Source: Leptotrichia sp. oral taxon 498 (GTDB lineage: Bacteria; Fusobacteriota; Fusobacteriia; Fusobacteriales; Leptotrichiaceae). From it: 64,000 nt of DNA. The notes under the pieces were generated by a model. It was given only the letters and a program-made list of their open reading frames with translations, was not told the DNA's origin and made no database searches. The stretch is taken from assembly GCF_002240055.1 (NCBI RefSeq), contig NZ_CP016753.1:310001-374000 (forward strand), given 5' to 3'. A program made the translations under genes and the position numbers. Shown here in pieces: positions 1 through 64,000 of the stretch (within the stretch, counting starts at the first letter, position 1; each line of letters starts with the position of its first letter).

Positions 1-341
1 TTTTTCTTTTTATCTTTTTTTCCCTGTTCCTGAACTTCTTCATCAGAATCTGTCGAAGAATAAGTTTCTTCGTCAGTAGACTTTAGTTCTTCACTCTGTT
101 CTTGAGATGTTACCGCTCCCGATGTTTCGTCTTCTTCATTTTCAGTTGCTGTTGTTGCCGATGATGTTGATGAAGAACTTGTTGTGGTGTTTGCTGCTAA
201 TGTTGTTGATTCTGGCTTTTTTTGTCTTATTTCATTTTTACTTTCAACCGTTTTTTCTCCTTCTTCAGCTGCTTGCGACATATTATTCATAGAAACGAAT
301 AATGTAACCACCACAATTAAAGCATAAATTTTATTTCTCAT
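1..341 (-). CDS. Secreted protein, N-terminal part only (possible BamA/Omp85 outer-membrane assembly factor)
   Basis: This is the 5' part of a gene that runs off the left edge; 113 codons are visible. The ATG at 341 follows a good ribosome site (AGGAGG). The product starts with a clear signal peptide (MRNKIYALIVVVTLFVSMNN...) ending near SQAAE, followed by a low-complexity stretch rich in Ser, Thr, Glu and Asp. No folded domain is reached. It lies 8 bases downstream of tamB on the same strand. In many diderms tamB is next to an Omp85 gene (tamA or bamA), so an outer-membrane barrel with a disordered N-terminus is a reasonable guess, from context only. Confidence 0.6.
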   Translation of the reverse strand, partial: MRNKIYALIVVVTLFVSMNNMSQAAEEGEKTVESKNEIRQKKPESTTLAANTTTSSSSTSSATTATENEEDETSGAVTSQEQSEELKSTDEETYSSTDSDEEVQEQGKKDKKK

Positions 342-349
342 TTTTCCTC

Positions 350-3300
350 CTATTTTCTTAATGTATCCAATTTTCTTTTTTTAAATATTTTCTTGAATAA
401 ATCACCAATGCTATCAGCTTTTGTTGAAAAATCAATTCCAAAATAATAATTTATTTTATTTTGTTTTTTATTTGATGCTCTTAAATTTATTTTGCTACTT
501 TTTGGCGCTGTTTCCCCTCCAGCTCTAAGATCAAATCCAGTTGCTATATTATAGCTTAACCAGGCGTTGTATCCTATTGGATTTTCCTCTTTTTCTCCCG
601 AAGATTGGAAAGGGAATTTTATAGCCAAATTCCAATAAATTTTATCTTTGTATAATTTATCTTTCAAGCTTAATGTTGTAGAAGCATTGTATTTACCAGT
701 TTTATTTGATTTATCTATATTTGTTGATACAGACACTTTAGACAGTCCAAAAACCCCTTCAATTTTATCAGTTATTGAAGAAAAAATCAACTCATTTAAT
801 GCAGTGCTTAAAAGTGAACCTGCTACGACCACTCCATCTTCTGAATTATCTTTTGGACCTTTTTTATCTTTGCTTCCATTTCCAACAACTTTGTCAAAAG
901 CTAAAAGTGAAATTATTTCCTCCTCTGTCTTTCCAGAACTTGAACTAAACCTGATATCAGGATTATTCACATTTCCTGTAACACTTACTTCTATTCTCTC
1001 AGAGCCAACTTTCGTACTCGCTTCAAAATTAACAAATGTATTCGACATAAAATCTGTTTCTGAAGTCGATTTTGAAAGACTAACTATTGAATTATCAATT
1101 TTAAATTCATTTCCATTTAAGTAGAATGACCCTTTTGAAATATCGAAATCTCCCATTAAGCCAATTGCCCCATTTTCAAAGGAAATTTCAGTTGCTCCTT
1201 TTATTGTACCTTTTATATTTTTAACAAGGCTGACACTAGGAATATTTAATTTTACTTTTTCTCCGACTTGAACATTCAAATTAACTGTATATTGTTTCAA
1301 AATTTTGTCCAAAACTTCTTCAACTACACCTTCCACAATGCTTTTATCTTTTTCCTGTTTTTGAAGTTCAGAATTTTTTGAATTATCTTTATTTACAAAA
1401 TCAGGTATTTTTCTAATTTCAGCATCACTTACAACCAAATTTCCAAACAATCTGTCTTCAGTCAACATCAAATCTCCTGTAACTGCATAGTCAATATCAT
1501 TTCCATAATGAAGTCCCAATTTATTCAAATTCGCATTCAACTCAAATTTACCCAGTTGCAAACGCTTAGTTTTCATAAAGTCTGGCGGTATTGTTGGCAC
1601 ATCCAAATTTCCTGTTACATTAAATGTCCCATTATTAAAGCCACCATCTAATCTGTTTACTATAAGTTTTGTCCCCTTTAAATCAATATTGGCATTGATA
1701 TTGTCAACTAAAGTCCGTTCATCTTTTGTCTTATAATTAAAGTTATTTAACAAAATATGCCCTGAAGTTCCATGACTACTTGAAAGAATAGCGTCAATAT
1801 TAGCAATTCCACTTGCACTAGCCACATCTTTATTAGCTTCTAAAAAGTTCAAGTTAAAGTTTTGTGCCAATACCGAAATATCGTATTTTATTGGCGAATA
1901 ATCGAAATATCCGCTGACTATAAGTGGGTTGTTTTCATAATTCAGATTAAATAGACCAATATTTACTGTCTTTTCATTTCCTTGAAGATCTATGTCAAGA
2001 TTTGTTACTGGAAATCCAGCCAAAGTTACTTTGTCAGATTTTATTTTTAAACCAGTCAAAAATTTCTCAAAACTTCCTTTATAAAAGAAATCAAAGTCAA
2101 TATTTCCGCTATATCCTTTATTTTTCAAATCTTGTACAGAATCTAACGAAAAATTGTGATCTCCAACTTTGTAGTCAATGTCAACATTTTCCAAGTCAAA
2201 TTTTGTATTTGTCTCAAATAATGTTTCATTATTTTCTCCAATAAATTTTAAACTTTTTATATCAAAAATTCCATATTTAAATAATTTATTAATATTTCCA
2301 TTACTGTAGTCGATATTCGCCACAATATGTGGAATTTTATAACTTCTGTAACTCATATTTCCCAAAATTAAATGTCCATACATATTAAATTTATTTAAAT
2401 GACCTTTTAAATTAATTTTAGATTTTGTTCCAAATGTCAAATCTTTCATTTTTAATAATTTTGGAATATCATCTTCGTCTAGATTAAGTTCCAAATCAGC
2501 CACTTTATTTTTCAGATTGTATGTTCCAGAAATATTATTTCCTCTCAAAGTCACATCTTTAAAGTTTACTATACTATTTTTTATATCTAAATCCGCTCTT
2601 GTCTGTCCGATTGAATTAAAATTAATTTTTGTCGTCGATGGAGTCAACAAAATTTTTCCATTTAAATTATCTGGCGTTCCAGAAACATTTGCTTTTAGAC
2701 TGTCAACATACATGCTCACTTGCGGATCGAATATACCGTATAAAACGTAATTTTTAAGCTCTCCGTCAAGTTTTACATTTCTTGTTTTTAAATTATAACT
2801 TCCTTGCGCAAATAATTTGTCATTTCCTAAACTTTCAATTTTTAAAATATCATTTTTTAAATTTAATTTTGCAGTCAAATTTTTAAGTCTATGATATTGA
2901 TACCAGACTTCGTCCGCAAAAATATTCATATCCAAGTTTATTTTTGCCAAATCATTAATTTTCCCTTTTGCATGTAAATTTTCAAACTCTGCGATATATT
3001 CTCCGTAAGGACTGGAAATTTCAAAATTTCCAGAAAGTCTGTCATTGACTTTTCCACTAATTTTAGCCTTCGCATTCAAAAGAAATTTTGCGTCATTTAA
3101 CTTTTTGGATTTAAAGACATAATTATTTAATTTGGCATCAATTTCTGCTCTTCCAGTTTTTAAATGATAACTTCCTTGTGCAAACAATTTATCATTTCCC
3201 AAACTTTGAATTTTTAAAATATCATTTTTCATATTCAATTTTGCAGTCAAATTTTTAAGCCTTTGATCTTCCCAAGAAACTTCATTTGCTAAAATATTCA

Positions 3301-5374
3301 TATCCAAGTCCATTTTCGTCAAATCACGAATTTTACCACTCACATGTAAATTTTTATATTTTACAAAATATTCTCCAGAAGGACTGTAAATTTCATAACT
3401 TCCCATGATTCTGTTATTTGTCCCGTCAATTTTAGCTTTCACATCCATTGGGAGTCTTGCTTTATCCATTCCTTTAAAATTATATCCATAATTTTTTAGC
3501 AGTTTTGACAAATCCATTTTACTTACATTTTTAATATTGTAGGAATGTTTCATATCTGCTGTTGTCGTACCTTTTACACTTACCACTACTCCACCAGTCT
3601 TTACACTGGCTTTTATATTATAGTTTCCTCTATTTATATTTATGTTTGCAACTATACTCTCAATCATTTTTATTGGCAAATTTTTAAGTTTTGCCTTTAT
3701 ATTCCCTGAACGTAGCATATGCTTCTCATCAAACTTAACAAATAATTTTTTTACATCTGGATTTAGTACATATTTTTTTCCACCATATCTAACCGTAATA
3801 TAATCCTTTCCTTGTGCGTTGACAAAAAGCGTTTTAGCAGTTGGATTTACCACATAGTCTGCATTTAATTTTTTTGAAATAAGCGTCCCAGAAATAATAT
3901 TTTTATTTGAAATTTGCACATTTCCAACAAATCTCGGAATATTGTAATCTGAGCCTTTGTTTACTAAGATATAGTTACCTTTTCCAGTCTTTTTATTTAA
4001 GTCATATATAAATTTTGGAATTTTTACATCATCTTTTATGCGAAATTCGCTTAGCACTTCGTCAAAACGAAAAGCCGTGTCATCTAGTTCAAAAAAACCT
4101 TTTTGAGTGGAAAGCTTCATATTTGTGCTAATGTTTCTAAAATTATAATTTGCTATTTTTATGTTTTCCGATGAAAATTTTCCATCCAATTCAACTTTTG
4201 CAGATTTTTCTTTAGTTTTTTTCTGTACTTGATTTTTGTTTTTGTCTTTTTCTTTAGATTTTTCAATGTCAACTTTTAGATTTAATTCTCCAGTGACATT
4301 TCCTTTTGCTTTTACATTAAAACCTTTCAAGATTTTGTATCTTGCAATTTGTGAATAAGGAACTTCTCTTACTTTTATTTTCATAGTGAGCTTTAAATTT
4401 TGATTTCCGTAATTTAATAGCAACGAAACTGGCTTTTGCGCCAACAATGAATTTGCATTGACTATAATGTTTTCCTTTGTCATATTGATATTTGCATTAA
4501 TTTTATCAATGTCACCATCAAAATCAACATAGTTCAATATTCCATCTTTTACAACTAAATTCCCAGTTGGTTCCATAGTTTCAGTCGCTTTATTTTTTGT
4601 CAAATTAAGTTTTCCATTTAACATTCCACCTTTTATTGTTATCATTTCAAGCGGAAGATATTGTCCAAGCTCCTTTGTAACTTTCACATTTCCAAAATCA
4701 AAATTTAAGTAAAATTCTTTTCTCTTTTCAGAACTATTTTTAATTTTATCAAATCTTGATTTTAACGACTGCACTGAATTTAACTTTTGATTTAATTCAA
4801 TTCCCAAAGTTTCAACCGTATTGTCCGCATTCAAATTTCCTATTCCCTTTGCCACTAATAAGAATCCACGAGATTTTGCAGATTCTAAATTTCCATTTAC
4901 GCTTGTCATAGATTTCTGTATTTTTTCTTTAAAATTTGTATCAGCGTAATTAAGTACTGCATTGTGAATAAAAAGTTTTCCAATCCGACTGGTTCTGTCA
5001 AATGTTTTTTCTTTTTTGTCCTTTATTATGTGAAAAAGATTAAAATCATTATTTTTTCTTCGCTCCAAATTTACAGTTGCACCAAAAATATCTATTTTAC
5101 TAAGCCTAGTTGGCGTAAGTAAATTTATTTTTGCTACCACTTTTTTCGCATCAATCACCATATTTCCCGACAAATCTCTAACTTTCAAATTATCAATCTG
5201 AATTCTGTCAAATCCATAAAGTCTAATTTTGTCAAACTCAACATTTAATGCATTCGTTTTCAAAATTCTCGTCAGCGTCGACTTAAAATGTGGTGTTGAA
5301 ATATAGTACTTTAATGTGCCCAAAGCCAAAAGAAGCGGCATAAAAACCATTAAAGATTTTTTTAAATATTTCAT
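350..5374 (-). CDS. tamB: TamB-like translocation and assembly module protein
   Basis: A 1674-residue protein with one N-terminal membrane anchor (about residues 7-26) and then a long run of repeating beta-rich segments, as in AsmA/TamB bridge proteins that carry lipids or help barrel proteins across the periplasm. The C-terminal ~400 residues resemble the TamB (DUF490) domain, with phrases such as 'GNVNNPDIRFSSSSG', 'EEIISLLAF' and a terminal 'GIDFSTKADSIGDLFKKIF'. It is longer than E. coli TamB (~1260 aa). Two neighbouring ~124-residue units (about residues 650-770 and 773-895) are clear copies of each other, including the repeated 'SLGNDKLFAQGSY'. The ATG at 5374 has an AAAGGAGG site 13 bases upstream. 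The same-strand secreted gene follows 8 bases downstream. Confidence 0.85.
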   Translation of the reverse strand: MKYLKKSLMVFMPLLLALGTLKYYISTPHFKSTLTRILKTNALNVEFDKIRLYGFDRIQIDNLKVRDLSGNMVIDAKKVVAKINLLTPTRLSKIDIFGATVNLERRKNNDFNLFHIIKDKKEKTFDRTSRIGKLFIHNAVLNYADTNFKEKIQKSMTSVNGNLESAKSRGFLLVAKGIGNLNADNTVETLGIELNQKLNSVQSLKSRFDKIKNSSEKRKEFYLNFDFGNVKVTKELGQYLPLEMITIKGGMLNGKLNLTKNKATETMEPTGNLVVKDGILNYVDFDGDIDKINANINMTKENIIVNANSLLAQKPVSLLLNYGNQNLKLTMKIKVREVPYSQIARYKILKGFNVKAKGNVTGELNLKVDIEKSKEKDKNKNQVQKKTKEKSAKVELDGKFSSENIKIANYNFRNISTNMKLSTQKGFFELDDTAFRFDEVLSEFRIKDDVKIPKFIYDLNKKTGKGNYILVNKGSDYNIPRFVGNVQISNKNIISGTLISKKLNADYVVNPTAKTLFVNAQGKDYITVRYGGKKYVLNPDVKKLFVKFDEKHMLRSGNIKAKLKNLPIKMIESIVANININRGNYNIKASVKTGGVVVSVKGTTTADMKHSYNIKNVSKMDLSKLLKNYGYNFKGMDKARLPMDVKAKIDGTNNRIMGSYEIYSPSGEYFVKYKNLHVSGKIRDLTKMDLDMNILANEVSWEDQRLKNLTAKLNMKNDILKIQSLGNDKLFAQGSYHLKTGRAEIDAKLNNYVFKSKKLNDAKFLLNAKAKISGKVNDRLSGNFEISSPYGEYIAEFENLHAKGKINDLAKINLDMNIFADEVWYQYHRLKNLTAKLNLKNDILKIESLGNDKLFAQGSYNLKTRNVKLDGELKNYVLYGIFDPQVSMYVDSLKANVSGTPDNLNGKILLTPSTTKINFNSIGQTRADLDIKNSIVNFKDVTLRGNNISGTYNLKNKVADLELNLDEDDIPKLLKMKDLTFGTKSKINLKGHLNKFNMYGHLILGNMSYRSYKIPHIVANIDYSNGNINKLFKYGIFDIKSLKFIGENNETLFETNTKFDLENVDIDYKVGDHNFSLDSVQDLKNKGYSGNIDFDFFYKGSFEKFLTGLKIKSDKVTLAGFPVTNLDIDLQGNEKTVNIGLFNLNYENNPLIVSGYFDYSPIKYDISVLAQNFNLNFLEANKDVASASGIANIDAILSSSHGTSGHILLNNFNYKTKDERTLVDNINANIDLKGTKLIVNRLDGGFNNGTFNVTGNLDVPTIPPDFMKTKRLQLGKFELNANLNKLGLHYGNDIDYAVTGDLMLTEDRLFGNLVVSDAEIRKIPDFVNKDNSKNSELQKQEKDKSIVEGVVEEVLDKILKQYTVNLNVQVGEKVKLNIPSVSLVKNIKGTIKGATEISFENGAIGLMGDFDISKGSFYLNGNEFKIDNSIVSLSKSTSETDFMSNTFVNFEASTKVGSERIEVSVTGNVNNPDIRFSSSSGKTEEEIISLLAFDKVVGNGSKDKKGPKDNSEDGVVVAGSLLSTALNELIFSSITDKIEGVFGLSKVSVSTNIDKSNKTGKYNASTTLSLKDKLYKDKIYWNLAIKFPFQSSGEKEENPIGYNAWLSYNIATGFDLRAGGETAPKSSKINLRASNKKQNKINYYFGIDFSTKADSIGDLFKKIFKKRKLDTLRK

Positions 5375-5655
5375 TTCACAACTTTTACCTCCTTTTCTTT
5401 AACTTGTGCATTTTTATCTGCACTGTAAGTCATGGCAAAACGGCTATTCTGAAAAGGATAATTTTATGTCTTTTAACTTTTTATTTTGTAATAATATTAT
5501 TTTATTGTAAATAATTTTTTTATTTACAAAAAATCCAATTACCCTATTTTTATGATATTCTTTTACTTTTCCAACTAAAATATCCCCTGTATTTTAACAT
5601 AATTTTGGATAAAAATCTATTTTTATTTAAAACCAAATTTACAAACTAAAATATT
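5375..5655. other. Non-coding gap upstream of tamB
   Basis: No convincing gene is seen in these 281 bases. The stretch is extremely AT-rich. An inverted repeat, TTGTAAATA/TATTTACAA, lies around 5508-5532 without a clear T-run on either side, so I do not call it a terminator. The tamB promoter probably lies here, but no single hexamer pair stands out. Confidence 0.4.
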
Positions 5656-5784
5656 TTAAAATAATCGTTCAAAAATATAATACGCTATTGCAAATATTAT
5701 CGCAAAAAATATTAATTTTTTCGCTACTTTAAAAATTAGTTTTAAAACAAAAAAAACTATAATTATTGTTATCAGCATTTTCAT
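5656..5784 (-). CDS. Small hydrophobic membrane protein (42 aa)
   Basis: The 42-codon frame starts at ATG 5784 behind a GGGGGAA ribosome site and stops with TAA. The product is almost entirely hydrophobic, with Lys residues placed to flank two short membrane stretches (it begins MKMLITIIIVFFVLKLIF and ends YYIFERLF). It sits 19 bases downstream of the (p)ppGpp synthetase gene on the same strand, so it is likely co-transcribed. No family is recognised. The good ribosome site and tight spacing argue for a real gene; its small size and the AT-rich context argue for caution. Confidence 0.5.
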   Translation of the reverse strand: MKMLITIIIVFFVLKLIFKVAKKLIFFAIIFAIAYYIFERLF

Positions 5785-5803
5785 TTTTATTCCCCCAAAA
5801 CCT

Positions 5804-8017
5804 TTATTTTACTATGTCGATCACATCTTTCATTGATTTCAAGTTGTTTGCCAGTCTTTCAAAATCTTCTCTTCCCCGTATCATTATTCCTAGATGTATA
5901 AGGCAAAGCTGATTTCCATTTTCTTTTAAAATATTTGTGTTGACATTTACTATTTCCATTTTATATTCGTTTAAAATTCTTATGATGTCCAAAAGAAGAC
6001 CGTTTCTATCGTATGCCTTTATCAAAAAATTAAACTGGTATCTCGTCGTATTTTTACGAATTTCTTCTTCGTCCCAATACACTTCAACTTCCCTATTTGG
6101 CTCAATTTCCATCAATTTCTCAAAATTTTTACAATCTTTTCTGTGAATCGCAATTCCCCTGCCACGCGTCACATATCCGCAAATTTCATCTCCAGGAAGT
6201 GGACTGCAGCATTTTGCAAAACGGTACATTGTATTTTCTGTTCCTGAAATTTTTATTCCGCCTTGACTTCTTTCTTTTCTCTTATTTCCTTTTTCCTGTT
6301 CCGCCTCCAAAACTTCTTCCAGTTTTTTCTCCTGTTTTCTCTCAAATTTTTTCAAAAATCCGTCAAGCGACAAATCTCCAGTTGCAAATTTATAAAAAAG
6401 TATTTCTTTTGAAGAAATATTAAATTTTTTCATGTATAAAAATACTTTTTCTTCTTCCACAATATCCGCAAATTTCAGTCCCAATTTTTCAAACTCTTTT
6501 TCTAAAAGCTGTTCCCCTTCTTTTGATTTTTCCAAAAACTCTTTATCCTTAAACCACTTTCTAATTTTTGCTTTTGAACTGTGATTATTTACCATCGCTA
6601 TCCAGTCTTTTCCTGGACCTTTTGTATTTTTGGAAGTTAAAACTTCGACTTTATCTCCATTCTCTAAAGTTTGATTAAGTTGAACTATTCTGTCGTTAAT
6701 TTTGGCTCCAATCGTTCTGTAACCAATTTGCGTGTGAATTTGAAACGCAAAATCAAGTGCAGTTGAATTTTTTGGAAGTTCGACAACATCGCCTTTCGGA
6801 GTAAAGACGAAAATCGTCTGATTTAGCACATCTCCCGTAACTTCTTTGGCAAAACTTTTCGTCTTTTCTTTTTCATTTGCTTCATTTGTACTTTTTTCAA
6901 TAATTTTTTTCACAGCTGCATAATATTCTTCATTTTTAGATTTTTTCTCTTTGTATTTTTTGTCTTTATATTTCCAGTGTGCCGCAACCCCGTCTTCAGC
7001 AATTTGGTGCATCAGTTTTGTTCTAATCTGAATTTCCACTTTTTGATTATCAGGTCCATTAACAGTTGTGTGAATTGATTGATACCCATTTATCTTAGGT
7101 GCAGCGATATAATCTTTAAACCTTCCAGGAACTGGAATAAACAAATTATGAATTATTCCAAGCGCATTGTAGCATTCGTCTTCCCGCTCGACAACTATCC
7201 TAACCGCAATTAAATCATTCAAGTCAGCAAATTTCTTTTCTTTTTCAATCATTTTTCGATAAATACTGTAAAGATGTTTAGGTCGCCCCGTAACTTCTCC
7301 TTTTAAATTATGCTTTTCAAGTTCTTTTTCTATTTTGTCAATAACTTTTTTAGTATAATTTTCTCTCTCCTGTTTTTTTGTATTTACAAGCTCTTTAATT
7401 TCTTGATATTCTTCTGGATGTAAATATCTAAAACTTATATCTTCCAACTCTGTTTTAATCTTTGACATCCCAATTCTATGTGCAATTGTCGCAAAAATTT
7501 CAAGCGTTTCTTTAGATTTTTCAAGCTGTTTTGCTGGGGTCATGTATTTAAGCGTTCTCATATTATGAAGTCTATCAGCTAATTTTATAATTACAACTCG
7601 AATATCCTCAGACATTGCAACTACCATTTTCCGAATATTTTCAATCTTTTTACTATCCGTTCTTGGCAAATTTCTAAGTTTCGTCACTCCGTCAACAAGT
7701 TTTCTGACATCTGCACCAAAAATATACTCAATGTCAGGCAAGGTAATAAGCGTATCTTCCACGACATCATGAAGTATTCCAGCGACAATCGTATCCGTAT
7801 CCATCTTCAAATCCACAAGAATTTCTGCCACTTCCACAGGATGCAAAATATAATTTTCTCCACTTTTTCTCTTTTGTCCAATATGCGACTCATTCGCCAA
7901 AGTAAATGCTTGAGAAATCTCTTCGGTATCGACATCCAAGTTATTTTTTTTAATTCTGTCAAAGAGCTGCTGTAGTAACTCTTTTGACGTTTTATTTATC
8001 ACTTTTTCCTGTTCCAT
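5804..8017 (-). CDS. rel: Bifunctional (p)ppGpp synthetase/hydrolase (RelA/SpoT family)
   Basis: This 737-residue protein has the full long-RSH layout and the usual family length. The N-terminal HD hydrolase domain carries 'HDVVEDT' (about residues 84-90) and 'KLADRLHNMRTL'. The synthetase domain shows 'GRPKHLYSIYRKM' and 'APKINGYQSIHTTV'. A TGS domain begins near 'IFVFTPKGDVVELP'. The C-terminus has a Cys-containing zinc-finger-like segment ('RFAKCCSPLPGDEICGYVTR') and an ACT domain ('NFLIKAYDRNGLLLDIIRIL'). With the hydrolase motifs intact it should both make and degrade the alarmone during starvation. The ATG at 8017 has an AAAAGGAG site. It is divergent from argS, sharing a ~190-bp promoter region. 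Confidence 0.95.
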   Translation of the reverse strand: MEQEKVINKTSKELLQQLFDRIKKNNLDVDTEEISQAFTLANESHIGQKRKSGENYILHPVEVAEILVDLKMDTDTIVAGILHDVVEDTLITLPDIEYIFGADVRKLVDGVTKLRNLPRTDSKKIENIRKMVVAMSEDIRVVIIKLADRLHNMRTLKYMTPAKQLEKSKETLEIFATIAHRIGMSKIKTELEDISFRYLHPEEYQEIKELVNTKKQERENYTKKVIDKIEKELEKHNLKGEVTGRPKHLYSIYRKMIEKEKKFADLNDLIAVRIVVEREDECYNALGIIHNLFIPVPGRFKDYIAAPKINGYQSIHTTVNGPDNQKVEIQIRTKLMHQIAEDGVAAHWKYKDKKYKEKKSKNEEYYAAVKKIIEKSTNEANEKEKTKSFAKEVTGDVLNQTIFVFTPKGDVVELPKNSTALDFAFQIHTQIGYRTIGAKINDRIVQLNQTLENGDKVEVLTSKNTKGPGKDWIAMVNNHSSKAKIRKWFKDKEFLEKSKEGEQLLEKEFEKLGLKFADIVEEEKVFLYMKKFNISSKEILFYKFATGDLSLDGFLKKFERKQEKKLEEVLEAEQEKGNKRKERSQGGIKISGTENTMYRFAKCCSPLPGDEICGYVTRGRGIAIHRKDCKNFEKLMEIEPNREVEVYWDEEEIRKNTTRYQFNFLIKAYDRNGLLLDIIRILNEYKMEIVNVNTNILKENGNQLCLIHLGIMIRGREDFERLANNLKSMKDVIDIVK

Positions 8018-8130
8018 ATTTTTCTCCTTTTCAGGTCAAAATTAAACCTACTTTTATTTTCTTCAATTTTACTATATATTTCAAAAAAAATCCATCTTTT
8101 TAAAAAATAAGACAAAGTAAAAATATAATC

Positions 8131-8159
8131 TTGAGGTTATTTAAAAATTGTGGTAAAAT
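8131..8159 (+). promoter_or_regulatory. Likely promoter of argS
   Basis: TTGAGG (8131-8136) and TAAAAT (8154-8159) are separated by 17 bases, about 50 bases upstream of the argS start. The spacing and hexamers fit a housekeeping sigma factor. Confidence 0.5.
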
Positions 8160-8207
8160 ACATAAAGAACAAATAGATATTTTTGAAAGGAGAATTAAAA
8201 ATTACGG

Positions 8208-9929
8208 ATGGAATTGTTGACAAATAAAATTAAAAAATTATTTTCTGAAAATATAAATAAAATTTTTGAAAATGATTTTTCAGACAAAATTGATATACAA
8301 AATTCCACAAAAAAAGAATTTGGAGATTTTCAAACTAATTTTGCTTTAGTCAGTTCTAAATTAATTGGCAAAAATCCTAGAGAAATAGCGACAGAAATTG
8401 TCACGGAATTTGAGAAAAACGAAATTATCGAAAAATTGGAAATTGCTGGACCAGGATTTATCAATATTTTTTTGAAAAACGAATTTTTGAATAAAGAAAT
8501 TAAAAAATTAGAAAATGAAAAATATGACTTTTCTTTTTTAGATACAAATAAAACAGTAATTATTGACTACTCTTCTCCAAATATTGCAAAAAGAATGCAT
8601 ATTGGACATTTAAGAAGTACGATAATTGGACATTCAATTAAAAAAATATTGGAATTTCTGGGAATAAAAGTTATTTCTGACAATCACATAGGAGATTGGG
8701 GAACTCAGTTTGGAAAACTTATAGTCGGATATAAAAACTGGCTGGAAAAAAGCACTTATGAAAAAGATCCGATTGGGGAACTGGAGCGAATCTATGTTTT
8801 ATTTTCAGACAAAGCAAAAGAAGACCCGACTCTTGAAGAAAGCGCAAGATCAGAATTAAAAAAATTGCAGCAAGGTGATAGTGAAAATATTAAACTTTGG
8901 AAAGAGTTTATTGAAATTTCCTTAAAAGAATATAACAAGGTGTACGGCAGGCTTGGAATAAAATTTGATTATTATTACGGCGAATCTTTTTACAACGATA
9001 TGATGCCAGAAATTTTAAAAGAACTAAAAGAAAGAAATATTGCAAAGGAAGATCAAGGAGCACTAGTTGTATTTTTTGACGAGGATAAATTGCCGCCAGC
9101 AATTGTTCAAAAAAAAGACGGAAGTTTTTTGTATGCGACATCAGATCTTGCGACTATGAAATTTAGAAAAGAAAAACTAAAAGTAGACGAAGCTATTTAT
9201 GTGACGGATGACAGACAGCAGAATCACTTTAAACAGGTGTTTGAAATTGGAAAAATGTTAGGTGAACCTTACAACTATAAAAAATTACATGTGATTTTTG
9301 GAATTATGAGATTTGGAGATGTAATTTTTTCTTCAAGAAGTGGAAATATTATAAGACTTGTCGATTTACTAGATGAAGCTAAAAAGCAAGTTAAACAAGT
9401 TATTAACGAAAAAAATCCTGATATTCCAGAAGATGAGAAAGATGAAATTGCTGAAACTATTGGAAGCGGAGCGATAAAATATTTTGATTTGAGTCAAAAT
9501 AGAACGAGCGATGTAACATTTACTTGGGACAAAGTTTTAAATTTTGAAGGAAATACTGGACCATATTTACAATACACATATGTTAGAATTATGTCTATCT
9601 TTAGAAAATTAAAAGAAGAAAACATCACTTTAGAAAATAAAGAAATTGTTTTGGAAAATATGGATGGAATTGAAAGAGAACTTGCAGTTTCGCTTTTGAG
9701 ATTTCCGCAATTTGTCGTGAAAGCGTATGAAACACTAAAACCCAATATTATTGCTGAATATCTGTTTGATACAGCAAAATTATTTAATAACTTTTATAAT
9801 TCAAAACAGATATTGAAAGAAGAAAATCCAAAAGTTCGAGATGCTAGAATTTTACTAGCGCAAAAAACTGCATTTATTTTAAAGCAAGGATTGGATTTAT
9901 TAGGAATAAATACTGTAAATAGAATGTAA
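8208..9929 (+). CDS. argS: Arginyl-tRNA synthetase
   Basis: This 573-residue class I synthetase charges tRNA-Arg with arginine. The N-terminal ~100 residues form the Add-1/tRNA-recognition domain ('KKEFGDFQTNFALVSSKLIG'). The catalytic domain holds the HIGH signature in 'NIAKRMHIGHLRSTIIG' (about residues 125-141). The KMSKS loop is replaced by 'FSSRSGNIIRL', as in many bacterial ArgRS. The C-terminal DALR anticodon-binding domain contains 'NFEGNTGPYLQYTYVRIMSI'. Length is normal for the family. The ATG at 8208 is the first in-frame start; its AAAGGAG site is unusually far away (15 bases), and no better start exists between them. Confidence 0.95.
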   Translation: MELLTNKIKKLFSENINKIFENDFSDKIDIQNSTKKEFGDFQTNFALVSSKLIGKNPREIATEIVTEFEKNEIIEKLEIAGPGFINIFLKNEFLNKEIKKLENEKYDFSFLDTNKTVIIDYSSPNIAKRMHIGHLRSTIIGHSIKKILEFLGIKVISDNHIGDWGTQFGKLIVGYKNWLEKSTYEKDPIGELERIYVLFSDKAKEDPTLEESARSELKKLQQGDSENIKLWKEFIEISLKEYNKVYGRLGIKFDYYYGESFYNDMMPEILKELKERNIAKEDQGALVVFFDEDKLPPAIVQKKDGSFLYATSDLATMKFRKEKLKVDEAIYVTDDRQQNHFKQVFEIGKMLGEPYNYKKLHVIFGIMRFGDVIFSSRSGNIIRLVDLLDEAKKQVKQVINEKNPDIPEDEKDEIAETIGSGAIKYFDLSQNRTSDVTFTWDKVLNFEGNTGPYLQYTYVRIMSIFRKLKEENITLENKEIVLENMDGIERELAVSLLRFPQFVVKAYETLKPNIIAEYLFDTAKLFNNFYNSKQILKEENPKVRDARILLAQKTAFILKQGLDLLGINTVNRM

Positions 9930-9997
9930 AATAAAATAAAGTAAAAGAGTAATTATAACAGCAGGGAAAAATTAATTTAAAATTGTATTAATATTAA

Positions 9998-10025
9998 TTG
10001 AGAATTAATGATTATAGTGTATACT
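9998..10025 (+). promoter_or_regulatory. Strong promoter in the argS downstream gap
   Basis: TTGAGA (9998-10003) and TATACT (10020-10025) lie 16 bases apart. No open reading frame follows for 150 bases, but a UUCG-capped terminator does. The promoter therefore appears to drive a short non-coding RNA starting near 10032. Confidence 0.5.
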
Positions 10026-10031
10026 ATACTC

Positions 10032-10104
10032 AGATCGATAAAAAGATCTAAAACCTCAATTAACCCCCCCTTTTATGAGACCTCTTTTTCGAAAGAGGTC
10101 TTTT
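10032..10104 (+). ncRNA. Candidate small RNA (~73 nt) with an exposed C-tract
   Basis: The predicted transcript runs from about 10032 to the terminator T-run at 10104. It begins with a short hairpin (AGATC ... GATCT), followed by an unpaired stretch with seven consecutive C residues just before a perfect 10-bp terminator stem. A single-stranded C-run can pair with Shine-Dalgarno sequences, as known for several C-rich bacterial sRNAs. No homologue was recognised. The alternative is that this is merely an argS trailer and terminator; the well-spaced promoter makes an independent RNA the better reading. Confidence 0.4.
10078..10104 (+). terminator. Rho-independent terminator with UUCG loop
   Basis: AGACCTCTTT (10078-10087) pairs perfectly with AAAGAGGTCT (10092-10101) around a TTCG tetraloop, followed by a T-run. 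It would stop both argS read-through and the candidate sRNA. Confidence 0.85.
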
Positions 10105-10174
10105 ACTTTAATTAAGGGAACTAAATTTATTAACTAAAAAAATTTTTTAAATAAAAAAAGAAAAGAGGAAAAAA

Positions 10175-10462
10175 ATGGCTAAAAAAAATGAATTTTCTTA
10201 CAACAGAGATGACAATGATTCGACAAGAGCAAACAAACTGTTAAAAAGAGCGGTATTATTGTTTATAATTTCTGCAATTTTGGTTGCAATATCACATTTT
10301 TTCTTAATTAAGAAAAAAGAGGATTTGGTGTCAAAAACTCCTATTTTGAAAGAAAATAAGGAAAAATTGACAAAAGAGCTTGGTGAAATTAATGATCAAA
10401 TTAAGTATACTGAAGATGGAAATAAGAAAACACAAGAAATTATAAAAAAATATAACAAATAA
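10175..10462 (+). CDS. Small single-pass membrane protein with coiled-coil tail
   Basis: The 95-residue product has a charged N-terminus, one membrane helix (about residues 27-46, 'AVLLFIISAILVAISHFFLI') and a Lys/Glu-rich C-terminal segment likely to form a coiled coil. The ATG has an AGAGGAA site. The stop is 27 bases from the next gene, a membrane-anchored deacetylase with a similar anchor-plus-coil layout, so the two may work together at the envelope. No family name can be given. Confidence 0.65.
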   Translation: MAKKNEFSYNRDDNDSTRANKLLKRAVLLFIISAILVAISHFFLIKKKEDLVSKTPILKENKEKLTKELGEINDQIKYTEDGNKKTQEIIKKYNK

Positions 10463-10488
10463 AATAAATTAAATTGAGAGGTAAAAAA

Positions 10489-11349
10489 ATGAAAAAAGGA
10501 ATAGCAATAATTGGAATAATTGCTGCCTGTGCTGGATTTGCATACTCAGGTTGGCATATTTTAGGAACAACATCTAAATTAGTAAAAAATCATAGTTTGA
10601 ACAGCAACATTAAAAAATTAGAAAAAGAAAAAAGTAAAAAAGAAAAAGTTTTGGATGAATTGACTAAAAAGAATGAAGAACTTACAGCAAAATACGAACA
10701 AATGAAAAAAGATGGAAAAATAAAAATAGTTCATTTGACTTTCGACGACGGTCCTTCAAATAATACTGAGAAAATTTTGGAAATATTAAAAAGAAATAAC
10801 ATAAAAGCAACTTTTTTTGTGATAGGACATAACCAAAATAAATATAAGGAAATAATAGACGCAGGGCATGCAATAGGACTTCACAGTTATACACATGATT
10901 ACAAATATATTTATGCAAATGAACACAATTTCTTTGAAGATTTGTATAGATTACGGGATGCTGTAAAAGCTAAAACTGGAAAAGATGTTAGAATTACAAG
11001 ATTCCCTGGAGGTTCTAGCAATGCAATTGCATCAAAAGCCTTGAAACAACAAATTATCACTAGAATGGCAAGAGAAGGGTATATTTATCACGATTGGAAC
11101 TGTGATTCAACAGATGCTAGTGGAAATGGAGTACCTGTACAAAAATTAATTAAATATGGAATTTGTACTAATCACCCAGAAATTGATGTTTTGATGCACG
11201 ACACAAATGTTAAAGGAACAACTGTTCAAGCATTGCAAACTATTATTGATGGATATAGAAAAGCAGGATACAGTTTTGAAGTAATTACACCTAGCAGCAT
11301 GAAAATTCAGCATGTAAAACAACCTGAATTAAAAGATTTGAAAAAATAA
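10489..11349 (+). CDS. Membrane-anchored polysaccharide deacetylase (NodB/CE4 family)
   Basis: The ATG at 10489 is preferred because GAGAGG sits 8 bases upstream; an in-frame TTG at 10474 overlaps that site. The 286-residue product has an N-terminal membrane anchor (about residues 4-24), a coiled-coil spacer (about 35-75) and a NodB domain. Motif 1 is 'HLTFDDGPSNNT' with the catalytic and metal-binding Asp pair, motif 2 is 'HSYTH' with both metal His residues, and motif 3 is 'RFPGGSS'. 'VLMHDT' supplies the late His. The family removes acetyl groups from sugars such as peptidoglycan GlcNAc; the substrate here is inferred only from the location outside the membrane. Confidence 0.9.
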   Translation: MKKGIAIIGIIAACAGFAYSGWHILGTTSKLVKNHSLNSNIKKLEKEKSKKEKVLDELTKKNEELTAKYEQMKKDGKIKIVHLTFDDGPSNNTEKILEILKRNNIKATFFVIGHNQNKYKEIIDAGHAIGLHSYTHDYKYIYANEHNFFEDLYRLRDAVKAKTGKDVRITRFPGGSSNAIASKALKQQIITRMAREGYIYHDWNCDSTDASGNGVPVQKLIKYGICTNHPEIDVLMHDTNVKGTTVQALQTIIDGYRKAGYSFEVITPSSMKIQHVKQPELKDLKK

Positions 11350-11457
11350 TAATTAAAATTTTAAATAAAGATTATAGTTTTTTAATAGCTGTTCTTATTA
11401 AAAAATAGTTTTTATGATTTAATTAAGAGAAAACTAAGCTGTAAAACTGATAGCATA

Positions 11458-11466
11458 TGATATAAT
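11458..11466 (+). promoter_or_regulatory. Extended -10 element upstream of the rlpA-like gene
   Basis: TGATATAAT forms a TGn-extended consensus -10 about 35 bases before the start codon at 11501. No good -35 is seen, as is common for extended -10 promoters. Confidence 0.4.
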
Positions 11467-11500
11467 ATTAAAATAATAAAAATATAAAGGAGAGTTTTTA

Positions 11501-12007
11501 ATGAAAAAAATAATTACAATGCTATCAGTTTTGTCATTATCTATCTCATTAACAGCAAAAGAAAATACAATACAAAAGCAAGAAAATAATAGTCAAAATA
11601 TAATTTTTATAAGAAAAGAAATGATGAAAAAAGCCGACAGTTTAGATTTTAATGTTTCAAAAAGTGATAACAAATCAGTTATGACAATAAAAAAAGAAGA
11701 TTTAAATAACTTTACTAGCTATCAAAATGGAATGGCTTCTTTTTACAGCAAAAGCTTAAATGGAAGTAAAACTTCGAGTGGAGAACGACATAGATCGAGT
11801 GAAATGATGGCCGCTCATAAAAGTTTGCCATTTGGAACAAAAGTAAAAGTAACAAATTTGAACAACGGTAAATCTGTCATTGTGAGAATTAATGATAGAG
11901 GACCGTTTGTAAGAGGAAGAGTTATTGATTTAAGCTATGCTGCTTTCTCACAAATAGAAAGTCCTGGAAAAGGTGTAACAAAAGTGGAATTACAAGTATT
12001 AAAATAG
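11501..12007 (+). CDS. rlpA: RlpA-like secreted double-psi beta-barrel protein
   Basis: The 168-residue product starts with a signal peptide (MKKIITMLSVLSLSISLTAK) and ends in an RlpA-type double-psi beta-barrel: 'GMASFYSKSLNGSKTSSGE', 'MMAAHKSLPFGTKVKVTNL' and 'VRINDRGPFVRGRVIDLS'. These carry the conserved active-site Asp and flanking residues of septal lytic transglycosylases that cleave naked peptidoglycan glycans. The SPOR domain of the E. coli protein is absent. A good AAAGGAGAG site precedes the ATG. The preceding gene is a putative cell-wall deacetylase, which fits a wall-remodelling neighbourhood. Confidence 0.88.
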   Translation: MKKIITMLSVLSLSISLTAKENTIQKQENNSQNIIFIRKEMMKKADSLDFNVSKSDNKSVMTIKKEDLNNFTSYQNGMASFYSKSLNGSKTSSGERHRSSEMMAAHKSLPFGTKVKVTNLNNGKSVIVRINDRGPFVRGRVIDLSYAAFSQIESPGKGVTKVELQVLK

Positions 12008-12067
12008 AAAAATATGCAAAATTTGAATAAAATAAAAAAACTGAAAAATTAGAAAGGTGGAAAAATA

Positions 12068-12778
12068 GTGTTACAAGGAAAAATAGCATTAATTACAGGT
12101 GGTTCAAGAGGAATCGGGAAAGAAATCGCACTAAAATATGCCCAAAATGGTGCGACAGTTATCTCAGGAGATTTAATTGATCCAGATTATAGTCACGAAA
12201 ATATCTCTCATATAAAATTAAATGTAACAGATAGAGAAAATATCAAAGAAGTTGCAAAAGAATTAAAAGAAAAATACGGGAGATTGGATATTTTGGTAAA
12301 TAACGCTGGAATTACAAGAGATTCGTTACTTCAAAGAATGAAAGAGGCAGATTGGGATTTAGTTGTTGACATCAATTTAAAAGGTGTTTACAACGTGATG
12401 CAAGGATTTGTTTCACTACTTTTAAAAAGTAAAGCGTCAAGTGTTATAAATATGGCTTCTGTAGTTGGAATTGATGGAAATACGGGGCAAACTAATTATG
12501 CTGCAACAAAAGGTGGAGTTATAGCGATGGCTAAAACTTGGGCTAAAGAATTTGGAAGAAAAAATTTGAGAGCAAATGCAATTGCGCCTGGATTTATTAA
12601 AACAGATATGACACATGTTTTACCTGAAAAAATTGTAGAAACTGTTTTAGCTAACACTCCGTTAAGAAAAATGGGAGATGCTCAAGATGTGGCAAATGCA
12701 GCGTTGTTCTTAGCAAGTGATGCTTCTAAGTTCATAACAGGACAAGTTTTAAGAATTGACGGAGGTTTAAATTTATAA
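12068..12778 (+). CDS. fabG: 3-oxoacyl-ACP reductase (short-chain dehydrogenase)
   Basis: This 236-residue SDR protein begins at GTG 12068, with AAAGGTGG 7 bases upstream. The NADP-binding glycine motif 'TGGSRGIGK' (about residues 10-18), the 'NNAGIT' motif and the Ser-Tyr-Lys active site ('NMASVVG ... NYAATKGG') are all present. The C-terminal 'DASKFITGQVLRIDGGLNL' is typical of FabG, which reduces 3-oxoacyl-ACP in fatty acid elongation. Other SDR substrates cannot be excluded because no other fab genes are nearby. Confidence 0.9.
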   Translation: MLQGKIALITGGSRGIGKEIALKYAQNGATVISGDLIDPDYSHENISHIKLNVTDRENIKEVAKELKEKYGRLDILVNNAGITRDSLLQRMKEADWDLVVDINLKGVYNVMQGFVSLLLKSKASSVINMASVVGIDGNTGQTNYAATKGGVIAMAKTWAKEFGRKNLRANAIAPGFIKTDMTHVLPEKIVETVLANTPLRKMGDAQDVANAALFLASDASKFITGQVLRIDGGLNL

Positions 12779-12796
12779 TTTTATAAATTTCAAATT

Positions 12797-13414
12797 ATGT
12801 CAAAAGTATATGCTTATTATTTAGTAAATAGTGATACAAGCGGAATTTTAGAAAATTGGGAGAAATGTCAAAAGGTCATTTCAAAGCAAAATGCGAGATA
12901 CAAGTCTTTTAATAATATTAAAGAAGCACAGGAATGGCTAAATGCTGGAGCAAAATATGAAAAAAAAGAAAAAAAGAAAATTTCCCAAAACGACATAGAT
13001 TGCTCGGCAATTTATTTTGATGCCGGGACAGGAAGAGGAAAGGGCGTCGAAGTGAGACTTACTGATTATAAGGGAAGTCCACTATTGTATAAAATTTTGC
13101 CTAAAGAAAAGATTAACGAACATGGGAATTATTATGTTGCAAAACATAGAACAAATAATTATGGAGAATTAGTTGGTCTCTATGCAGCATTAGTCTATGC
13201 AAAAAAATATGAAATAAAGAAAATTTTTGGAGATAGCTTGCTTGTACTTAATTATTGGTCCAAAGGACATTATAACGCAAGCAATCTTGAATTTGAAACA
13301 ATAAAATTAATAAAAAAAGTTACTCTGATGAGGGAAAAATTTGAAAATCAAAATGGAATTATTGAGAAAATCTCAGGAGATATAAATCCTGCAGATTTGG
13401 GATTTCATAAATGA
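12797..13414 (+). CDS. rnhA: Ribonuclease H with N-terminal viroplasmin-like domain
   Basis: The first ~50 residues match the viroplasmin/RNase H1 hybrid-binding fold ('YAYYLVNSDTSGILENWEKC', 'ARYKSFNNIKEAQEWL'). The C-terminal ~130 residues form an RNase H domain with all four expected acidic residues: Asp in 'YFDAGTG', Glu in 'NNYGELVGL', Asp in 'FGDSLLVLNY' and Asp in 'NPADLG'. The enzyme should cut RNA in RNA-DNA hybrids. It follows fabG by 18 bases, without an obvious ribosome site, so translation is probably coupled. Confidence 0.88.
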   Translation: MSKVYAYYLVNSDTSGILENWEKCQKVISKQNARYKSFNNIKEAQEWLNAGAKYEKKEKKKISQNDIDCSAIYFDAGTGRGKGVEVRLTDYKGSPLLYKILPKEKINEHGNYYVAKHRTNNYGELVGLYAALVYAKKYEIKKIFGDSLLVLNYWSKGHYNASNLEFETIKLIKKVTLMREKFENQNGIIEKISGDINPADLGFHK

Positions 13415-13451
13415 TAATATTGATACAAAACAAAAAAGGAGAGTATTTTTT

Positions 13452-14015
13452 ATGAAAAAAATATTTATTATAGTTATGTTATTCGCTATTTGTGTCATTG
13501 GAATTTCTGCAACAAAAGATAAAAAATTAAAGATTCCTAAGGCAAAAGCAGCGAAAACAAAAACACAAAAATTAAAAACGGCTGATAAAAATTATGAAGG
13601 TGAATATTTTAGAGCTACAAATACATTTATTTACACAAAGGATAATTTAATTTTTCCAAATAAAGTTACATCGTATACTGTAAAAGATGAAAGTGGATTA
13701 CTTGATGGAATTTATAATTTTGCAGCCGAAAAATATGGAGTAACTGATTCCGATTTGATTGGATTAAAAGTTTCTGGAACAATATCTAAAAAGGATAAAG
13801 TTATAACAATTAAAAAAATTACAAATTACCAAATTCCTAGAAGCAGAATATTAGGCGAAGAAACAGTTGAAACTGATAGTGATGCTGAAACAGTTAACAC
13901 AAATGATGATGCTACTGCTACTGATACAAATTCCAATGAAACAGAAGGAACTAATAGTAGCATATTTCAAGCAAACCCTGGCAATGATAGTCTTTTACAA
14001 AATGAAGGAAACTAG
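13452..14015 (+). CDS. Secreted protein of unknown function
   Basis: The 187-residue product begins with a signal peptide (MKKIFIIVMLFAICVIGISA) and continues with a Lys/Ala/Thr-rich linker, a compact central part (about residues 45-135, 'YFRATNTFIYTKDNLIFPN') and an acidic Asp/Thr/Asn-rich tail. AAAGGAGAG precedes the ATG. A strong terminator follows 12 bases after the stop. No family is recognised. Confidence 0.65.
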   Translation: MKKIFIIVMLFAICVIGISATKDKKLKIPKAKAAKTKTQKLKTADKNYEGEYFRATNTFIYTKDNLIFPNKVTSYTVKDESGLLDGIYNFAAEKYGVTDSDLIGLKVSGTISKKDKVITIKKITNYQIPRSRILGEETVETDSDAETVNTNDDATATDTNSNETEGTNSSIFQANPGNDSLLQNEGN

Positions 14016-14026
14016 ATATTTATTAA

Positions 14027-14066
14027 AAATTAATTCTTGTAATTCAAGACAAGAATTAATTTTTTT
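14027..14066 (+). terminator. Rho-independent terminator after the secreted protein gene
   Basis: ATTAATTCTTGT (14029-14040) pairs with ACAAGAATTAAT (14049-14060) and is followed by a run of T. It ends the plus-strand cluster. Confidence 0.85.
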
Positions 14067-14068
14067 AT

Positions 14069-14098
14069 AAAAAACTGCACTAAAAATCTTTAGCGCAG
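14069..14098 (-). terminator. Rho-independent terminator after rho
   Basis: On the minus strand CTGCGCTAAA pairs with TTTAGTGCAG (one G.U pair) around a 4-base loop, followed by six T. It lies 12 bases beyond the rho stop, back to back with the plus-strand terminator. Confidence 0.8.
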
Positions 14099-14109
14099 CA
14101 TAAATTTTT

Positions 14110-15561
14110 TTATTTTTTCAATACCAAATTTTCAAGCAATTCATCGTTATTTTTGTATAATTTTGTCAATTCGATTAATTTTTTCATTCCTTCAACTTCA
14201 GACATCCCACTAAGCTCTCTTCTAAGAGCCCAAATTTTTTCCAAATTTTTTTTAGGGATTAATAGTTCTTCTCTTCTTGTTCCACTTTTTAGCACATCTA
14301 TTGCTGGAAAAATTCTAAGTTGCTCAAGAGTTCGACTCAAAATAATTTCCATATTTCCAGTACCTTTAAATTCTTCAAAAATAACTTCGTCCATTCTGCT
14401 TCCAGTTTCAATAAGTGCAGTTGCGATAATTGTAAGACTTCCACCATTTTTAATATTTCTTGCAGCTCCTAAAAATCTTTTTGGATAATAAAGTGCATTT
14501 GGGTCAATTCCACCTGAAATCAATTTTCCACTTGATGGAATTGTGATGTTGTAAGATCTTGCAAGCCGTGTCAAGCTATCCATTAAAATTAAGATGTCTT
14601 TTCCCCGCTCAACTTCCCTTTTTGCCATTTCTAGCACATTTTCAGTAACTTGCGTGTGGATTCTCGGATCTTCGTCAAATGTCGCTGAATAAACTTCGGC
14701 TTCTTTCACATTTTCTTTTATATCTGTAACTTCTTCTGGCCGCTCGTCAATTAATAAAATCCAAACGTCAATTTCAGGATTATATTTTATAATATCATTT
14801 GCAAGTGTTGATAAAAGTACAGTTTTTCCAGCTTTTGGCGGAGCTACGATAAGTCCTCTCTGTCCTTTTCCAATTGGAGAAATTAAATCGATTATTCTTG
14901 AAGAAACTTCACCTGAGCCAAGATTTAATTTTTCATCAGGATAAGATGGGATCAAATCGTCAAAAAATGGTCTTTCTAGTGATTTTTCAGGCAAATCTCC
15001 GTTTACCAGAAGCACTTTTAAAATTCCGTAATTTTTTTCTGTTCCAATCGGTATTCTAAGCTCTCCAAACACAATATCTTCATTTCTCAAATAAAATCTT
15101 TTAATTTGGGAAATTGAAACATAGACATCAGGTCCAACAGAAGTATTTCGTAAAAATCCATAAGTTGAACCATTCATAATATCAAGTTTTCCAAAACCGT
15201 AAGTTTTTCCTTTTTCTTCGCCTTTTTTTATAAGAATAGCATTTATCAAGTCAGATTTTGCCATCCCAGAAAATCCTTCAATTTTATATTCTTTTGCCAT
15301 TTTTTTCAAAGTGGTAACATTTTTTGAAAGAATATCTTTTATCATCTCTTCTTCCTGATGTTTTTCTTGAAAATTCTTCTCCTGTGAAAATTTTTCTAAA
15401 TTTTTAGATTCTTTTTGATTTTCTTCAGTATTGCCAACTTTTTCTATTTTTTCAGCTTCACTTTTTTTAATTAAATTTTCTTCTTTTAAAGTCATTTCTG
15501 TTTCACCAATTTCCTGTTCAACTATTTTTTTTGGTCTTCCTCTTTTCTTTTTTTCTTCCAT
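14110..15561 (-). CDS. rho: Transcription termination factor Rho
   Basis: The start is taken as ATG 15561, whose A is the last base of the miaB stop (TAATG) behind a GGTGGAAG site; a longer frame starting at 15594 would lie inside miaB. The product has 483 residues. A Lys/Glu-rich extension (about 1-85) precedes the Rho_N helix domain ('TLKKMAKEYKIEGFSGMAKS'), the cold-shock RNA-binding domain ('YGFLRNTSVGPDVYVS') and the hexameric ATPase with Walker A 'GLIVAPPKAGKT', Walker B 'DVWILLIDERPEEVTD' and the Q-loop region 'LMDSLTRLARSYN'. The low-complexity N-terminal insertion is longer than in E. coli Rho (419 aa). Confidence 0.95.
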   Translation of the reverse strand: MEEKKKRGRPKKIVEQEIGETEMTLKEENLIKKSEAEKIEKVGNTEENQKESKNLEKFSQEKNFQEKHQEEEMIKDILSKNVTTLKKMAKEYKIEGFSGMAKSDLINAILIKKGEEKGKTYGFGKLDIMNGSTYGFLRNTSVGPDVYVSISQIKRFYLRNEDIVFGELRIPIGTEKNYGILKVLLVNGDLPEKSLERPFFDDLIPSYPDEKLNLGSGEVSSRIIDLISPIGKGQRGLIVAPPKAGKTVLLSTLANDIIKYNPEIDVWILLIDERPEEVTDIKENVKEAEVYSATFDEDPRIHTQVTENVLEMAKREVERGKDILILMDSLTRLARSYNITIPSSGKLISGGIDPNALYYPKRFLGAARNIKNGGSLTIIATALIETGSRMDEVIFEEFKGTGNMEIILSRTLEQLRIFPAIDVLKSGTRREELLIPKKNLEKIWALRRELSGMSEVEGMKKLIELTKLYKNNDELLENLVLKK

Positions 15562-16889
15562 TATTCTTCCACCAACTCTCCGTATAATGTCCAAGTTTTT
15601 GCATCATTAATTTTAATATTTACAAATTTACCTTTTAAATTTTTTCCATTATTTTTAAATAAAACAACTTTATGAGTTGAAGTTCTTCCAGTTAGCATTT
15701 CAGGATTTTTTCGACTAGGTCCTTCAACCAAAACTTTTATCGTTTGTCCCAAATATTTTTGACTTTCTTCTCTAGCTTTCATATTTTGAAGTCTAATAAG
15801 TTTTTGCAATCTTTCATTTTTAACTTTTTCATCAACTTGATTTTCCATTGTAGCCGCCGGAGTTCCAGTTCTTTTAGAATACATAAACATATATGCATTT
15901 TCAAATCCAACTTCATTTACAACATCCATTGTATCTTGAAAATCTTCATCAGTTTCTCCAGGAAATCCAACGATAATATCTGTTGTCAAACCAATATCAG
16001 GTATTTTCTCTTTAATTTTTTTTGCAAGTTTTATATATTCTTCTTTTGTGTAACCACGATTCATCGCATCTAAAATCTTTGTTGAACCAGATTGAAGTGG
16101 CAGATGTAACATTCTAGCTATTTTAGAATTTTTTGCTATTGCATCAATCACATCATCACTAAAGTCTTTTGGATGTGGCGACACATATTTTATCCAGAAA
16201 TCTCCTTCAACTGCGGCACTTTTCTTTAGCAATTCAGCAAAATTATCACTTTTATCAGCCAAATCACTTCCATAAGAATTTACATTCTGCCCCAAAAACA
16301 ATATTTCTTTATAACCTTTTTTCGTATATTGCTCAACATCTCTTACAACTTCATTAATTGGCACAGAACGCTCCATTCCACGCACATACGGAACTATACA
16401 AAAAGTACAGTAATTATTACATCCATAGGTTATTGAAATTGATGCAACTATGTCATCTCCAAAATCAGCGTCAACTCTGGTAGGAAGTTCGTCTTCATCG
16501 TCAACCATAACTATATGAGTTTCTTCACCTTTTTCAATTCTTTCAATAATATCAGGAATTCTTCCAATATTCTGATTTCCCAAAACCAAATCGACATAAG
16601 GTGTTCTTTTTATAAATTCATCTCTCACTTCTTGTGCAAGACACCCTGTAACACCGATTATCATATTTCCAGATTTTTCTTCTTTAATTCTTTTCAAATC
16701 CCCTAATTTCCCATAAACTTTTGTTGCAGCACCTTCTCTTACCGTACAAGTATTAAGAAATACCAAATCTGAATCTTCAATATCCTCAGTCATTTCATAA
16801 CCCATTTTTTTTAACATCTGCGTCATTTTCGCACTTTCATTTACATTCATTTGACATCCGTATGTTATTACAGTTGCTCTTTTTTCCAC
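15561..16889 (-). CDS. miaB: tRNA-2-methylthio-N6-dimethylallyladenosine synthase MiaB
   Basis: This radical-SAM methylthiotransferase modifies A37 of tRNAs that read UNN codons. GTG 16889 is chosen as start because AAGGAGG lies 5 bases before it; an in-frame ATG 60 bases further up lacks a site. The 442-residue product has the UPF0004 domain with three cluster Cys ('TYGCQMNVNES', 'NTCTVREGA', 'VTGCLAQE'), the radical SAM motif CxxxCxxC in 'YGCNNYCTFCIVPYVRG', and a C-terminal TRAM domain. Its stop overlaps the rho start by one base. Confidence 0.95.
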   Translation of the reverse strand: MEKRATVITYGCQMNVNESAKMTQMLKKMGYEMTEDIEDSDLVFLNTCTVREGAATKVYGKLGDLKRIKEEKSGNMIIGVTGCLAQEVRDEFIKRTPYVDLVLGNQNIGRIPDIIERIEKGEETHIVMVDDEDELPTRVDADFGDDIVASISITYGCNNYCTFCIVPYVRGMERSVPINEVVRDVEQYTKKGYKEILFLGQNVNSYGSDLADKSDNFAELLKKSAAVEGDFWIKYVSPHPKDFSDDVIDAIAKNSKIARMLHLPLQSGSTKILDAMNRGYTKEEYIKLAKKIKEKIPDIGLTTDIIVGFPGETDEDFQDTMDVVNEVGFENAYMFMYSKRTGTPAATMENQVDEKVKNERLQKLIRLQNMKAREESQKYLGQTIKVLVEGPSRKNPEMLTGRTSTHKVVLFKNNGKNLKGKFVNIKINDAKTWTLYGELVEE

Positions 16890-17177
16890 TTTTTCCTCCT
16901 TCAAAATTCCTTTTAGCACTAAAAAATAAATGCCAAATTTTTTATTCAATTTTTCTAATTTATTTTTTTTTTGTGATTTACATATTTTGATATGCTCTTC
17001 AATTTGAAAATTGCTTTTAAAATAATATTGACCTAAATAGTTATAACATAATTAATTAATTTTTTCAAGTTAGTAATTAATTTCAGATGAAATAAAATAT
17101 CCATCTTTCTCTTCAAGAGTTATTAATCCTTTTCTTATCTAAACTTGAATTATACTATTTTTATATTCTAGTGTATT

Positions 17178-17567
17178 CTATAAACCATTTATTTCAATTT
17201 CAAGATAACTATTTATATCTCTCGGCATTTCTAAAAACTTCTTTTTTCCTAATAAAGCTTTTGTAAATTCTTCTATTGTACAACTCCAATCATCATAGTC
17301 TCCAAACCAATCTATAAAATCTACTTTATTTTTATACATATAGTAATCCATTGTTTCCGTTCCTGCTTCATAACAAGTTAAAATACCTTTTTCTAATTTG
17401 TCTATAATTTTGAGTGATTCATTTATACCTTTATCTGAAATTATAAACAATAATCTTCCTAAATATATCGAATATCCTATATTATATTTTTTCGCATCTA
17501 CTATAGCACCTGAATTCATATACATTTTCCCAACAGGGTCTAATTCATAACAAAATTTCATTTTCAT
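17178..17567 (-). CDS. Small cytosolic protein, putative immunity protein
   Basis: The 129-residue product has no signal peptide and a mixed alpha/beta look with many Tyr, Asp and Trp ('DFIDWFGDYDDWSCTIEEF'), typical of immunity proteins in polymorphic toxin loci. A good AAGGAGG site precedes the ATG. It lies at the downstream end of an array of toxin tips and small orphan genes, which is the main reason for the immunity guess. No family name can be given. Confidence 0.5.
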   Translation of the reverse strand: MKMKFCYELDPVGKMYMNSGAIVDAKKYNIGYSIYLGRLLFIISDKGINESLKIIDKLEKGILTCYEAGTETMDYYMYKNKVDFIDWFGDYDDWSCTIEEFTKALLGKKKFLEMPRDINSYLEIEINGL

Positions 17568-17651
17568 TTTATACCTCCTTCATAAATAGGCTATCCTAAT
17601 GTATGATTATGATTGGTATATCCTTGTATTTGTATTCTTAACTCTAATTTT

Positions 17652-17867
17652 TTAAATATATATCATAATTTTTTCTTTATATTCCTTTAATTCTTCTTCT
17701 GTCATTTTATTTAGTATTTTTAACTTAGAAAATTCATTAACAAAATATTTAAATAAAAATCTATCTTTCATATTTAATATTTCTATCAAACGATTTTTGT
17801 CTTGTTCTTCGCAATATTTTTCTATAAATTTTCTTAATATTGCATATTCTTCTATCCAACCTTTCAT
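17652..17867 (-). CDS. Small helical protein next to a toxin tip, putative immunity protein
   Basis: The 71-residue product is charged, helical and cytosolic (begins MKGWIEEYAILRKFIEKYCE). Its ATG lies 4 bases after the stop of the toxin-tip fragment at 17872-18120, with AAGAGG inside that fragment's last codons. Tight toxin-immunity spacing of this kind is usual in contact-dependent inhibition loci. Function is inferred only from this arrangement. Confidence 0.5.
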   Translation of the reverse strand: MKGWIEEYAILRKFIEKYCEEQDKNRLIEILNMKDRFLFKYFVNEFSKLKILNKMTEEELKEYKEKIMIYI

Positions 17868-17871
17868 AATG

Positions 17872-18120
17872 TTACCTCTTTTCTCTTAATATTAAATCTA
17901 TTCTTGGATTTGGTAAAATATCCAATTTATCATATTTTATATCCATTTTATCAACAGGAAGCAATTGAAAAGCACCACCTTGACCATGTTCGGGATACGA
18001 CATAGTAAACGGTTCCAACTCTTTTCCGGTATCTCCCTTAGTATACTGAATTAATTCCTGATTAGATTTTTCGTTTATGAAGGCTGTACTGTGATATATC
18101 TTGTTAGAAACTTTCTTGTG
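17872..18120 (-). pseudogene. Orphan C-terminal toxin tip (fragment of a large secreted toxin)
   Basis: An open frame of 82 codons has no start codon near its beginning and is preceded by an in-frame TAA (18121-18123). It reads 'KVSNKIYHSTAFINEKSNQ', 'EPFTMSYPEHGQGGAFQLLP' and ends 'RIDLILREKR'. The look is that of the C-terminal domain of a filamentous-adhesin or CDI toxin, and the 71-aa gene follows within 4 bases. The body of the toxin is absent, so this is probably a displaced, silent tip kept with its immunity gene. The toxin class is not recognised. Confidence 0.5.
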
Positions 18121-18152
18121 TTAAGCTACCTGTCGTAAAAATATATTTTTGT

Positions 18153-19115
18153 CTAAAAATTTTCTTTAAAGTTTTCAAACATTTCTTGAACTTCATTATT
18201 ATTATAAATATTTTTATAGGCATCAACTATAATTTCAAGTTCTTTTAAAAAATCTTCTTTTGAAATTCTTTCTACATTCATTTCATCCCTATTATCTCTA
18301 TATCGTTCAAAATTTAATTTCTCACCTTTTAAACTTTTATTTTCAATATCAAAATTTTTCTCTTTGTATAAAAAGCCAACATTTCCAAAACTTTCATATT
18401 CTAAATCTTTTGAATAATATTCTATTTTAATATCATTTTCTATTTCTATTCTATATATTTCAGAATATTTTTCTTTTTCTTCAATTTGAAAATAATCAAC
18501 TCCATTTATTCTAAAAATTCTCTTTTTGTTAAGCATAAATTCTTTTAATCTATCTTTTCCAAGAAGACAAGAAAAAAATTTCTTTTTTATATTAATATCC
18601 CAATAATTTATATATTTTGTATAACAATTAATAAACTCCAAATTATATTTATTTTCTTTCTCGTTATATTTTAATAAGAAATTTCTTAATTTATCTCTTT
18701 TAAATAAATTTTCTAAATCAACATTTATTCTAAAATTTTTAAATTTTTCCATATATTCTATATAATTATGCAATTCTTGTTCAACAAAACTTATTAAGTT
18801 AGCATAACTAGCGATATTTTCAAAATAGTAAATTAAAAAATAAGAAAAAAGTTCTTCATAACCATAATAAACTCTAATTTCACTATCAGAATTACACTCA
18901 GAAATATATAATGCTGTTTCATCGGTTTCATTCCAGCCATTATTAATATACATACCTTGACCTTCAACTATTGTAGTTTTTGTTGAATTATCTTCGTATA
19001 TATTTGAAACTACATATGGAAAATTTCCTATTTCCTTAATCAATTTTACTAAAAAATCATATTTACTTATTTTTAATATTGAATAACTATCGGTTCTTAT
19101 TTTTTTGATTTTCAT
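18153..19115 (-). CDS. Cytosolic protein of unknown function, putative immunity protein
   Basis: The 320-residue protein has no signal peptide or membrane segment and is rich in Tyr, Asn, Glu and Lys. It starts at ATG 19115 with an AAAAGGGG-type site. It directly follows (23 bases) the second toxin-tip fragment, the standard place for an immunity gene. Phrases such as 'EGQGMYINNGWNETDETALY' do not match a family I can name. It may protect against the toxin whose tip is at 19139-19501. Confidence 0.5.
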   Translation of the reverse strand: MKIKKIRTDSYSILKISKYDFLVKLIKEIGNFPYVVSNIYEDNSTKTTIVEGQGMYINNGWNETDETALYISECNSDSEIRVYYGYEELFSYFLIYYFENIASYANLISFVEQELHNYIEYMEKFKNFRINVDLENLFKRDKLRNFLLKYNEKENKYNLEFINCYTKYINYWDINIKKKFFSCLLGKDRLKEFMLNKKRIFRINGVDYFQIEEKEKYSEIYRIEIENDIKIEYYSKDLEYESFGNVGFLYKEKNFDIENKSLKGEKLNFERYRDNRDEMNVERISKEDFLKELEIIVDAYKNIYNNNEVQEMFENFKENF

Positions 19116-19138
19116 GTCTTTTCCCCTTTTTTTACTAT

Positions 19139-19501
19139 TTAATTTCCGTGAAAATAGTACCCATCTATTTCTATTCCCCCTGTTGAAGCATCAAATTTTA
19201 TATTAACTCTTATTTTTTGATTATTAATTTTTATATCCAAAGGGACATTGCGATTTGGATTACTATATGCTCGTTGAACATCATTTGGTGTTATAACATT
19301 TTTAACTTCATTAATAACTTATTTAGTTAAATCTTCCGTTTTGTATATCCTAGTATCGTATACTGTTTTAGGATTTTTTACAAATTCTCTATATTCCACA
19401 ACACCATTATTTAATTCAACATTATAAATATTATTTTGATTTTCAAATATTCGTTTTACAGAAGTTACGGTATTATTTACACTCCATTTTAACACCTTTA
19501 C
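19139..19501 (-). pseudogene. Second orphan toxin tip, with an in-frame stop
   Basis: The frame from about 19501 to the TAA at 19139 is coding-like over 121 codons but is broken by a TAA at 19319-19321. Before the break it reads 'NVELNNGVVEYREFVKNP'; after it, 'VITPNDVQRAYSNPNRNVPL' and 'STGGIEIDGYYFHGN'. There is no start codon and no upstream toxin body. It resembles the C-terminal nuclease-type tip of a secreted polymorphic toxin, now inactivated. It is followed on the same strand by the 320-aa gene. Confidence 0.5.
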
Positions 19502-19526
19502 TTAAATCTCTATTTAAAAATAACTT

Positions 19527-20096
19527 TTACTTTATTTTCATCGAAATTCCCGAAACTACAAAATACGCTTCATCAGCTTTTTCTGCAACAAACTGATTCA
19601 TTTTTCCAGCAATTTCACGAAAATATCTTCCAAGCGGATAAACGGGAACAAGGCCCATTCCCACTTCATTTGACACAATTACAACATTTTTAAAATTTTT
19701 AAAAATTTCAAACAAATTTTGAACTTCCTTTTCCACATTTTTATCACATTTTTCCAATTGATTTTTTTCAGGTTTTTCCCAATCTATTTCTTCATTTTCA
19801 AAAATAATATTGCTTATCATATTCGTCAAACAATCTACAAGCATATTATTTTTTTTATTTTCATTCATTACTTCTTCCAAACTTTGCGAAAAATTTTTAT
19901 AACATTCAACTGTAATCCAATTATCTTTTCTTCTCGCTTTATGCAATTCAACTTTTTTTTGCATTTCTTCATCAAAGACAACCGAAGTTGCAAGATACAC
20001 ATTTTTTTGCTTTCCATCATTCAAAGATAAAAGTAAATCTTCCGCAAATTTACTTTTCCCACTTTTTGCTCCACCTGTCACGTAAATTATTGCCAT
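19527..20096 (-). CDS. cobU: Adenosylcobinamide kinase / adenosylcobinamide-phosphate guanylyltransferase
   Basis: CobU phosphorylates adenosylcobinamide and transfers GMP to it, preparing the lower-ligand loop of vitamin B12. The 189-residue protein has the P-loop 'GGAKSGKSKFAE' near the N-terminus, the family motif 'HKARRKDNW' (about residues 53-61), and 'VVIVSNEVGMGLVP' followed by 'GRYFRE', a CobU hallmark. The ATG has a GGAAGGGG site. It lies 33 bases downstream of cobJ on the same strand. Confidence 0.93.
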   Translation of the reverse strand: MAIIYVTGGAKSGKSKFAEDLLLSLNDGKQKNVYLATSVVFDEEMQKKVELHKARRKDNWITVECYKNFSQSLEEVMNENKKNNMLVDCLTNMISNIIFENEEIDWEKPEKNQLEKCDKNVEKEVQNLFEIFKNFKNVVIVSNEVGMGLVPVYPLGRYFREIAGKMNQFVAEKADEAYFVVSGISMKIK

Positions 20097-20129
20097 TTTT
20101 CCCCTTCCTAAAAATTTTTAGCTTTTTAT

Positions 20130-20873
20130 TTAATATTCATACTTTTTGCTATATCCTCTTGGAGTTATAATCTTCCCATTTTTCACATAAGTATTTGAAT
20201 TTCCAATTATCACAATTGTGAGCATATCTATTTCATGTTTTGTCATCTCTTCTAAAGTCGTCACAACATATTCTTCATTTTCTCTTCTCGCATTTCTAAC
20301 TATCGCAACTGGAGTCATTTTTGGCTTATACTTTAGCATAATCTTTTGCGCTTCCTCAATTTGTGTAACTCTCCCTCGACTTTTCGGATTATAGATACTT
20401 ACAACAAAATCCCCTTGTGCCGCAAGTTCCAATCTTTTTTTGATAAGTTCCCAGTCTGTAAGTAAATTACTTAGGCTAATTGTCACATAATCGTGCATAA
20501 CAGGAGCTCCCGTTATTGCAGCAGCCGCATTTGTAGCTGTAACTCCTGGTATTACTTCGACTTCTATTTTGTCATCCGCAATTTCTAACATAATTCCAGC
20601 CATTCCATAAACTCCAGCATCTCCACTACTGATAAGAGCCACATTTTTCCCATCTTTTGCCATCTTCAAAACATCTGTACATCTGTCAACTTCTTTCATC
20701 ATCGAAGAACTCACTATTTCTTTATCAGGATAATATTCTTTTACCAAATCCGTATAAGTTTTATATCCAACAATAACATCACTTTTTTCCATCGCTTCAT
20801 ATGCTCTAAATGTCATATCTCCTTTTTTCCCAGGTCCAATTCCTACTACATAAATTTTCCCATTTTTATTCAT
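20130..20873 (-). CDS. cobJ: Precorrin-3B/cobalt-factor III C17-methyltransferase (CobJ/CbiH)
   Basis: This SAM-dependent corrin methyltransferase contracts the ring while methylating C17. The 247-residue protein has the tetrapyrrole-methylase start 'IYVVGIGPGKKGDMTFRA', the 'SSGDAGVYGMAGIM' loop and 'EVIPGVTATNAAAAITGAP', all diagnostic of the CbiH/CobJ branch. With cbiG nearby it belongs to the anaerobic route. An AGGAG site precedes the ATG. Confidence 0.93.
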   Translation of the reverse strand: MNKNGKIYVVGIGPGKKGDMTFRAYEAMEKSDVIVGYKTYTDLVKEYYPDKEIVSSSMMKEVDRCTDVLKMAKDGKNVALISSGDAGVYGMAGIMLEIADDKIEVEVIPGVTATNAAAAITGAPVMHDYVTISLSNLLTDWELIKKRLELAAQGDFVVSIYNPKSRGRVTQIEEAQKIMLKYKPKMTPVAIVRNARRENEEYVVTTLEEMTKHEIDMLTIVIIGNSNTYVKNGKIITPRGYSKKYEY

Positions 20874-20922
20874 TTTTTTCTCCTAAATTACTATATTTTA
20901 ATAAATTTTTATTTTATTATTT

Positions 20923-22359
20923 TTAATCTCTTCCACCATATTTCGCTTCAATATTTTTATAATTTTCTCCCAATATTTCATTTACAAATTTAAAAAAATC
21001 TAAATTTTCATTTTGACCTGCAAAAACTGTTAATATTTTATCTTCATTTTTATCATCGTAAACATAAAATTTATTGTCTTTGCTGTCAGTTCCTTTTCTT
21101 AAAAATACTCCTTCTGAAATTTCTTCATCTTCTTCTCTTTTTCCAAAAATAAGAATTCTAACAATTTTTTCTTTTTCTTTCAAATCTTTTAATTTTATTT
21201 TTTTCTCAAAATCTTTATTTTTTCCTAAAAAAACAAGTTTACAAGTTAATCCACTACATCCAAATGTCCAATCGAAAATCTTTTTCTCCTTGTCTATTCT
21301 CGTTTCGATATAGTCAAATTTTTTTTGATTAACAATTTGCTTTATTTGTTCATCATCTGAGAGTGATTCAAAATTTTTTCTCTTTTCTTCTAAATAACTA
21401 TCGTTTTCAATAGTTTCACCCTTTTCCGAATTTTCCATAATCCTTTTAAACATTTCAGTGCCTTGAAGTTTTTTTGTCAATTTTTCAAGTTTTGTAATTT
21501 CTTTTTCTGACATTTCTCCAAAAAATCCTTTCAAAGCCATTGTCATCTGAATTGTCATAACAGTCATCATTTCCTTATTTTTATTATATTCCGCCACTTC
21601 CTTAGAAATCTGTTTATTCGCAATTTTATTTATAAAATCATTGACCATTCCTTCAGTATCACCTGTAACCGCTTTTAGAATACCACCAATCATAAAAAAA
21701 GTTAATTGATCAGAATAGGCTTCTTCATCAGAAATTCTGTATTTTTCTAACAAATTTTTATTATCAAGTATTTTATCAATTTCATCTATTTTTTGCGTTA
21801 TTTCATCTATTTTCTGTTTCATTAACTTAGAATTTCCATCTTCTTTTATATTTTCCGTTTCTTTTGATATATATTCAAAAAGAGCTATTCCCTTCAAATA
21901 ATACTGATTATCGCTAATCTTTTTAACTTTTTCAAAATACTCATTTTTTATATTTTTGTTTTCAGAACAATTCCAGAAATCCCTTCCCAAAACGAAATTT
22001 TTTCTATCTTCAGGAATATTCATTTTCAAATATTCTGAAACATATTTTTTCTTCTGAGGATCATTTGGTATTCCAGTCACAAAATACGATTCTATCAATC
22101 TTTCCAAGGCGATATAATTTCTTTTATCTTTCAGATAAAGTTTTTCCCATTCATCCTTACTTTCAGTTGCCCTTTTCCCGTCTCCATCTTCTTCTACAAA
22201 TCCTTCTCCAAATTTCTTATCCAATTTTACAGTTTCATCAATTATTTCTTGTTTTACACCTGCTTTTGACAAATCTTGCTGGATTTTTTCCTTCATTGTT
22301 AAGGCGGCTAAATTTAGATTTATTAAAAAAAGGACTATGATTAGAAATATTTTTTTCAT
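20923..22359 (-). CDS. Secreted protein of unknown function, paralogue of the gene at 24084
   Basis: The start is set at ATG 22359 (AAGGAAAA site), giving a signal peptide MKKIFLIIVLFLINLNLAA; a frame starting 36 bases earlier would spoil it. The 478-residue product is rich in Lys, Glu and Asp and largely helical. Its mature N-terminus ('LSKAGVKQEIIDETVKL') closely resembles that of the 326-aa protein at 24084-25064 ('LSKRGVKQSIIDETSEF'), so the two are paralogues. A Cys pair occurs in 'FGCSGLTCKLVF'. No family is recognised. Confidence 0.6.
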   Translation of the reverse strand: MKKIFLIIVLFLINLNLAALTMKEKIQQDLSKAGVKQEIIDETVKLDKKFGEGFVEEDGDGKRATESKDEWEKLYLKDKRNYIALERLIESYFVTGIPNDPQKKKYVSEYLKMNIPEDRKNFVLGRDFWNCSENKNIKNEYFEKVKKISDNQYYLKGIALFEYISKETENIKEDGNSKLMKQKIDEITQKIDEIDKILDNKNLLEKYRISDEEAYSDQLTFFMIGGILKAVTGDTEGMVNDFINKIANKQISKEVAEYNKNKEMMTVMTIQMTMALKGFFGEMSEKEITKLEKLTKKLQGTEMFKRIMENSEKGETIENDSYLEEKRKNFESLSDDEQIKQIVNQKKFDYIETRIDKEKKIFDWTFGCSGLTCKLVFLGKNKDFEKKIKLKDLKEKEKIVRILIFGKREEDEEISEGVFLRKGTDSKDNKFYVYDDKNEDKILTVFAGQNENLDFFKFVNEILGENYKNIEAKYGGRD

Positions 22360-22474
22360 GTTATTTTCCTTGTATAATATAGTTACATTATACAAGCTCC
22401 TTTCTTTAAATTTCTTATATTGATTATATATTTTTTAAATCTATTTTTTATTTTAAATATTTTTATAATTTTTT

Positions 22475-22987
22475 TTATTTCCACAAATACCTATCAATTT
22501 TTTTACTAATTTTATATAAAAATAGCAAATTTAAAATCATCAGAAATCCAATTATTATAACACATAAAATTAAAATAACTAAATTAATTTCTTTATTTAA
22601 AATAACATTCCAGATTATTAAAATTCCTAAAGGGAAAATTATAAAAGAAGTCCGACTTCCTGGGGAAAACTTTCTATATCTAAGCGCATCATACATATGA
22701 GGTACTAAATGTGCAATATATACAATAAATAATGACAGTACTATTTCATACATACTAATCTCACTTGCTATAAAAAGTAATGTTGATAAAATTATAAATT
22801 CTTCGGCAATCATTAATGAAATTGTTTCTGTAGATGGATAATTCCCTTTTTTCTTCATAAATAATTCATTTTTCATATCTTTTACAACTTTATTTTTTTC
22901 TATAAATTTTTTTATAAAAATTATTTCTTCAAATTCGTGTATCATAAACAACACTATTGCTATAAATGACAATTTGTATATTTCCAT
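22475..22987 (-). CDS. HXXEE-domain integral membrane protein
   Basis: The ~170-residue protein has five or so membrane segments and the family signature HxxEE in 'IHEFEEIIF' near its N-terminus, plus a matching 'VPHMYDALRYRKFSPG' in the middle. The family is widespread in Firmicutes and Fusobacteria, and its function is unknown. GGAGG lies 10 bases before ATG 22987 and only 4 bases before a GTG at 22993, so ATG is preferred. It directly follows cbiG. Confidence 0.7.
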   Translation of the reverse strand: MEIYKLSFIAIVLFMIHEFEEIIFIKKFIEKNKVVKDMKNELFMKKKGNYPSTETISLMIAEEFIILSTLLFIASEISMYEIVLSLFIVYIAHLVPHMYDALRYRKFSPGSRTSFIIFPLGILIIWNVILNKEINLVILILCVIIIGFLMILNLLFLYKISKKIDRYLWK

Positions 22988-22989
22988 TC

Positions 22990-24003
22990 TCACATTTCCT
23001 CCTCAAAAATTGAAATCGTAACTTCTCCCAGCTTCACTTTTTTCACCAAAAAATTTCCTTTTCTGCTCGAAGCTAGATAGGCACAAGGCTCAGAAACTCC
23101 GTACACTCCGATTTGATTTTTTACAAATTCTGAACGCTCTTCAATTAAATTTTCTACTTCCAAAATTTTTTCTTTTTCAAAAAATTCTATTGGAATATTT
23201 AATTCAGTCATTGCTTCTAAAAGTCCAATTTCATCAGATTTTACCCAAGCGGATGCGGCTTTTTTTATCGAGTCCATTTCTAAATTTTGAGTTTCCATTA
23301 CATAATTTATTTTTTCGATAATTTTTTCTTTTGGTGTATTTCTTTTGCAGCCGATTCCGAGAATAATATTTTTGGGAATAATTTTAGAAATTTCAATATT
23401 TTTTCTGTTTGAAACAATTATTGCTCCAGCACAATTTTTATTATTTTCTACGATATTTTTTGGCAAATGAATGCTCACATTTTCTCCGTTTACGATAAGC
23501 GAAGTAACTCTTTTGGCATCGTCCAAACTTTCCAATTTTGCTTTAATTTTTTGCGACAATGTGTCAACCGCAATTTTTCCACCAACATCAGAAGCAGTTG
23601 TAATTACTGGGATTGCTCCAATTCCATCCGCAATCTTTCTACATTCTTCATTTGCCCCTCCAAGATGTCCTGAAAGCAATGAAATCACAAAATTAGCGTG
23701 GTCATCAACTGTAATAACAGCTGGGTCTGTGTCCTTGCTTTTAAATTTTCCTTCAATAATTCTCACAACTGCTCCAGTCGCCGCAACGAAAATATGTAAA
23801 TCATATTTATCAAATGTTTTTTCTAATAAAATCGGCACTCGCTCATTTATCACAAATAAATTTTCCACATTTTCACTTTCAAGATTGAGCATATTTGCCA
23901 CTCTTTGTGACACATAAATATGCAAATTTTTATAAACATTGTCTCGTATTTTTAGACAGGTTTCATATCCGTTTTTGCTTACGCAATATACTGCTGTTCT
24001 CAT
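22990..24003 (-). CDS. cbiG: Cobalt-precorrin-5A hydrolase CbiG
   Basis: CbiG opens the delta-lactone of cobalt-precorrin-5A and releases the two-carbon fragment in anaerobic corrin synthesis. The 337-residue protein shows the CbiG core 'FVAATGAVVRIIEG', 'DPAVITVDDHANFVISLLSG' and 'HLGGANE', and a C-terminal CbiG_C domain beginning 'ILGIGCKRNTPKEKI'. The C-terminal end carries 'VYGVSEPCAYLAS'. AAAAAGGAG precedes the ATG. Its presence defines the oxygen-independent pathway. Confidence 0.93.
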   Translation of the reverse strand: MRTAVYCVSKNGYETCLKIRDNVYKNLHIYVSQRVANMLNLESENVENLFVINERVPILLEKTFDKYDLHIFVAATGAVVRIIEGKFKSKDTDPAVITVDDHANFVISLLSGHLGGANEECRKIADGIGAIPVITTASDVGGKIAVDTLSQKIKAKLESLDDAKRVTSLIVNGENVSIHLPKNIVENNKNCAGAIIVSNRKNIEISKIIPKNIILGIGCKRNTPKEKIIEKINYVMETQNLEMDSIKKAASAWVKSDEIGLLEAMTELNIPIEFFEKEKILEVENLIEERSEFVKNQIGVYGVSEPCAYLASSRKGNFLVKKVKLGEVTISIFEEEM

Positions 24004-24083
24004 TTTTTCTCCTTTTTTGTTAAATTTATTCGAAAATTTTAAAATAATATTTCAAAATAACTCTTATATTTTTAATAATTAGA

Positions 24084-25064
24084 TTATTTTTCTAGTTCTT
24101 TTATTATTTTATAAAGTTTAGTTTTTTCTAGTTCATTTACAAATTGTTTTCCTTCTTCTTCATCAATTGAAGTTACCACTGTTATTAGCAACAAATATGT
24201 ACTTTCTGGTACAATATTATATCTTATCGCATCTTCTGTCATTTTTTTATTATTTGCAATATTTTTTAAATAATAATTTTTTATTTCTTCTCTAGTTTTC
24301 AAATCAAGTCCTTTTGATCCTTTCGAATTTTCTTCCATTAATTCATAAATTTTTGAAGCATGAATCAAAAAATTAAAATTATAAACAAGTTCATCTACAA
24401 CGCCAAATTCTCTTTTATTTTGTTCAGATTGAAAAAAATCTTCTACAATTTTGAGATTTTCAACTTGGTTCTTAGAATTTTTTTCAATTTCTTCCAAATC
24501 CTTTTCATTTGTTGCCAAATCCTCAACAGTATCACTAAATTTTTTACTTCTACTTAATAAATCAATATCTGTGAGAACGATCTCTATCAATTTATAAACA
24601 GCCGGTCTGTCCTTATATTTTTCCTTAATTTTATCAAAATATTCTTGTGCTTTTTTCTTTTCTCCAATTTGATAATAATAAAATCCACTCATGCTCCAAG
24701 ATTCAAAATCGGTAATATCTTTTTCTTTCAAATTTTCTTCAAGCAATTTTTTAGCTTTTAAAATACTTTGCGTATCACCTTTTATTGAATATATTGAAAT
24801 CAAATATTGTTTAATTTGAATATTATTTTTATCCTTTTTTAATAACTTTTCTGCTTTATTAATCAAACTATTGATTTCATTTTTTTGTGGAATAATCGAC
24901 ATTCCACCTTTTGAATACAACAAGAATTCTGATGTTTCATCAATTATGCTTTGTTTTACTCCCCTTTTTGAAAGCGTTTCCTGAACACATTCCCTAAGCG
25001 TGTATGCATTTGCTCCTAAACTTGTTGCTAAAAAAATTGTAATTGCATAAATTAATTTTTTCAT
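24084..25064 (-). CDS. Secreted TPR-like protein of unknown function
   Basis: The 326-residue product has a signal peptide (MKKLIYAITIFLATSLGANA) and then helical segments that look like tetratricopeptide repeats ('KQYLISIYSIKGDTQSILKA', 'SGFYYYQIGEKKKAQEYFDK'). Its mature start is paralogous to the 478-aa protein at 20923-22359. It is probably periplasmic and protein-binding. A good AAAGGAG site precedes the ATG. Confidence 0.6.
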   Translation of the reverse strand: MKKLIYAITIFLATSLGANAYTLRECVQETLSKRGVKQSIIDETSEFLLYSKGGMSIIPQKNEINSLINKAEKLLKKDKNNIQIKQYLISIYSIKGDTQSILKAKKLLEENLKEKDITDFESWSMSGFYYYQIGEKKKAQEYFDKIKEKYKDRPAVYKLIEIVLTDIDLLSRSKKFSDTVEDLATNEKDLEEIEKNSKNQVENLKIVEDFFQSEQNKREFGVVDELVYNFNFLIHASKIYELMEENSKGSKGLDLKTREEIKNYYLKNIANNKKMTEDAIRYNIVPESTYLLLITVVTSIDEEEGKQFVNELEKTKLYKIIKELEK

Positions 25065-25095
25065 AAAATTTTCTCCTTTTTTCTATTTTTTAAAT

Positions 25096-26463
25096 CTATA
25101 ATTTTAATCTTTTATACAATAATTTCTTTTCTTTTTTTGGTATTTTACTTTTTTCTATAATTCCTTTAGATTTTAAAATTTCCAAAATTTTCTTTTTATC
25201 ATCCGATTCAAAATGAATAAAATCTTCGATTAATCCTTCATATTCTGGTACTTTTCTAAATACATATTTTTTTAATACTAATTTAGAAAGTTTACTTTTT
25301 AAAAGTTTTATCCAATTTTCTATCAAATCTGATTTTTTAATTTCTTGTATTTCATTTTCAACTATTAGTTCTTTCGTATAAGTTTTTCCCAAAATGCTAT
25401 CTATAAAATATTTAGATACTTTTTTTACACGAAGATAAACTATTCTCTGCTTTATAATAAAATATATAATAAATATTAAATTTAATCCTAAAAGTTGATA
25501 AAAACTCTCATAACTAAAATTCTGATATTTTAAATGATAAATTAAATAAATGATTGGTTCAAAAAATAAATAACAATTTGTCATTCCTGATGAAAAACCT
25601 CCTTCTATCTCTTTATAATTTATAAGTGCATCCCAATCTAAAATAAGGAAGATTATTCCTATAACTAATGAAATTATCCAATAATTAATTTGTAAACTTC
25701 CCATTAACATAAGCATAATTCCTGTAAATTGTAGACATAAAGGAATTAAAGTTATATAAAAAACATAGCCTGAAATTGCTTCATTACTTATTTTTTTCAT
25801 TTTATATTTAAACATCATATTTTCTATATTTAAGAAAAATTGTTTTGAAAAAATCCAATTTTTTAAAATATTTTCATTACTATTTATACATAAACCCAAA
25901 ATTTTATTATATTTTAGAAAAAAATATTTTTTAATAAATTTTTTTATCCCTTTTTCTGAATTGGCTTTATATTCTTTTAATATTTCCTCCAATTCACTTT
26001 TACCATTATTCATAAGGTTATATTTAAAAAAATCTTTTTCAAATTTATTTTGATTTAAAATTTTATCTATTTTATTCGCAAATCTCGAATTATCAGTTTC
26101 AACACACTTATCACCTTCAAAAATCAAACTGTAAATTTTATTTATATCTTGTGTCATGCATTCTTTTTTCAATTTATCAAAAAAATTTTTTCTTTCCAAA
26201 AAGGAAAATGAAATATTTGATGATTCATAATATTCTTTTAATAATTTTTCTACCTCACCATTTTTAAAATATTGAAATTTTTCTATTTCTAAGTTTGTTT
26301 CCTCAACTACTTCATCAACATCATCTTCTTCATAATCATTTATTGATAAATAATATTCAGGATAAAATTTTTTCAACGCTTTGTAATATTTATTATATTT
26401 TTCTCGATTCCAAAAAATTATATCTTTAAAATATTTAAAAATTTTAAATAATTTTATTTTCAT
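25096..26463 (-). CDS. Multi-pass membrane protein with large charged ends, unknown function
   Basis: The 455-residue protein has a charged N-terminal half (~220 residues), four or more membrane helices between about 225 and 345 ('YWIISLVIGIIFLILDW', 'LLGLNLIFIIYFII') and a basic C-terminal ~110 residues. A GAGGG site precedes the ATG. No motif for transport or catalysis is recognised. It may share an mRNA with the preceding NUDIX gene (23-base gap). Confidence 0.55.
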   Translation of the reverse strand: MKIKLFKIFKYFKDIIFWNREKYNKYYKALKKFYPEYYLSINDYEEDDVDEVVEETNLEIEKFQYFKNGEVEKLLKEYYESSNISFSFLERKNFFDKLKKECMTQDINKIYSLIFEGDKCVETDNSRFANKIDKILNQNKFEKDFFKYNLMNNGKSELEEILKEYKANSEKGIKKFIKKYFFLKYNKILGLCINSNENILKNWIFSKQFFLNIENMMFKYKMKKISNEAISGYVFYITLIPLCLQFTGIMLMLMGSLQINYWIISLVIGIIFLILDWDALINYKEIEGGFSSGMTNCYLFFEPIIYLIYHLKYQNFSYESFYQLLGLNLIFIIYFIIKQRIVYLRVKKVSKYFIDSILGKTYTKELIVENEIQEIKKSDLIENWIKLLKSKLSKLVLKKYVFRKVPEYEGLIEDFIHFESDDKKKILEILKSKGIIEKSKIPKKEKKLLYKRLKL

Positions 26464-26486
26464 AAATCCCTCTAGTCCATAAAATT

Positions 26487-27254
26487 CTACACTTCCATCT
26501 CAAACACATTAATCACAGGCGTTTCATAAGGATGAACCTCCTTAATCAAATAATACGCTAACTCACAAAATTCTTTTTTCACTCTAAATTTCATAATTTT
26601 TTCATTGGCAACACTTGATTTTCCAATTTCTCCATCAAAAGGATTCCCACCTTCCAAAGTTTTCCAATGTCCAATTCCATCAATTGTAGAATAAACATCT
26701 GCATAAAATCCTTCTGTCAAAAGGTTGTACTTTTGTAAGTTTTCCACAATTTTTTCCACATAATTTTCTGGAACAAAAACTTCAAAACAGCTATATTTTT
26801 CTTTAAATTCTAATTTTGAACTCAATAAATCGTCGTTTTCATAGTTTAAAGTCAAATAAAAAAATGGTGTATTTTTAAACAATAATTCTAAAAATATTTT
26901 GTCGCCCTCCCACAATTTTAAATCAAAAATTTCTTTTTTACGAATCCATTTTAAGTTGCCTTCATCACATTCATGCTGATTTCCTGAAAAATCTGAACTT
27001 GTGTAAAGATACATAAATAGCGGCTCATCATCGTTGTAATTAAAAATCACAAGTCCACGAAATTCATAACTATTCAATTCGTAGCCAGTTTCCTCTTGAA
27101 CTTCTCTTTTTAAGCACTCTTCAGGTGTTTCCCCAGCTTCCAATTTCCCGCCAATTCCTAGCCAGTTTCCTTTATTTATATCATTTTCCTTTTTAGTCCT
27201 GTGTAGCATCAGATATTTTTCATCTTTTTCTAAATAACATAATGTCGTGATCAT
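26487..27254 (-). CDS. NUDIX hydrolase fused to a YqfO/CutA-like domain
   Basis: Residues 1-~130 form a NUDIX hydrolase with the full box G-x5-E-x7-REVQEETG in 'GGKLEAGETPEECLKREVQE'; it resembles 8-oxo-dGTPase/MutT-type enzymes that cleave nucleoside diphosphate derivatives. Residues ~150-255 are a different domain: 'FEVFVPENYVEKIVENL', 'LEGGNPFDGEIGK' and 'VHPYETPVINVFEMEV' match the PII/CutA-like insert of NIF3/YqfO proteins. The fusion of the two is unusual. An AAAGGAAG site precedes the ATG. Confidence 0.8.
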   Translation of the reverse strand: MITTLCYLEKDEKYLMLHRTKKENDINKGNWLGIGGKLEAGETPEECLKREVQEETGYELNSYEFRGLVIFNYNDDEPLFMYLYTSSDFSGNQHECDEGNLKWIRKKEIFDLKLWEGDKIFLELLFKNTPFFYLTLNYENDDLLSSKLEFKEKYSCFEVFVPENYVEKIVENLQKYNLLTEGFYADVYSTIDGIGHWKTLEGGNPFDGEIGKSSVANEKIMKFRVKKEFCELAYYLIKEVHPYETPVINVFEMEV

Positions 27255-27357
27255 TTTTATCTTCCTTTTTTTATTTTATTTATAAAATATTATACCATAT
27301 AGTTACGTTGATTTAGAATAGTGTTAGAAAATTTTAATACAAAAAATATGACATAGC

Positions 27358-27397
27358 AAAAAAAGAGAACTTACTTTATTAGTTAGTCCTCTTTTTT
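27358..27397 (-). terminator. Terminator after the flavin reductase gene
   Basis: On the minus strand AGAGGAC pairs with GTTCTCT (one G.U), extended by A/T pairs and ending in a run of T. It lies ~80 bases beyond the gene at 27478. Confidence 0.6.
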
Positions 27398-27477
27398 ATA
27401 TTATTCTACGGAAGTGTTCGATTAAGTTTTTTGAAATTTTTATTTAGTTTTCTAATTATGTTGTTTTTTTTTACAAG

Positions 27478-28071
27478 TTAAATTTCCTGAAAGTTGAAAT
27501 TTAATCCCAATCTATCACCTGTTGAAGTATATTCTCTAAATTTATAAATCAATGGTTTCCATTTTTGTGTATCAATATGTGTATCATCTTTCAATATTTT
27601 CTCATCAACGAAAATTCCTTGTATTTCACAAGTTACAATGGCAAACCAGTCTTTTTTTACTATATTTTCTACTTTGGTTTCTATATGAATCGGACATTCT
27701 TTTATTCTCACAGAATCCACCGTTTTTCCTCTTAATTCAGTAAATTTAGCAACCTTAAATTTATCTTCACAATATTCATATCCCATTTTCTGCTTTATTT
27801 CAGGTACTTCTATATCACCTGTAAATTTTTCGATTTTTTTTACATTTTCATATAAATTTTTATCAGGAATATTAAAAGTTACATCTGAGCCCATTTCAAT
27901 ATTTTTAAAACCTTTATTTCTCAATCCTATTCCTATGACTATTGTTTTTCCAAGTACAAAAGAAGAGGATAGCGGTGTTATATTACTTTTACCACTTTCC
28001 TTATCTTCTGTAGTCATCAATAATACTGGAAATCCATAATATAACCCATCTTTATCTAATTTTTTAAACAT
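27478..28071 (-). CDS. Flavin reductase-like protein (FMN-binding split barrel)
   Basis: The 197-residue protein matches the flavin reductase-like/flavoredoxin family: 'GFPVLLMTTEDKESGKSNIT' (FMN contact region), 'SSSFVLGKTIVIGIGLRNKG', 'GSDVTFNIPD' and a late 'EYTSTGDRLGLNFNF'. It probably binds FMN and handles NAD(P)H-dependent flavin or small redox reactions. The ATG at 28071 has AGGAG 8 bases upstream; a GTG at 28080 overlaps that site and is rejected. Confidence 0.82.
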   Translation of the reverse strand: MFKKLDKDGLYYGFPVLLMTTEDKESGKSNITPLSSSFVLGKTIVIGIGLRNKGFKNIEMGSDVTFNIPDKNLYENVKKIEKFTGDIEVPEIKQKMGYEYCEDKFKVAKFTELRGKTVDSVRIKECPIHIETKVENIVKKDWFAIVTCEIQGIFVDEKILKDDTHIDTQKWKPLIYKFREYTSTGDRLGLNFNFQEI

Positions 28072-28188
28072 AAATATCACTCCTAATATCTGTAAACTTT
28101 TTTATAGATTTTAATTATACTGTAAAAATCTTTTTTTCATTTTTGAATATTCTAAATCTACACTTTTCTTTTTTTCAATTATTATTCA

Positions 28189-28800
28189 TTATTTCAATTT
28201 ATTCAACATTTTTTCCACTTCTTCTTCATCCTTAAATTTCCATTCATTCCCAACTTTATTTAATTGAACGGTTACTTTTTCTGTCGTATAATTTTTAGGA
28301 TTTTTCATTCCTTCTTTTAACATTTCTTTCGATATTTCCATAACAACTTTTAAAGCTTCACTATCACTTAATTCTTTTCCATATTTTTTTAAACATTTAT
28401 TTTCTATCTCTTTTTTATTCAAAATTTTATCCACATCTGGAGCAGTTACTTCATAAGTAACAAAAGCCTTTGTATTCGATATATATTTTATATTTTTTAT
28501 ATCAAATTTTAAACCATCAGACAATTCAGAAAAAAAACTAAAAAATCCATTCATTATTGATTCCTCTGCTTTTTTCTCCTCTTCATCTTTAATTTCCCTC
28601 ATTTCATTCTGACCGATTGATGGCATGATTTCTTTTATAAATCTTTTTACATCCTCGTTTACTGTTCTTTCAATCTTCTTGTTCTCCACTTCAATCTGTT
28701 CCGCAGACAATGTAACATTTTTACCTTTTGTCACTTGATAACCTTGTCCAAAAATTTGCAACGAAAGTGCAAATAACATAATCACTAATAATTTTTTCAT
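28189..28800 (-). CDS. Secreted protein of unknown function
   Basis: The 203-residue product has a signal peptide (MKKLLVIMLFALSLQIFGQG) and a helical body with a central 'TKAFVTYEVTAPDVDKIL' segment. A very similar phrase occurs in the secreted protein at 60087 ('HMKAPDLTAYNSELQNYI'), and the lipoprotein at 56435 has the same overall plan, so these form a dispersed family. GAAGGAG precedes the ATG. Confidence 0.6.
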   Translation of the reverse strand: MKKLLVIMLFALSLQIFGQGYQVTKGKNVTLSAEQIEVENKKIERTVNEDVKRFIKEIMPSIGQNEMREIKDEEEKKAEESIMNGFFSFFSELSDGLKFDIKNIKYISNTKAFVTYEVTAPDVDKILNKKEIENKCLKKYGKELSDSEALKVVMEISKEMLKEGMKNPKNYTTEKVTVQLNKVGNEWKFKDEEEVEKMLNKLK

Positions 28801-28845
28801 CTAAAATTCTCCTTCTTTTCTTACTTTATCAAAATTTTTATATTT

Positions 28846-29607
28846 TTATTCTTCAACCCCTCTTCTAAACTCATGTGAAAATGTCTTATCATAAAGTTTA
28901 GATTTAGAATATTTACCCCCCATAAAGTTTCCAACCAAAATTTGTGCAGTTTTCGTAATTTTCTCATCTTTCACTTTTTGAGCAATGTTTTCCAATGTTC
29001 CCATAACGATTTTCTGATCTTCCCAAGTTGCTCTTTGAACAATTGCAATTGGCGTTGTTTTATCATAATGTTTTAATAATCTTTTTACAACTTCATCAAT
29101 CATTTGTACAGATAAGAATATTGCCATTGAGCATTTGTGTGAAGCTAGGCTTTCTAGACTTTCTGTTTCTGGTACTGGAGTTCTTCCTTCCAATCTTGTA
29201 CAAATTATTGTCTGACTCACATCAGGCAATGTGAATTCTTTTTTTATTGCAGCAGCGGCAGCCACAAATGAACTCACTCCTGGAATTACTTCATACTCAA
29301 TCCCATATTCATCCAGAATATCCATTTGTTCCCTTATTGCACCATAAATACTTGGATCCCCAGTGTGAACCCTTGCTACCAATTTTCCCTTCTTCTGTGC
29401 CTTTATCATAACTTCCATCACTTCATCCAGAGTCATTGAAGCAGAATTATAAATTTCAGCTCCATCCTTGTGACACTCGACAATTTCCCTATTTACAAGC
29501 GAACCTGCATAAATAATAACATCCACCTTTTCCACAATCTTTTTCCCTTTCACTGTGATTAAGTCAGGATCTCCTGGTCCCGCTCCTATGAAGTATACTT
29601 TTTTCAT
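28846..29607 (-). CDS. cobM: Precorrin-4/cobalt-precorrin-4 C11-methyltransferase (CobM/CbiF)
   Basis: This enzyme methylates C11 of cobalt-precorrin-4. The 253-residue protein begins at ATG 29607 (AGAGGTAA site) with 'VYFIGAGPGDPDLITVKG' and contains 'ARVHTGDPSIYGAIREQMDI' and 'YEVIPGVSSFVAAAAAI', the CbiF signatures. A frame 17 codons longer lacks a ribosome site and is rejected. Its nearest corrin neighbour, cobI, lies beyond the tnpB element. Confidence 0.93.
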   Translation of the reverse strand: MKKVYFIGAGPGDPDLITVKGKKIVEKVDVIIYAGSLVNREIVECHKDGAEIYNSASMTLDEVMEVMIKAQKKGKLVARVHTGDPSIYGAIREQMDILDEYGIEYEVIPGVSSFVAAAAAIKKEFTLPDVSQTIICTRLEGRTPVPETESLESLASHKCSMAIFLSVQMIDEVVKRLLKHYDKTTPIAIVQRATWEDQKIVMGTLENIAQKVKDEKITKTAQILVGNFMGGKYSKSKLYDKTFSHEFRRGVEE

Positions 29608-29801
29608 AAAATTACCTCTTTCTTTTTTTATTAATTTTCTAGTTTTATAGTGTTTCATTTATTTCAAAAATTACTGACATCTCTGTATTCAAATATATTT
29701 TTTCATTTTTTTAAAAAATGCTGCCTAGACTTTCCCATTTTCAAGATAAACTATTTTTTTTAAGTTACCATCTTGTTACCTTGTAATAAAAATGTGCCTT
29801 C

Positions 29802-29848
29802 TTCACAATTTTTCTATTTTAAGCTATAATTAACATAGTTAGCTAACT
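29802..29848 (+). promoter_or_regulatory. Promoter with a perfect palindromic operator, separated from its gene by a transposon
   Basis: TTCACA (29802-29807) and TATAAT (29825-29830) are exactly 17 bases apart. Just downstream lies the perfect 12-bp palindrome AGTTAGCTAACT (29837-29848), the place for a repressor. A strong ribosome site and an ATG (29879) follow, but after seven codons the gene is cut by the tnpB element. Confidence 0.6.
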
Positions 29849-29878
29849 CGAAATAAATTATATTTGGAGGAAATTAAA

Positions 29879-29899
29879 ATGATTGATTATAATAAAATA
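29879..29899 (+). pseudogene. First codons of a gene interrupted by the tnpB element
   Basis: ATG 29879, behind TTTGGAGG, opens MIDYNKI and then meets the transposon end. If the element (29900-31306) is removed, the frame continues at 31307 with 'VKESVISTEHFGNS' before drifting into the end of the oppositely oriented DUF1016 remnant at about 31346. The gene is therefore both interrupted and truncated. Its identity is unknown. Confidence 0.5.
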
Positions 29900-30013
29900 G
29901 TGAACTACTCCCGCTTTTAGAAGCGGGAGCTTCTTGGGAAGTATCTGCTTTTGCTAGCCAAATATATTTACCAAGCTCTTCGGGTAGTTCCTACCCTGTC
30001 TTCTTTTATTTTC
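29900..30013 (-). ncRNA. Likely guide RNA (omega/reRNA) scaffold at the right end
   Basis: The stretch from the tnpB stop to the right-end hairpin holds several inverted repeats and ends at the element boundary. In this family the RNA made here binds TnpB and takes its guide from the flanking DNA, in this case the host sequence just below 29900. This is inferred from family knowledge and position; the RNA's ends are not defined by sequence. Confidence 0.5.
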
Positions 30014-31111
30014 TTAATATTTCAACATCGCTTTTCCAATGTTTCTTATATTCAATGCCGCATTGTAATCTCTATCAATTTCAATCCCACAGCATTCACA
30101 TTTATAACTTCTTTCTGATAATTTCAGCTCCTCTTTAACGTTTCCACATCTACTACAAGTTTTCGACGATGGAAACCACTTATCTATCTTCAAAAATTGC
30201 TTTCCTAAAAACATCAGTTTATACTCAACCATCCTCAAAAACATTCCCCACCCATTATCTCCTATACTTTTACCAAAATTTAATGCCTGGCTCATCCCTT
30301 TTATATTCAAATCCTCAACAACCACAGCATTATATGTTTCAGACAATTTTTTCGATAATTTATGTAGAAAATCTCTTCGACAATTTTTGATATACTCATG
30401 TAATTTTGATATTTTCTCTTTTTGCTTATACCAATTTTTAGAAAATTTCACTTTTCTTGATAATGATTTCTGTAATTTTTTCAATTTTTTCTCCAGCATC
30501 CTAAAATATCTTGGATAATCAGCCCTTTGGTTTTCAGAACTGACAAATAATTCAGACATTGAAAAATCAAGTCCAATCACTTTATCATTACTTGGCATTT
30601 TTTGAATTTCTTTTTCAAATTCCGTCAAAACAGAAACATAGTAATTTCCATTACTGTTTGTCAATGTTACTGACTTTATCTTGTAATCCTTCGGTATTTC
30701 TCTATGATATTTTAATTTTACTCTTTTCAATTTTGGCAAAACCAAATATTTATTTTCCTCAATTCGTATCGAATTATTCACACAATTTGTCGTATAACTT
30801 TTAACACTATTCTTTTTAGATTTGAACCTTGGAAACTTTGCTCTCTTCTGAAAAAAGTTCGTAAACGATCGTCTTACATTTAATTGAGCATTTGAAAGTG
30901 CCAGACTATCTACTTCTTTCAAAAATTGGTTTTCACTTTTTAAACTGGCAGGTGTAATTATTTTATTTTTTCCAGTCTCTTCATAAATTTTATTCGCAGT
31001 GTACAAAATTGTATTGTAAACAAAACGGACACATCCAAAAGTCTTATTTATCAATAATTCCTGCTCCTTATTTGGGTAAATTCTGTATTTGAATGCTAAA
31101 TTATATTTCAT
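30014..31111 (-). CDS. tnpB: RNA-guided endonuclease TnpB (IS200/IS605 family)
   Basis: The 365-residue protein has the usual N-terminal helix-turn-helix domain ('YRIYPNKEQELLINKTFG'), a RuvC-like nuclease with Asp in 'VIGLDFSMSELF', Glu in 'NAVVVEDLNIKGM' and Asp in 'DRDYNAALNIRN', and a four-Cys zinc finger ('CSRCGNVK ... CECCG'). All catalytic residues are present, so it may be an active RNA-guided nuclease. GGAGGTG precedes the ATG. Confidence 0.93.
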   Translation of the reverse strand: MKYNLAFKYRIYPNKEQELLINKTFGCVRFVYNTILYTANKIYEETGKNKIITPASLKSENQFLKEVDSLALSNAQLNVRRSFTNFFQKRAKFPRFKSKKNSVKSYTTNCVNNSIRIEENKYLVLPKLKRVKLKYHREIPKDYKIKSVTLTNSNGNYYVSVLTEFEKEIQKMPSNDKVIGLDFSMSELFVSSENQRADYPRYFRMLEKKLKKLQKSLSRKVKFSKNWYKQKEKISKLHEYIKNCRRDFLHKLSKKLSETYNAVVVEDLNIKGMSQALNFGKSIGDNGWGMFLRMVEYKLMFLGKQFLKIDKWFPSSKTCSRCGNVKEELKLSERSYKCECCGIEIDRDYNAALNIRNIGKAMLKY

Positions 31112-31351
31112 AAAATTACACCTCCTTTTGATTTTGAGTATTATTTTTAATTATTTCTTTAGAAATTTATCATTAAGATTTCTCTTCGATATTTTATACA
31201 AAAATTGTATCATAGACGTATCCTTTTTTCAATTTTTTTACAAAAAAAGCAATTCATCTCCTACTTATAGAAGTCATAGAAGTCGGAGACTTCTTGCTAT
31301 CTTTCTGTTAAAGAAAGTGTTATTTCAACAGAACACTTCGGTAATTCTTTT

Positions 31352-31890
31352 TTATTCATAATTATCATTCTCTATTCTTTTTAATTTTATTTTCTTATCA
31401 TACTCCCTCAAAATCTTTTCCACCTCATTTTCAAGTGCTTCCTTATTAGGAATATACAATGTGTATTTTGAAGCAAAAATCTGATTAGAAAGCCCACCTA
31501 GTGCGTATCTCTTTCATAAAATGCTCTTTCTTTATCATCAGATATACTCAAAATCTCACAATAATGGGACCAGCTTAATTTGCCAGACAGTGTCTGGCAA
31601 ATTGGATACTTCAAATAAAATTGCCTCATATTTTGTAAATTAGATCTCGAAAAGCCTTTTCCATACTCTTTTGTCAATTTTTTTGACAATTCTTTTAAAA
31701 GTCTTTTCCCATATTCTGCTCTCTCACTATTTTCCTGTTCATCTTCTATAATAATTTTCCCAATTTCCCAATAAGTCTGCACAAGAATATTATTAATCTT
31801 TACAGACACCTGTTTCCTTGCATTTTCCATCAATTCTTTGATTTGCAAATAAACCATGTTACTTTCAATTCCTTTTTCAATTTTATTCAT
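31352..31890 (-). pseudogene. DUF1016/YhcG PDDEXK nuclease, internally deleted
   Basis: The start is ATG 31890 behind GGGGGAG. About 130 codons match the DUF1016 N-terminal domain ('QTYWEIGKIIIEDEQ', 'EYGKGFSRSNLQNMRQFY', 'LSWSHYCEILSISDD'). The frame then stops just after 'ERAFYERDTH', and in another frame the extreme C-terminus of the family appears at once ('LGGLSNQIFASKYTLYIPNK') and ends at 31352. The middle of the protein, with the nuclease active site, is missing. The gene is dead. Its 3' end lies 46 bases from the tnpB element. Confidence 0.8.
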
Positions 31891-31951
31891 TTTTCTCCCC
31901 CTATTTATATTAAATTCTAAAAATAATTTATAATTTATCAAACATATTTAA

Positions 31952-32635
31952 CTAATAACTAATTTTTTGTTCAACATTCGGATTTTGAACGGCTTTCTCA
32001 TACAATCCCTTTAATTCTTCAAAATGATTTCCATTTTTTTCTCTATACTCTTTTTCCTTTTCTGTCAATTCCCTATTATACGGATTATCTCCCAAACTGC
32101 TGTGAAGAGCAATTCCAAATTGTGTTATAATATCAAATTTCATAATTTCCTGTGACAAACTTTTATCTGTATAAAATTTATAACCATCATAATTTGAACC
32201 TCTTCCCGCATCATAGTAAATATCGTTATTGTATTTTACTTTTACAATATTTTTTATTTCTTTTTTTGTTTTTCTTTCACAAATAACTGCTTTGTTGTTT
32301 TCCACCAATTCAGCAATATAATTACGAACATAATCCAATTTTTTATCCTTATCCGAAATATTATTTTTTATATTCTTTTCTTTTTTATCTCTATTCTTAT
32401 TATACAATTCCAACAAATCACTTTTTCTTACTACAATATCAAAATTTTCAGTTTTATAAGTTACCAAATCTTTTTTATCACTTGGCAGTACATCATCTAA
32501 TTTAATTTCTTTCACAAAATCTTGACTCAATTCTACATATCTATTCTTTTTTGTATCGTAAGTTCCTTTTACAATCGTTTCTGCCATTCCTTGAATTGCC
32601 ACGATAAATGACAAAATAAATAATATTTTTTTCAT
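31952..32635 (-). CDS. Secreted protein of unknown function
   Basis: The 227-residue product starts with a signal peptide (MKKILFILSFIVAIQGMAE). The mature part is charged, with a Lys/Asn/Asp linker near residues 80-100 and 'YYDAGRGSNYDGYKFYTDKS' in the second half. GAAGGAG precedes the ATG. No family is recognised. Confidence 0.6.
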   Translation of the reverse strand: MKKILFILSFIVAIQGMAETIVKGTYDTKKNRYVELSQDFVKEIKLDDVLPSDKKDLVTYKTENFDIVVRKSDLLELYNKNRDKKEKNIKNNISDKDKKLDYVRNYIAELVENNKAVICERKTKKEIKNIVKVKYNNDIYYDAGRGSNYDGYKFYTDKSLSQEIMKFDIITQFGIALHSSLGDNPYNRELTEKEKEYREKNGNHFEELKGLYEKAVQNPNVEQKISY

Positions 32636-32681
32636 AATAACTCCTTCTTTCTTTTAGTTCTTAAATTTTAACTACTTCTTA

Positions 32682-33569
32682 TTAAATATCCCCATCAATC
32701 TGGTTTTCAACACAATTTCTCCTTTTATTTTTATTATTTATTTTCAAAGTTCCCAAATAAAATCCCATATTAACAACCATCGCATAAACAAAATACCTCG
32801 ACTCTAACGTCTTTATAATCCCAATTTTTTCAATACTAATCTGAGTTTCTTTAAAATACATCAAAACTTTATAAGGAAAAGTATAAATTATTGCATAATA
32901 ATCTTCTTTATACCAGTTGAAACCAATAAAAATAAATATAAATGCAATTATCAAACAACCTAATATTGTCAATTTTCTTATAATTTTCATTTCTTCTTTA
33001 TCAAAATATTTTTTTATAAAAAATCCAAAACAAATATTGATAATAACAAATGGGATTAAAATACTAAATTGCATTCTATCTTCATAACTTTCCATTGGAA
33101 TTGTAAATATTTGAACTCCAAAACAAATTACAAAACTAGGAATCAAAAAATACATTGTAACAAACCATAATATAATTTTAGAAACTTTAGACAAATAACT
33201 TCTACTCTTTATTTTACTTCTAAATATTCCTAAAATGAATAATCCGTTGAAAAAACATAATTTTATAACTCCAATAATATCTATTCTAAATAATAATACT
33301 ACTGATAAAATTATAAAAAATATTGGCAATTTCAAAATTTTATCATTTTCATATCTCGATTTTTTTCCCATGAAATAAAACATTACGCCAAAAATTATTC
33401 CCGTTATTATTGAAAACATTCCTCCAAAAAATAATCGAAATGGCAAATCAAAACCATAATCCCAGTCATATTTTCCTACCAAAAAATAAAATGCAAAAAA
33501 TAAAATTTGAGGAATTATAAACTTTGACAGTTCTATTTTTCTTAAAGTATTTCTAGAAATCTCTTCCAC
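32682..33569 (-). CDS. Multi-pass membrane protein of unknown function
   Basis: The 295-residue product has about eight hydrophobic helices and short charged loops. The likely GTG start at 33569 overlaps the end of cobI by 28 bases, and AAGGAG abuts it directly, so a start slightly further down is possible. No transporter motif is recognised. The overlap suggests translational coupling to cobI. Confidence 0.55.
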   Translation of the reverse strand: MEEISRNTLRKIELSKFIIPQILFFAFYFLVGKYDWDYGFDLPFRLFFGGMFSIITGIIFGVMFYFMGKKSRYENDKILKLPIFFIILSVVLLFRIDIIGVIKLCFFNGLFILGIFRSKIKSRSYLSKVSKIILWFVTMYFLIPSFVICFGVQIFTIPMESYEDRMQFSILIPFVIINICFGFFIKKYFDKEEMKIIRKLTILGCLIIAFIFIFIGFNWYKEDYYAIIYTFPYKVLMYFKETQISIEKIGIIKTLESRYFVYAMVVNMGFYLGTLKINNKNKRRNCVENQIDGDI

Positions 33570-34267
33570 TCCTTAACTCCTTTCTTCTTCAATATCATCG
33601 TCGAAAAATAAGGAACTTCCTCCACACTCTCAATATCCCAATAAACAACTTCATTATCTTTCCCGCAATCTGAAACAATTACAACATTTTCTTTATTCCC
33701 AGTTTCAATTATCGCTTTTTTTATTTTCTCAAAATCTCGGCTGATTTTCATTAACACTAAATTTTGATTATTTTCAATTTCTTTATAAACATCAGTCTTT
33801 CTATTGACAGAAACTACTTTTAAATCTTCATCTCCAATCATTAGCGGTATATTAAGCCTTGCCGCAATGCTGTTAAATGAAGTTATTCCCGCAATAGTTT
33901 CAACTTCCACATCATCTGAAATATGTTCCAAGACGTAAGTGTAAGTGCTATAAGTCATCGGATCTCCTATCGTTAAAAATGCTACCTTTTTCCCTTTTTT
34001 CAATTCAGCACTTATTACATCCGCATTATTTTTTCTAAAAACTTTTCTCGCTTCCACATCTTTTATCATTGGAAACTCCAAAAATAGCTGCTCCACATCA
34101 GGCTTTACATACTCTTTTACAATATTAAAAGCTGTACTTCCTTCTCCACTTTTTGCCTCAGGCAGTACAATTACATCTACTTCATGCAGTCTTTTTGCTG
34201 CTTTAACTGTTATATTTTCAGGATCTCCTACTCCGACACCAATACCATAAAATCTACCTTTTTTCAT
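33542..34267 (-). CDS. cobI: Precorrin-2/cobalt-factor II C20-methyltransferase (CobI/CbiL)
   Basis: This enzyme adds the C20 methyl group at the start of corrin construction. The 241-residue protein opens with 'FYGIGVGVGDPENITVKAAK' and contains 'KKVAFLTIGDPMTYSTYTYV' and 'VETIAGITSFNSIAARLNIP', typical CbiL/CobI features. AAAGGAG precedes the ATG. It is first among the corrin genes on this strand right of the tnpB element. Confidence 0.93.
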   Translation of the reverse strand: MKKGRFYGIGVGVGDPENITVKAAKRLHEVDVIVLPEAKSGEGSTAFNIVKEYVKPDVEQLFLEFPMIKDVEARKVFRKNNADVISAELKKGKKVAFLTIGDPMTYSTYTYVLEHISDDVEVETIAGITSFNSIAARLNIPLMIGDEDLKVVSVNRKTDVYKEIENNQNLVLMKISRDFEKIKKAIIETGNKENVVIVSDCGKDNEVVYWDIESVEEVPYFSTMILKKKGVKEWKRFLEIL

Positions 34268-34382
34268 ATTTCACTCCTTTCTCTTCTCACTTCCCCTAAA
34301 AAATTCACTCATTTTTTTCAATTCTAAGTTTTTTACTTTTAGATAATTTTTATTGATTGTACAAGAATCTTTTTAATTTCAA

Positions 34383-34754
34383 CTATTTTCGCAACTTTTC
34401 TTTAATAAATTCCTTCAACACAGGAATATGACTCAATTCTGGAGTTTTACTTGCATAAACCATTGTCACATTTCCCTTTTTTAACTCTTCCAATATTATA
34501 TCCTCAAATTCCTTAAAATCTGAATTTCCTTCCAATTCTTTTCTGTAATTTTCAGAAAAATTTTCAAAGTCAATAATCCCTTTATGATAATTTTGTCTCA
34601 ATTCTTTCGATGGCGTAATAATTTTTGCCCAATAATCAATTTTTGCATTTTCCTTTTTTAGCCCTCGAGGCCACAATTTATCGACTAATATTCTAAAACC
34701 ATCTGTTTTTTCAATTTTTTCATACACTCTTTTCCATTTAATTTCAAATTTCAT
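34383..34754 (-). CDS. DUF488 family protein (YeaO-like)
   Basis: The 123-residue protein matches the DUF488 family: 'GFRILVDKLWPRGLKKE', 'WAKIITPSKELRQNYH' and 'VTMVYASKTPELSHIPVLKE'. The family's role is unknown. AAAGGAG precedes the ATG. Length is normal. Confidence 0.85.
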   Translation of the reverse strand: MKFEIKWKRVYEKIEKTDGFRILVDKLWPRGLKKENAKIDYWAKIITPSKELRQNYHKGIIDFENFSENYRKELEGNSDFKEFEDIILEELKKGNVTMVYASKTPELSHIPVLKEFIKEKLRK

Positions 34755-34992
34755 AACTGTTCTCCTTTTTTATATTTTTTTAATTATTTATAAAATCTTC
34801 GAATATATTATATCATATTTATTATACAAATTCTTAATATAATCCGACATTTAAAAAAATTAATTATTTAAGAAAAAGTCTATTTTAATGAAGAATTTGT
34901 TTTTTATTTTTGTAATTATAATTGAAAATTTTTATCAAATAATATAAAATACTTATAGTTATAAAAAAAGGAAGGAAAAAAATAAAACTTTC

Positions 34993-35241
34993 TTGATTCT
35001 ATTTTATATACTTGGTTACATAGGTTTTTACTTAACATTATTTGTAAACGAAATTTATTTAGAAAAGAAAAATCGATTAAACAAAAAAGAATATTTAAAA
35101 ATTTCAGCAACACTAATGATTTCATTTACACTAATGATTATTTTTAAAGAAAATTTCTTTATTGTTGAATTATTATTGTTGTTGTTTTCTTTATCAATTT
35201 TGTGGATTGTTTATAAAAAATATAGTGAAATTAGGATTTAA
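34993..35241 (+). CDS. Small membrane protein, weakly supported
   Basis: The open frame encodes two or three membrane helices over ~82 residues ('FYILGYIGFYLTLFVNEIYL', then 'LLLLLFSLSILWIVY'). It has no ATG; TTG 34993 is the only usual start, and its AAGGAAGG site is 17 bases away. The composition looks coding, but this may be the end of a decayed gene. The thioredoxin-like gene follows 87 bases later on the same strand. Confidence 0.35.
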   Translation: MILFYILGYIGFYLTLFVNEIYLEKKNRLNKKEYLKISATLMISFTLMIIFKENFFIVELLLLLFSLSILWIVYKKYSEIRI

Positions 35242-35328
35242 AAAGTTAAATATAATTGAAAATATATATTTAATATGATAAACTTTATAAAACATTTTAA
35301 ATAAAAAAATAAGAAAGAAGGGATAAAA

Positions 35329-35832
35329 ATGAAAAAATTATTGATTATTATTTCATTATTTATGACAAGTATTTTGGGATTTGCAAATGTAAAACCTCTT
35401 GATGTTGATGTAACAGAAGGTGCAAAATTACCTAATTTCGAATTAAGAGATTTTCAGGGAAAATATACAAAAAGTAAAAAACTATTTGGAGATGGAAAAC
35501 CTACACTTTTTATTTTTGCTGCTGAATGGTGTCCTTATTGTCAGCGTGAACTATCTGCTGTGCAAAAATTTTACGAAGAAAATAAAGATAATATAAATGT
35601 TGTGGTTGTATTCACAAGAAGAAAAACCAATTTATCATCAACTAAAAAATATGTGGAAGAAAACAAATTTACTTTCCCAGTATATTATGACTCCACAGAC
35701 TCACTTATGAAAGCCTTCAAAGTGAAAACTGTCCCATACAATTTAATTATTAAGGATTCTAAAATTCAAAAAGATTTGGGTGGATCAAAAACTTATGAAG
35801 AGTTGAAAGAAGCATTTTATTTGAATTATTAA
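35329..35832 (+). CDS. Secreted thioredoxin-like protein (TlpA/ResA type)
   Basis: The 167-residue product has a signal peptide (MKKLLIIISLFMTSILGFAN) and a thioredoxin fold with the redox motif CPYC in 'FAAEWCPYCQRELSAVQKFY' and the cis-Pro loop in 'FKVKTVPYNLII'. It probably works outside the inner membrane, reducing or making disulfides. GAAGGGA precedes the ATG. Partner proteins are not visible nearby. Confidence 0.88.
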   Translation: MKKLLIIISLFMTSILGFANVKPLDVDVTEGAKLPNFELRDFQGKYTKSKKLFGDGKPTLFIFAAEWCPYCQRELSAVQKFYEENKDNINVVVVFTRRKTNLSSTKKYVEENKFTFPVYYDSTDSLMKAFKVKTVPYNLIIKDSKIQKDLGGSKTYEELKEAFYLNY

Positions 35833-35855
35833 TTTAGAAATATTTTATATTTTAG

Positions 35856-35933
35856 ACATCAACTATTGAAGGCTCTTTTGCAGGAGGAGTAGGATATGCT
35901 TTTGATAGAGGAGCTTTCAAATTAGGATGGTAA
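35856..35933 (+). pseudogene. Fragment of a Gly-rich bacteriocin-like peptide
   Basis: Twenty-five codons after an in-frame TAG (35853-35855) read 'GSFAGGVGYAFDRGAFKLGW' at the end and then stop. The Gly-rich, GxxxG-like pattern with a Trp end resembles the C-terminal part of class II bacteriocins. There is no leader or start codon. The 59-aa membrane protein and a C39-peptidase fragment follow, which supports a decayed bacteriocin locus. Confidence 0.35.
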
Positions 35934-35959
35934 TCGAAATTTTTAAGGAGGTAAAATTT

Positions 35960-36139
35960 ATGAATAAGAAATATCAAAATATGATAGTTATAATGGCTTC
36001 AATATCGTCAGCCATAATTGGTGGTAGAATAATTGATGAATATGGATGGGTTATAGGTTTAATAACAGCTGCAATTACAGGTGCTGTTGTTGGATTGCTT
36101 GGAAAAATTATATTAAAGTTTCTTAAAATTAATAGATAA
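35960..36139 (+). CDS. Small glycine-zipper membrane protein (59 aa)
   Basis: ATG 35960 has a perfect AAGGAGG site; a longer frame from 35927 is rejected. The 59-residue product is mostly hydrophobic with Gly spaced for helix packing ('GLITAAITGAVVGLLG') and a basic C-terminus. It could be a bacteriocin-like peptide or its immunity protein. A terminator follows ~70 bases after the stop. Confidence 0.55.
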   Translation: MNKKYQNMIVIMASISSAIIGGRIIDEYGWVIGLITAAITGAVVGLLGKIILKFLKINR

Positions 36140-36211
36140 ATTAAATAAATACGTATTTATTATAAAATTATAACCCTTAACCTAATCCTAATAAAACTTT
36201 TATTTAAATAG

Positions 36212-36244
36212 AGAGTTTCTAGTTTTTAGGAACTCTTTATTTTT
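36212..36244 (+). terminator. Rho-independent terminator after the 59-aa gene
   Basis: AGAGTTTCTA (36212-36221) pairs with TAGGAACTCT (36227-36236, one U.G pair) and is followed by a T-rich tail. Confidence 0.65.
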
Positions 36245-36266
36245 AAAGAAAGAGAGGTGGAAAAAG

Positions 36267-36590
36267 ATTTTTTCGATATTTAAAAGATATTGTTGTGTTT
36301 TACAAAAGGATGAGAAGGATTGCGGACCTGCCTGTATATTAACAATAGCTAAGCAATATAATTCAAATTTTTCAATTGCCAAGTTATGGCAAATATCAGG
36401 AACAGATAGAAACGGAACTAATCTTGCAGGAATGATAAAAGGGCTGGATTATTTGGGATTTGATTCAAAGGCAGTGAAAGTTGAGGATAAAAAAATTGAT
36501 AATAGTGTGTCTTTTCCTATAATAGCACATATTCAAACCACAAATAATTTTTTACACTATGTGGTTGTTCATGATTTATATTTATTTTGA
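36267..36590 (+). pseudogene. Peptidase C39 domain (bacteriocin-processing) without a normal start
   Basis: About 107 codons encode a C39 protease domain: the catalytic Cys in 'CVLQKDEKDCGPACILTIAK', the middle 'GTNLAGMIKGLDYLGFDSKA' and the catalytic His in 'NNFLHYVVVHDLYLF'. It ends right after the His, before the usual Asp, and the ABC-transporter part is missing. No ATG, GTG or TTG opens the frame; an ATT at 36267 sits 6 bases after GAGAGGTGG, so either a rare ATT start or a mutated ATG is likely. A hairpin (ACAGGATG/CATCCTGT, 36606-36631) follows without a T-run. Confidence 0.6.
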
Positions 36591-36713
36591 AGGAAGAATT
36601 TAAAAACAGGATGATAAAACTACCATCCTGTACCATATATTATATTTTGAGTTTACACAAAATTCTGGACACTCTCAATTAATAAAATTTGTAAAACTCT
36701 CTATCTCTAACAC

Positions 36714-37496
36714 CTAATAATGATAAGCTCTGTCATCAATCTTTTCAAATTTCAAAACTTTCCCATCATTAGTAGTCAAAATCAAAAGATTATTATTAAA
36801 TTCTATAGTTTTAGAATTTTGCAACAATTTTAAATACTCGGATTCAATTTTCATTAAATTTTCTGGTCCAGCCATTTTTGTAGAACCAACTGGTCCAATT
36901 TTAATGCTGTCATTCTTGATTTCACAATTTCCAAAATAGTTGTTTATTCCAGAATTTCCATTAATCTTGTTTTCAGCAAAAGAAATTGTTATTTCTCCTT
37001 CTTTTTCTGGAAAGGAAGTTTGTCCCATTTCGACAAGTTTCCATTTTGTATTTTTCAATTTTTTACTCAAGTCTAATTTTTTAAACGTCCAAACTTCTCC
37101 ATTTTTATTTCTCAAGCTCAAAGTTGTGTTATTATAATTTATTCTTGGAGAATTTTTCAAAATATCAAAAAAGTTTAGCTCAATTTTCATTAATTCTTCT
37201 GGCCCAGCCATCAAAGTTGCCGCCGTTTCAGCAGTTAAAATTGAATTATTTTTTATTTTATATCCTCCAAAATAACTATTCACACCTGAAAATCCACTAA
37301 TTTTACCATCTGAAAAATTAATTGTAATATTTGCCCCTTCTGGAATTGGCAATTTTTGACCTTTTTTACTAATTTGTGATAATTCCCAAGAAGTTTCGTT
37401 TAAATTAATAATTTTCTTTTTTGTTTTTGCACTCAAAGAAATGCAACTTAGTAAGAAAACTGTTAAAATTCCGAATAAAACAAATGTCTTTTTCAT
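36714..37496 (-). CDS. Probable lipoprotein with two META (HslJ-like) domains
   Basis: The 260-residue product has a signal peptide with a plausible lipobox (LLSC near residue 18) and two tandem META domains (about residues 28-145 and 148-258). Each has the pattern 'SGVNSYFGGYKI' / 'SGINNYFGNCEI' and 'AGPEELMKIE' / 'AGPENLMKIE'. META-domain proteins such as HslJ are envelope proteins tied to stress or drug resistance. GAGGAA precedes the ATG. Confidence 0.85.
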   Translation of the reverse strand: MKKTFVLFGILTVFLLSCISLSAKTKKKIINLNETSWELSQISKKGQKLPIPEGANITINFSDGKISGFSGVNSYFGGYKIKNNSILTAETAATLMAGPEELMKIELNFFDILKNSPRINYNNTTLSLRNKNGEVWTFKKLDLSKKLKNTKWKLVEMGQTSFPEKEGEITISFAENKINGNSGINNYFGNCEIKNDSIKIGPVGSTKMAGPENLMKIESEYLKLLQNSKTIEFNNNLLILTTNDGKVLKFEKIDDRAYHY

Positions 37497-37686
37497 TTTT
37501 ATTCCTCTTTTCTAAAATTTTTTATTCAAAATCTTAAAATTTATATTTCTAATATTTTAGAGTTTTTTTAGAATTTAATTTAAGATTTTACGATTTATTT
37601 CCTTTATTTTTTCAATCGTAATAATATCACATTTTTATTAAACAAATAATTAGAAAGTTTTAAAAAATTAAATTCTCAAAATTTAT

Positions 37687-38583
37687 TTATAATCTTTTTT
37701 CTAAAATGAATATTGAAATGAAAACCAATGCAAATCCAATTAATTCAACAACAGAAAATGTTAATCCAAAAATTATTACTGATAATATTGCTGCAAGTAC
37801 TGGCTCGAAAGCTGTCAATATTCCTGCAAGTGATGAGGAAATATAGTTTAAACTTGCGATATAGATTAAATAGGCAATGGAAGTTCCTAAAATTACGACT
37901 ATTGCTACTTGAATCATAGATTTTGTGTTTACATTTCCTTCTATTTTCCAAATTGGATGAACGATGTTTGAAATTATGCTTCCCACAATCATTCCCCAGC
38001 CGACTACTGTTATGCTGCCATATCTGTTTTTTTGGATAAATTGAATAAAAGGCAATCATAATTGCTGAAAAAATCCAATAAACAGTGCTTCTGGAAGGAC
38101 AGATAAACTTGAAATTTTTCCTTTTGTCGCTATAAATACAACTCCTAAAACTGTCATAAAAAGTAAAAGTAAGGTTGAAATTGCTGGAATTTTTTTGTTT
38201 TTTACAGATTCATAAATAAATATGAAAAATGGTGCTGTAAACTGTAAAATTGTTGCAAATGAAACATTGCTTAACTCGATTGTTCGGAAGTATGTGTACT
38301 GAACAAAGTACATTCCCGCTGAACCAAACAAAATTATTCCAATAATGTCTCGCTTGTTTTTTAGAGGCTTTAAAACCGATTTTTTTTCAATGAAAATTAC
38401 AATTAAAAATAGTAATATTCCTGAAATAAGGGTTCTTGTGGAAACCAGCCAATCTGACGAAAAATTGTATTTTTTGAAAAGGATTTCTCCTGAAATTCCT
38501 GAAATTGACCACAAACTTGCAGCTAAACTTGCCAGTATCATTCCATGTATTTTTTTCTTGATTTTGTATCCATTTTTCGCCAC
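37687..38583 (-). pseudogene. EamA/DMT-family transporter broken by compensating homopolymer shifts
   Basis: Both halves of a ~300-residue, ten-helix drug/metabolite transporter are visible in one frame: the N-terminal half ('LASLAASLWSISGISGEIL') and the C-terminal half ('YGSITVVGWGMIVGSIISNI', 'LTAFEPVLAAILSVIIFG'). Between them, codons from a T6 run (near 38067-38072) to an A7 run (near 38024-38030, both on the minus strand) are read in the wrong frame and include a TGA at 38056. With T7 and A6 the segment reads 'GFFSAIMIAFYSIYPKNRYG', as expected. Near the start, a better ATG (RBS AAGGTGG) is also out of frame by one A in an A7 run; the in-frame start is GTG 38583. It follows the metal ABC operon. 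Confidence 0.75.
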
Positions 38584-38600
38584 CTTCTTTTTCTGAAATT

Positions 38601-39692
38601 TTAACTTGCAACAACTTTTTCTCCACGCTCAGAGAGTTTGAAAACTCCATTATCAACATAAATATATTTGCTTTTCTCAGCTTTGTCGATAACTTTTTTC
38701 AGAAAACTTTTACTCCAACGCAAATGATTTTCGATAGTTTCAACCCCGCATTCATCTTTTTCCTTTTTAGTATTGGCGTGATTCGATAAATGAATTAACA
38801 AAATTCTTAGCGAAAATGCCATTTTTTGAGATTTTTTCCGATTTATTGTAAAAATCAAACCTTTTTTTGGAGAAAAAATTAATGTTAAAAGAAAAATTAC
38901 TCCTATTATTACTGCGATACTTCCAGCAATTGAAACGTCAAAGAATCTTGCCAAATGAAATCCAATAATACTTGCCACAGCTCCCAGAACGAGGCTTAAT
39001 CCTATCATTACTTTTAGCTTATCTGTTAATAAATACGCTGTAATTGGAGGACCAATCATAAATGCAACTACCAATATTGAACCTACTGCCTCAAATGAGG
39101 ATACTGCTGTCATTGACACAAGCGACATTAGAATGTAATGAATTAATATTGGCTTCATTCCAAGAGTTATTGCAAGAGCTTTATCAAATACCGAAATTTT
39201 CAATTCCTTGAAAAAAATAACGACAAAAGATAAGTTTATTAAAAATATTACAAAAGTTGTAACTAGCCCTTTTGCAACACTAAAACCAAATATCTGTACC
39301 CGATTAAATGGTGCGAATGCCAGTTCTCCCAATAATACTGAATCAACATCCAAATGTACATTTCCAGCATATTTTGAAATTAAAATTACAGCTATACTGA
39401 ATAACAATGGAAAAACCACTCCAATTGCAGAATCTTCCTTGACAAGTCTTGTCGAATTAAGAAGTTCCACAAGGTAAACAGTTAAAACTCCAACTATTCC
39501 CGCACCAACGATTAACAAGGGAGAATTTAAGTCATGAACTGCAAAAAATGCAACTACAATCCCAAGTAAGATAGTGTGCGTAATCGCATCTGAAACCATC
39601 GCCATACTTTTTAAAACCAGAAATGTCCCCAAAATAGAGCAGGCACTTGCAACCATTATTGCAATAAGCTGTATTTCCAATGAAAAACCCAT
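38601..39692 (-). CDS. troD: Metal ABC transporter permease with C-terminal winged-helix-like tail (TroD-like)
   Basis: The 363-residue protein is an ABC-3 family permease with about eight or nine membrane helices ('VSDAITHTILLGIVVAFFAV', 'FEAVGSILVVAFMIGPPITA'). After about residue 285 it carries a soluble ~75-residue basic domain that looks like a winged helix ('HLRWSKSFLKKVIDKAEKSK'), as in long TroD-type permeases. Import of Mn, Zn or Fe is expected; the metal cannot be told from sequence. It begins 3 bases after troC. Confidence 0.88.
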   Translation of the reverse strand: MGFSLEIQLIAIMVASACSILGTFLVLKSMAMVSDAITHTILLGIVVAFFAVHDLNSPLLIVGAGIVGVLTVYLVELLNSTRLVKEDSAIGVVFPLLFSIAVILISKYAGNVHLDVDSVLLGELAFAPFNRVQIFGFSVAKGLVTTFVIFLINLSFVVIFFKELKISVFDKALAITLGMKPILIHYILMSLVSMTAVSSFEAVGSILVVAFMIGPPITAYLLTDKLKVMIGLSLVLGAVASIIGFHLARFFDVSIAGSIAVIIGVIFLLTLIFSPKKGLIFTINRKKSQKMAFSLRILLIHLSNHANTKKEKDECGVETIENHLRWSKSFLKKVIDKAEKSKYIYVDNGVFKLSERGEKVVAS

Positions 39693-39695
39693 AAT

Positions 39696-40652
39696 TTATT
39701 TCCCCCTTTCCAAATTATTTATTTTTAAACTATTTAATTCTATTTTTTTATTTTTAAGTTTTTTTCTAAATTCTTTTTTTCTTTTCTGATTTCTTATAAT
39801 TTTAAATACAATCCCTCTTTTGTTTGAGAAAAGAATGCTAACAACCACGATTATACTTATAACTATAACGATAACAGGTCCAGTTGGCAAATTACTTTCA
39901 CTTATACTGATTAAAGTTCCAAGCAATCCTGATATTCCTCCAAAAAACGCCGCCAAAATTACCATAATCGAAAGTTTGTCTGTCCATTGCCGTGCTGCAA
40001 CTGCTGGAGAAATAAGCATCGCACTTATTAAAATTACTCCTGCCGCTTGAATACCAATTATTACGGTTGTTACAATCAATATGGAAATTAATATTTCGAT
40101 TTTCTTGCTTGGAAATCCCAATGTTTTGGCAAAATCAGAGTCAAATGAAACAATTTTAAATTCCTTCCAGAAAAGAATAATTATAATTAGAAGAATAATC
40201 CCTGTAATGAAGATAATATTTACATCTCTTTCAATAAATGTCGATGCTTGCCCAAAAATAAATTTATTTAATCCCGATTTATTTGCACCTGGCAATTTAT
40301 TCAAATAAGAAAGTAAAACTAGCCCTAACCCAAAAAATACCGATAAAATCAATGCCAAAGCACTATCAAATTTTATTTTTGTATAATTTTGAATTAATTG
40401 AATCAAACCAATACATACAATTCCTGTTATTAAAGCACCTAGCAGCAAAACTTCTGTATTTTTCACGTTTGTAAATAAAAAAGCTAAGCAAACTCCAGGA
40501 AGTGAAGCATGAGAAACTGCATCTCCCAATAAACTTTGCTTTCGTAAAACGGCAAAACATCCAAGTATTCCAGAAACCATTCCAAGCAATAGACAGCCAA
40601 GTGCAACTGTTCTAAAAGTATGATCAGAAATAAGAAGATTTAATATATTCAT
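39696..40652 (-). CDS. troC: Metal ABC transporter permease (TroC-like)
   Basis: ATG 40652 behind AAAAGGAGG is chosen over a start 24 bases upstream. The 318-residue ABC-3 permease has the typical 'LLGDAVSHASLPGVCLAFLF' segment in which family members carry a conserved Asp and His, and many membrane helices. It pairs with TroD to form the channel. The gene directly follows the ATPase gene (1-base gap), indicating coupled translation. Confidence 0.9.
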   Translation of the reverse strand: MNILNLLISDHTFRTVALGCLLLGMVSGILGCFAVLRKQSLLGDAVSHASLPGVCLAFLFTNVKNTEVLLLGALITGIVCIGLIQLIQNYTKIKFDSALALILSVFFGLGLVLLSYLNKLPGANKSGLNKFIFGQASTFIERDVNIIFITGIILLIIIILFWKEFKIVSFDSDFAKTLGFPSKKIEILISILIVTTVIIGIQAAGVILISAMLISPAVAARQWTDKLSIMVILAAFFGGISGLLGTLISISESNLPTGPVIVIVISIIVVVSILFSNKRGIVFKIIRNQKRKKEFRKKLKNKKIELNSLKINNLERGK

Positions 40653-40653
40653 T

Positions 40654-41430
40654 TTAATCCTCCTTTTCGATTTCAAGATGATTTTTATTATCTTGAGTTA
40701 ATTTTTTACTTTTATATGTTTTTTCAATATTTTCAGGAGTAAAAATTTCCTCTACAGGGCCAGAAGCTATAACAGAAACATTTATAAACGTCACATAGTC
40801 AAAATAATCCTTTACCGTTTGTAAATCATGATGAACAACAATTACGGTCTTTTTCTCATCACGTAATTTTTTTAGAATATTTACAATAGATTTTTCAGTT
40901 TTGCTATCAACACCTTGAAAAGGCTCATCCATAAAGTATATTTCTGCATCTTGCACTAAGGCTCTTGCCAAAAATACCCTTTGTTGCTGTCCACCAGACA
41001 ATTGGCTTATCTGCCTATCTGAAAACTCATCCATTTCGACTTTATGAATAGCTTCCTTTGTTTTTTCCTTATCAATTTTTCTAACTTTCTTTAACCATCC
41101 AACTTTTCCATAACGTCCCATTTCCACAACATCAAACACAGTAGTCGGAAAATCCCAGTCAACACTTCCTCTCTGAGGTACATAAGCAATCTTATCCCTT
41201 ACTTTACCGTATTTTTCATTATAAAATTTCACCTCGCCAGTGACAGGATTTATCAAATCAAGCATCGCCTTAATCAAAGTAGATTTCCCAGCTCCATTCG
41301 GCCCCACTATCGCCATAAGAATACCTTTTTTGATACCCAGCTCAACATCCCATAAAACAGGTTTATCTTCATATGCTATTGTTAAATCTTCAACTTTTAT
41401 AATAATATCATCAGAAACATTTTGATTCAT
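40654..41430 (-). CDS. troB: Metal ABC transporter ATP-binding protein (TroB-like)
   Basis: The 258-residue ATPase has Walker A 'AIVGPNGAGKSTLIKAMLDL', the signature 'QLSGGQQQRVFLARALVQ', Walker B 'AEIYFMDEPFQGVD' and the H-loop 'VIVVHHDLQTV'. The order and similarity fit manganese/zinc importers. A long imperfect hairpin (41461-41541) separates it from the binding-protein gene. Confidence 0.92.
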   Translation of the reverse strand: MNQNVSDDIIIKVEDLTIAYEDKPVLWDVELGIKKGILMAIVGPNGAGKSTLIKAMLDLINPVTGEVKFYNEKYGKVRDKIAYVPQRGSVDWDFPTTVFDVVEMGRYGKVGWLKKVRKIDKEKTKEAIHKVEMDEFSDRQISQLSGGQQQRVFLARALVQDAEIYFMDEPFQGVDSKTEKSIVNILKKLRDEKKTVIVVHHDLQTVKDYFDYVTFINVSVIASGPVEEIFTPENIEKTYKSKKLTQDNKNHLEIEKED

Positions 41431-41460
41431 TTTACTTCTCTCCTAAATTTAAAAATTATA

Positions 41461-41541
41461 ACATAGCAAAACAACTTTAAGGAATTTTTTTATGTTTTAC
41501 ATAATAAAAGGGGAGTGATAATTAAAGTTATTCTGCTATGT
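41461..41541 (-). other. Intercistronic inverted repeat between troA and troB
   Basis: ACATAGCA (41461-41468) pairs with TGCTATGT (41534-41541), and AACTTTAA (41473-41480) with TTAAAGTT (41522-41529), forming a long stem around a ~40-base loop with its own small hairpin. In such operons a stem here usually protects the upstream binding-protein mRNA or lowers downstream expression. Confidence 0.5.
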
Positions 41542-41587
41542 TTTTTTGAATTATTTTATATATAATTAATAAAAATAATTACCGATT

Positions 41588-42523
41588 TTATTTTAATGCA
41601 TTTACAATTGTATCAGCATTTGCCTTAACTGTTTTAATATAAGTTTCAGAATTATGTGCTTTATCTCCTAGCGAATCTGAATACAATTCTCCACCTATTT
41701 TAACTTCTTTTCCTCTAGCTTTTACAGCTTCCTGCAATGCTTCTATACTTTTTTTCGGAACAGAAGATTCAACAAATATTGCTTTTATATTTCTTTGTAC
41801 AATGAAATTAGCTAAGTCACTTATGTTTTTTGTACCAGTTTCAGAATCTGTAGAAACACCTTGTATAGCTTTTACTTCCAATCCAAATTGTTCTCCAAAG
41901 TAGTTAAAAGCATCGTGTGCTGTTACAAGAACTCTACTTTTTTCAGGAATTTCATTTATTCTTGTTTTTACATAAGTTGTAAGTTCATTTAGTTCAGCTT
42001 TGTATTTTTTCAAATTTTCTTTGTAGTAATTACTATTTTTAGGATCATATTTGCTTAATTCAGCTTCTATTGCCTCAGCTTCCTTTTCCCATAATTCTGT
42101 ATTGAACCATACATGCGGATCAGGAGTATTTTGGTCAACTAGATGAATTTTACTTTTATCCAGTTTATCTCCAACATTTAGTATATTTTTGTTTTGAGAA
42201 GTTAACTTTTCAAAAATTTCTGTCATTTTACCTTCCAAATGCAGTCCACCATAGACTATGATGTCAGCATTTCCAAGTTTTTCAATATCTCCTGCACTAG
42301 CACTATACAAATGTGGATCTACTCCTTCTCCCATAAGTCCTGTAACTTCGACTTTATCTCCACCAATTGTTTTTACAAGGTCAGTAAGCATTGTCGTTGT
42401 TGTCGTAACTTTTATTTTTTTACCTGATGAAGCTCCACCTTTTCCACAAGATATTAGTAGCATCATTGCTACACATACTGCGATTACTAAGTTTAATTTT
42501 GTTAATACGTTGTTTTTACTCAT
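41588..42523 (-). CDS. troA: Metal ABC transporter substrate-binding lipoprotein (TroA-like)
   Basis: ATG 42523 behind GGAGGAG is chosen. The 311-residue lipoprotein has a lipobox (LLISCGKG), then the cluster A-I fold: metal ligands in 'GVDPHLYSASAGD' and 'TPDPHVWFNTE', a His in 'VTAHDAFNYFGEQFGLEVKA', and a late acidic ligand region 'GGELYSDSLGDKAHNSETYI'. It captures Mn/Zn/Fe and delivers it to the permeases. Its start overlaps the repressor gene by 8 bases. Confidence 0.92.
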   Translation of the reverse strand: MSKNNVLTKLNLVIAVCVAMMLLISCGKGGASSGKKIKVTTTTTMLTDLVKTIGGDKVEVTGLMGEGVDPHLYSASAGDIEKLGNADIIVYGGLHLEGKMTEIFEKLTSQNKNILNVGDKLDKSKIHLVDQNTPDPHVWFNTELWEKEAEAIEAELSKYDPKNSNYYKENLKKYKAELNELTTYVKTRINEIPEKSRVLVTAHDAFNYFGEQFGLEVKAIQGVSTDSETGTKNISDLANFIVQRNIKAIFVESSVPKKSIEALQEAVKARGKEVKIGGELYSDSLGDKAHNSETYIKTVKANADTIVNALK

Positions 42524-43190
42524 TATCTGTCTCCTCCAAATCTTTATTTTTTTTATAAACCTCAATCATATCTGCTGCATTAAAAGCCACTATTTTTCCA
42601 TTATTTTGCTCACTTTTCAAATATATCGGTCCATTAAACGGATCTTTTCTTTCTACAATATATTTTTCCTTTAAATTTATATCTAAATCTCGTAGATAAT
42701 CATATAATTCAATATTATCCTCTACACTTAATATAACAATTTCATCATTTTCCTCAGCTTCAGATAATTTTATAATATTTTCCTCATCCAAGTTTTCTAA
42801 ATCATAGAAAATCGGGCTTCCGTGCGGACATTCCTTAGGATAAAACAGGAATTTTTCCAGCTTTTGAAGAAGTTTATTGCTAGTTACATGTTCCAAAATT
42901 TCTGCTTCTTTATGCACTTCTTTCTTTTCATATCCCAGCTTTTCAAACAAAAAAACTTCCCAAACCCTATGTTTACGTATAATGTCAAGTGCAAAGCTGT
43001 TCCCTTTTTCAGTAAGTTTTACTGTTTTTTTGTCGATAGTTAAATAATCATCGTTTGCCAACTTTTTTATCATTTCACTAACTGAAGCTGGAGAGATATT
43101 TAAATATTCTGCAAGTTTTTTATTGGAATATTCCTTCTTTTTTTTCAAAGTATATATTCCCTTTAAATAGTCTTCTATACTTCTGCTCAT
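42516..43190 (-). CDS. mntR: DtxR/MntR-family metal-dependent repressor
   Basis: The 224-residue protein has the DtxR winged helix ('YSNKKLAEYLNISPASVSEM'), the dimerisation/metal domain with 'HKEAEILEHVTSNKLLQKLE' and 'CPHGSPIF' (metal-ligand regions), and a C-terminal FeoA/SH3-like domain. It leads the troABCD genes and probably represses them when its metal is plentiful. AAAGGAG precedes the ATG. Repeats of CCTAA/TTAGG lie in its leader. Confidence 0.9.
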   Translation of the reverse strand: MSRSIEDYLKGIYTLKKKKEYSNKKLAEYLNISPASVSEMIKKLANDDYLTIDKKTVKLTEKGNSFALDIIRKHRVWEVFLFEKLGYEKKEVHKEAEILEHVTSNKLLQKLEKFLFYPKECPHGSPIFYDLENLDEENIIKLSEAEENDEIVILSVEDNIELYDYLRDLDINLKEKYIVERKDPFNGPIYLKSEQNNGKIVAFNAADMIEVYKKNKDLEETDNE

Positions 43191-43216
43191 CTCAACTCCT
43201 TTCAGTTTTAGCTAAA

Positions 43217-43243
43217 CCTAATTTTAAAGTTAGGAAGACCTAA
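43217..43243 (-). promoter_or_regulatory. Likely MntR/DtxR operator repeats
   Basis: CCTAA (43217-43221), TTAGG (43230-43234) and CCTAA (43239-43243) form two overlapping inverted repeats just downstream of the promoter, ~30 bases before the repressor start. This looks like a DtxR-family box and predicts autoregulation. Confidence 0.55.
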
Positions 43244-43253
43244 TAACAATAAC

Positions 43254-43282
43254 ATATTAACATTATATACTTTGATTGTCAA
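43254..43282 (-). promoter_or_regulatory. Promoter of the mntR-tro operon
   Basis: On the minus strand, consensus TTGACA (43282-43277) and TAATAT (43259-43254) are 17 bases apart. The operator repeats lie just downstream. Confidence 0.6.
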
Positions 43283-43333
43283 GATATTTTTTTTACATGA
43301 ATATTTTTAACATCAAAATAATAAAATTAAGAT

Positions 43334-43394
43334 AAAATAAAAAATGCATCTAATAACATCAGATCTTTTATCTGACTATTATAAAATGCATTTT
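43334..43394 (-). terminator. Nested hairpin with T-run
   Basis: AAAATGCAT (43341-43349) pairs with ATGCATTTT (43386-43394), and an inner TCAGAT/ATCTGA stem (43359-43364/43370-43375) caps it. On the minus strand a T-run follows, so it could stop transcripts coming from the DUF2207 side. The rest of 43283-43550 shows nothing clear. Confidence 0.4.
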
Positions 43395-43551
43395 AAATCA
43401 AAAGTTATAATGATATTTTCCAAAAAAGCAAATAATAAATCAATTTTATACTAAAATCCTGAAATAAGAATAGGAAATAGTATAAAACTGTTGATTTCTC
43501 TCCACTTATATTCTATAACATTTTTTCAAATAATACTGTAACTTATGTTAC

Positions 43552-43590
43552 AAAAAAACTCCCGTTTAAAAAATTTTTTTTAAAACGGGA
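43552..43590 (-). terminator. Rho-independent terminator downstream of the DUF2207 gene
   Basis: On the minus strand CCCGTTT pairs with AAACGGG around an A/T-rich core, followed by seven T. It closes the transcription unit that ends with the small ORF at 43619. Confidence 0.75.
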
Positions 43591-43618
43591 ATTTATACGA
43601 TAATTAATATATCAATTT

Positions 43619-43738
43619 TTATGGTTTCAAAATATTTGCTGAAAATTTATATGAATAATCTTCATTTTTCAAAAATTTTACTGTTCCTATAATATGTGAA
43701 ATAATCCAGTAAATCCAAAGTCCAGTAATAATTGCCAT
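43619..43738 (-). pseudogene. Small membrane protein, possibly frameshifted
   Basis: A 39-codon frame (MAIITGLWIYWIISHIIGTV...ANILKP) has one membrane helix. A second frame from ATG 43796 ('MIVLNFIILENIFETLKY') would join it if one base were lost from an A4/T4 run near 43740, making a 58-residue protein. Either the short frame alone is used or the gene is broken. It follows the DUF2207 gene. Confidence 0.3.
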
Positions 43739-43830
43739 TAAATATTTCAGCGTTTCAAAAATATTTTCCAAAATTATGAAATTTAACACTATCATTCCAT
43801 TTTTTTATTGTCATATGAATTTTTATAATT

Positions 43831-45597
43831 TTACCAGCTTCCGCCTCCACCGCCGCCAAAGCCGCCACCTGAACTTCCGCCAAAACTTCTGCCAGAGCCA
43901 AATCTTTTATTTTTACTAGCAATTTTTCCCCATTTTACCCTTACGGCATCAAAAGTTTTTTGAACTTCATTAATGATTAAATTATTTGAGAAAAAATTTA
44001 CATTTTGATTTTTATATTCCTCTTCTCCAAATTCTTTTATAAAACACTGTGAAACTCTTCGGTTTTGATGCAAAGCCACTGAATAAGGTAAAATAATATC
44101 ATAAATTCTTCTTCTCTCAAATCTATCCATTTCCCAACTATTTTTAAAAATTTTATCTTCTATATATTTTTTTAACTCATCTATCCATTTTTTTATCGAA
44201 GAATTATTTTTAAAAATATAATTAAAAACTTCAAATAATCCCCAAAAATAAATAATTTCCAAAATATATAAAATATTTTTTGAAATATCGTTAAATAATA
44301 AAATTCCTATAAAAAAAATCGGTATTATTCTAAAATATGAAAGTTCGTCTAAAGAAATAAAATAACTTACAGCAAAAAATATAAAAAAGCCAATATATAT
44401 GCTTAAATTTTCAAATGTTGTTGTAAAAAACAAAATACTTAAAATTATCACTCCTAAAAAAAATGGAAAATAATATTTTTTAGAATCTTTTTTTAAATTT
44501 CGATATTTTTTCTCCAACATTTTTTTCATTTCCAAACTTTTTTCATAAAATTTATCTTCTTTTTGATAATTATTTCTTATAGCTTCCAAAATAATTTTCT
44601 CTTCTTCTGGCAATTCATCTTTTTCACTGATAAAAATCATTTTCATTGTTTTTTCTTTAATTGAAATACATTTCTTTTTTAACAACGACAAGATGGCGAC
44701 TTCTGTCAATTTTTCCAAATTATCATTTCCAGAAAGATAAGCGACTTCAACTGGAGATAATTCTTCGTCAAAATATTTTGTATTTTTTGCTTTCAAATAA
44801 TAAACCCACACATAAACACTCAAAGCCATCAAAATTATAAATCCTATCACTAAAGAAATTCCTCTTAAAGCTAAATTTTTAAAATCATTTCTTTCTTTTT
44901 CAAAACTTCTTTGAGCTTCATTATTTATTTGATTTAAAATATTTTTATCAAATTTATTTTTATCCAAATGAATAATAAAACTAATTCCTTCATTTTCATT
45001 CAATCTTGTCAAATTTGAAATAAAAATTTCCCCATTTTCCATTCTTGCCTCAAAATTTTGATTCCGTTCCCCTTTTTTTCCAGTATAAACTTCAAAATTA
45101 GAATTTTCACCATTTTCATACAATTTTCCATTTTCCATTTTAATAACAATATTTGCTTTTTCAATTGGAACGCCCCACTCTTGACCAATTCCATTAAAGT
45201 ATATTTCATATTGATTTCCATATTCTGTTATCGCTTTTTTCATTTTATAACCAATTTGATAATTGTAAATTCCATTTTCAAGCAACACATCTTGTTTTCC
45301 TATTTTTATTATTTTATATTCCGCTTCATCAAAAATATCAAAATTTTCTTTTTTACTATTTTTTAAAACATTAAAAACCTCAACTTCCGAACCAAACTTC
45401 AAAGGTATTTTTCTATAAATTCCGTGCTTTTGCCTTCCATCAAAGTTGTAATTTATATTTTCTGAAATATTCAAAATCCCATCTTTTTGAATTGTTATGA
45501 AAACATCATAATTTTTTATGCTCTCGCCAAAAAGAAAGACAGGAAAAATCAAAAAAAGAAAAAAAATTCTTGAAATTTTAATTTTTTTCATCTTCAT
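43831..45597 (-). CDS. DUF2207 membrane protein with Gly-rich C-terminus
   Basis: The ~588-residue protein has a signal peptide, an extracytoplasmic DUF2207 domain ('YDVFITIQKDGILNISENIN', 'GIYRKIPLKF'), a membrane helix near residue 245, more helices around 380-460 and a tail ending 'SSGGGFGGGGGGSW', typical of the family. Its function is unknown. ATG 45597 is chosen; a GTG 9 bases upstream is possible and neither has a strong ribosome site. It follows cbiO by ~98 bases. Confidence 0.85.
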   Translation of the reverse strand: MKMKKIKISRIFFLFLIFPVFLFGESIKNYDVFITIQKDGILNISENINYNFDGRQKHGIYRKIPLKFGSEVEVFNVLKNSKKENFDIFDEAEYKIIKIGKQDVLLENGIYNYQIGYKMKKAITEYGNQYEIYFNGIGQEWGVPIEKANIVIKMENGKLYENGENSNFEVYTGKKGERNQNFEARMENGEIFISNLTRLNENEGISFIIHLDKNKFDKNILNQINNEAQRSFEKERNDFKNLALRGISLVIGFIILMALSVYVWVYYLKAKNTKYFDEELSPVEVAYLSGNDNLEKLTEVAILSLLKKKCISIKEKTMKMIFISEKDELPEEEKIILEAIRNNYQKEDKFYEKSLEMKKMLEKKYRNLKKDSKKYYFPFFLGVIILSILFFTTTFENLSIYIGFFIFFAVSYFISLDELSYFRIIPIFFIGILLFNDISKNILYILEIIYFWGLFEVFNYIFKNNSSIKKWIDELKKYIEDKIFKNSWEMDRFERRRIYDIILPYSVALHQNRRVSQCFIKEFGEEEYKNQNVNFFSNNLIINEVQKTFDAVRVKWGKIASKNKRFGSGRSFGGSSGGGFGGGGGGSW

Positions 45598-45694
45598 CAC
45601 TATCACTCACTTTTTATATAAAATTATTTATTAATAACATTATACCATATTTTCTTTTAGCAAAAATTCAAGAATTTATTTATTTGCGAAATAT

Positions 45695-46498
45695 TTATTT
45701 AAATTTCTTTTCCAAAAACTCATAATATTCCAAAATATCAATATTTTTCTGTTTCAAAAATTCTTTTACTTTCAATATTTTTGGAACATCCAAATTCAAT
45801 TTTTTCAAAAAGTTAAAATCATCAAAAATTTCATAACGAGTCCCTTGCTTCACAATTTTTCCTTCATTTAAAATATAAATATAATCCGCAACTTCATATG
45901 CAAAATCTATGTCGTGCGTAGAAATCACAAGCGTCTTTCCTCTTTTGCACAAATTTTTTATCATTTCCAATGTTTTTTTTATATTTTTGAAATCAAGCCA
46001 TGCCGTCGGTTCATCCAACACTAAAATTTCTGGCTCCATCGCTAAAATTGAAGCTATCGTGACTCTTTTTTTCTGTCCGTAACTCAAATGATGACATGGT
46101 TTTTCTAAAAGTTTTTTCATATTTAGCTCAGCGCTTATCTCACTTATTTTTTGCTCAATTTTTTCATTTGAATAATCCAGATTTTGCAACCCATAAGCTA
46201 TCTCCTGATAAACTGTCGGCGCAAAAATCTGAACTTCGGGATCTTGAAATACAATTCCAACTTTTTTTCTCAAATTTTCCAAATCTTTTTTTTTATACTT
46301 TAATTTTTCCCCATTAAAATATATTTCTCCACTGTCTGGCTTTAACAATCCATTTAGCAAAAAAAATAGCGTTGATTTTCCTGAACCATTTTCTCCCAGA
46401 AATACCGTTTTTTCCCCTTTTTTTATATCAAGAGAGATATTTTTTAAAATCTTATTTTGTTTTTCATATGAAAAGCAAATATTTTCTAATTTTAACAT
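45695..46498 (-). CDS. cbiO: Cobalt ECF transporter ATP-binding protein CbiO
   Basis: The 267-residue ATPase has Walker A 'VFLGENGSGKSTLFFLLNG', Q-loop 'GIVFQDPEVQIFAPTVYQEI' typical of ECF ATPases, signature 'LSYGQKKRVTIASILAMEP' and Walker B 'ILVLDEPTAWLD'. It powers cobalt import with CbiMNQ. The ATG shares its A with the cbiQ stop (TAATG), with GGTGG upstream. Confidence 0.93.
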   Translation of the reverse strand: MLKLENICFSYEKQNKILKNISLDIKKGEKTVFLGENGSGKSTLFFLLNGLLKPDSGEIYFNGEKLKYKKKDLENLRKKVGIVFQDPEVQIFAPTVYQEIAYGLQNLDYSNEKIEQKISEISAELNMKKLLEKPCHHLSYGQKKRVTIASILAMEPEILVLDEPTAWLDFKNIKKTLEMIKNLCKRGKTLVISTHDIDFAYEVADYIYILNEGKIVKQGTRYEIFDDFNFLKKLNLDVPKILKVKEFLKQKNIDILEYYEFLEKKFK

Positions 46499-47181
46499 TA
46501 TACTACCACCATAACTAAATTTATTAAACATACAAAAATTACGAAAAAAATTTCTTTTCCAACTTTTTTATATTTCTTATGAACAAAGATAAAATTTTTC
46601 CCCAACCTTGAATTTACAGCTTTTACTGAATTTTCATTGTAATAAGCTGTTTTTCTGAATATTGCTGCAACTAACATTGAAAAAGATTTTAGGCTACTTT
46701 TGTAATTTACATACCCCAATCTCGAATTTTGTGCATTTAATAACTTATCTTTCACATCAAAAAGTACAAAAATAAATTTATAAATTAATAAAAACAATTC
46801 TCGAAAAATTTTTGGAAATTTTAATTTCTCAAAAACATAGTCAAAATCTGAAATCGGCGTCGAACAAATTAGAGCATAAACTACACAAATTGAAGAAAAA
46901 GAGCGAAATAAAAATGTTATTACATCTTTTTTTATCCATAAAAGCGAAAGTGCTGTCGTAAAAATAAAAAACGCTGGAACGATATATAAATAAAATAATT
47001 CTTTTATTTTTACTTTTACAAAAACTATCATAATTGCATTAAATAAAATAAAATTAAATAGAAAAACTTCTTTTTTATTAGTAACAATTAAAATTATTAA
47101 AGTTACTACCATAAAAAATATTTTTATCGCAGGATTTATCTCTTTTAGTAAACCTCTGTATGAAATTTTATCTATTAGCAT
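46498..47181 (-). CDS. cbiQ: Cobalt ECF transporter transmembrane protein CbiQ
   Basis: The 227-residue membrane protein is the T-component that couples ATPase action to the cobalt-binding subunit. It has five or six helices and the family coupling motif region 'NAQNSRLGYVNYKSSLKSFS' with 'VKAVNSRLGKNF'. It overlaps cbiN by 14 bases and cbiO by one base. Confidence 0.9.
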   Translation of the reverse strand: MLIDKISYRGLLKEINPAIKIFFMVVTLIILIVTNKKEVFLFNFILFNAIMIVFVKVKIKELFYLYIVPAFFIFTTALSLLWIKKDVITFLFRSFSSICVVYALICSTPISDFDYVFEKLKFPKIFRELFLLIYKFIFVLFDVKDKLLNAQNSRLGYVNYKSSLKSFSMLVAAIFRKTAYYNENSVKAVNSRLGKNFIFVHKKYKKVGKEIFFVIFVCLINLVMVVV

Positions 47182-47485
47182 TTTCTTCTCTTCCCTTTTT
47201 ACGACCTTTTAAATATCCCAATACATAACAGACCACTCCTGCCCCAAATGCCGCCTGTAGTGCAAACAAAAGACTTTCAACTTCTCCTCCCGGCAACTCA
47301 AAAAGATTTTTTGCCCAAGGTTTGTAATTTGGATTAATTTTTTGAATCAATTCTTCCCCTTTGTCATCAGACCCGCCAAATTCCGCTCCTTTTATAAATA
47401 GCAAAGGAAATATTCCTATCGCTACAATCAATAATAGTAGTAGTATATTTTTTTTGAGAATATTATCTTTTTTTTCTTTTTTCAA
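47168..47485 (-). CDS. cbiN: Cobalt transporter accessory protein CbiN
   Basis: TTG 47485 is chosen as start (AAGAGGTG, 8 bases away). The 105-residue protein has two membrane helices with the CbiN pattern '[20 protein letters not shown]', '[20 protein letters not shown]' and '[19 protein letters not shown]'. It loads cobalt into CbiM. It overlaps cbiM by 23 bases. Confidence 0.9.
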
Positions 47486-48197
47486 TGTAATTACACCTCT
47501 TCTCTTCCTTTTTATCATTATATTTATCCAATATATTTACTATAATATTTGTTAGCAACCCTTCAATAATCGCCAAAGGAACCTGAGTTACCGCAAAGAT
47601 TGCCGCAAACTTTAAAAATGATTCCAACACTCCTCCAGTTGCCGAAGGATTTGCTAGTGCCAGTTGAAGTGAAGTTACTACATATGTTGCCAAATCCCCC
47701 AGAGCCGCTGCCAAAAACACCGCCACAGCTTTATTTTTTTTATAAAGCAATTTATAAATCCCAAAAGATACTAAAGGCCCTGTTATTGCCATTGAAAAAC
47801 TATTTGCTCCAAGTGTTGTAAATCCTCCGTGTGCCAAAAGTCCTGCTTGAAATATAAGAACTATTGTCCCCAGTATTGAAGTTACAAAGGGTCCATATAA
47901 TATAGAAGCTAATCCCACTCCTGTCGGATGTGACGAACTTCCTGTGACAGACGGTATTTTTAGCGCTGAAAGCACAAATATAAATGCTCCCGCAAGTGCT
48001 AAAATCATTTTTTCCTCCATATCTTCACCAGATAATTTTTTTAATTTTTTTATTCCAAAAAACCAAAACGGTAAACATAAAACAAACCAAAATGCTGCCC
48101 ATTTCACAGGCAAAAATCCTTCCATGATGTGCATAGAAAAACTATTTACACCAATTACTAAAAAAGCCATCAAAATTAATAATTTCAACTTTTTCAT
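47463..48197 (-). CDS. cbiM: Cobalt ECF transporter substrate-binding subunit CbiM
   Basis: The 244-residue membrane protein binds cobalt. The N-terminal metal loop '[19 protein letters not shown]' with its buried His, '[19 protein letters not shown]' and '[20 protein letters not shown]' are all diagnostic. An N-terminal extension ('[16 protein letters not shown]') may be a cleaved signal peptide, so that the His becomes terminal. ATG 48197 has AGAGGAA 9 bases upstream. It is the first gene after the cobalamin riboswitch. Confidence 0.95.
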
Positions 48198-48238
48198 CTT
48201 TTCCACTTCCTCTCAAATTTCTTAAAAATTTTTTTAAT

Positions 48239-48261
48239 AAAAAATCAGCTGAAAAAGCTGA
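48239..48261 (-). terminator. Riboswitch-linked terminator before cbiM
   Basis: On the minus strand TCAGCT-TTTTC-AGCTGA is followed by six T, about 40 bases before the cbiM start. A second hairpin (CTGTGGTTTTATCACAG, 48281-48297) lies just upstream. These are the likely expression platform of the cobalamin riboswitch. Confidence 0.65.
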
Positions 48262-48353
48262 ACTTAACATACGTAAAAATTCTGTGATAAAACCACAGTT
48301 CATTTTTTTATGCAGATTATTTTCTCCCTTCCCAGAAAATTTTATATTGCAAA

Positions 48354-48508
48354 GATTACAGGCAAGTCTCCTGACTAACTTCTTCCTACTCGTATCCTTC
48401 CCAAAAATTTTTTTATTTTCAGTGGCTATACACTTTCGTCCATTTCACAGTAGTGGTGGCTGTATCGGATTTTAACCGATTTCCTTATTAAGTTAAAAAA
48501 CACCTGTA
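48354..48508 (-). promoter_or_regulatory. Cobalamin riboswitch (B12 element)
   Basis: On the minus strand the aptamer reads from GATACAGGTG through 'AAATCGGTTAAAATCCGAT', 'AGCCACCACTACTGTGAAAT', 'AGCCACTGAAAA', 'GGAAGGATACGAGTAGGAAG' to the B12 box 'AGTCAGGAGACTTGCCTG'. All these are the conserved blocks of cobalamin riboswitches. It sits in the ~390-base leader of cbiM and should shut off cobalt import when adenosylcobalamin is plentiful. Confidence 0.93.
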
Positions 48509-48587
48509 TCTTTTTTATTATAACACATATTATAGTTTTGTCAATCGAAAAGCTAATATATAAAAACAAACTAAAAAAATAGTTTTT

Positions 48588-50108
48588 TTATTCTTTTTCA
48601 ATTATCTCATAAATTTTTTCAATATCAATATTTTCCCGCAAAACTTTTGCCAATTTATCATATTCTCTATCTTTATATTCAGAATAACTAAATTTTTTAT
48701 CTACATATTCCAAACCTTTATTTTCTCTAATTTTATTCAAAAAACTATTTGTAAATTCAAAATTATCAAATATTCCGTGAACATAAGTTCCAATCACATT
48801 TTCTCGCACCATTCCCTTTAACTTTTTCTCTCCAAAAATACAATTTTTTTGAATTTCTTTCAAATTTTTACTCTTATCACCATTTTCCAAATAACTATAA
48901 CCTTGATGAATTTCATAACCATTTATTTTAACATTTTCCATTCCGCTCAAAATTCCACTTACGTTTTTTAATGTATTTTCATATTGCGTAGTTATTTTTT
49001 CCGTTTCTATAACTGTTTCTATCGGAAGTATACCTAGTCCTGAAATCTCCTTTAAATTACTTTCCAAGTTATTCAAATCAGTAATTTTTTGTCCCAAGAT
49101 TTGAAATCCTCCGCAAATTCCAAAAATGACAGTTCCTGATTTTGCAAGTTTTATTATTTTTCGAGCCATATCTTTTTCAACCAAATCTTTCATATCTTCA
49201 ATTGTATTTTTTGAGCCAGGAATAATAATAACATCTTCATTTCCAAGTTCATTTGCACTTTTGACATATTTTAGTGAGACATCACTATAATGGCTAAGTG
49301 CGTCAATATCAGTAAAATTTGAAATATGCTTTAATTTTATCACAGAAATTTTTATTTTCGCATCTTTTTTCTCATTATATTTGTCAATCCCAAGACTGTC
49401 CTCTTCTTCAATCCCCAATTTCACATACGGAACCACTCCCAAAACAGGTACATTTGTTAATTTTTCTATCATCTCAATCCCATTTGCAAGAAGCGATTTA
49501 TCCCCACGAAATTTATTGATGATAACCCCTTTTATTCTGACTCTCTCACTTTCTTCCAAAAGCATTATCGTCCCATAAATTGCGGCAAAAACTCCACCTC
49601 TATCAATGTCTGCTACCAAAATCACAGGCGTATCTGCCATCTCAGCCATTCCAGTATTTACAATATCATCTTCTTTCAAATTAATTTCCGCAGGACTTCC
49701 CGCACCTTCCAATACACAAATGTCATAGTTTTCTCGAATATAATTATATGCTCTTTTAATCTCCTTTTTCAAATTATGTTTAAAAGCAAAATATTCTCTC
49801 GCATCCATATTTTTATAAACTTTCCCATTTACAATGACCTGCGATTTTTTATCCGTTGTCGGTTTTAGTAAAATCGGATTCATAAAAACTTCTGGTTCAA
49901 TTTTAGCGGCTTCAGCCTGTACAACTTGTGCTCTTCCCATCTCTTTTCCGGATTTCGTTATAAATGAATTTAGCGCCATATTTTGTGATTTAAATGGTGC
50001 AACTCTATATCCATCTTGATAAAAAATTCTGCAAAGTCCTGTTGCAATTATACTTTTTCCAACATTTGAACCCGTTCCAAAAATCATTATATTTTTATGT
50101 TTTTTCAT
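48588..50108 (-). CDS. cobQ: Cobyric acid synthase CbiP/CobQ
   Basis: This glutamine-dependent amidotransferase amidates four carboxylates of the corrin ring. The ~506-residue protein has the dethiobiotin-synthetase-like P-loop 'IMIFGTGSNVGKSIIATGLC', 'RVAPFKSQNMALNS' and a C-terminal class I glutaminase with the Cys in 'TVIFGICGGFQILGQKI' and the catalytic His in 'NVIGTYVHGIFDN'. ATG 50108 is preferred over ATG 50114, which abuts the AAAGAG site. It lies between cbiE and the riboswitch leader. Confidence 0.94.
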   Translation of the reverse strand: MKKHKNIMIFGTGSNVGKSIIATGLCRIFYQDGYRVAPFKSQNMALNSFITKSGKEMGRAQVVQAEAAKIEPEVFMNPILLKPTTDKKSQVIVNGKVYKNMDAREYFAFKHNLKKEIKRAYNYIRENYDICVLEGAGSPAEINLKEDDIVNTGMAEMADTPVILVADIDRGGVFAAIYGTIMLLEESERVRIKGVIINKFRGDKSLLANGIEMIEKLTNVPVLGVVPYVKLGIEEEDSLGIDKYNEKKDAKIKISVIKLKHISNFTDIDALSHYSDVSLKYVKSANELGNEDVIIIPGSKNTIEDMKDLVEKDMARKIIKLAKSGTVIFGICGGFQILGQKITDLNNLESNLKEISGLGILPIETVIETEKITTQYENTLKNVSGILSGMENVKINGYEIHQGYSYLENGDKSKNLKEIQKNCIFGEKKLKGMVRENVIGTYVHGIFDNFEFTNSFLNKIRENKGLEYVDKKFSYSEYKDREYDKLAKVLRENIDIEKIYEIIEKE

Positions 50109-50206
50109 TTTCATCTCTTTCTAAATTTTATTTTTTTATTTCTAATTTTTTCAAAATCTTCTAAGCAAATATTTCAACATTTAAAAAAATTTTTTTTAAT
50201 AATTTT

Positions 50207-50677
50207 CTATCTTTTTATAATCACAACATTCATTCCAAATTTTTTCTCATAATCTTTCAATTTGCTAACTCTAAATTCGTAGATTTTCTCATTTTCATAA
50301 GAAAGATTTTCTCCAACAAAAATTTTTGCATTTTCAAAACCGTTTTCAAACAATTTCTTTGCAATATTCTGTGGCGTATTTTTACTAAAATCTGTGAGTA
50401 ATCCAATTTTTTCATATTCCCTCAATTTTGAAACATAATCAAAATTTTTTCCATGAACACTCGAAATATAAGCATCATTCCAAAACTCTGAAATTTTTGC
50501 AAACATATATTGTAGTGACGAAATTCCAGCAACCACTTCCAATTCATTATCACAAAAATGTTTTTTTATAAAAGCTAAAAAGCTGTAAAAACCAGTATCT
50601 CCAGAAACTACTAAAGATATTTTCTTATCTCTATTTTCATTGATAAATTCTATAACTTTACTCAAATCAGCTGAAAT
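50207..50677 (-). CDS. cbiE: cbiE, second exon (cobalt-precorrin-7 C5-methyltransferase, C-terminal part)
   Basis: After removal of the IStron this exon continues directly from the first, beginning 'ISADLSKVIEFINENR' and running 157 codons to the stop. It holds the CbiE core 'KISLVVSGDTGFYSFLAFIK', 'ELEVVAGISSLQYMFAKISE' and 'AYISSVHGKNFDY'. Without splicing it has no good start of its own (only an internal TTG) and no ribosome site. Joined to 52605-52760 it makes a 208-residue CbiE, the normal length of the family. Confidence 0.88.
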   Translation of the reverse strand: MSADLSKVIEFINENRDKKISLVVSGDTGFYSFLAFIKKHFCDNELEVVAGISSLQYMFAKISEFWNDAYISSVHGKNFDYVSKLREYEKIGLLTDFSKNTPQNIAKKLFENGFENAKIFVGENLSYENEKIYEFRVSKLKDYEKKFGMNVVIIKR

Positions 50678-50756
50678 CTGAACCTCCCACGACTAAAGTC
50701 GCAGAGTTCTAAAATCTTTAAAAATATTTAAAAATTTTCTAAGAAGTTTGATAGCT
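50678..50756 (-). ncRNA. Right end: guide-RNA scaffold overlapping the intron 3' splice site
   Basis: The 79 bases between the tnpB stop and the terminal G hold the right-end stem CGACTTTAGTCG (50688-50701 region) and the final GGTTCAG. The same nucleotides would serve as the 3' part of the TnpB guide RNA and as the intron 3' end, with the following cbiE bases as guide. Splicing and guide-RNA maturation therefore compete for one RNA. Confidence 0.5.
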
Positions 50757-52004
50757 TTACACTACCCTTATTCTTTTAGGCGTGTTCAGCTCACCTCTAT
50801 TGTATAGGACGCTTAAGTCCACAACTTTACTTTTTCTTAATATATTTAATGCTCCATTACAATCCGCATTTATGAGTTTACCTGCGCTTGTTTGATATAG
50901 TCCTCTTTTTATCCTTTTTCCACTGAATTTATATTCTTGCGGATTTTCTTTATCATATATTGGGATTTCATCTCCATCAAAGAAACTTGCTTTTGATGTA
51001 TAACTCTCTTCTTGTAGCTTAAATTCTATTCCATATAGTTTACATAGATATATTAATTTATCTCTTAATTTCCCATATGGTATATTTACAAAGTTTTGAT
51101 TATTTATACTTCCTATATTTGAATTTCTTTGAAAATCTTCATTATATCCTAAAACTATCTTTCCTATATCATTATTAAGACAATAATTTATAATTATTCT
51201 TGCTGCTTTTGAAAGATAATCTTCTATACGGTTATTTCTCTTTCTAGCTATTTTCTTTTGCCTTAATGTTATATGCTCTATCTTTTGCTTATCTTTAATA
51301 CTTTGTAATTTTGCATTTATCTTGTTATAGTATTGATTTATTGATTTTAATTTTCTACCATCTATTAGGAATGATGCCCCATTATTAGTTACACAAGTAC
51401 AAAGATTATCTATACCTAAATCAATTCCTAGTGCATTTTCTTTATTTAATTCCCTTTGAACTTCTTCTACCTCATAAATGTATTGAATTTCAAAGTACCT
51501 GGAATGTTGTTTTGGTATTATTCTAATCTCTTTTATCTTCTTGTCTTTTAATACTGGCGGCAGTTTTATTGCGATTTCCTTATGTGTCTTTCTAAATGAA
51601 TTTGAATAAGGAACTATCAGCATATCATCTTTTAATCTTACAAAACCTATAACAAGAGTTGTAAATCCATCTTTAGCAAGATATTTAGGTAATTTTATTT
51701 TTTTATTATCATATTGACCATTCTTAGCAAGTTTTAAAAGTCCAAAAAATGATTTGAAACTTCCGTCTGCTTCTTTTAGAATTTGTTGAGCCATATTAGA
51801 ATTTAATTTTTTATAGTTCTCACTATTTTTAAGCATTTTATAGTTTTCGTTATAACTTAAATACTTTTTCTTATTAAAATAATACTGTCTAATATTATAT
51901 ATAGCTTCATTAGTTAAGTTCTTGGCTATATGAGATAAATATTTTAAATTTCTAAACTCTTTTTTACTAAGATGTTTTACTTGTTGTTTTAAAGTTAAAT
52001 ACAT
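50757..52004 (-). CDS. tnpB: TnpB-type RNA-guided nuclease of the IStron, lacking the zinc finger
   Basis: ATG 52004 behind AAAAGGAGG is chosen; a GTG 9 bases earlier overlaps that site. The 415-residue protein has a RuvC-like nuclease with Asp in 'ALGIDLGIDNLCTCVTNNG', a middle acidic region 'KIVLGYNEDFQRNSNIG' and Asp in 'LINADCNGALNILRKSK'. The usual four-Cys zinc finger is replaced by 'EESYTSKASFFDGDEIPIYD', as in a distinct TnpB subgroup. Whether the middle acidic residue aligns as Glu or Asp is uncertain, so activity needs testing. It is only distantly related to the other TnpB at 30014. Confidence 0.9.
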   Translation of the reverse strand: MYLTLKQQVKHLSKKEFRNLKYLSHIAKNLTNEAIYNIRQYYFNKKKYLSYNENYKMLKNSENYKKLNSNMAQQILKEADGSFKSFFGLLKLAKNGQYDNKKIKLPKYLAKDGFTTLVIGFVRLKDDMLIVPYSNSFRKTHKEIAIKLPPVLKDKKIKEIRIIPKQHSRYFEIQYIYEVEEVQRELNKENALGIDLGIDNLCTCVTNNGASFLIDGRKLKSINQYYNKINAKLQSIKDKQKIEHITLRQKKIARKRNNRIEDYLSKAARIIINYCLNNDIGKIVLGYNEDFQRNSNIGSINNQNFVNIPYGKLRDKLIYLCKLYGIEFKLQEESYTSKASFFDGDEIPIYDKENPQEYKFSGKRIKRGLYQTSAGKLINADCNGALNILRKSKVVDLSVLYNRGELNTPKRIRVV

Positions 52005-52199
52005 AGATATCACCTCCTTTTCATCAGAGATATTATACTATATATCCTACATTTTATCTATTTTTTTTAAATATTTTTAAAGTTTTTAAAACCCCACAAC
52101 AGTGGGAAGTGTCGTTCACATAAGTGCGCTACTACTTATGCAGTTCTCATGGCATATATACTCCTTAATAAATTAAGGAGATTAGCCTTGAACTTCTTG

Positions 52200-52604
52200 T
52201 TATCTCTAACAAGCACAGACTATATCTTATCCATATCCTATTTCAAGGACTTAGGCGAAACCACTTCCAATACCAACCGCTTGTATTGTACTCCCCTCAC
52301 GAGGGATAGTCGTTGAACTTTCCTTTTCAGGCTTAGCTGCTGATTGTCTATTATCATAATGTTTAGGATTTAACCTTGCACCATCTAGTATATTTTTTCT
52401 GCTTTCGCTACCTTCACACTTATACCATATTTTAACGAAGGTATTATGTTGTGGTTATACTAGCTTTAAGAGTTCCCAGCAGTTCAGTTTCTTTGTTGCA
52501 CAGTTTTTCTTCTGTGTCTACATACAAGTTTCCCTATATGCTTACTAAAATTTTTGTGCAATTCATCTCACGACTAAAAGTCGCGAGTGTTCTTGCACTA
52601 TTTA
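52200..52604 (-). ncRNA. Group I intron catalytic core in the IStron leader
   Basis: In minus-strand order: internal guide TTTAGTAAG (52549-52541), element P 'CTGCTGGGAACTC' (52483-52471), Q 'CAATCAGCAGCTAAGCCTG' (52346-52328), R 'GTTCAACGACTA' (52318-52307) and S 'AAGATATAGTCTGTGC' (52228-52213), then hairpin CTTGTTA-GAGA-TAACAAG (P9). P4 (CTGCTG/CAGCAG) and P7 (GACTA/TAGTC) pair perfectly. The guide pairs with the exon-intron junction TTTAT|TAAA over 9 base pairs with U.G at the splice site. P3 and P8 were not drawn in detail. Confidence 0.88.
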
Positions 52605-52760
52605 ATAAAAATATTCTTTATTTTTAGTATACTTTCCCAAACTTTCCAAATGTCTTTTCCCGCCGATTATCACATCACTTTCTTCTATTTTTTTCAAAAC
52701 TATTGGCAATGTATAATCAAGATTTCCAGGTCCCAAACCCAATATTTTTATTTTTTCCAT
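52605..52760 (-). CDS. cbiE: cbiE, first exon (cobalt-precorrin-7 C5-methyltransferase, N-terminal part)
   Basis: ATG 52760 (GGAGAAAAG upstream) opens 52 codons with the tetrapyrrole-methylase start 'KIKILGLGPGNLDYTLPIV' and 'SDVIIGGKRHLESLGKY', typical of CbiE. The exon ends ...TAT TTT TAT; unspliced mRNA would stop at a TAA one codon inside the element. Spliced, the frame continues at 50677. CbiE methylates C5 of cobalt-precorrin-7; the companion CbiT is not in the window. Confidence 0.88.
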
Positions 52761-52802
52761 ACTTTTCTCCAAATTTTAAATTTTTTGCAAAAAATAATTT
52801 AT

Positions 52803-52850
52803 AAAAAATAAAAGGACTAAAATTGAAAATTTTATTTTCTAAAAAGTCCT
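52803..52850 (-). terminator. Terminator between the ClC gene and cbiE
   Basis: AGGACT (52813-52818) pairs with AGTCCT (52845-52850), with an inner GAAAAT/ATTTTC stem, and a T-rich tail follows on the minus strand. It ends the ffh-clc side and sets cbiE apart as a separate unit. Confidence 0.6.
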
Positions 52851-52870
52851 CTTACTTTAAAATTTATTTT

Positions 52871-53167
52871 CTAAATAATTTTTAGTCCTCGCTCTTTTAA
52901 TTCACTCGCATATTTACTAGCTGTCTTATAATCTGTAATCATAACAATCTGATTTCCACTTTGAATTTTTGTGTTACCTTTTGCAATGTGGTCTTCTCCT
53001 TCTGATCTAACACTTATAATTAAAATATTTTCTGGCAATTTCAATTCTTTGACTAATTTCCCGTCAAATTCCGAATTTACTCCAACTGGAATTAGTAAAG
53101 TGACAATTTTATCCTCATTATTTTTTTTATTTTTACTATGTCTGTCTTTCCACCAATTTTCCAACAT
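52871..53167 (-). pseudogene. TrkA_C regulatory domain cut off from the ClC channel by a frameshift
   Basis: The ~95-codon frame holds a TrkA_C (RCK_C) domain: 'DKIVTLLIPVGVNSEFDGKL', 'LPENILIISVRSEGEDHIAK', 'TKIQSGNQIVMITDY'. It is one frame off from the ClC gene, which overlaps it. Restoring one A in the A6 runs at 53176-53181 or 53183-53188 would continue the ClC reading as '...KKRLEMLENWWKDR' straight into this domain. The first in-frame ATG (53167) has no ribosome site, so separate translation is unlikely. Confidence 0.75.
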
Positions 53168-54546
53168 TTCAAGTCTTTTTTCTTTTTTCTTTTCTCTTTT
53201 TTAATTTTTTCTTCTTCTTTTTCTGACTGAGAAATTTCTTTTTCAAACATGTTTAAATAAAGTCTTTCATAAATTGGCTCCATTTTAAATAATTCAGTAA
53301 AAATATAGACTATTGTACAAACAATTATAAGCATATACAGATAAGAAAAATTTCCTGTCATTTCCAAAATTAATGTAATTCCCGTAATTGGCGCTCTCAC
53401 AACTGCTGTAAAATAAGCCGCCATTCCAAGTATCATAAAATGTACAATTATTTCATTTGGAATTTCAAAATAGTGATTTAATACTTCGCCATAAACTTTT
53501 CCAGACAAAGCTCCTATTACTAGCATTGGCAAAAAAATTCCGCCAGGAAATCCTGATGAATAACAAAACATTGTGTAAAAAAATTTCATTATTAAAATTG
53601 CAAATAAAATTTTAAGACCTACTTTTGCCGAGAACATTTTTTCAATTAAATCGTGCCCTCCACCTGTTATTTCTTTAAAAAAGATTGCCACTAAATAGAC
53701 AACAATCATAAATAGCGAAATTTTTAAATATTTATTCATTTTTATGTCTTTAAATTTTTTTTGAAACAACAAAAGAAAATATGAAAATCCTCTTCCCAAA
53801 ATTGTAATTATTAAACAAAATACAAGCGTTACAATTCCAATAATATAAATTGGAGTATGTTTTGGAAGCATAAAATTATATTGAAACGAAGACTCAGGTC
53901 CTAGAATCATTCTTGAAACGTAATTTGAAGTCCCGCTGGCAACTAATACACAAATCAATAAAAGCGGCGAAAAAAACTTATGAAGTTCTTCTAATGAAAA
54001 AATTACTCCCGCAAGAGGCGCATTAAATGTCGAAGCGATTCCCGCACTGGCACCACAAGTTACAAGATATTTTTCTTCAGTTTCAGTTCTTTTAGTAATC
54101 TTTTTAATTCCAGAACCAATAAGCGCCCCCAAATGTACAGATGGTCCTTCCCGACCAAGTGCCATTCCAGCTCCAACCGCCAAAACTCCACCAAAAAACT
54201 TAGTAAACAGCTCCGGCAGCCAGTTAAACTTTATTTTTTTATTCAAAAACGCATTTACCTGTGGAATACCGCTTCCACCTATTAGTGGATATTTTGAAAA
54301 CATAAACTGAATTACTATCCCTACTAGAATAAAAATTATTAATCCTGCAATGATTTTTGTTACTGTCAAATTTGTTAAATATTCATTTCTAAAAAAAGAA
54401 ATGTTATTTAATAATAACGTATATGACGAAACGATTAACCCTGAAAAAATTCCAGTTAAAAAACAAATTATTATTAAGATAATCTTACTCTTCCTTGATT
54501 TTAGTGAATACACATTCTGTAATTCATGTAAAATATCTTTTGCCAT
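53092..54546 (-). CDS. clcA: ClC-type chloride channel / H+-Cl- exchanger
   Basis: The protein has the ClC selectivity motifs 'GGSGIPQVNAFLN', 'GMALGREGPSVHLGALIGSG' with the gating Glu, 'NAPLAGVIFSLEELHKFFSP' with the internal proton Glu, and 'CYSSGFPGGIFLPMLVIGAL'. With both Glu present it is probably an exchanger, used in acid resistance or ion balance. The C-terminus after 'KKEKRKKKKD' is out of frame; the intended TrkA_C domain lies in the -1 frame. ATG 54546 is chosen over 54555, which abuts its ribosome site. Confidence 0.88.
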   Translation of the reverse strand: MAKDILHELQNVYSLKSRKSKIILIIICFLTGIFSGLIVSSYTLLLNNISFFRNEYLTNLTVTKIIAGLIIFILVGIVIQFMFSKYPLIGGSGIPQVNAFLNKKIKFNWLPELFTKFFGGVLAVGAGMALGREGPSVHLGALIGSGIKKITKRTETEEKYLVTCGASAGIASTFNAPLAGVIFSLEELHKFFSPLLLICVLVASGTSNYVSRMILGPESSFQYNFMLPKHTPIYIIGIVTLVFCLIITILGRGFSYFLLLFQKKFKDIKMNKYLKISLFMIVVYLVAIFFKEITGGGHDLIEKMFSAKVGLKILFAILIMKFFYTMFCYSSGFPGGIFLPMLVIGALSGKVYGEVLNHYFEIPNEIIVHFMILGMAAYFTAVVRAPITGITLILEMTGNFSYLYMLIIVCTIVYIFTELFKMEPIYERLYLNMFEKEISQSEKEEEKIKKEKRKKKKDLKCWKIGGKTDIVKIKKIMRIKLSLY

Positions 54547-54586
54547 TTTTTTCATCTCTTTTCTTTAATTTTTGTCTTTTAAAAAT

Positions 54587-55918
54587 TTATCTTTTTCTGC
54601 CTTTCATCATTCCAAGTCCTGGAATTGCTCCGCTGTTAAACATTTTCATCATTTGCTTCATCTGCTCAAACTGTTTTATTAATTTATTTACATCATTTAC
54701 TTGAACTCCGCTACCTTTGGCAATTCTCCCTTTTCTTGTTCCAGCTTTTAAAAGTTTTGGATTTCTTCTTTCTTCCACTGTCATTGAGTAAATAATAGCT
54801 TCCACTTTTTTCATCTCTTTTTCAGCCATTCCCATATCAATCATGCTTGTATCAACTCCAGGTATCATTTTCATAATTCCCGCAATCGACCCCATTTTTC
54901 TAATCATTTTAAATTGTTTCAAAAAATCTTCAAAATCAAACTGATTTTTTCTAAATTTTTCTTCCATTTTTTTAGCTTCTTTTTCATCAATCGCTTCCTG
55001 CGCCTTTTCAACCAGCGACACGACATCTCCCATCCCCAAAATACGAGAGGCGAGTCTATCAGGGTGAAATGCCGAAACATCGTCAAGTTTTTCCCCTTCA
55101 CTTATAAATTTTATTGGTTTTCCAGCAACTTCTTTAACCGACAAAGCCGCACCACCACGAGTATCTCCGTCTAGTTTAGTTAGTACAACTCCAGTTATAT
55201 CAAGCTCTTCATTAAAAGATTTTGCCACATTTACCGCATCTTGTCCAGTCATTCCATCAACCACAAGAAGTATTTCATCAGGTTTTACATTATCTTTTAT
55301 ATCGTGCAGCTCTTTCATCAACTCTTCGTCAATGTGAAGTCTACCAGCCGTATCAATTATCACATAAGTAGCATTTTCATCTTTGGCTGCTTTTATTCCC
55401 TCTTGTACGATTTTTAATGCATCTGTGCTCTCATCTATCGTAAAAGACCCAACTTTTACCTGCTGTGCCAACACTTTTAATTGTTTTTTAGCCGCTGGTC
55501 TATACACATCAGCTCCAATTAAAAAAGGTTTTTCTCCCTTTGATTTTAAAAATTTTGCAAGTTTTCCTGAAAATGTCGTTTTCCCAGCACCCTGAAGCCC
55601 ACACAGCATCACGACTGTCATTCCTTTCTCAGCCTTTTTAAGTGCAACATTTGTTCCACCAAGCACTTTCACAAGTTCATCATTCACTATCTTTACAAAT
55701 TGCTGTGTTGGATTTACTCCTGAAATTACTTCTTCTCCCAGCGCTTTTTCACGGATTCTTGAAACAAAATTTTTGGCAACACTGTAATTAACATCCGCTT
55801 CCAGCAAAGCTAATCTAACTTCCCGAAGAGCATCCTTCATATTACTTTCCGTCAATTTCCCCTGCCCTCTGACTTTTTTAAATATATCTTTAAATCTATC
55901 TCCTAAATTATTAAACAT
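54587..55918 (-). CDS. ffh: Signal recognition particle protein Ffh
   Basis: The 443-residue GTPase targets membrane proteins to the translocon with SRP RNA. It has the N domain, G domain with 'VVMLCGLQGAGKTTFSGKLA', 'DTAGRLHIDEELM' and 'TKLDGDTRGGAALSVKEVAG', and a Met-rich M domain ending 'FNSGAIPGLGMMKGRKR'. The order ylxM-ffh is conserved in many bacteria. Length is typical. Confidence 0.95.
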   Translation of the reverse strand: MFNNLGDRFKDIFKKVRGQGKLTESNMKDALREVRLALLEADVNYSVAKNFVSRIREKALGEEVISGVNPTQQFVKIVNDELVKVLGGTNVALKKAEKGMTVVMLCGLQGAGKTTFSGKLAKFLKSKGEKPFLIGADVYRPAAKKQLKVLAQQVKVGSFTIDESTDALKIVQEGIKAAKDENATYVIIDTAGRLHIDEELMKELHDIKDNVKPDEILLVVDGMTGQDAVNVAKSFNEELDITGVVLTKLDGDTRGGAALSVKEVAGKPIKFISEGEKLDDVSAFHPDRLASRILGMGDVVSLVEKAQEAIDEKEAKKMEEKFRKNQFDFEDFLKQFKMIRKMGSIAGIMKMIPGVDTSMIDMGMAEKEMKKVEAIIYSMTVEERRNPKLLKAGTRKGRIAKGSGVQVNDVNKLIKQFEQMKQMMKMFNSGAIPGLGMMKGRKR

Positions 55919-55937
55919 CTTTAAACTCTCCTAATTT

Positions 55938-56279
55938 TTATTCTAAATTTTCATCATAATCAAATTCTTCAATTATTTTTTCCAAATTTTCCAAAGTAAA
56001 ATTACTTTTCAAAAATAAAAGTTTATTTTTTAGTTCCTTTTCTTTTTCAAATATTTTTAATTTTTCTTCATATTCATCAAGCTGCTTTATCCCACGCTTT
56101 ATATTATCATAAACAGCTTGCCGTGTAATCTTATATTTTTTTGCAATTTCTGAAAAAGAACTATTTTCCTCGAAATACAGTTCCAAATACTCTCTTTGCT
56201 TTTTAGAAAAAAGTTCTCCATAATACAAAAAAAGTATCGAGTGTCTCAAAAAATCTTCCAATTTTTCTAGTTTATTCAT
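55938..56279 (-). CDS. ylxM: YlxM/p13-like SRP-associated helix-turn-helix protein
   Basis: The 113-residue protein (ATG 56279) has a sigma-4-like helix-turn-helix ('LFSKKQREYLELYFEENSSF', 'EIAKKYKITRQAVYDNIKRG'). In Firmicutes YlxM is encoded just before ffh and modulates SRP. It lies 19 bases upstream of ffh. No strong ribosome site is seen at 56279; a longer frame to 56318 exists but includes non-typical residues. Confidence 0.85.
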   Translation of the reverse strand: MNKLEKLEDFLRHSILFLYYGELFSKKQREYLELYFEENSSFSEIAKKYKITRQAVYDNIKRGIKQLDEYEEKLKIFEKEKELKNKLLFLKSNFTLENLEKIIEEFDYDENLE

Positions 56280-56434
56280 AGTACTTTTATTATACACAAT
56301 TATTATAACTGTTGTCAATTTTTAAAATATGATTAATTTTTATTTCAATTTTTAAAACTATTGACTTATTAGCTTAAATAATGTAAAATTAATTATATAA
56401 TAATTATAATAAAATTTATAGATAGGAGCCGAAT

Positions 56435-57025
56435 ATGAAAAAAATACTATTGGGAATGTTATTTCTTGTTTTTTTGACAAGCTGTGGCGGTAATAGTTCA
56501 GAAAAAACAGTTGCAAAATTTATTGACAACTTAAAAGCTGGAAAAACAACCGAAGCTGGAAAATACACCACTGATGCAAATTTTTTGAAAAACTTTGAAC
56601 AAAATTATATTAGTCAAAGTCAGGAACAACTGTACAAAACTTTGCTAAAAAATATTAATTACAAAATTACTAGCTCGGAAAAACAAAGTGAAGATACAAG
56701 TATTGTAACTGTTGAAGTTGAAAATATCGACACAAGAAAATTATTTTTACAATTTTTTAAAAATATCTCAAGCAACACTTTTTCAAAAGATGCGACTAAA
56801 AAGTCTACTGAAGAAATATTAAAAGAAACATTAGAATCCAAAGACTTGCCAAAAGCAAAAAATACTACAAAATTTATGGTAAAAAAATCTTCAGATGAAG
56901 AAAAAGTGGCTGTAACAGGAGAAAATTTAGAAGTACTATTAGGAAAATTAAATACAACTTTTTCAAATTTGAATACAATTCTTCCAAAAGATGAAAATAA
57001 CAATGAAAATTCAGAAAATAATTAA
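56435..57025 (+). CDS. Lipoprotein of unknown function
   Basis: The 196-residue product has a clear lipobox (FLTSCGG) after a short signal peptide and a mature part like DUF4878/DUF5105-type lipoproteins ('EKTVAKFIDNLKAGKTTEAG', 'ITSSEKQSEDTSIVTVEVEN'). The tail is Asn-rich. A TAGGAGC site precedes the ATG. It stands alone on the plus strand. Confidence 0.75.
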   Translation: MKKILLGMLFLVFLTSCGGNSSEKTVAKFIDNLKAGKTTEAGKYTTDANFLKNFEQNYISQSQEQLYKTLLKNINYKITSSEKQSEDTSIVTVEVENIDTRKLFLQFFKNISSNTFSKDATKKSTEEILKETLESKDLPKAKNTTKFMVKKSSDEEKVAVTGENLEVLLGKLNTTFSNLNTILPKDENNNENSENN

Positions 57026-57035
57026 TTATAAAAAT

Positions 57036-57068
57036 TAGAGCTGCCACATTTTGCAACTCTATTTTTTT
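57036..57068. terminator. Bidirectional terminator between the lipoprotein gene and nrdG
   Basis: TAGAG-C-TGC (57036-57044) pairs with GCA-A-CTCTA (57053-57061) with one mismatch, followed by seven T on the plus strand; the minus strand also has a short T-run. It would stop both convergent genes. Confidence 0.6.
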
Positions 57069-57570
57069 ATATTCCAAAATCTTCTCTTTTTATAATTCTC
57101 TGATTGCTACTTCCTCTAAATTTTATATTTGGATCATACAATTCTTTAATAAATCGTCCGTCAACCAAAACATCAACATATTTCAAGCATTTTTTTCTCA
57201 AATCATCTTTTTTTATTTCTTCCAATGTATAACCTGTATACATCCAAATATTTTTTTTCGTCTTTTCTTTCAAAAATTTCAAAACTTTTAACATATCCTT
57301 TGGATTAAAAAGCGGATCCCCACCACTAATCGTAATTCCATCAAGTAATTCATTTTGATTAATTTCATTAGCAATTTCATTCAAAATTTCATAAGTCAAT
57401 TCAGTCCCATTATTAGGATTCCAAGAATACTCGTTATGGCAACCAGGACAAGCATGAGAACAACCTGAAAAATATATTGAATAGCGAAGTCCAACCCCAT
57501 CGACAATAGTTTCCTTAAAAGTTCTTAAAAGTCTTAGCGAAAAATCTTTTTTTAAATCCTCATTTTTCAT
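57067..57570 (-). CDS. nrdG: Anaerobic ribonucleotide reductase activating protein NrdG
   Basis: The 167-residue radical-SAM enzyme makes the glycyl radical on NrdD. It has the CxxxCxxC cluster motif in 'FSGCSHACPGCHNEYSW', then 'DGITISGGDPLFNPKDML' (SAM-binding GGE-like motif) and 'NIWMYTGYTLEEI'. It begins one base after the nrdD stop, so the two are translationally coupled. Confidence 0.94.
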   Translation of the reverse strand: MKNEDLKKDFSLRLLRTFKETIVDGVGLRYSIYFSGCSHACPGCHNEYSWNPNNGTELTYEILNEIANEINQNELLDGITISGGDPLFNPKDMLKVLKFLKEKTKKNIWMYTGYTLEEIKKDDLRKKCLKYVDVLVDGRFIKELYDPNIKFRGSSNQRIIKREDFGI

Positions 57571-57571
57571 A

Positions 57572-59755
57572 TTAAATTCCGTGTTTTACTCTGTCCATTT
57601 CTTCAGCTTTTTTTGCACTGTTCCAACTTTCAAGATCCCCTGTCAGATAACCAGTTATTCTTCTGATTCTTGATATATTGTGACTTCCGCAAACAGGACA
57701 ACTGTCATAAATTATTGCCTCAGTTCCACAATCTTTACATCTGTCGACTGGATGATTTATTGAACCATAACCTATTCCGCTATCTTTCATAACTTTTACT
57801 ATTTTTAAAATTACACTTATATTTTTTCTAGCTTCTCCGTCTAATTCCACATAAGTTATATGTCCACCTTTTGTAAGTTTATGAAAAGGTGCTTCTTTTC
57901 TTATTTTATCAAAAATGCTTATTTCTTTTTTGACATCAATGTGAAACGAATTTACATAATAATCTCTATCTGTAACATTTTTTATCACTCCAAATTTTTC
58001 TCTGTCCATTCTTAAAAATCTTCCCGCAAGACTTTCTGCAGGAGATGCCAATACTGAATAATTCAAGTGATATTTATTTTTAAACTCATCCGCCACTTTT
58101 TCCATCTTTTCAATCGTATCATAAAGTGTCTTATATGCTAATTCATTTGTTCCATGTTCTACATCAAACAAAGCATACATCGCATTGGCTCCACCTACAA
58201 AACCTATCGCAAGTGTTCCGCTATTTATCGCCTCTCCCACTTCATCATTTTCTTTTTTATCTCCCAAACCTTTCCACAAATTATTTCCTTTCATAAATGG
58301 GAATTGTTTTGCAAGAGCGGTTTTTTGAAATTTAAATCTTTCTAATAATTGTTCTCCAGCGAGTCTTGACGTGTCCAAAACTTTTTCTTGAAATTCTTTT
58401 ACTAACATTTCATTTTTTTTATCTATTTTTTCTTTTTCACTAGAAAATTTATTTTCTTTTTCCATTGCTAAAATTTTTTCTTCCACATCTTTTCGAGTTT
58501 CAACTGCAAGTCTAGGAAAATTAATACTTGTAAATGACAAATTTCCTCGTCCAAGACTTGTTTTTTCACCATTTACATTTTCAAAAACTCTCGTTCTGCA
58601 TCCCATTGTTGCAATTTCGTATCTATATTTTTTAGGATCATTCATATCCCATTTTTCATGTCTATTAAACTCTGCATCAAGAAATACAAAATTAGGGAAC
58701 AATCTACGACTGGTAGTTTCACAGGCGAGTAGTAACAGATCAAAATTTGGTGTTTCAAATTTTACATTTTTTTTACCTTCATCATAAATATTTTCGTCGC
58801 TTTTTACACTTTCTAAAAGATTTTCAAAATTACTTCGCGCTAAATTATAATCATTTTCAGAAAAATTTAAACCTTCTTTTACTTTAAAAATCTGAATTGG
58901 AAAAATTGGAGTTTCTCCTTTTCCAAGACCTTTTGAAGTCGCTCTTAAAAGTTCTTTTATGACCATTCTACCTTCATATGACGTATCTGTTCCATAATTT
59001 ATTGAAGAAAAGACAACTTGATTTCCACCACGTGAATGCATTGTATTTAAGTTATGCAAAAATCCTTCCATCGCCTGATAAGTTTCTTTTTTTGTATCTT
59101 TATAGCTACTTTTTAACAACTTTTTCAAATCATTTTTAGAAATACTAAAATATTTTGATATTTTTTCATTTTCTTCTTCTGTCGTTTTTATCGAATCAAC
59201 TGTTTTTTTCAAAAATGCTTTTGCATCTTTTTCATATTTTTCAGTAATTTCAACATCATTTTTAATTTCCACAAAATTTAAAATTCTATTTTTCAAATAC
59301 TGTCTAAATGACTTTAGCACTCCTTTTGCCATATAAAAATCAAACGCTGGAATTGCTTGACCACCATGCTGTTCATTCTGATTTGTCTGAAAAATAATAG
59401 TCGCAAGAGTGGCATAAGTTAAAATACTTTGCGCTTCACGAATATAACCATGCTTTGTGACAAATCCTTTTTCAAACATATCTTCCAGATCATACTGAAG
59501 ACAAGTTGTCGTTTTGCTTGGATAAAAGTCCAAATCGTGAATGTGGATAATCCCATCTTCATGAGCTTTTCTAAATTTTTCAGATATAAGATTTTCAAGT
59601 GCATAAACTTTTGAAACTTCACTTGCAAATTTCATCATTTGTCCCGCAGGTGTCATTGAAGACATGTTCGCATTTTCATTATTTGTATCATTTTTTTCCA
59701 CATTTATTATTTTTTCAATTGTTTTATTTAAATTCGGTGTCAATTCTAATCCCAT
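57572..59755 (-). CDS. nrdD: Anaerobic ribonucleoside-triphosphate reductase NrdD
   Basis: NrdD makes deoxyribonucleotides without oxygen. The 727-residue protein has 'MHSRGGNQVVFSSINYGTDT' in the substrate domain, the zinc Cys pairs 'DRCKDCGTEA' and 'SCPVCGSHNISR', and the glycyl-radical loop 'RRITGYLTGDLESWN' near the C-terminus. I see no N-terminal ATP-cone domain; the protein begins almost directly with the catalytic part ('NANMSSMTPAGQMMKFASEV'). AAAGGAGAG precedes the ATG. Two NrdR boxes lie upstream. Confidence 0.95.
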   Translation of the reverse strand: MGLELTPNLNKTIEKIINVEKNDTNNENANMSSMTPAGQMMKFASEVSKVYALENLISEKFRKAHEDGIIHIHDLDFYPSKTTTCLQYDLEDMFEKGFVTKHGYIREAQSILTYATLATIIFQTNQNEQHGGQAIPAFDFYMAKGVLKSFRQYLKNRILNFVEIKNDVEITEKYEKDAKAFLKKTVDSIKTTEEENEKISKYFSISKNDLKKLLKSSYKDTKKETYQAMEGFLHNLNTMHSRGGNQVVFSSINYGTDTSYEGRMVIKELLRATSKGLGKGETPIFPIQIFKVKEGLNFSENDYNLARSNFENLLESVKSDENIYDEGKKNVKFETPNFDLLLLACETTSRRLFPNFVFLDAEFNRHEKWDMNDPKKYRYEIATMGCRTRVFENVNGEKTSLGRGNLSFTSINFPRLAVETRKDVEEKILAMEKENKFSSEKEKIDKKNEMLVKEFQEKVLDTSRLAGEQLLERFKFQKTALAKQFPFMKGNNLWKGLGDKKENDEVGEAINSGTLAIGFVGGANAMYALFDVEHGTNELAYKTLYDTIEKMEKVADEFKNKYHLNYSVLASPAESLAGRFLRMDREKFGVIKNVTDRDYYVNSFHIDVKKEISIFDKIRKEAPFHKLTKGGHITYVELDGEARKNISVILKIVKVMKDSGIGYGSINHPVDRCKDCGTEAIIYDSCPVCGSHNISRIRRITGYLTGDLESWNSAKKAEEMDRVKHGI

Positions 59756-59811
59756 CTTGATTTTCTCTCCTTTATTTCATAAATTCCCCCATTTTCCCAA
59801 ATCCTCAAAAA

Positions 59812-59859
59812 ACACTATATGTTGTTATCATGATTAAATATTATCACAAAATATTGTGT
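59812..59859 (-). promoter_or_regulatory. Two NrdR boxes upstream of nrdDG
   Basis: ACACTATATGTTGT (59812-59825) and ACAAAATATTGTGT (59846-59859) both resemble the NrdR box, and their centres are about 33 bases apart, near three helical turns. NrdR would repress nrdDG when dATP is high. The remaining gap up to 60042 shows nothing clear. Confidence 0.65.
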
Positions 59860-60042
59860 TTTTCAAGATGAATTCTAAAAATTAAAATAATTTTAATCAA
59901 ATAAAAATTATCAAATTTTTTGATTATACTGATTATGAATATTAGAGAAAAAAATAAAAAAATCAATTTCAAAAAAATTTTTTATCAAAAAAATCTTTGA
60001 AAATGCATAGATTTATAATTTTAAATATTGATTTTTTTACAT

Positions 60043-60075
60043 AAAAAAGAACTGTCTCACTTGTGAAACAGTTCT
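60043..60075 (-). terminator. Terminator after the secreted protein gene at 60087
   Basis: AGAACTGT (60048-60055) pairs with ACAGTTCT (60068-60075), with TCAC/GTGA continuing the stem, and a T-run follows on the minus strand. Confidence 0.8.
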
Positions 60076-60086
60076 ATTTACACTAT

Positions 60087-60752
60087 TTAATTTATTAATT
60101 CTGGACCAAAACCGAATCCTAAATATTTGTAAAGTGCATTATTTATTTTATAATCTTGTATTACTCCCCATTTATTCGGATATTTTTTTACATATACTTT
60201 AATATCACTTTCCATAAATTTCAAATCATTTCTTTTTACCACATTTAAATAAAATTCAGATATTTTTTCCAATAAAAAACTTTGATATTTATTTTCATTC
60301 ATTTTTTGAACTTCTTTCTTGTTTTCATAAACTTTTTTCTCTATGTAATTTTGAAGTTCTGAATTATATGCTGTCAAATCAGGTGCTTTCATATGTACAT
60401 TTAAAACTGCCTCTCCATTTTTTACTTCAGTATTTTTTATTTTATAAGTAATTTTTGAATTTGCAATTACCAAATAATCAGAAGAATTTGATAAAGATAC
60501 ACCAGTTTGACTTTTTGCAACTTCTTTCAGATTATTTTTTCTTTTTTTATCAACATTTGTCCCCAAAATTTTATTTGTATCTTCCACCGAATTTTCTAAA
60601 ACATTTTTTTTCACATTATTAGGATTAATCTGAAAATCCATAAATTCATAAAAAGCATTATTTACGCTTTGTTTTAAATTATTTCCATTCGTAGTTTCAG
60701 AAAATAAAAATACACTAAAAAATAGAGACATCGTTAATATAATTTTTTTCAT
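60087..60752 (-). CDS. Secreted protein of unknown function
   Basis: The 221-residue product has a signal peptide (MKKIILTMSLFFSVFLFSE) and a body with 'VLNVHMKAPDLTAYNSELQN', a phrase echoed in the secreted protein at 28189. The C-terminus is 'IQDYKINNALYKYLGFGFGP'. GAAAGGAAAG precedes the ATG. It lies just outside the conjugation-like genes, but there is no evidence that it belongs to them. Confidence 0.6.
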   Translation of the reverse strand: MKKIILTMSLFFSVFLFSETTNGNNLKQSVNNAFYEFMDFQINPNNVKKNVLENSVEDTNKILGTNVDKKRKNNLKEVAKSQTGVSLSNSSDYLVIANSKITYKIKNTEVKNGEAVLNVHMKAPDLTAYNSELQNYIEKKVYENKKEVQKMNENKYQSFLLEKISEFYLNVVKRNDLKFMESDIKVYVKKYPNKWGVIQDYKINNALYKYLGFGFGPELIN

Positions 60753-60977
60753 TTTTTCTTTCCTTTCAAAAACTTTTATTAAAAATTATAACATCTTATT
60801 CTTAGATTTTTATTTAAAAAGATTTTTTAGTCATTTTCATTTTTTATAATTTTTTTCTTAACATTTCATTCTACATTTTTCAAATAAAATATAGTGTCAA
60901 TCTATCTATTTCAATTATGTGTCAAAAAATGTTTTTAATATAATTCTAAAAATTTATTACTAGCTTTCATTTACTGC
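60753..60977. other. Gap between the secreted protein and the conjugation-like genes
   Basis: No gene or strong hairpin is seen. It may mark the edge of a mobile or conjugative block, but no direct repeat, tRNA or integrase was found in it. Confidence 0.3.
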
Positions 60978-61958
60978 TTAACCACTAGTCAAAGTCATCG
61001 CAATAAAATCTATATTTTCAATAGTTTTTTCTGCTAACATAAGTGCTATCACAAGTGAAGAAATTCCAAGTATACTATTTCCAACTGATATTAAATTTAA
61101 TAATTGATACGATACTCCCATCATTGCAGCAGCCATAAAAATTGTGATTATTTGTATAATTATTATATTTAATCCTTTTTGAGCAATTTGTGATGTACTT
61201 TCCAAAAGAAAAAATATTAAATAAAAAGTTGAAAAAATCATTAACATCAATGTTTCAAAAATAATTACAATATATTTTGAAATAATTTTTGCACAAATCC
61301 AAACGCAGAAAATTAATAAAATTATTTTGGCGATATTTATAAATATTGCGAAAAATGTTTTAAACTTTAGTACATTTTGTAACAAATTAAGCGGTGTTGA
61401 AATAAAATTATCGGCTAACTTTCCTGGAGTTATATTTCTAAATTTCTCGGAGCTAAAAACTATTAAACCTAATTTATAAAACATAGAAAAAAATATTTCT
61501 GTGAATTCAGTTAATAAAGTCCCTTTTACTGTTTTGTTTCCAAAAGTATTTTCAAAACCAAGATTTATTTTGTAACTCACTGGCGTAATAAAAATAAAAG
61601 CAAGAATTAAATTTTTTATAAAACTTGGAAGAAGCATTTTCAATATTGAATACAAATCTACTTTTTCCACATTTTGCAAAATTATTTTTAAAATATTTAT
61701 AATCATAAACGCCAAAATAATAAAACCTAAAATTTGACTTAACTTTGATGAAATTCCCCGATACAAAACAATTAATCCATAAAAAAGTGAATTTACCATT
61801 CTTTCAATTACACTCCCACCACCAATTTTGGCTCCTTCTTTAAATAGTCTTTCAAATCCTTTGTAATTTGTATCAGCAAAACAAAAATTACATATTCCAA
61901 AAAATATTGAGAGTATCCGATATTCTATTTTAAAAATTTTTTTATTATTTTTTTTCAT
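60978..61958 (-). CDS. virB6: VirB6/TrbL-like inner-membrane component of a type IV secretion system
   Basis: The 326-residue protein has six or more membrane helices ('FYGLIVLYRGISSKLSQILG', 'IIIIQIITIFMAAAMMGVSY') and a likely signal peptide, with the general layout of VirB6/TrbL channel proteins. Sequence alone is weak for this family; its position next to VirB10- and VirB9-like genes is the stronger argument. Confidence 0.65.
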   Translation of the reverse strand: MKKNNKKIFKIEYRILSIFFGICNFCFADTNYKGFERLFKEGAKIGGGSVIERMVNSLFYGLIVLYRGISSKLSQILGFIILAFMIINILKIILQNVEKVDLYSILKMLLPSFIKNLILAFIFITPVSYKINLGFENTFGNKTVKGTLLTEFTEIFFSMFYKLGLIVFSSEKFRNITPGKLADNFISTPLNLLQNVLKFKTFFAIFINIAKIILLIFCVWICAKIISKYIVIIFETLMLMIFSTFYLIFFLLESTSQIAQKGLNIIIIQIITIFMAAAMMGVSYQLLNLISVGNSILGISSLVIALMLAEKTIENIDFIAMTLTSG

Positions 61959-61983
61959 AATTTCTCTTTTCTCAATTTTTTAA

Positions 61984-63393
61984 TTAACTTCTTTTATATT
62001 CTTCCAAAACAATTTCATTTCCTGTAAAAACATTTAATTTAGTCCCAACTGGTATTTTAATCCGATTTTTTACTGAATTCCAAGCCTTATCTATTGTTTC
62101 CATCGAATCTTTTACTGTATTTACAGGATCTGTTATTATTTCATCCCATCTTGACGGATATCTTCGTGCAACTCTAGTCTTTCTATAATCCAGCACTAAA
62201 TCTGCCACGCTAAATGAAAGTGCGAGCAATGATTTTCCAATCCTTTGAGTTAGTTTTGTATTCAACTTTCCTTTTGCACCAATTTCTCCTTTTAAGTCAA
62301 TCACATTTGACTTTTCAAAAACAACCGTCTTGTTATTTGGAAGAATAATTTTGTCAACCATCATAAGCATCCTTGTATCGTTATTATTTTTCAGTGTGGA
62401 ATAATTTCCAATTATTTTGCTTCCCATCGGAATCAGAATTTTGTGATGTCCATCTTTGGAATAGACGTTTTCAGAAACTATAGCCATAAAATAACTGGGA
62501 GTATCGCTATTCATTTTTGTTGAAGTTACAATTGGAATATAACTTCCCTGTTGCAGTGAAAAAGTATTTATCCCATTTGCTTTAGCTTTCGTTCTTATCT
62601 TTTTCTCAGCACTTTTATCAATTTTATCACTCTTATCAACACTCAAACTAGAATTATCATTTTTACTCAATGAATTTAACGCTCCAGATGATGGTTTTTC
62701 TATATTTCTTGGATGATACTCAGGTTTTTCAGGTTTAGAAATATTTCTAAAGGAGTAAATTTTATTTTGTTCATCGGATGAAATATTTTTATTAATTTTT
62801 TTTTGTATTTCATTTTTCGAAAAATCTTGAGCTTCAAAATTTTTACTTGAATGATTTTGAGTTTTGGAAATTTTATTTTGACTTTCGTTTTGATTTTTAC
62901 TTTGAGATTCATTTTGATTCTCATTCTGAGCTTGAGCTATATTTTGATTATTTGAAATATTTGCACAATTTGGGTTGTTAATGTTATTCGGATTATTTAA
63001 ATTAACTGTATCGCAAGGCTCATTTACATTTATTGCACTACTCTCATTTTGATTTCCTAAATTAAGATTTTTATTTTGAGCTTCTTCTGGATCAACTTCA
63101 CCATCATAAACTGGTTGCTCCATATTTTGACTTAATTCATTTTGATTTTTATTTTTTTTAATTGAATTTTTTATCACACCAGGAATTGCAAGAAGTCCCA
63201 CGATTATTGAAAATCCACCAATTGCAACATAGATTGGCAATTTCTTCTTAAACTTTCCACCTTTTTCTAAATCTTTTTTTGATTCATCTTCAAAATCTGA
63301 AATATCTCCAATGTCGTCTTCCAATTCAGTTTCATCAGCTTCCTCAATTATCAAATCTTCATCTTCATATTTTTTCAAATTATCTTCATCCAT
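61984..63393 (-). CDS. virB10: VirB10/TrbI-like type IV secretion core protein
   Basis: ATG 63393 behind AAAGGGGG is chosen; a longer frame overlaps virB9. The 469-residue protein has an acidic cytosolic start, one membrane helix (about residues 52-70), a long Asn/Gln/Ser-rich linker (about 80-260) and a C-terminal beta domain: 'LQQGSYIPIVTSTKMNSDTP', 'ILIPMGSKIIGNYS' and 'RIKIPVGTKLNVFTGNEIVL', typical of VirB10, which spans both membranes. Confidence 0.85.
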   Translation of the reverse strand: MDEDNLKKYEDEDLIIEEADETELEDDIGDISDFEDESKKDLEKGGKFKKKLPIYVAIGGFSIIVGLLAIPGVIKNSIKKNKNQNELSQNMEQPVYDGEVDPEEAQNKNLNLGNQNESSAINVNEPCDTVNLNNPNNINNPNCANISNNQNIAQAQNENQNESQSKNQNESQNKISKTQNHSSKNFEAQDFSKNEIQKKINKNISSDEQNKIYSFRNISKPEKPEYHPRNIEKPSSGALNSLSKNDNSSLSVDKSDKIDKSAEKKIRTKAKANGINTFSLQQGSYIPIVTSTKMNSDTPSYFMAIVSENVYSKDGHHKILIPMGSKIIGNYSTLKNNNDTRMLMMVDKIILPNNKTVVFEKSNVIDLKGEIGAKGKLNTKLTQRIGKSLLALSFSVADLVLDYRKTRVARRYPSRWDEIITDPVNTVKDSMETIDKAWNSVKNRIKIPVGTKLNVFTGNEIVLEEYKRS

Positions 63394-63409
63394 TTTCAAT
63401 TTCCCCCTT

Positions 63410-64000
63410 TTATTTATGTTTAATTCTAACTTGTTTTTTCCCAAGTTTGAGCACCGCTTCCTTAATTTTCCTATGAACAATTATTTTATTAAATTCATAT
63501 TCAAAATTAACCACCTCAAAACCATTTCCACTAGTTCCTTTTACCATTATAACAGGCGCTTCCTGTATTTCTTCAGGCAAAATTATGACAGTTTTTATCC
63601 CGTCAGTAAAAACTTGCGTCGGAGCAAAAGGTAAATTTTTATTTGTCACCATATAATTTGAATCCATTTTATTGACATCCATCAAAATAGAGTTTTTATT
63701 AAAGTCTTTTTTAACTGGAATTTTTGTCTTCATATCATTTTCAGAAGTCAAATAATTAAATTTCACAAATGGATTAAATATTTCAAGAGTCGAATACAAA
63801 TTAAACATATAAATCCTTTTATTTGTTATGACATTAACATTTGAAGTTATATCAAGATCTGTGGGTCTGACAAACAAATAAACAGAATTATCTTCTCCTC
63901 CAAATTCCTGCTCCATCTCAAAATTAGAATTATTTCCACCAATAACAGCGATAATCTCTTCTTCTGGATCAAACTTTATCATCGTGACAAAATCTGGCGT
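63410..64000 (-). CDS. virB9: VirB9/TrbG-like type IV secretion protein, partial at the window edge
   Basis: The frame is open to the right edge, so the N-terminus is missing; ATG 63982 is internal. The visible part matches VirB9: 'DFVTMIKFDPEEEIIAVIGG', 'SVYLFVRPTDLDITSNVNVI', 'NLPFAPTQVFTDGIKTVIIL' and 'EVVNFEYEFNKIIVHRKIKE'. VirB9 forms the outer-membrane core complex with VirB7 and VirB10. It lies 16 bases before virB10. Confidence 0.85.
   Translation of the reverse strand, partial: TPDFVTMIKFDPEEEIIAVIGGNNSNFEMEQEFGGEDNSVYLFVRPTDLDITSNVNVITNKRIYMFNLYSTLEIFNPFVKFNYLTSENDMKTKIPVKKDFNKNSILMDVNKMDSNYMVTNKNLPFAPTQVFTDGIKTVIILPEEIQEAPVIMVKGTSGNGFEVVNFEYEFNKIIVHRKIKEAVLKLGKKQVRIKHK

What the first reader, a model, noticed from the sequence alone, without database searches (positions are those of the whole stretch)
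50678..52604. An IStron (group I intron plus tnpB transposon) sits in the vitamin B12 gene cbiE and leaves it in frame when removed
The element has IS605-type ends and a tnpB gene, but also a complete set of group I intron core motifs. Joining base 52605 to base 50677 gives ...TAT TTT TAT|ATT TCA GCT..., reading KEYFY|ISADLSKV, and restores a 208-residue CbiE with no codon lost. A plain insertion would kill the gene; this one could be silent at the RNA level. IStrons are known mainly from Clostridia, so one interrupting a corrin gene in a probable Fusobacteriota genome looks new.
Basis: partly seen in the sequence, partly recalled or inferred. Interest (0 to 1): 0.95.

Follow-up and report, generated by a model that had tools for sequence, protein, structure and literature searches.

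The report
Self-splicing transposon inside cbiE
A mobile DNA element that also carries a self-removing RNA intron sits inside a vitamin B12 gene of a probable Leptotrichia; this kind of element is already known in the phylum, but its relatives here sit in many genes, one of them needed for DNA replication, so the removal step very probably works in the living cell.

Summary
An IStron (group I intron plus IS200/IS605-type tnpB) occupies 50678-52604, minus strand, inside cbiE. Joining the flanks gives a 208-residue CbiE. A close relative (G007) carries the empty site: the 23 bases around the join are identical (29 of 30 shown). The intron core is supported by covariation (22 of 58 pairs change on both sides) and by homology to an Rfam-recognised group I intron.

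The claim that it is new for Fusobacteriota is wrong: IStrons of Fusobacterium and Leptotrichia buccalis were published in 2007 and 2014.

The family context adds most. Of 61 related copies in 7 genomes of the genus I tested 59: 43 lie in an ORF, all sense, none antisense; frames agree in 30 of 30 testable cases. Intron-less derivatives with the same ends lie in an ORF in 2 of 19. One copy splits the only dnaB of genome G012. In three genomes cbiJ carries two ORF-less relatives of the intron, and in one of them a full IStron as third. This is hard to explain without splicing in vivo. No RNA was examined, and precise DNA excision would leave the same join. Class: new member of a known kind (group A IStron, TTTAT target).

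The parts
50678..52604 (-). whole IStron, 1927 nt (5' end at 52604, TAAATAG...; 3' end at 50678, ...GGTTCAG)
   Evidence: ends shared by 59 copies
52605..52760 (-). cbiE exon 1 (52 codons)
50207..50677 (-). cbiE exon 2 (156 codons and stop)
52605..52609 (-). target / 5' splice-site pentamer TTTAT
   Evidence: 58 of 59 copies
52567..52587 (-). left-end subterminal palindrome, lies inside the P1 extension
   Evidence: sequence; fold
52541..52545 (-). internal guide sequence GUAAG that pairs with the 5' exon UUUAU
   Evidence: 58 of 59 copies; co-changes with target TTGAT in relatives
52112..52604 (-). group I intron domain, P1 to P9.2, ending in the GAACGA motif (52112-52117) after which the IS part begins
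52336..52345 (-). core motif Q (3' strand of P4)
52307..52318 (-). core motif R (5' strand of P7)
52218..52228 (-). core motif S (3' strand of P7)
52064..52092 (.). inverted-repeat arm on the 5' side of tnpB, 29 nt, pairs with 50706-50734 (93%)
50706..50734 (.). inverted-repeat arm on the 3' side of tnpB
50757..52004 (-). tnpB; ATG at 52004 with an AGGAGG upstream is the likelier start (415 codons); the ORF list gives GTG at 52013 (418)
   Evidence: choice of start is inference
50690..50701 (-). right-end palindrome CGACTTTAGTCG; in IS605-type elements this end also forms the 3' end of the TnpB guide RNA (recalled, not tested)
   Evidence: sequence; same motif at many places of six genomes
50678..50681 (-). 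terminal TCAG with the last intron G (3' splice site)
   Evidence: 59 of 59 copies

Best explanation
A group A IStron with target TTTAT moved into cbiE as an IS200/IS605-type single-strand transposon, without target duplication. It has no tnpA of its own, so TnpA acted in trans. In the cbiE transcript its 5' part folds as a group I (IA2-like) ribozyme: the guide sequence GUAAG pairs with UUUAU at the end of exon 1 (P1), guanosine attacks after that U, and the freed exon joins the base after the last intron G. This gives an uninterrupted cbiE message. Shown by sequence: boundaries, empty site, core, guide-target co-change, ORF restoration. Inferred: that splicing happens in the cell. Recalled from other systems: the chemistry of splicing, TnpA in trans, and TnpB with a guide from the right end recognising empty sites next to TTTAT.
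For: Empty site in G007. cbiE exons under constraint between G000 and G007, dN/dS 0.083. Covariation: 96.5% of 1328 cells paired, 22 of 58 pairs changed on both sides, against 30-41% and 1-11 pairs when the partners are slid. Guide-target co-change: UUUAU with GUAAG in 58 of 59 copies, UUGAU with GUCAG or GUCAA in 14 of 14 relatives (13 by script, L132 by eye). Family: 43 of 59 copies within an ORF, all sense; frames agree in 30 of 30 testable; intron-less derivatives 2 of 19, Fisher p 1.8e-6. The only dnaB of G012 is split at profile positions 310|311, unsplit in 12 other genomes. cbiJ is split twice at the same sites in three genomes and the G012 product, joined across all three elements, matches precorrin-6A reductase end to end. 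Homology of 74% over 15% of the query to a Listeria phage segment that Rfam calls Intron_gpI, 66.4 bits; model R1, built from these introns, finds it with 106.8 bits.
Against: No RNA was examined. DNA excision would give the same join. Sense orientation is partly a by-product of replication-strand preference: in G009 13 of 14 plus copies and 12 of 14 minus copies lie in opposite halves of the chromosome, halves that I drew after seeing the positions, and 167 of 203 flanking ORFs share the element's strand. Allowing for that, 0 antisense of 43 (or of about 40 independent sites) still has probability about 0.0002-0.0016. 16 of 59 copies failed the strict in-ORF test. Rfam does not recognise the element. 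One of the five covariation measures, further pair types, does not exceed shuffles (377 of 500 as high). The cbiE insertion may be too recent for the exon constraint to be informative.
Confidence: 0.86

Rival explanations
1. The element is a dead or non-splicing insertion that simply knocked out cbiE.
For: No RNA data; Rfam misses it; 8 of 59 copies have a shortened tnpB and one (L079) has lost part of the ribozyme.
Against: Core and guide sequence intact here, exon dN/dS 0.083, intragenic and sense pattern unlike the intron-less derivatives, a copy inside the only dnaB of G012. The copy with a deleted core, L079, lies 6 nt from the end of an ORF, whereas L049, which lost most of tnpB but kept the intron, lies inside an ORF.
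Confidence: 0.07
2. Gene function is restored by precise DNA excision in part of the population (TnpA in trans), not by RNA splicing.
For: IS200/IS605 excision reseals the same join (recalled); four intact tnpA genes lie elsewhere in this genome.
Against: The ribozyme core is conserved with covariation, which excision does not need. The six cbiJ introns lack the IS605-type end palindromes by inspection yet stay at the same sites in three genomes with conserved exons (dN/dS 0.21 for G011 against G012; the script failed for G006). DnaB is needed in every cell (recalled). In my end-motif scan none of the four tnpA loci of this genome has ends like the IStron's.
Confidence: 0.05
3. The two cbiE pieces are translated separately and work as a split protein; the element's GGGAGG near its 3' end serves as ribosome site.
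For: A 152-aa TTG-start ORF covers exon 2 and alone matches CbiE from position 54.
Against: The start lies 12 nt beyond the join, about 17 nt from GGAGG; the 52 N-terminal residues would be a separate peptide; many different proteins (DnaB, SmpB, RuvB, QueA) would all have to tolerate arbitrary splits.
Confidence: 0.02

Closest known systems
Group A IStrons of Tourasse 2014 (CdISt1, FnISt1, LbISt1 and others; PMC4227781)
   Same: IA2-like intron with P7.1, P7.2, P9.2, then a GAACGA motif and the IS part; T-rich target pentamer (TTTAT is named); 3' TCAG; U before the 5' splice site; no target duplication; end palindromes; tnpB present, tnpA missing or truncated
   Different: Target TTTAT with guide GUAAG, whereas the probable LbISt1 (L132, in G001) has TTGAT with GUCAG and 73% identity over intron bases 58-416; the inverted repeat around tnpB is 29 nt and AU-rich, against 6-10 bp balanced given for group A; up to 28 copies per genome against 1 for LbISt1 in that table (CdISt1 has 9-24)
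Clostridioides phage ES-S-0173-01 IStron (L174, from the phage collection)
   Same: Intron 71.8% identical over 15-394, tnpB, TTGAT target, GGGAGGTTCAG end
   Different: Different tnpB with CxxC zinc-finger motifs (by eye); sits after a 262-aa ORF that looks like a terminase (my reading)
IS200/IS605 elements such as ISDra2/IS8301
   Same: Subterminal palindromes, T-rich 5' target, tnpB, no target duplication (as described in PMC4227781)
   Different: No intron
Phage group I introns of Listeria and Staphylococcus phages
   Same: Homologous ribozyme core: Listeria phage L175 is an Rfam hit and scores 106.8 bits with R1; Staphylococcus phage L173 scores 38.8 bits with R1 but is not an Rfam hit
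   Different: No transposon part seen in the short stretches examined
Group I intron with a MITE in dsrA of Thiomargarita (PMC4853749, passages read)
   Same: IA2 intron in a key protein gene, joined to a non-autonomous mobile element
   Different: One gene, unrelated host, no tnpB

Membership tests
[quoted passage not shown]
   59 of 59 copies share both ends; empty site
IStron (group A) | inserted after TTGAT, ATTAT or TTTAT, 3' end TCAG, variable 3' flank, no target duplication | tested here: met
   58 of 59 TTTAT, 59 of 59 TCAG; 3' flanks variable though with no C at +1
IStron (group A) | IS part begins downstream of P9.2 after a GAACGA-like motif | tested here: met
   GAACGA in 14 of 14 copies looked at, of 59 held
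IStron (group A) | ORF flanked by a short (6-10 bp) balanced inverted repeat | tested here: not met
   a 29-nt AU-rich repeat is found; the paper gives this as a subtle difference between groups, not as a criterion, so it does not exclude membership
IStron (group A) | self-splicing in vivo or in vitro | not testable with these tools
   indirect evidence only
Group I intron, IA2 | P3-P4-P6-P7 core with R/S pairing | tested here: met
   P3, P5, P6, P7.2, P9, P9.2 covary; P7 pairs in all 23 but never varies, P4 nearly so
Group I intron, IA2 | P7.1 and P7.2 hairpins, extended P9 domain | tested here: met
   P7.2 and P9.2 covary, P7.1 pairs in 93% of cells without double changes
[quoted passage not shown]
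Group I intron, IA2 | match to Rfam RF00028 | tested here: not met
   uninformative because IStrons L132 and L174 are missed too, while the homologous L175 is recognised
IS200/IS605 | Y1 transposase tnpA within the element | tested here: not met
   tnpB is the only large ORF; tnpA is elsewhere in the genome, so at most a non-autonomous member
IS200/IS605 | tnpB of the RNA-guided nuclease family | tested here: met
   NF040570 207 bits, cut-off 100

The most novel reading that the evidence does not exclude
These genomes have become dependent on transposon splicing: at least one depends on an IStron for its only dnaB. A route from mobile IStron to fixed intron is visible in cbiJ, where two ORF-less introns without transposon end palindromes have stayed in place in three species while a third, still complete, IStron has joined them in one. 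Insertions also recur in cobalamin genes (cbiE, cbiJ, cbiN, a cobalamin adenosyltransferase start codon) and at three different sites of queA, which could mean splicing-based control; this last part is post hoc and weak.
Probability: 0.5. Interest if true: 0.75.

Novelty: new member of a known kind. Interest (0 to 1): 0.6.

Why it matters
IStrons are the natural case where a transposon pays for its damage with a ribozyme. Here copies with the intron sit in genes, in sense, while derivatives with the same ends but no intron sit mostly between genes: a natural control that separates the effect of splicing from that of target choice. A copy in a single dnaB makes in vivo splicing directly testable. 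Derivatives of 302-320 nt with the same deletion at different TTTAT sites suggest that neither tnpA nor tnpB is needed in cis for movement, which bears on the question left open in 2014 of how IStrons without ORF A move.

Tried and rejected
Rfam on the window (gathering) and on the element (E<=10): no group I hit; judged blind after controls.

Purine preference at +1 (45 of 59, no C; chi-square p 1e-5 against other TTTAT sites in the flanks) looked like a 3' splice-site rule; rejected because the intron-less derivatives show it too (16 of 19, no C), so it belongs to transposition.

Stop-codon phase: sense insertions are 26 in phase 2, 12 in phase 0, 5 in phase 1; background 84, 99, 38 (p 0.01). 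This does not fit the idea in the 2014 paper that phase 0 is preferred.

gmk of G009 (its only match over the cut-off) has its start codon split by copy L064. I did not use it as essential-gene evidence, because a non-standard start downstream cannot be excluded.

PDB sequence search with TnpB: no hit at E<=0.001.

Literature: IStron with TnpB, 2022 onwards: 0 papers held; IStron with dnaB: one, Thiomargarita; Leptotrichia with group I intron: four listed, of which by title only the 2014 survey is relevant; three introns in a bacterial gene: seven listed, none opened. PMC3984707 and PMC4853749: passages only. A 2024 study on conflict between IStron introns and guide RNAs is recalled, not held here.

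Full report
WHAT IS THERE. On the minus strand of the window, 50678-52604 holds a 1927-nt element between two parts of cbiE. The 5' part (52112-52604) is a group I intron domain, the middle is tnpB (50757-52004 or 52013), and the 3' part holds the right-end palindrome and the terminal TCAG. The joined exons give 208 aa that match CbiE over the whole NCBIfam profile. The genome G000 is 2.15 Mb in one contig and holds three full copies. It is probably a Leptotrichia: G001 of the same genus has 2,465,610 bases, which I recall as the size of the L. buccalis genome, and its element (L132, 1755 nt, TTGAT target) fits LbISt1 (1760 bp in the 2014 table).

BOUNDARIES AND EMPTY SITE. A DNA search of 13 genomes of the genus shows 61 related copies in 7 genomes (G009 28, G012 15, G007 6, G011 5, G000 3, G006 3, G008 1; my count from its table). 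An RNA-model search gives 75 cores in 8 of 13 genomes, which I assign as 61 plus 8 of a second family plus 6 in cbiJ. I analysed 59 of the 61: one (G009:1477389) was first left out by oversight and one is an ORF-less 520-nt copy (L084) between genes. The 59 share both ends; 58 follow TTTAT and 59 end in TCAG. cbiE is unsplit in 12 of 12 other genomes. In G007, 98% identical in CbiE, the DNA at the site is the predicted join, identical over the 23 bases around it; only G000 and G007 carry TTTAT there. cbiE of G000 and G007 differ with dN/dS 0.083.

THE RIBOZYME. I aligned 23 sequences (13 of this family, 4 of the second family, 6 cbiJ introns) and wrote an IA2-type structure from the sequence and recalled anatomy. 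96.5% of 1328 cells form standard pairs, and 22 of 58 pairs have changes on both sides; slid partners give 30-41% and 1-11 pairs. Four of the five measures exceed all 500 shuffles; the fifth, further pair types, does not (377 of 500 as high). P3, P5, P6, P7.2, P9 and P9.2 covary. P7 never varies and so is neither supported nor opposed by covariation. P2.1 pairs in only 71% of cells; misalignment is possible but was not tested. The structure was derived from one of the sequences, which favours it somewhat over slid versions. P1 was read separately: exon UUUAU pairs with GUAAG, and in the 14 relatives inserted after TTGAT the guide is GUCAG or, once, GUCAA, a change on both sides. Homology to a Listeria phage segment that Rfam recognises as a group I intron ties the core to that class. 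Rfam itself misses this element, two other IStrons and the two cbiJ introns of L134.

A NATURAL TEST OF SPLICING. For each of the 59 copies I joined the flanks and asked for an ORF of at least 100 aa with at least 15 nt on both sides. 43 are sense, 0 antisense, 16 neither. Where both flanks are open for 150 nt or more (30 of 59), the two frames agree in 30 of 30. As control I used 19 intron-less derivatives with the same kind of ends (8 of 302-320 nt, 10 of 44-45 nt that join the two ends, 1 of the second family): 2 of 19 in an ORF, one of those with a degraded left end, none antisense. Fisher p 1.8e-6. Seven fetched loci were not used because one end was not found (L105, L108, L122, L123, L124) or was not examined (L140, L141). 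The short fusions may have arisen in place rather than moved, and derivatives inside genes would be purged, which is the point of the comparison. Sites are not all independent: nagB is hit at one site in three genomes and queA at one site in two, so the 43 stand for about 40 events. Four copies examined later: L178 and two of G014, a genome of another genus of the family (L179, L180), are sense in ORFs; the third of G014 (L181) splits the start codon of a cobalamin adenosyltransferase. Of the 16 that failed the strict test, a closer look places one in cbiJ (L069), two at a split ATG (L064 gmk, L066), one between a likely ribosome site and start codon (L070), one in a short ORF (L041), four within 30 nt of an ORF's end (L052, L058, L059, L079), and leaves seven between genes or unclear (L044, L046, L053, L054, L055, L056, L063). 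These are by eye.

CONFOUNDING. IS200/IS605 elements prefer one strand at the replication fork (recalled). In G009 copy orientation follows the chromosome half (13 of 14 and 12 of 14; halves drawn after seeing the data), and 167 of 203 flanking ORFs are on the element's strand. So sense bias alone is weak. After allowing for it, no antisense copy among 43, or among about 40 sites, has a probability of 0.0002-0.0016. The contrast with the intron-less derivatives does not rest on orientation.

ESSENTIAL AND MULTIPLE. The only DnaB of G012 is split at profile positions 310|311 with nothing lost; the 12 other genomes have it whole (a weak second match of 25-28 bits occurs in each of the 13). An assembly of a mixed population cannot be excluded. 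Joined products of five other copies match SmpB, RuvB, QueA, NagB and methylenetetrahydrofolate reductase; names of further genes are by eye. cbiJ is in one piece in 10 genomes (in G009 with one internal stop) and split in G006, G011 and G012 at the same two TTGAT sites by introns of 532-648 nt without tnpB. Their ends lack the IS605-type palindromes by inspection, though some keep an AT-rich hairpin and a TTCAG end. In G012 a complete IStron sits in the last exon, and removing all three gives 263 aa that match precorrin-6A reductase end to end. I did not see a bacterial protein gene with three group I introns in the one listing searched for it (none opened), a narrow search.

MOBILITY. No tnpA lies in the element. 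Y1 transposase genes occur in 10 of 13 genomes, four of them in G000 and none beside an IStron copy there. In my end-motif scan of ten tnpA loci, four of them of G000, only two, both of G009, show ends like the IStron's, so the transposase for G000 is not identified. tnpB is at least 400 codons in 51 of 59 copies.

KNOWN OR NEW. IStrons in Fusobacteria, Leptotrichia included, are in print. The 2014 survey gives 58% of insertions as intragenic and names TTTAT as a group A target. This element is a new member. The additions are its high copy number in some genomes, the intron-less control set, the dnaB insertion and the introns of cbiJ.

LIMITS. No RNA, no long reads, genomes unnamed. The recurrence in cobalamin genes is post hoc and was not tested against an expectation.

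Noticed in passing
L134 4968-5513 and 5931-6462 (minus); L135 2901-3446, 3864-4409; L069 2268-2915, 3333-3874, 4001-5900: cbiJ of three genomes holds two ORF-less relatives of the IStron intron at the same TTGAT sites; in G012 a full IStron is the third.
   Followed up: yes
L072 (G012:C1:689546 region): A family member splits the only dnaB of G012.
   Followed up: yes
L043, L065, L085, L096: queA is hit at three different sites in four genomes (L096 named by profile, the others by eye).
   Followed up: partly
L102, L104, L106, L107, L109-L112; L103, L113-L121: Internally deleted derivatives of 302-320 nt, and 44-45-nt fusions of left and right end, mostly between genes.
   Followed up: yes
3' flanks of 59 copies and 19 derivatives: First base after the element is a purine in 45 of 59 copies and 16 of 19 derivatives, never C: a target preference of transposition.
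   Followed up: partly
L064, L066, L181: The element splits an ATG start codon (AT|G) behind a likely ribosome site, in gmk, a methyltransferase-like gene (by eye) and a cobalamin adenosyltransferase, so splicing would create the start codon.
   Followed up: partly
window 48344-48522 (minus): Cobalamin riboswitch (Rfam RF00174, 88.9 bits) between the CobQ/CbiP-type gene and the cbiM-like gene downstream of cbiE.
   Followed up: no
window 30014-31111 (minus): A second, intron-free TnpB-like ORF with CxxC motifs (by eye) between cobalamin genes.
   Followed up: no
tnpB of this family against L132: This family's TnpB lacks the C-terminal CxxC zinc-finger motifs that the probable LbISt1 TnpB shows (by eye), although the introns are homologous: possible exchange of the IS part.
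   Followed up: no
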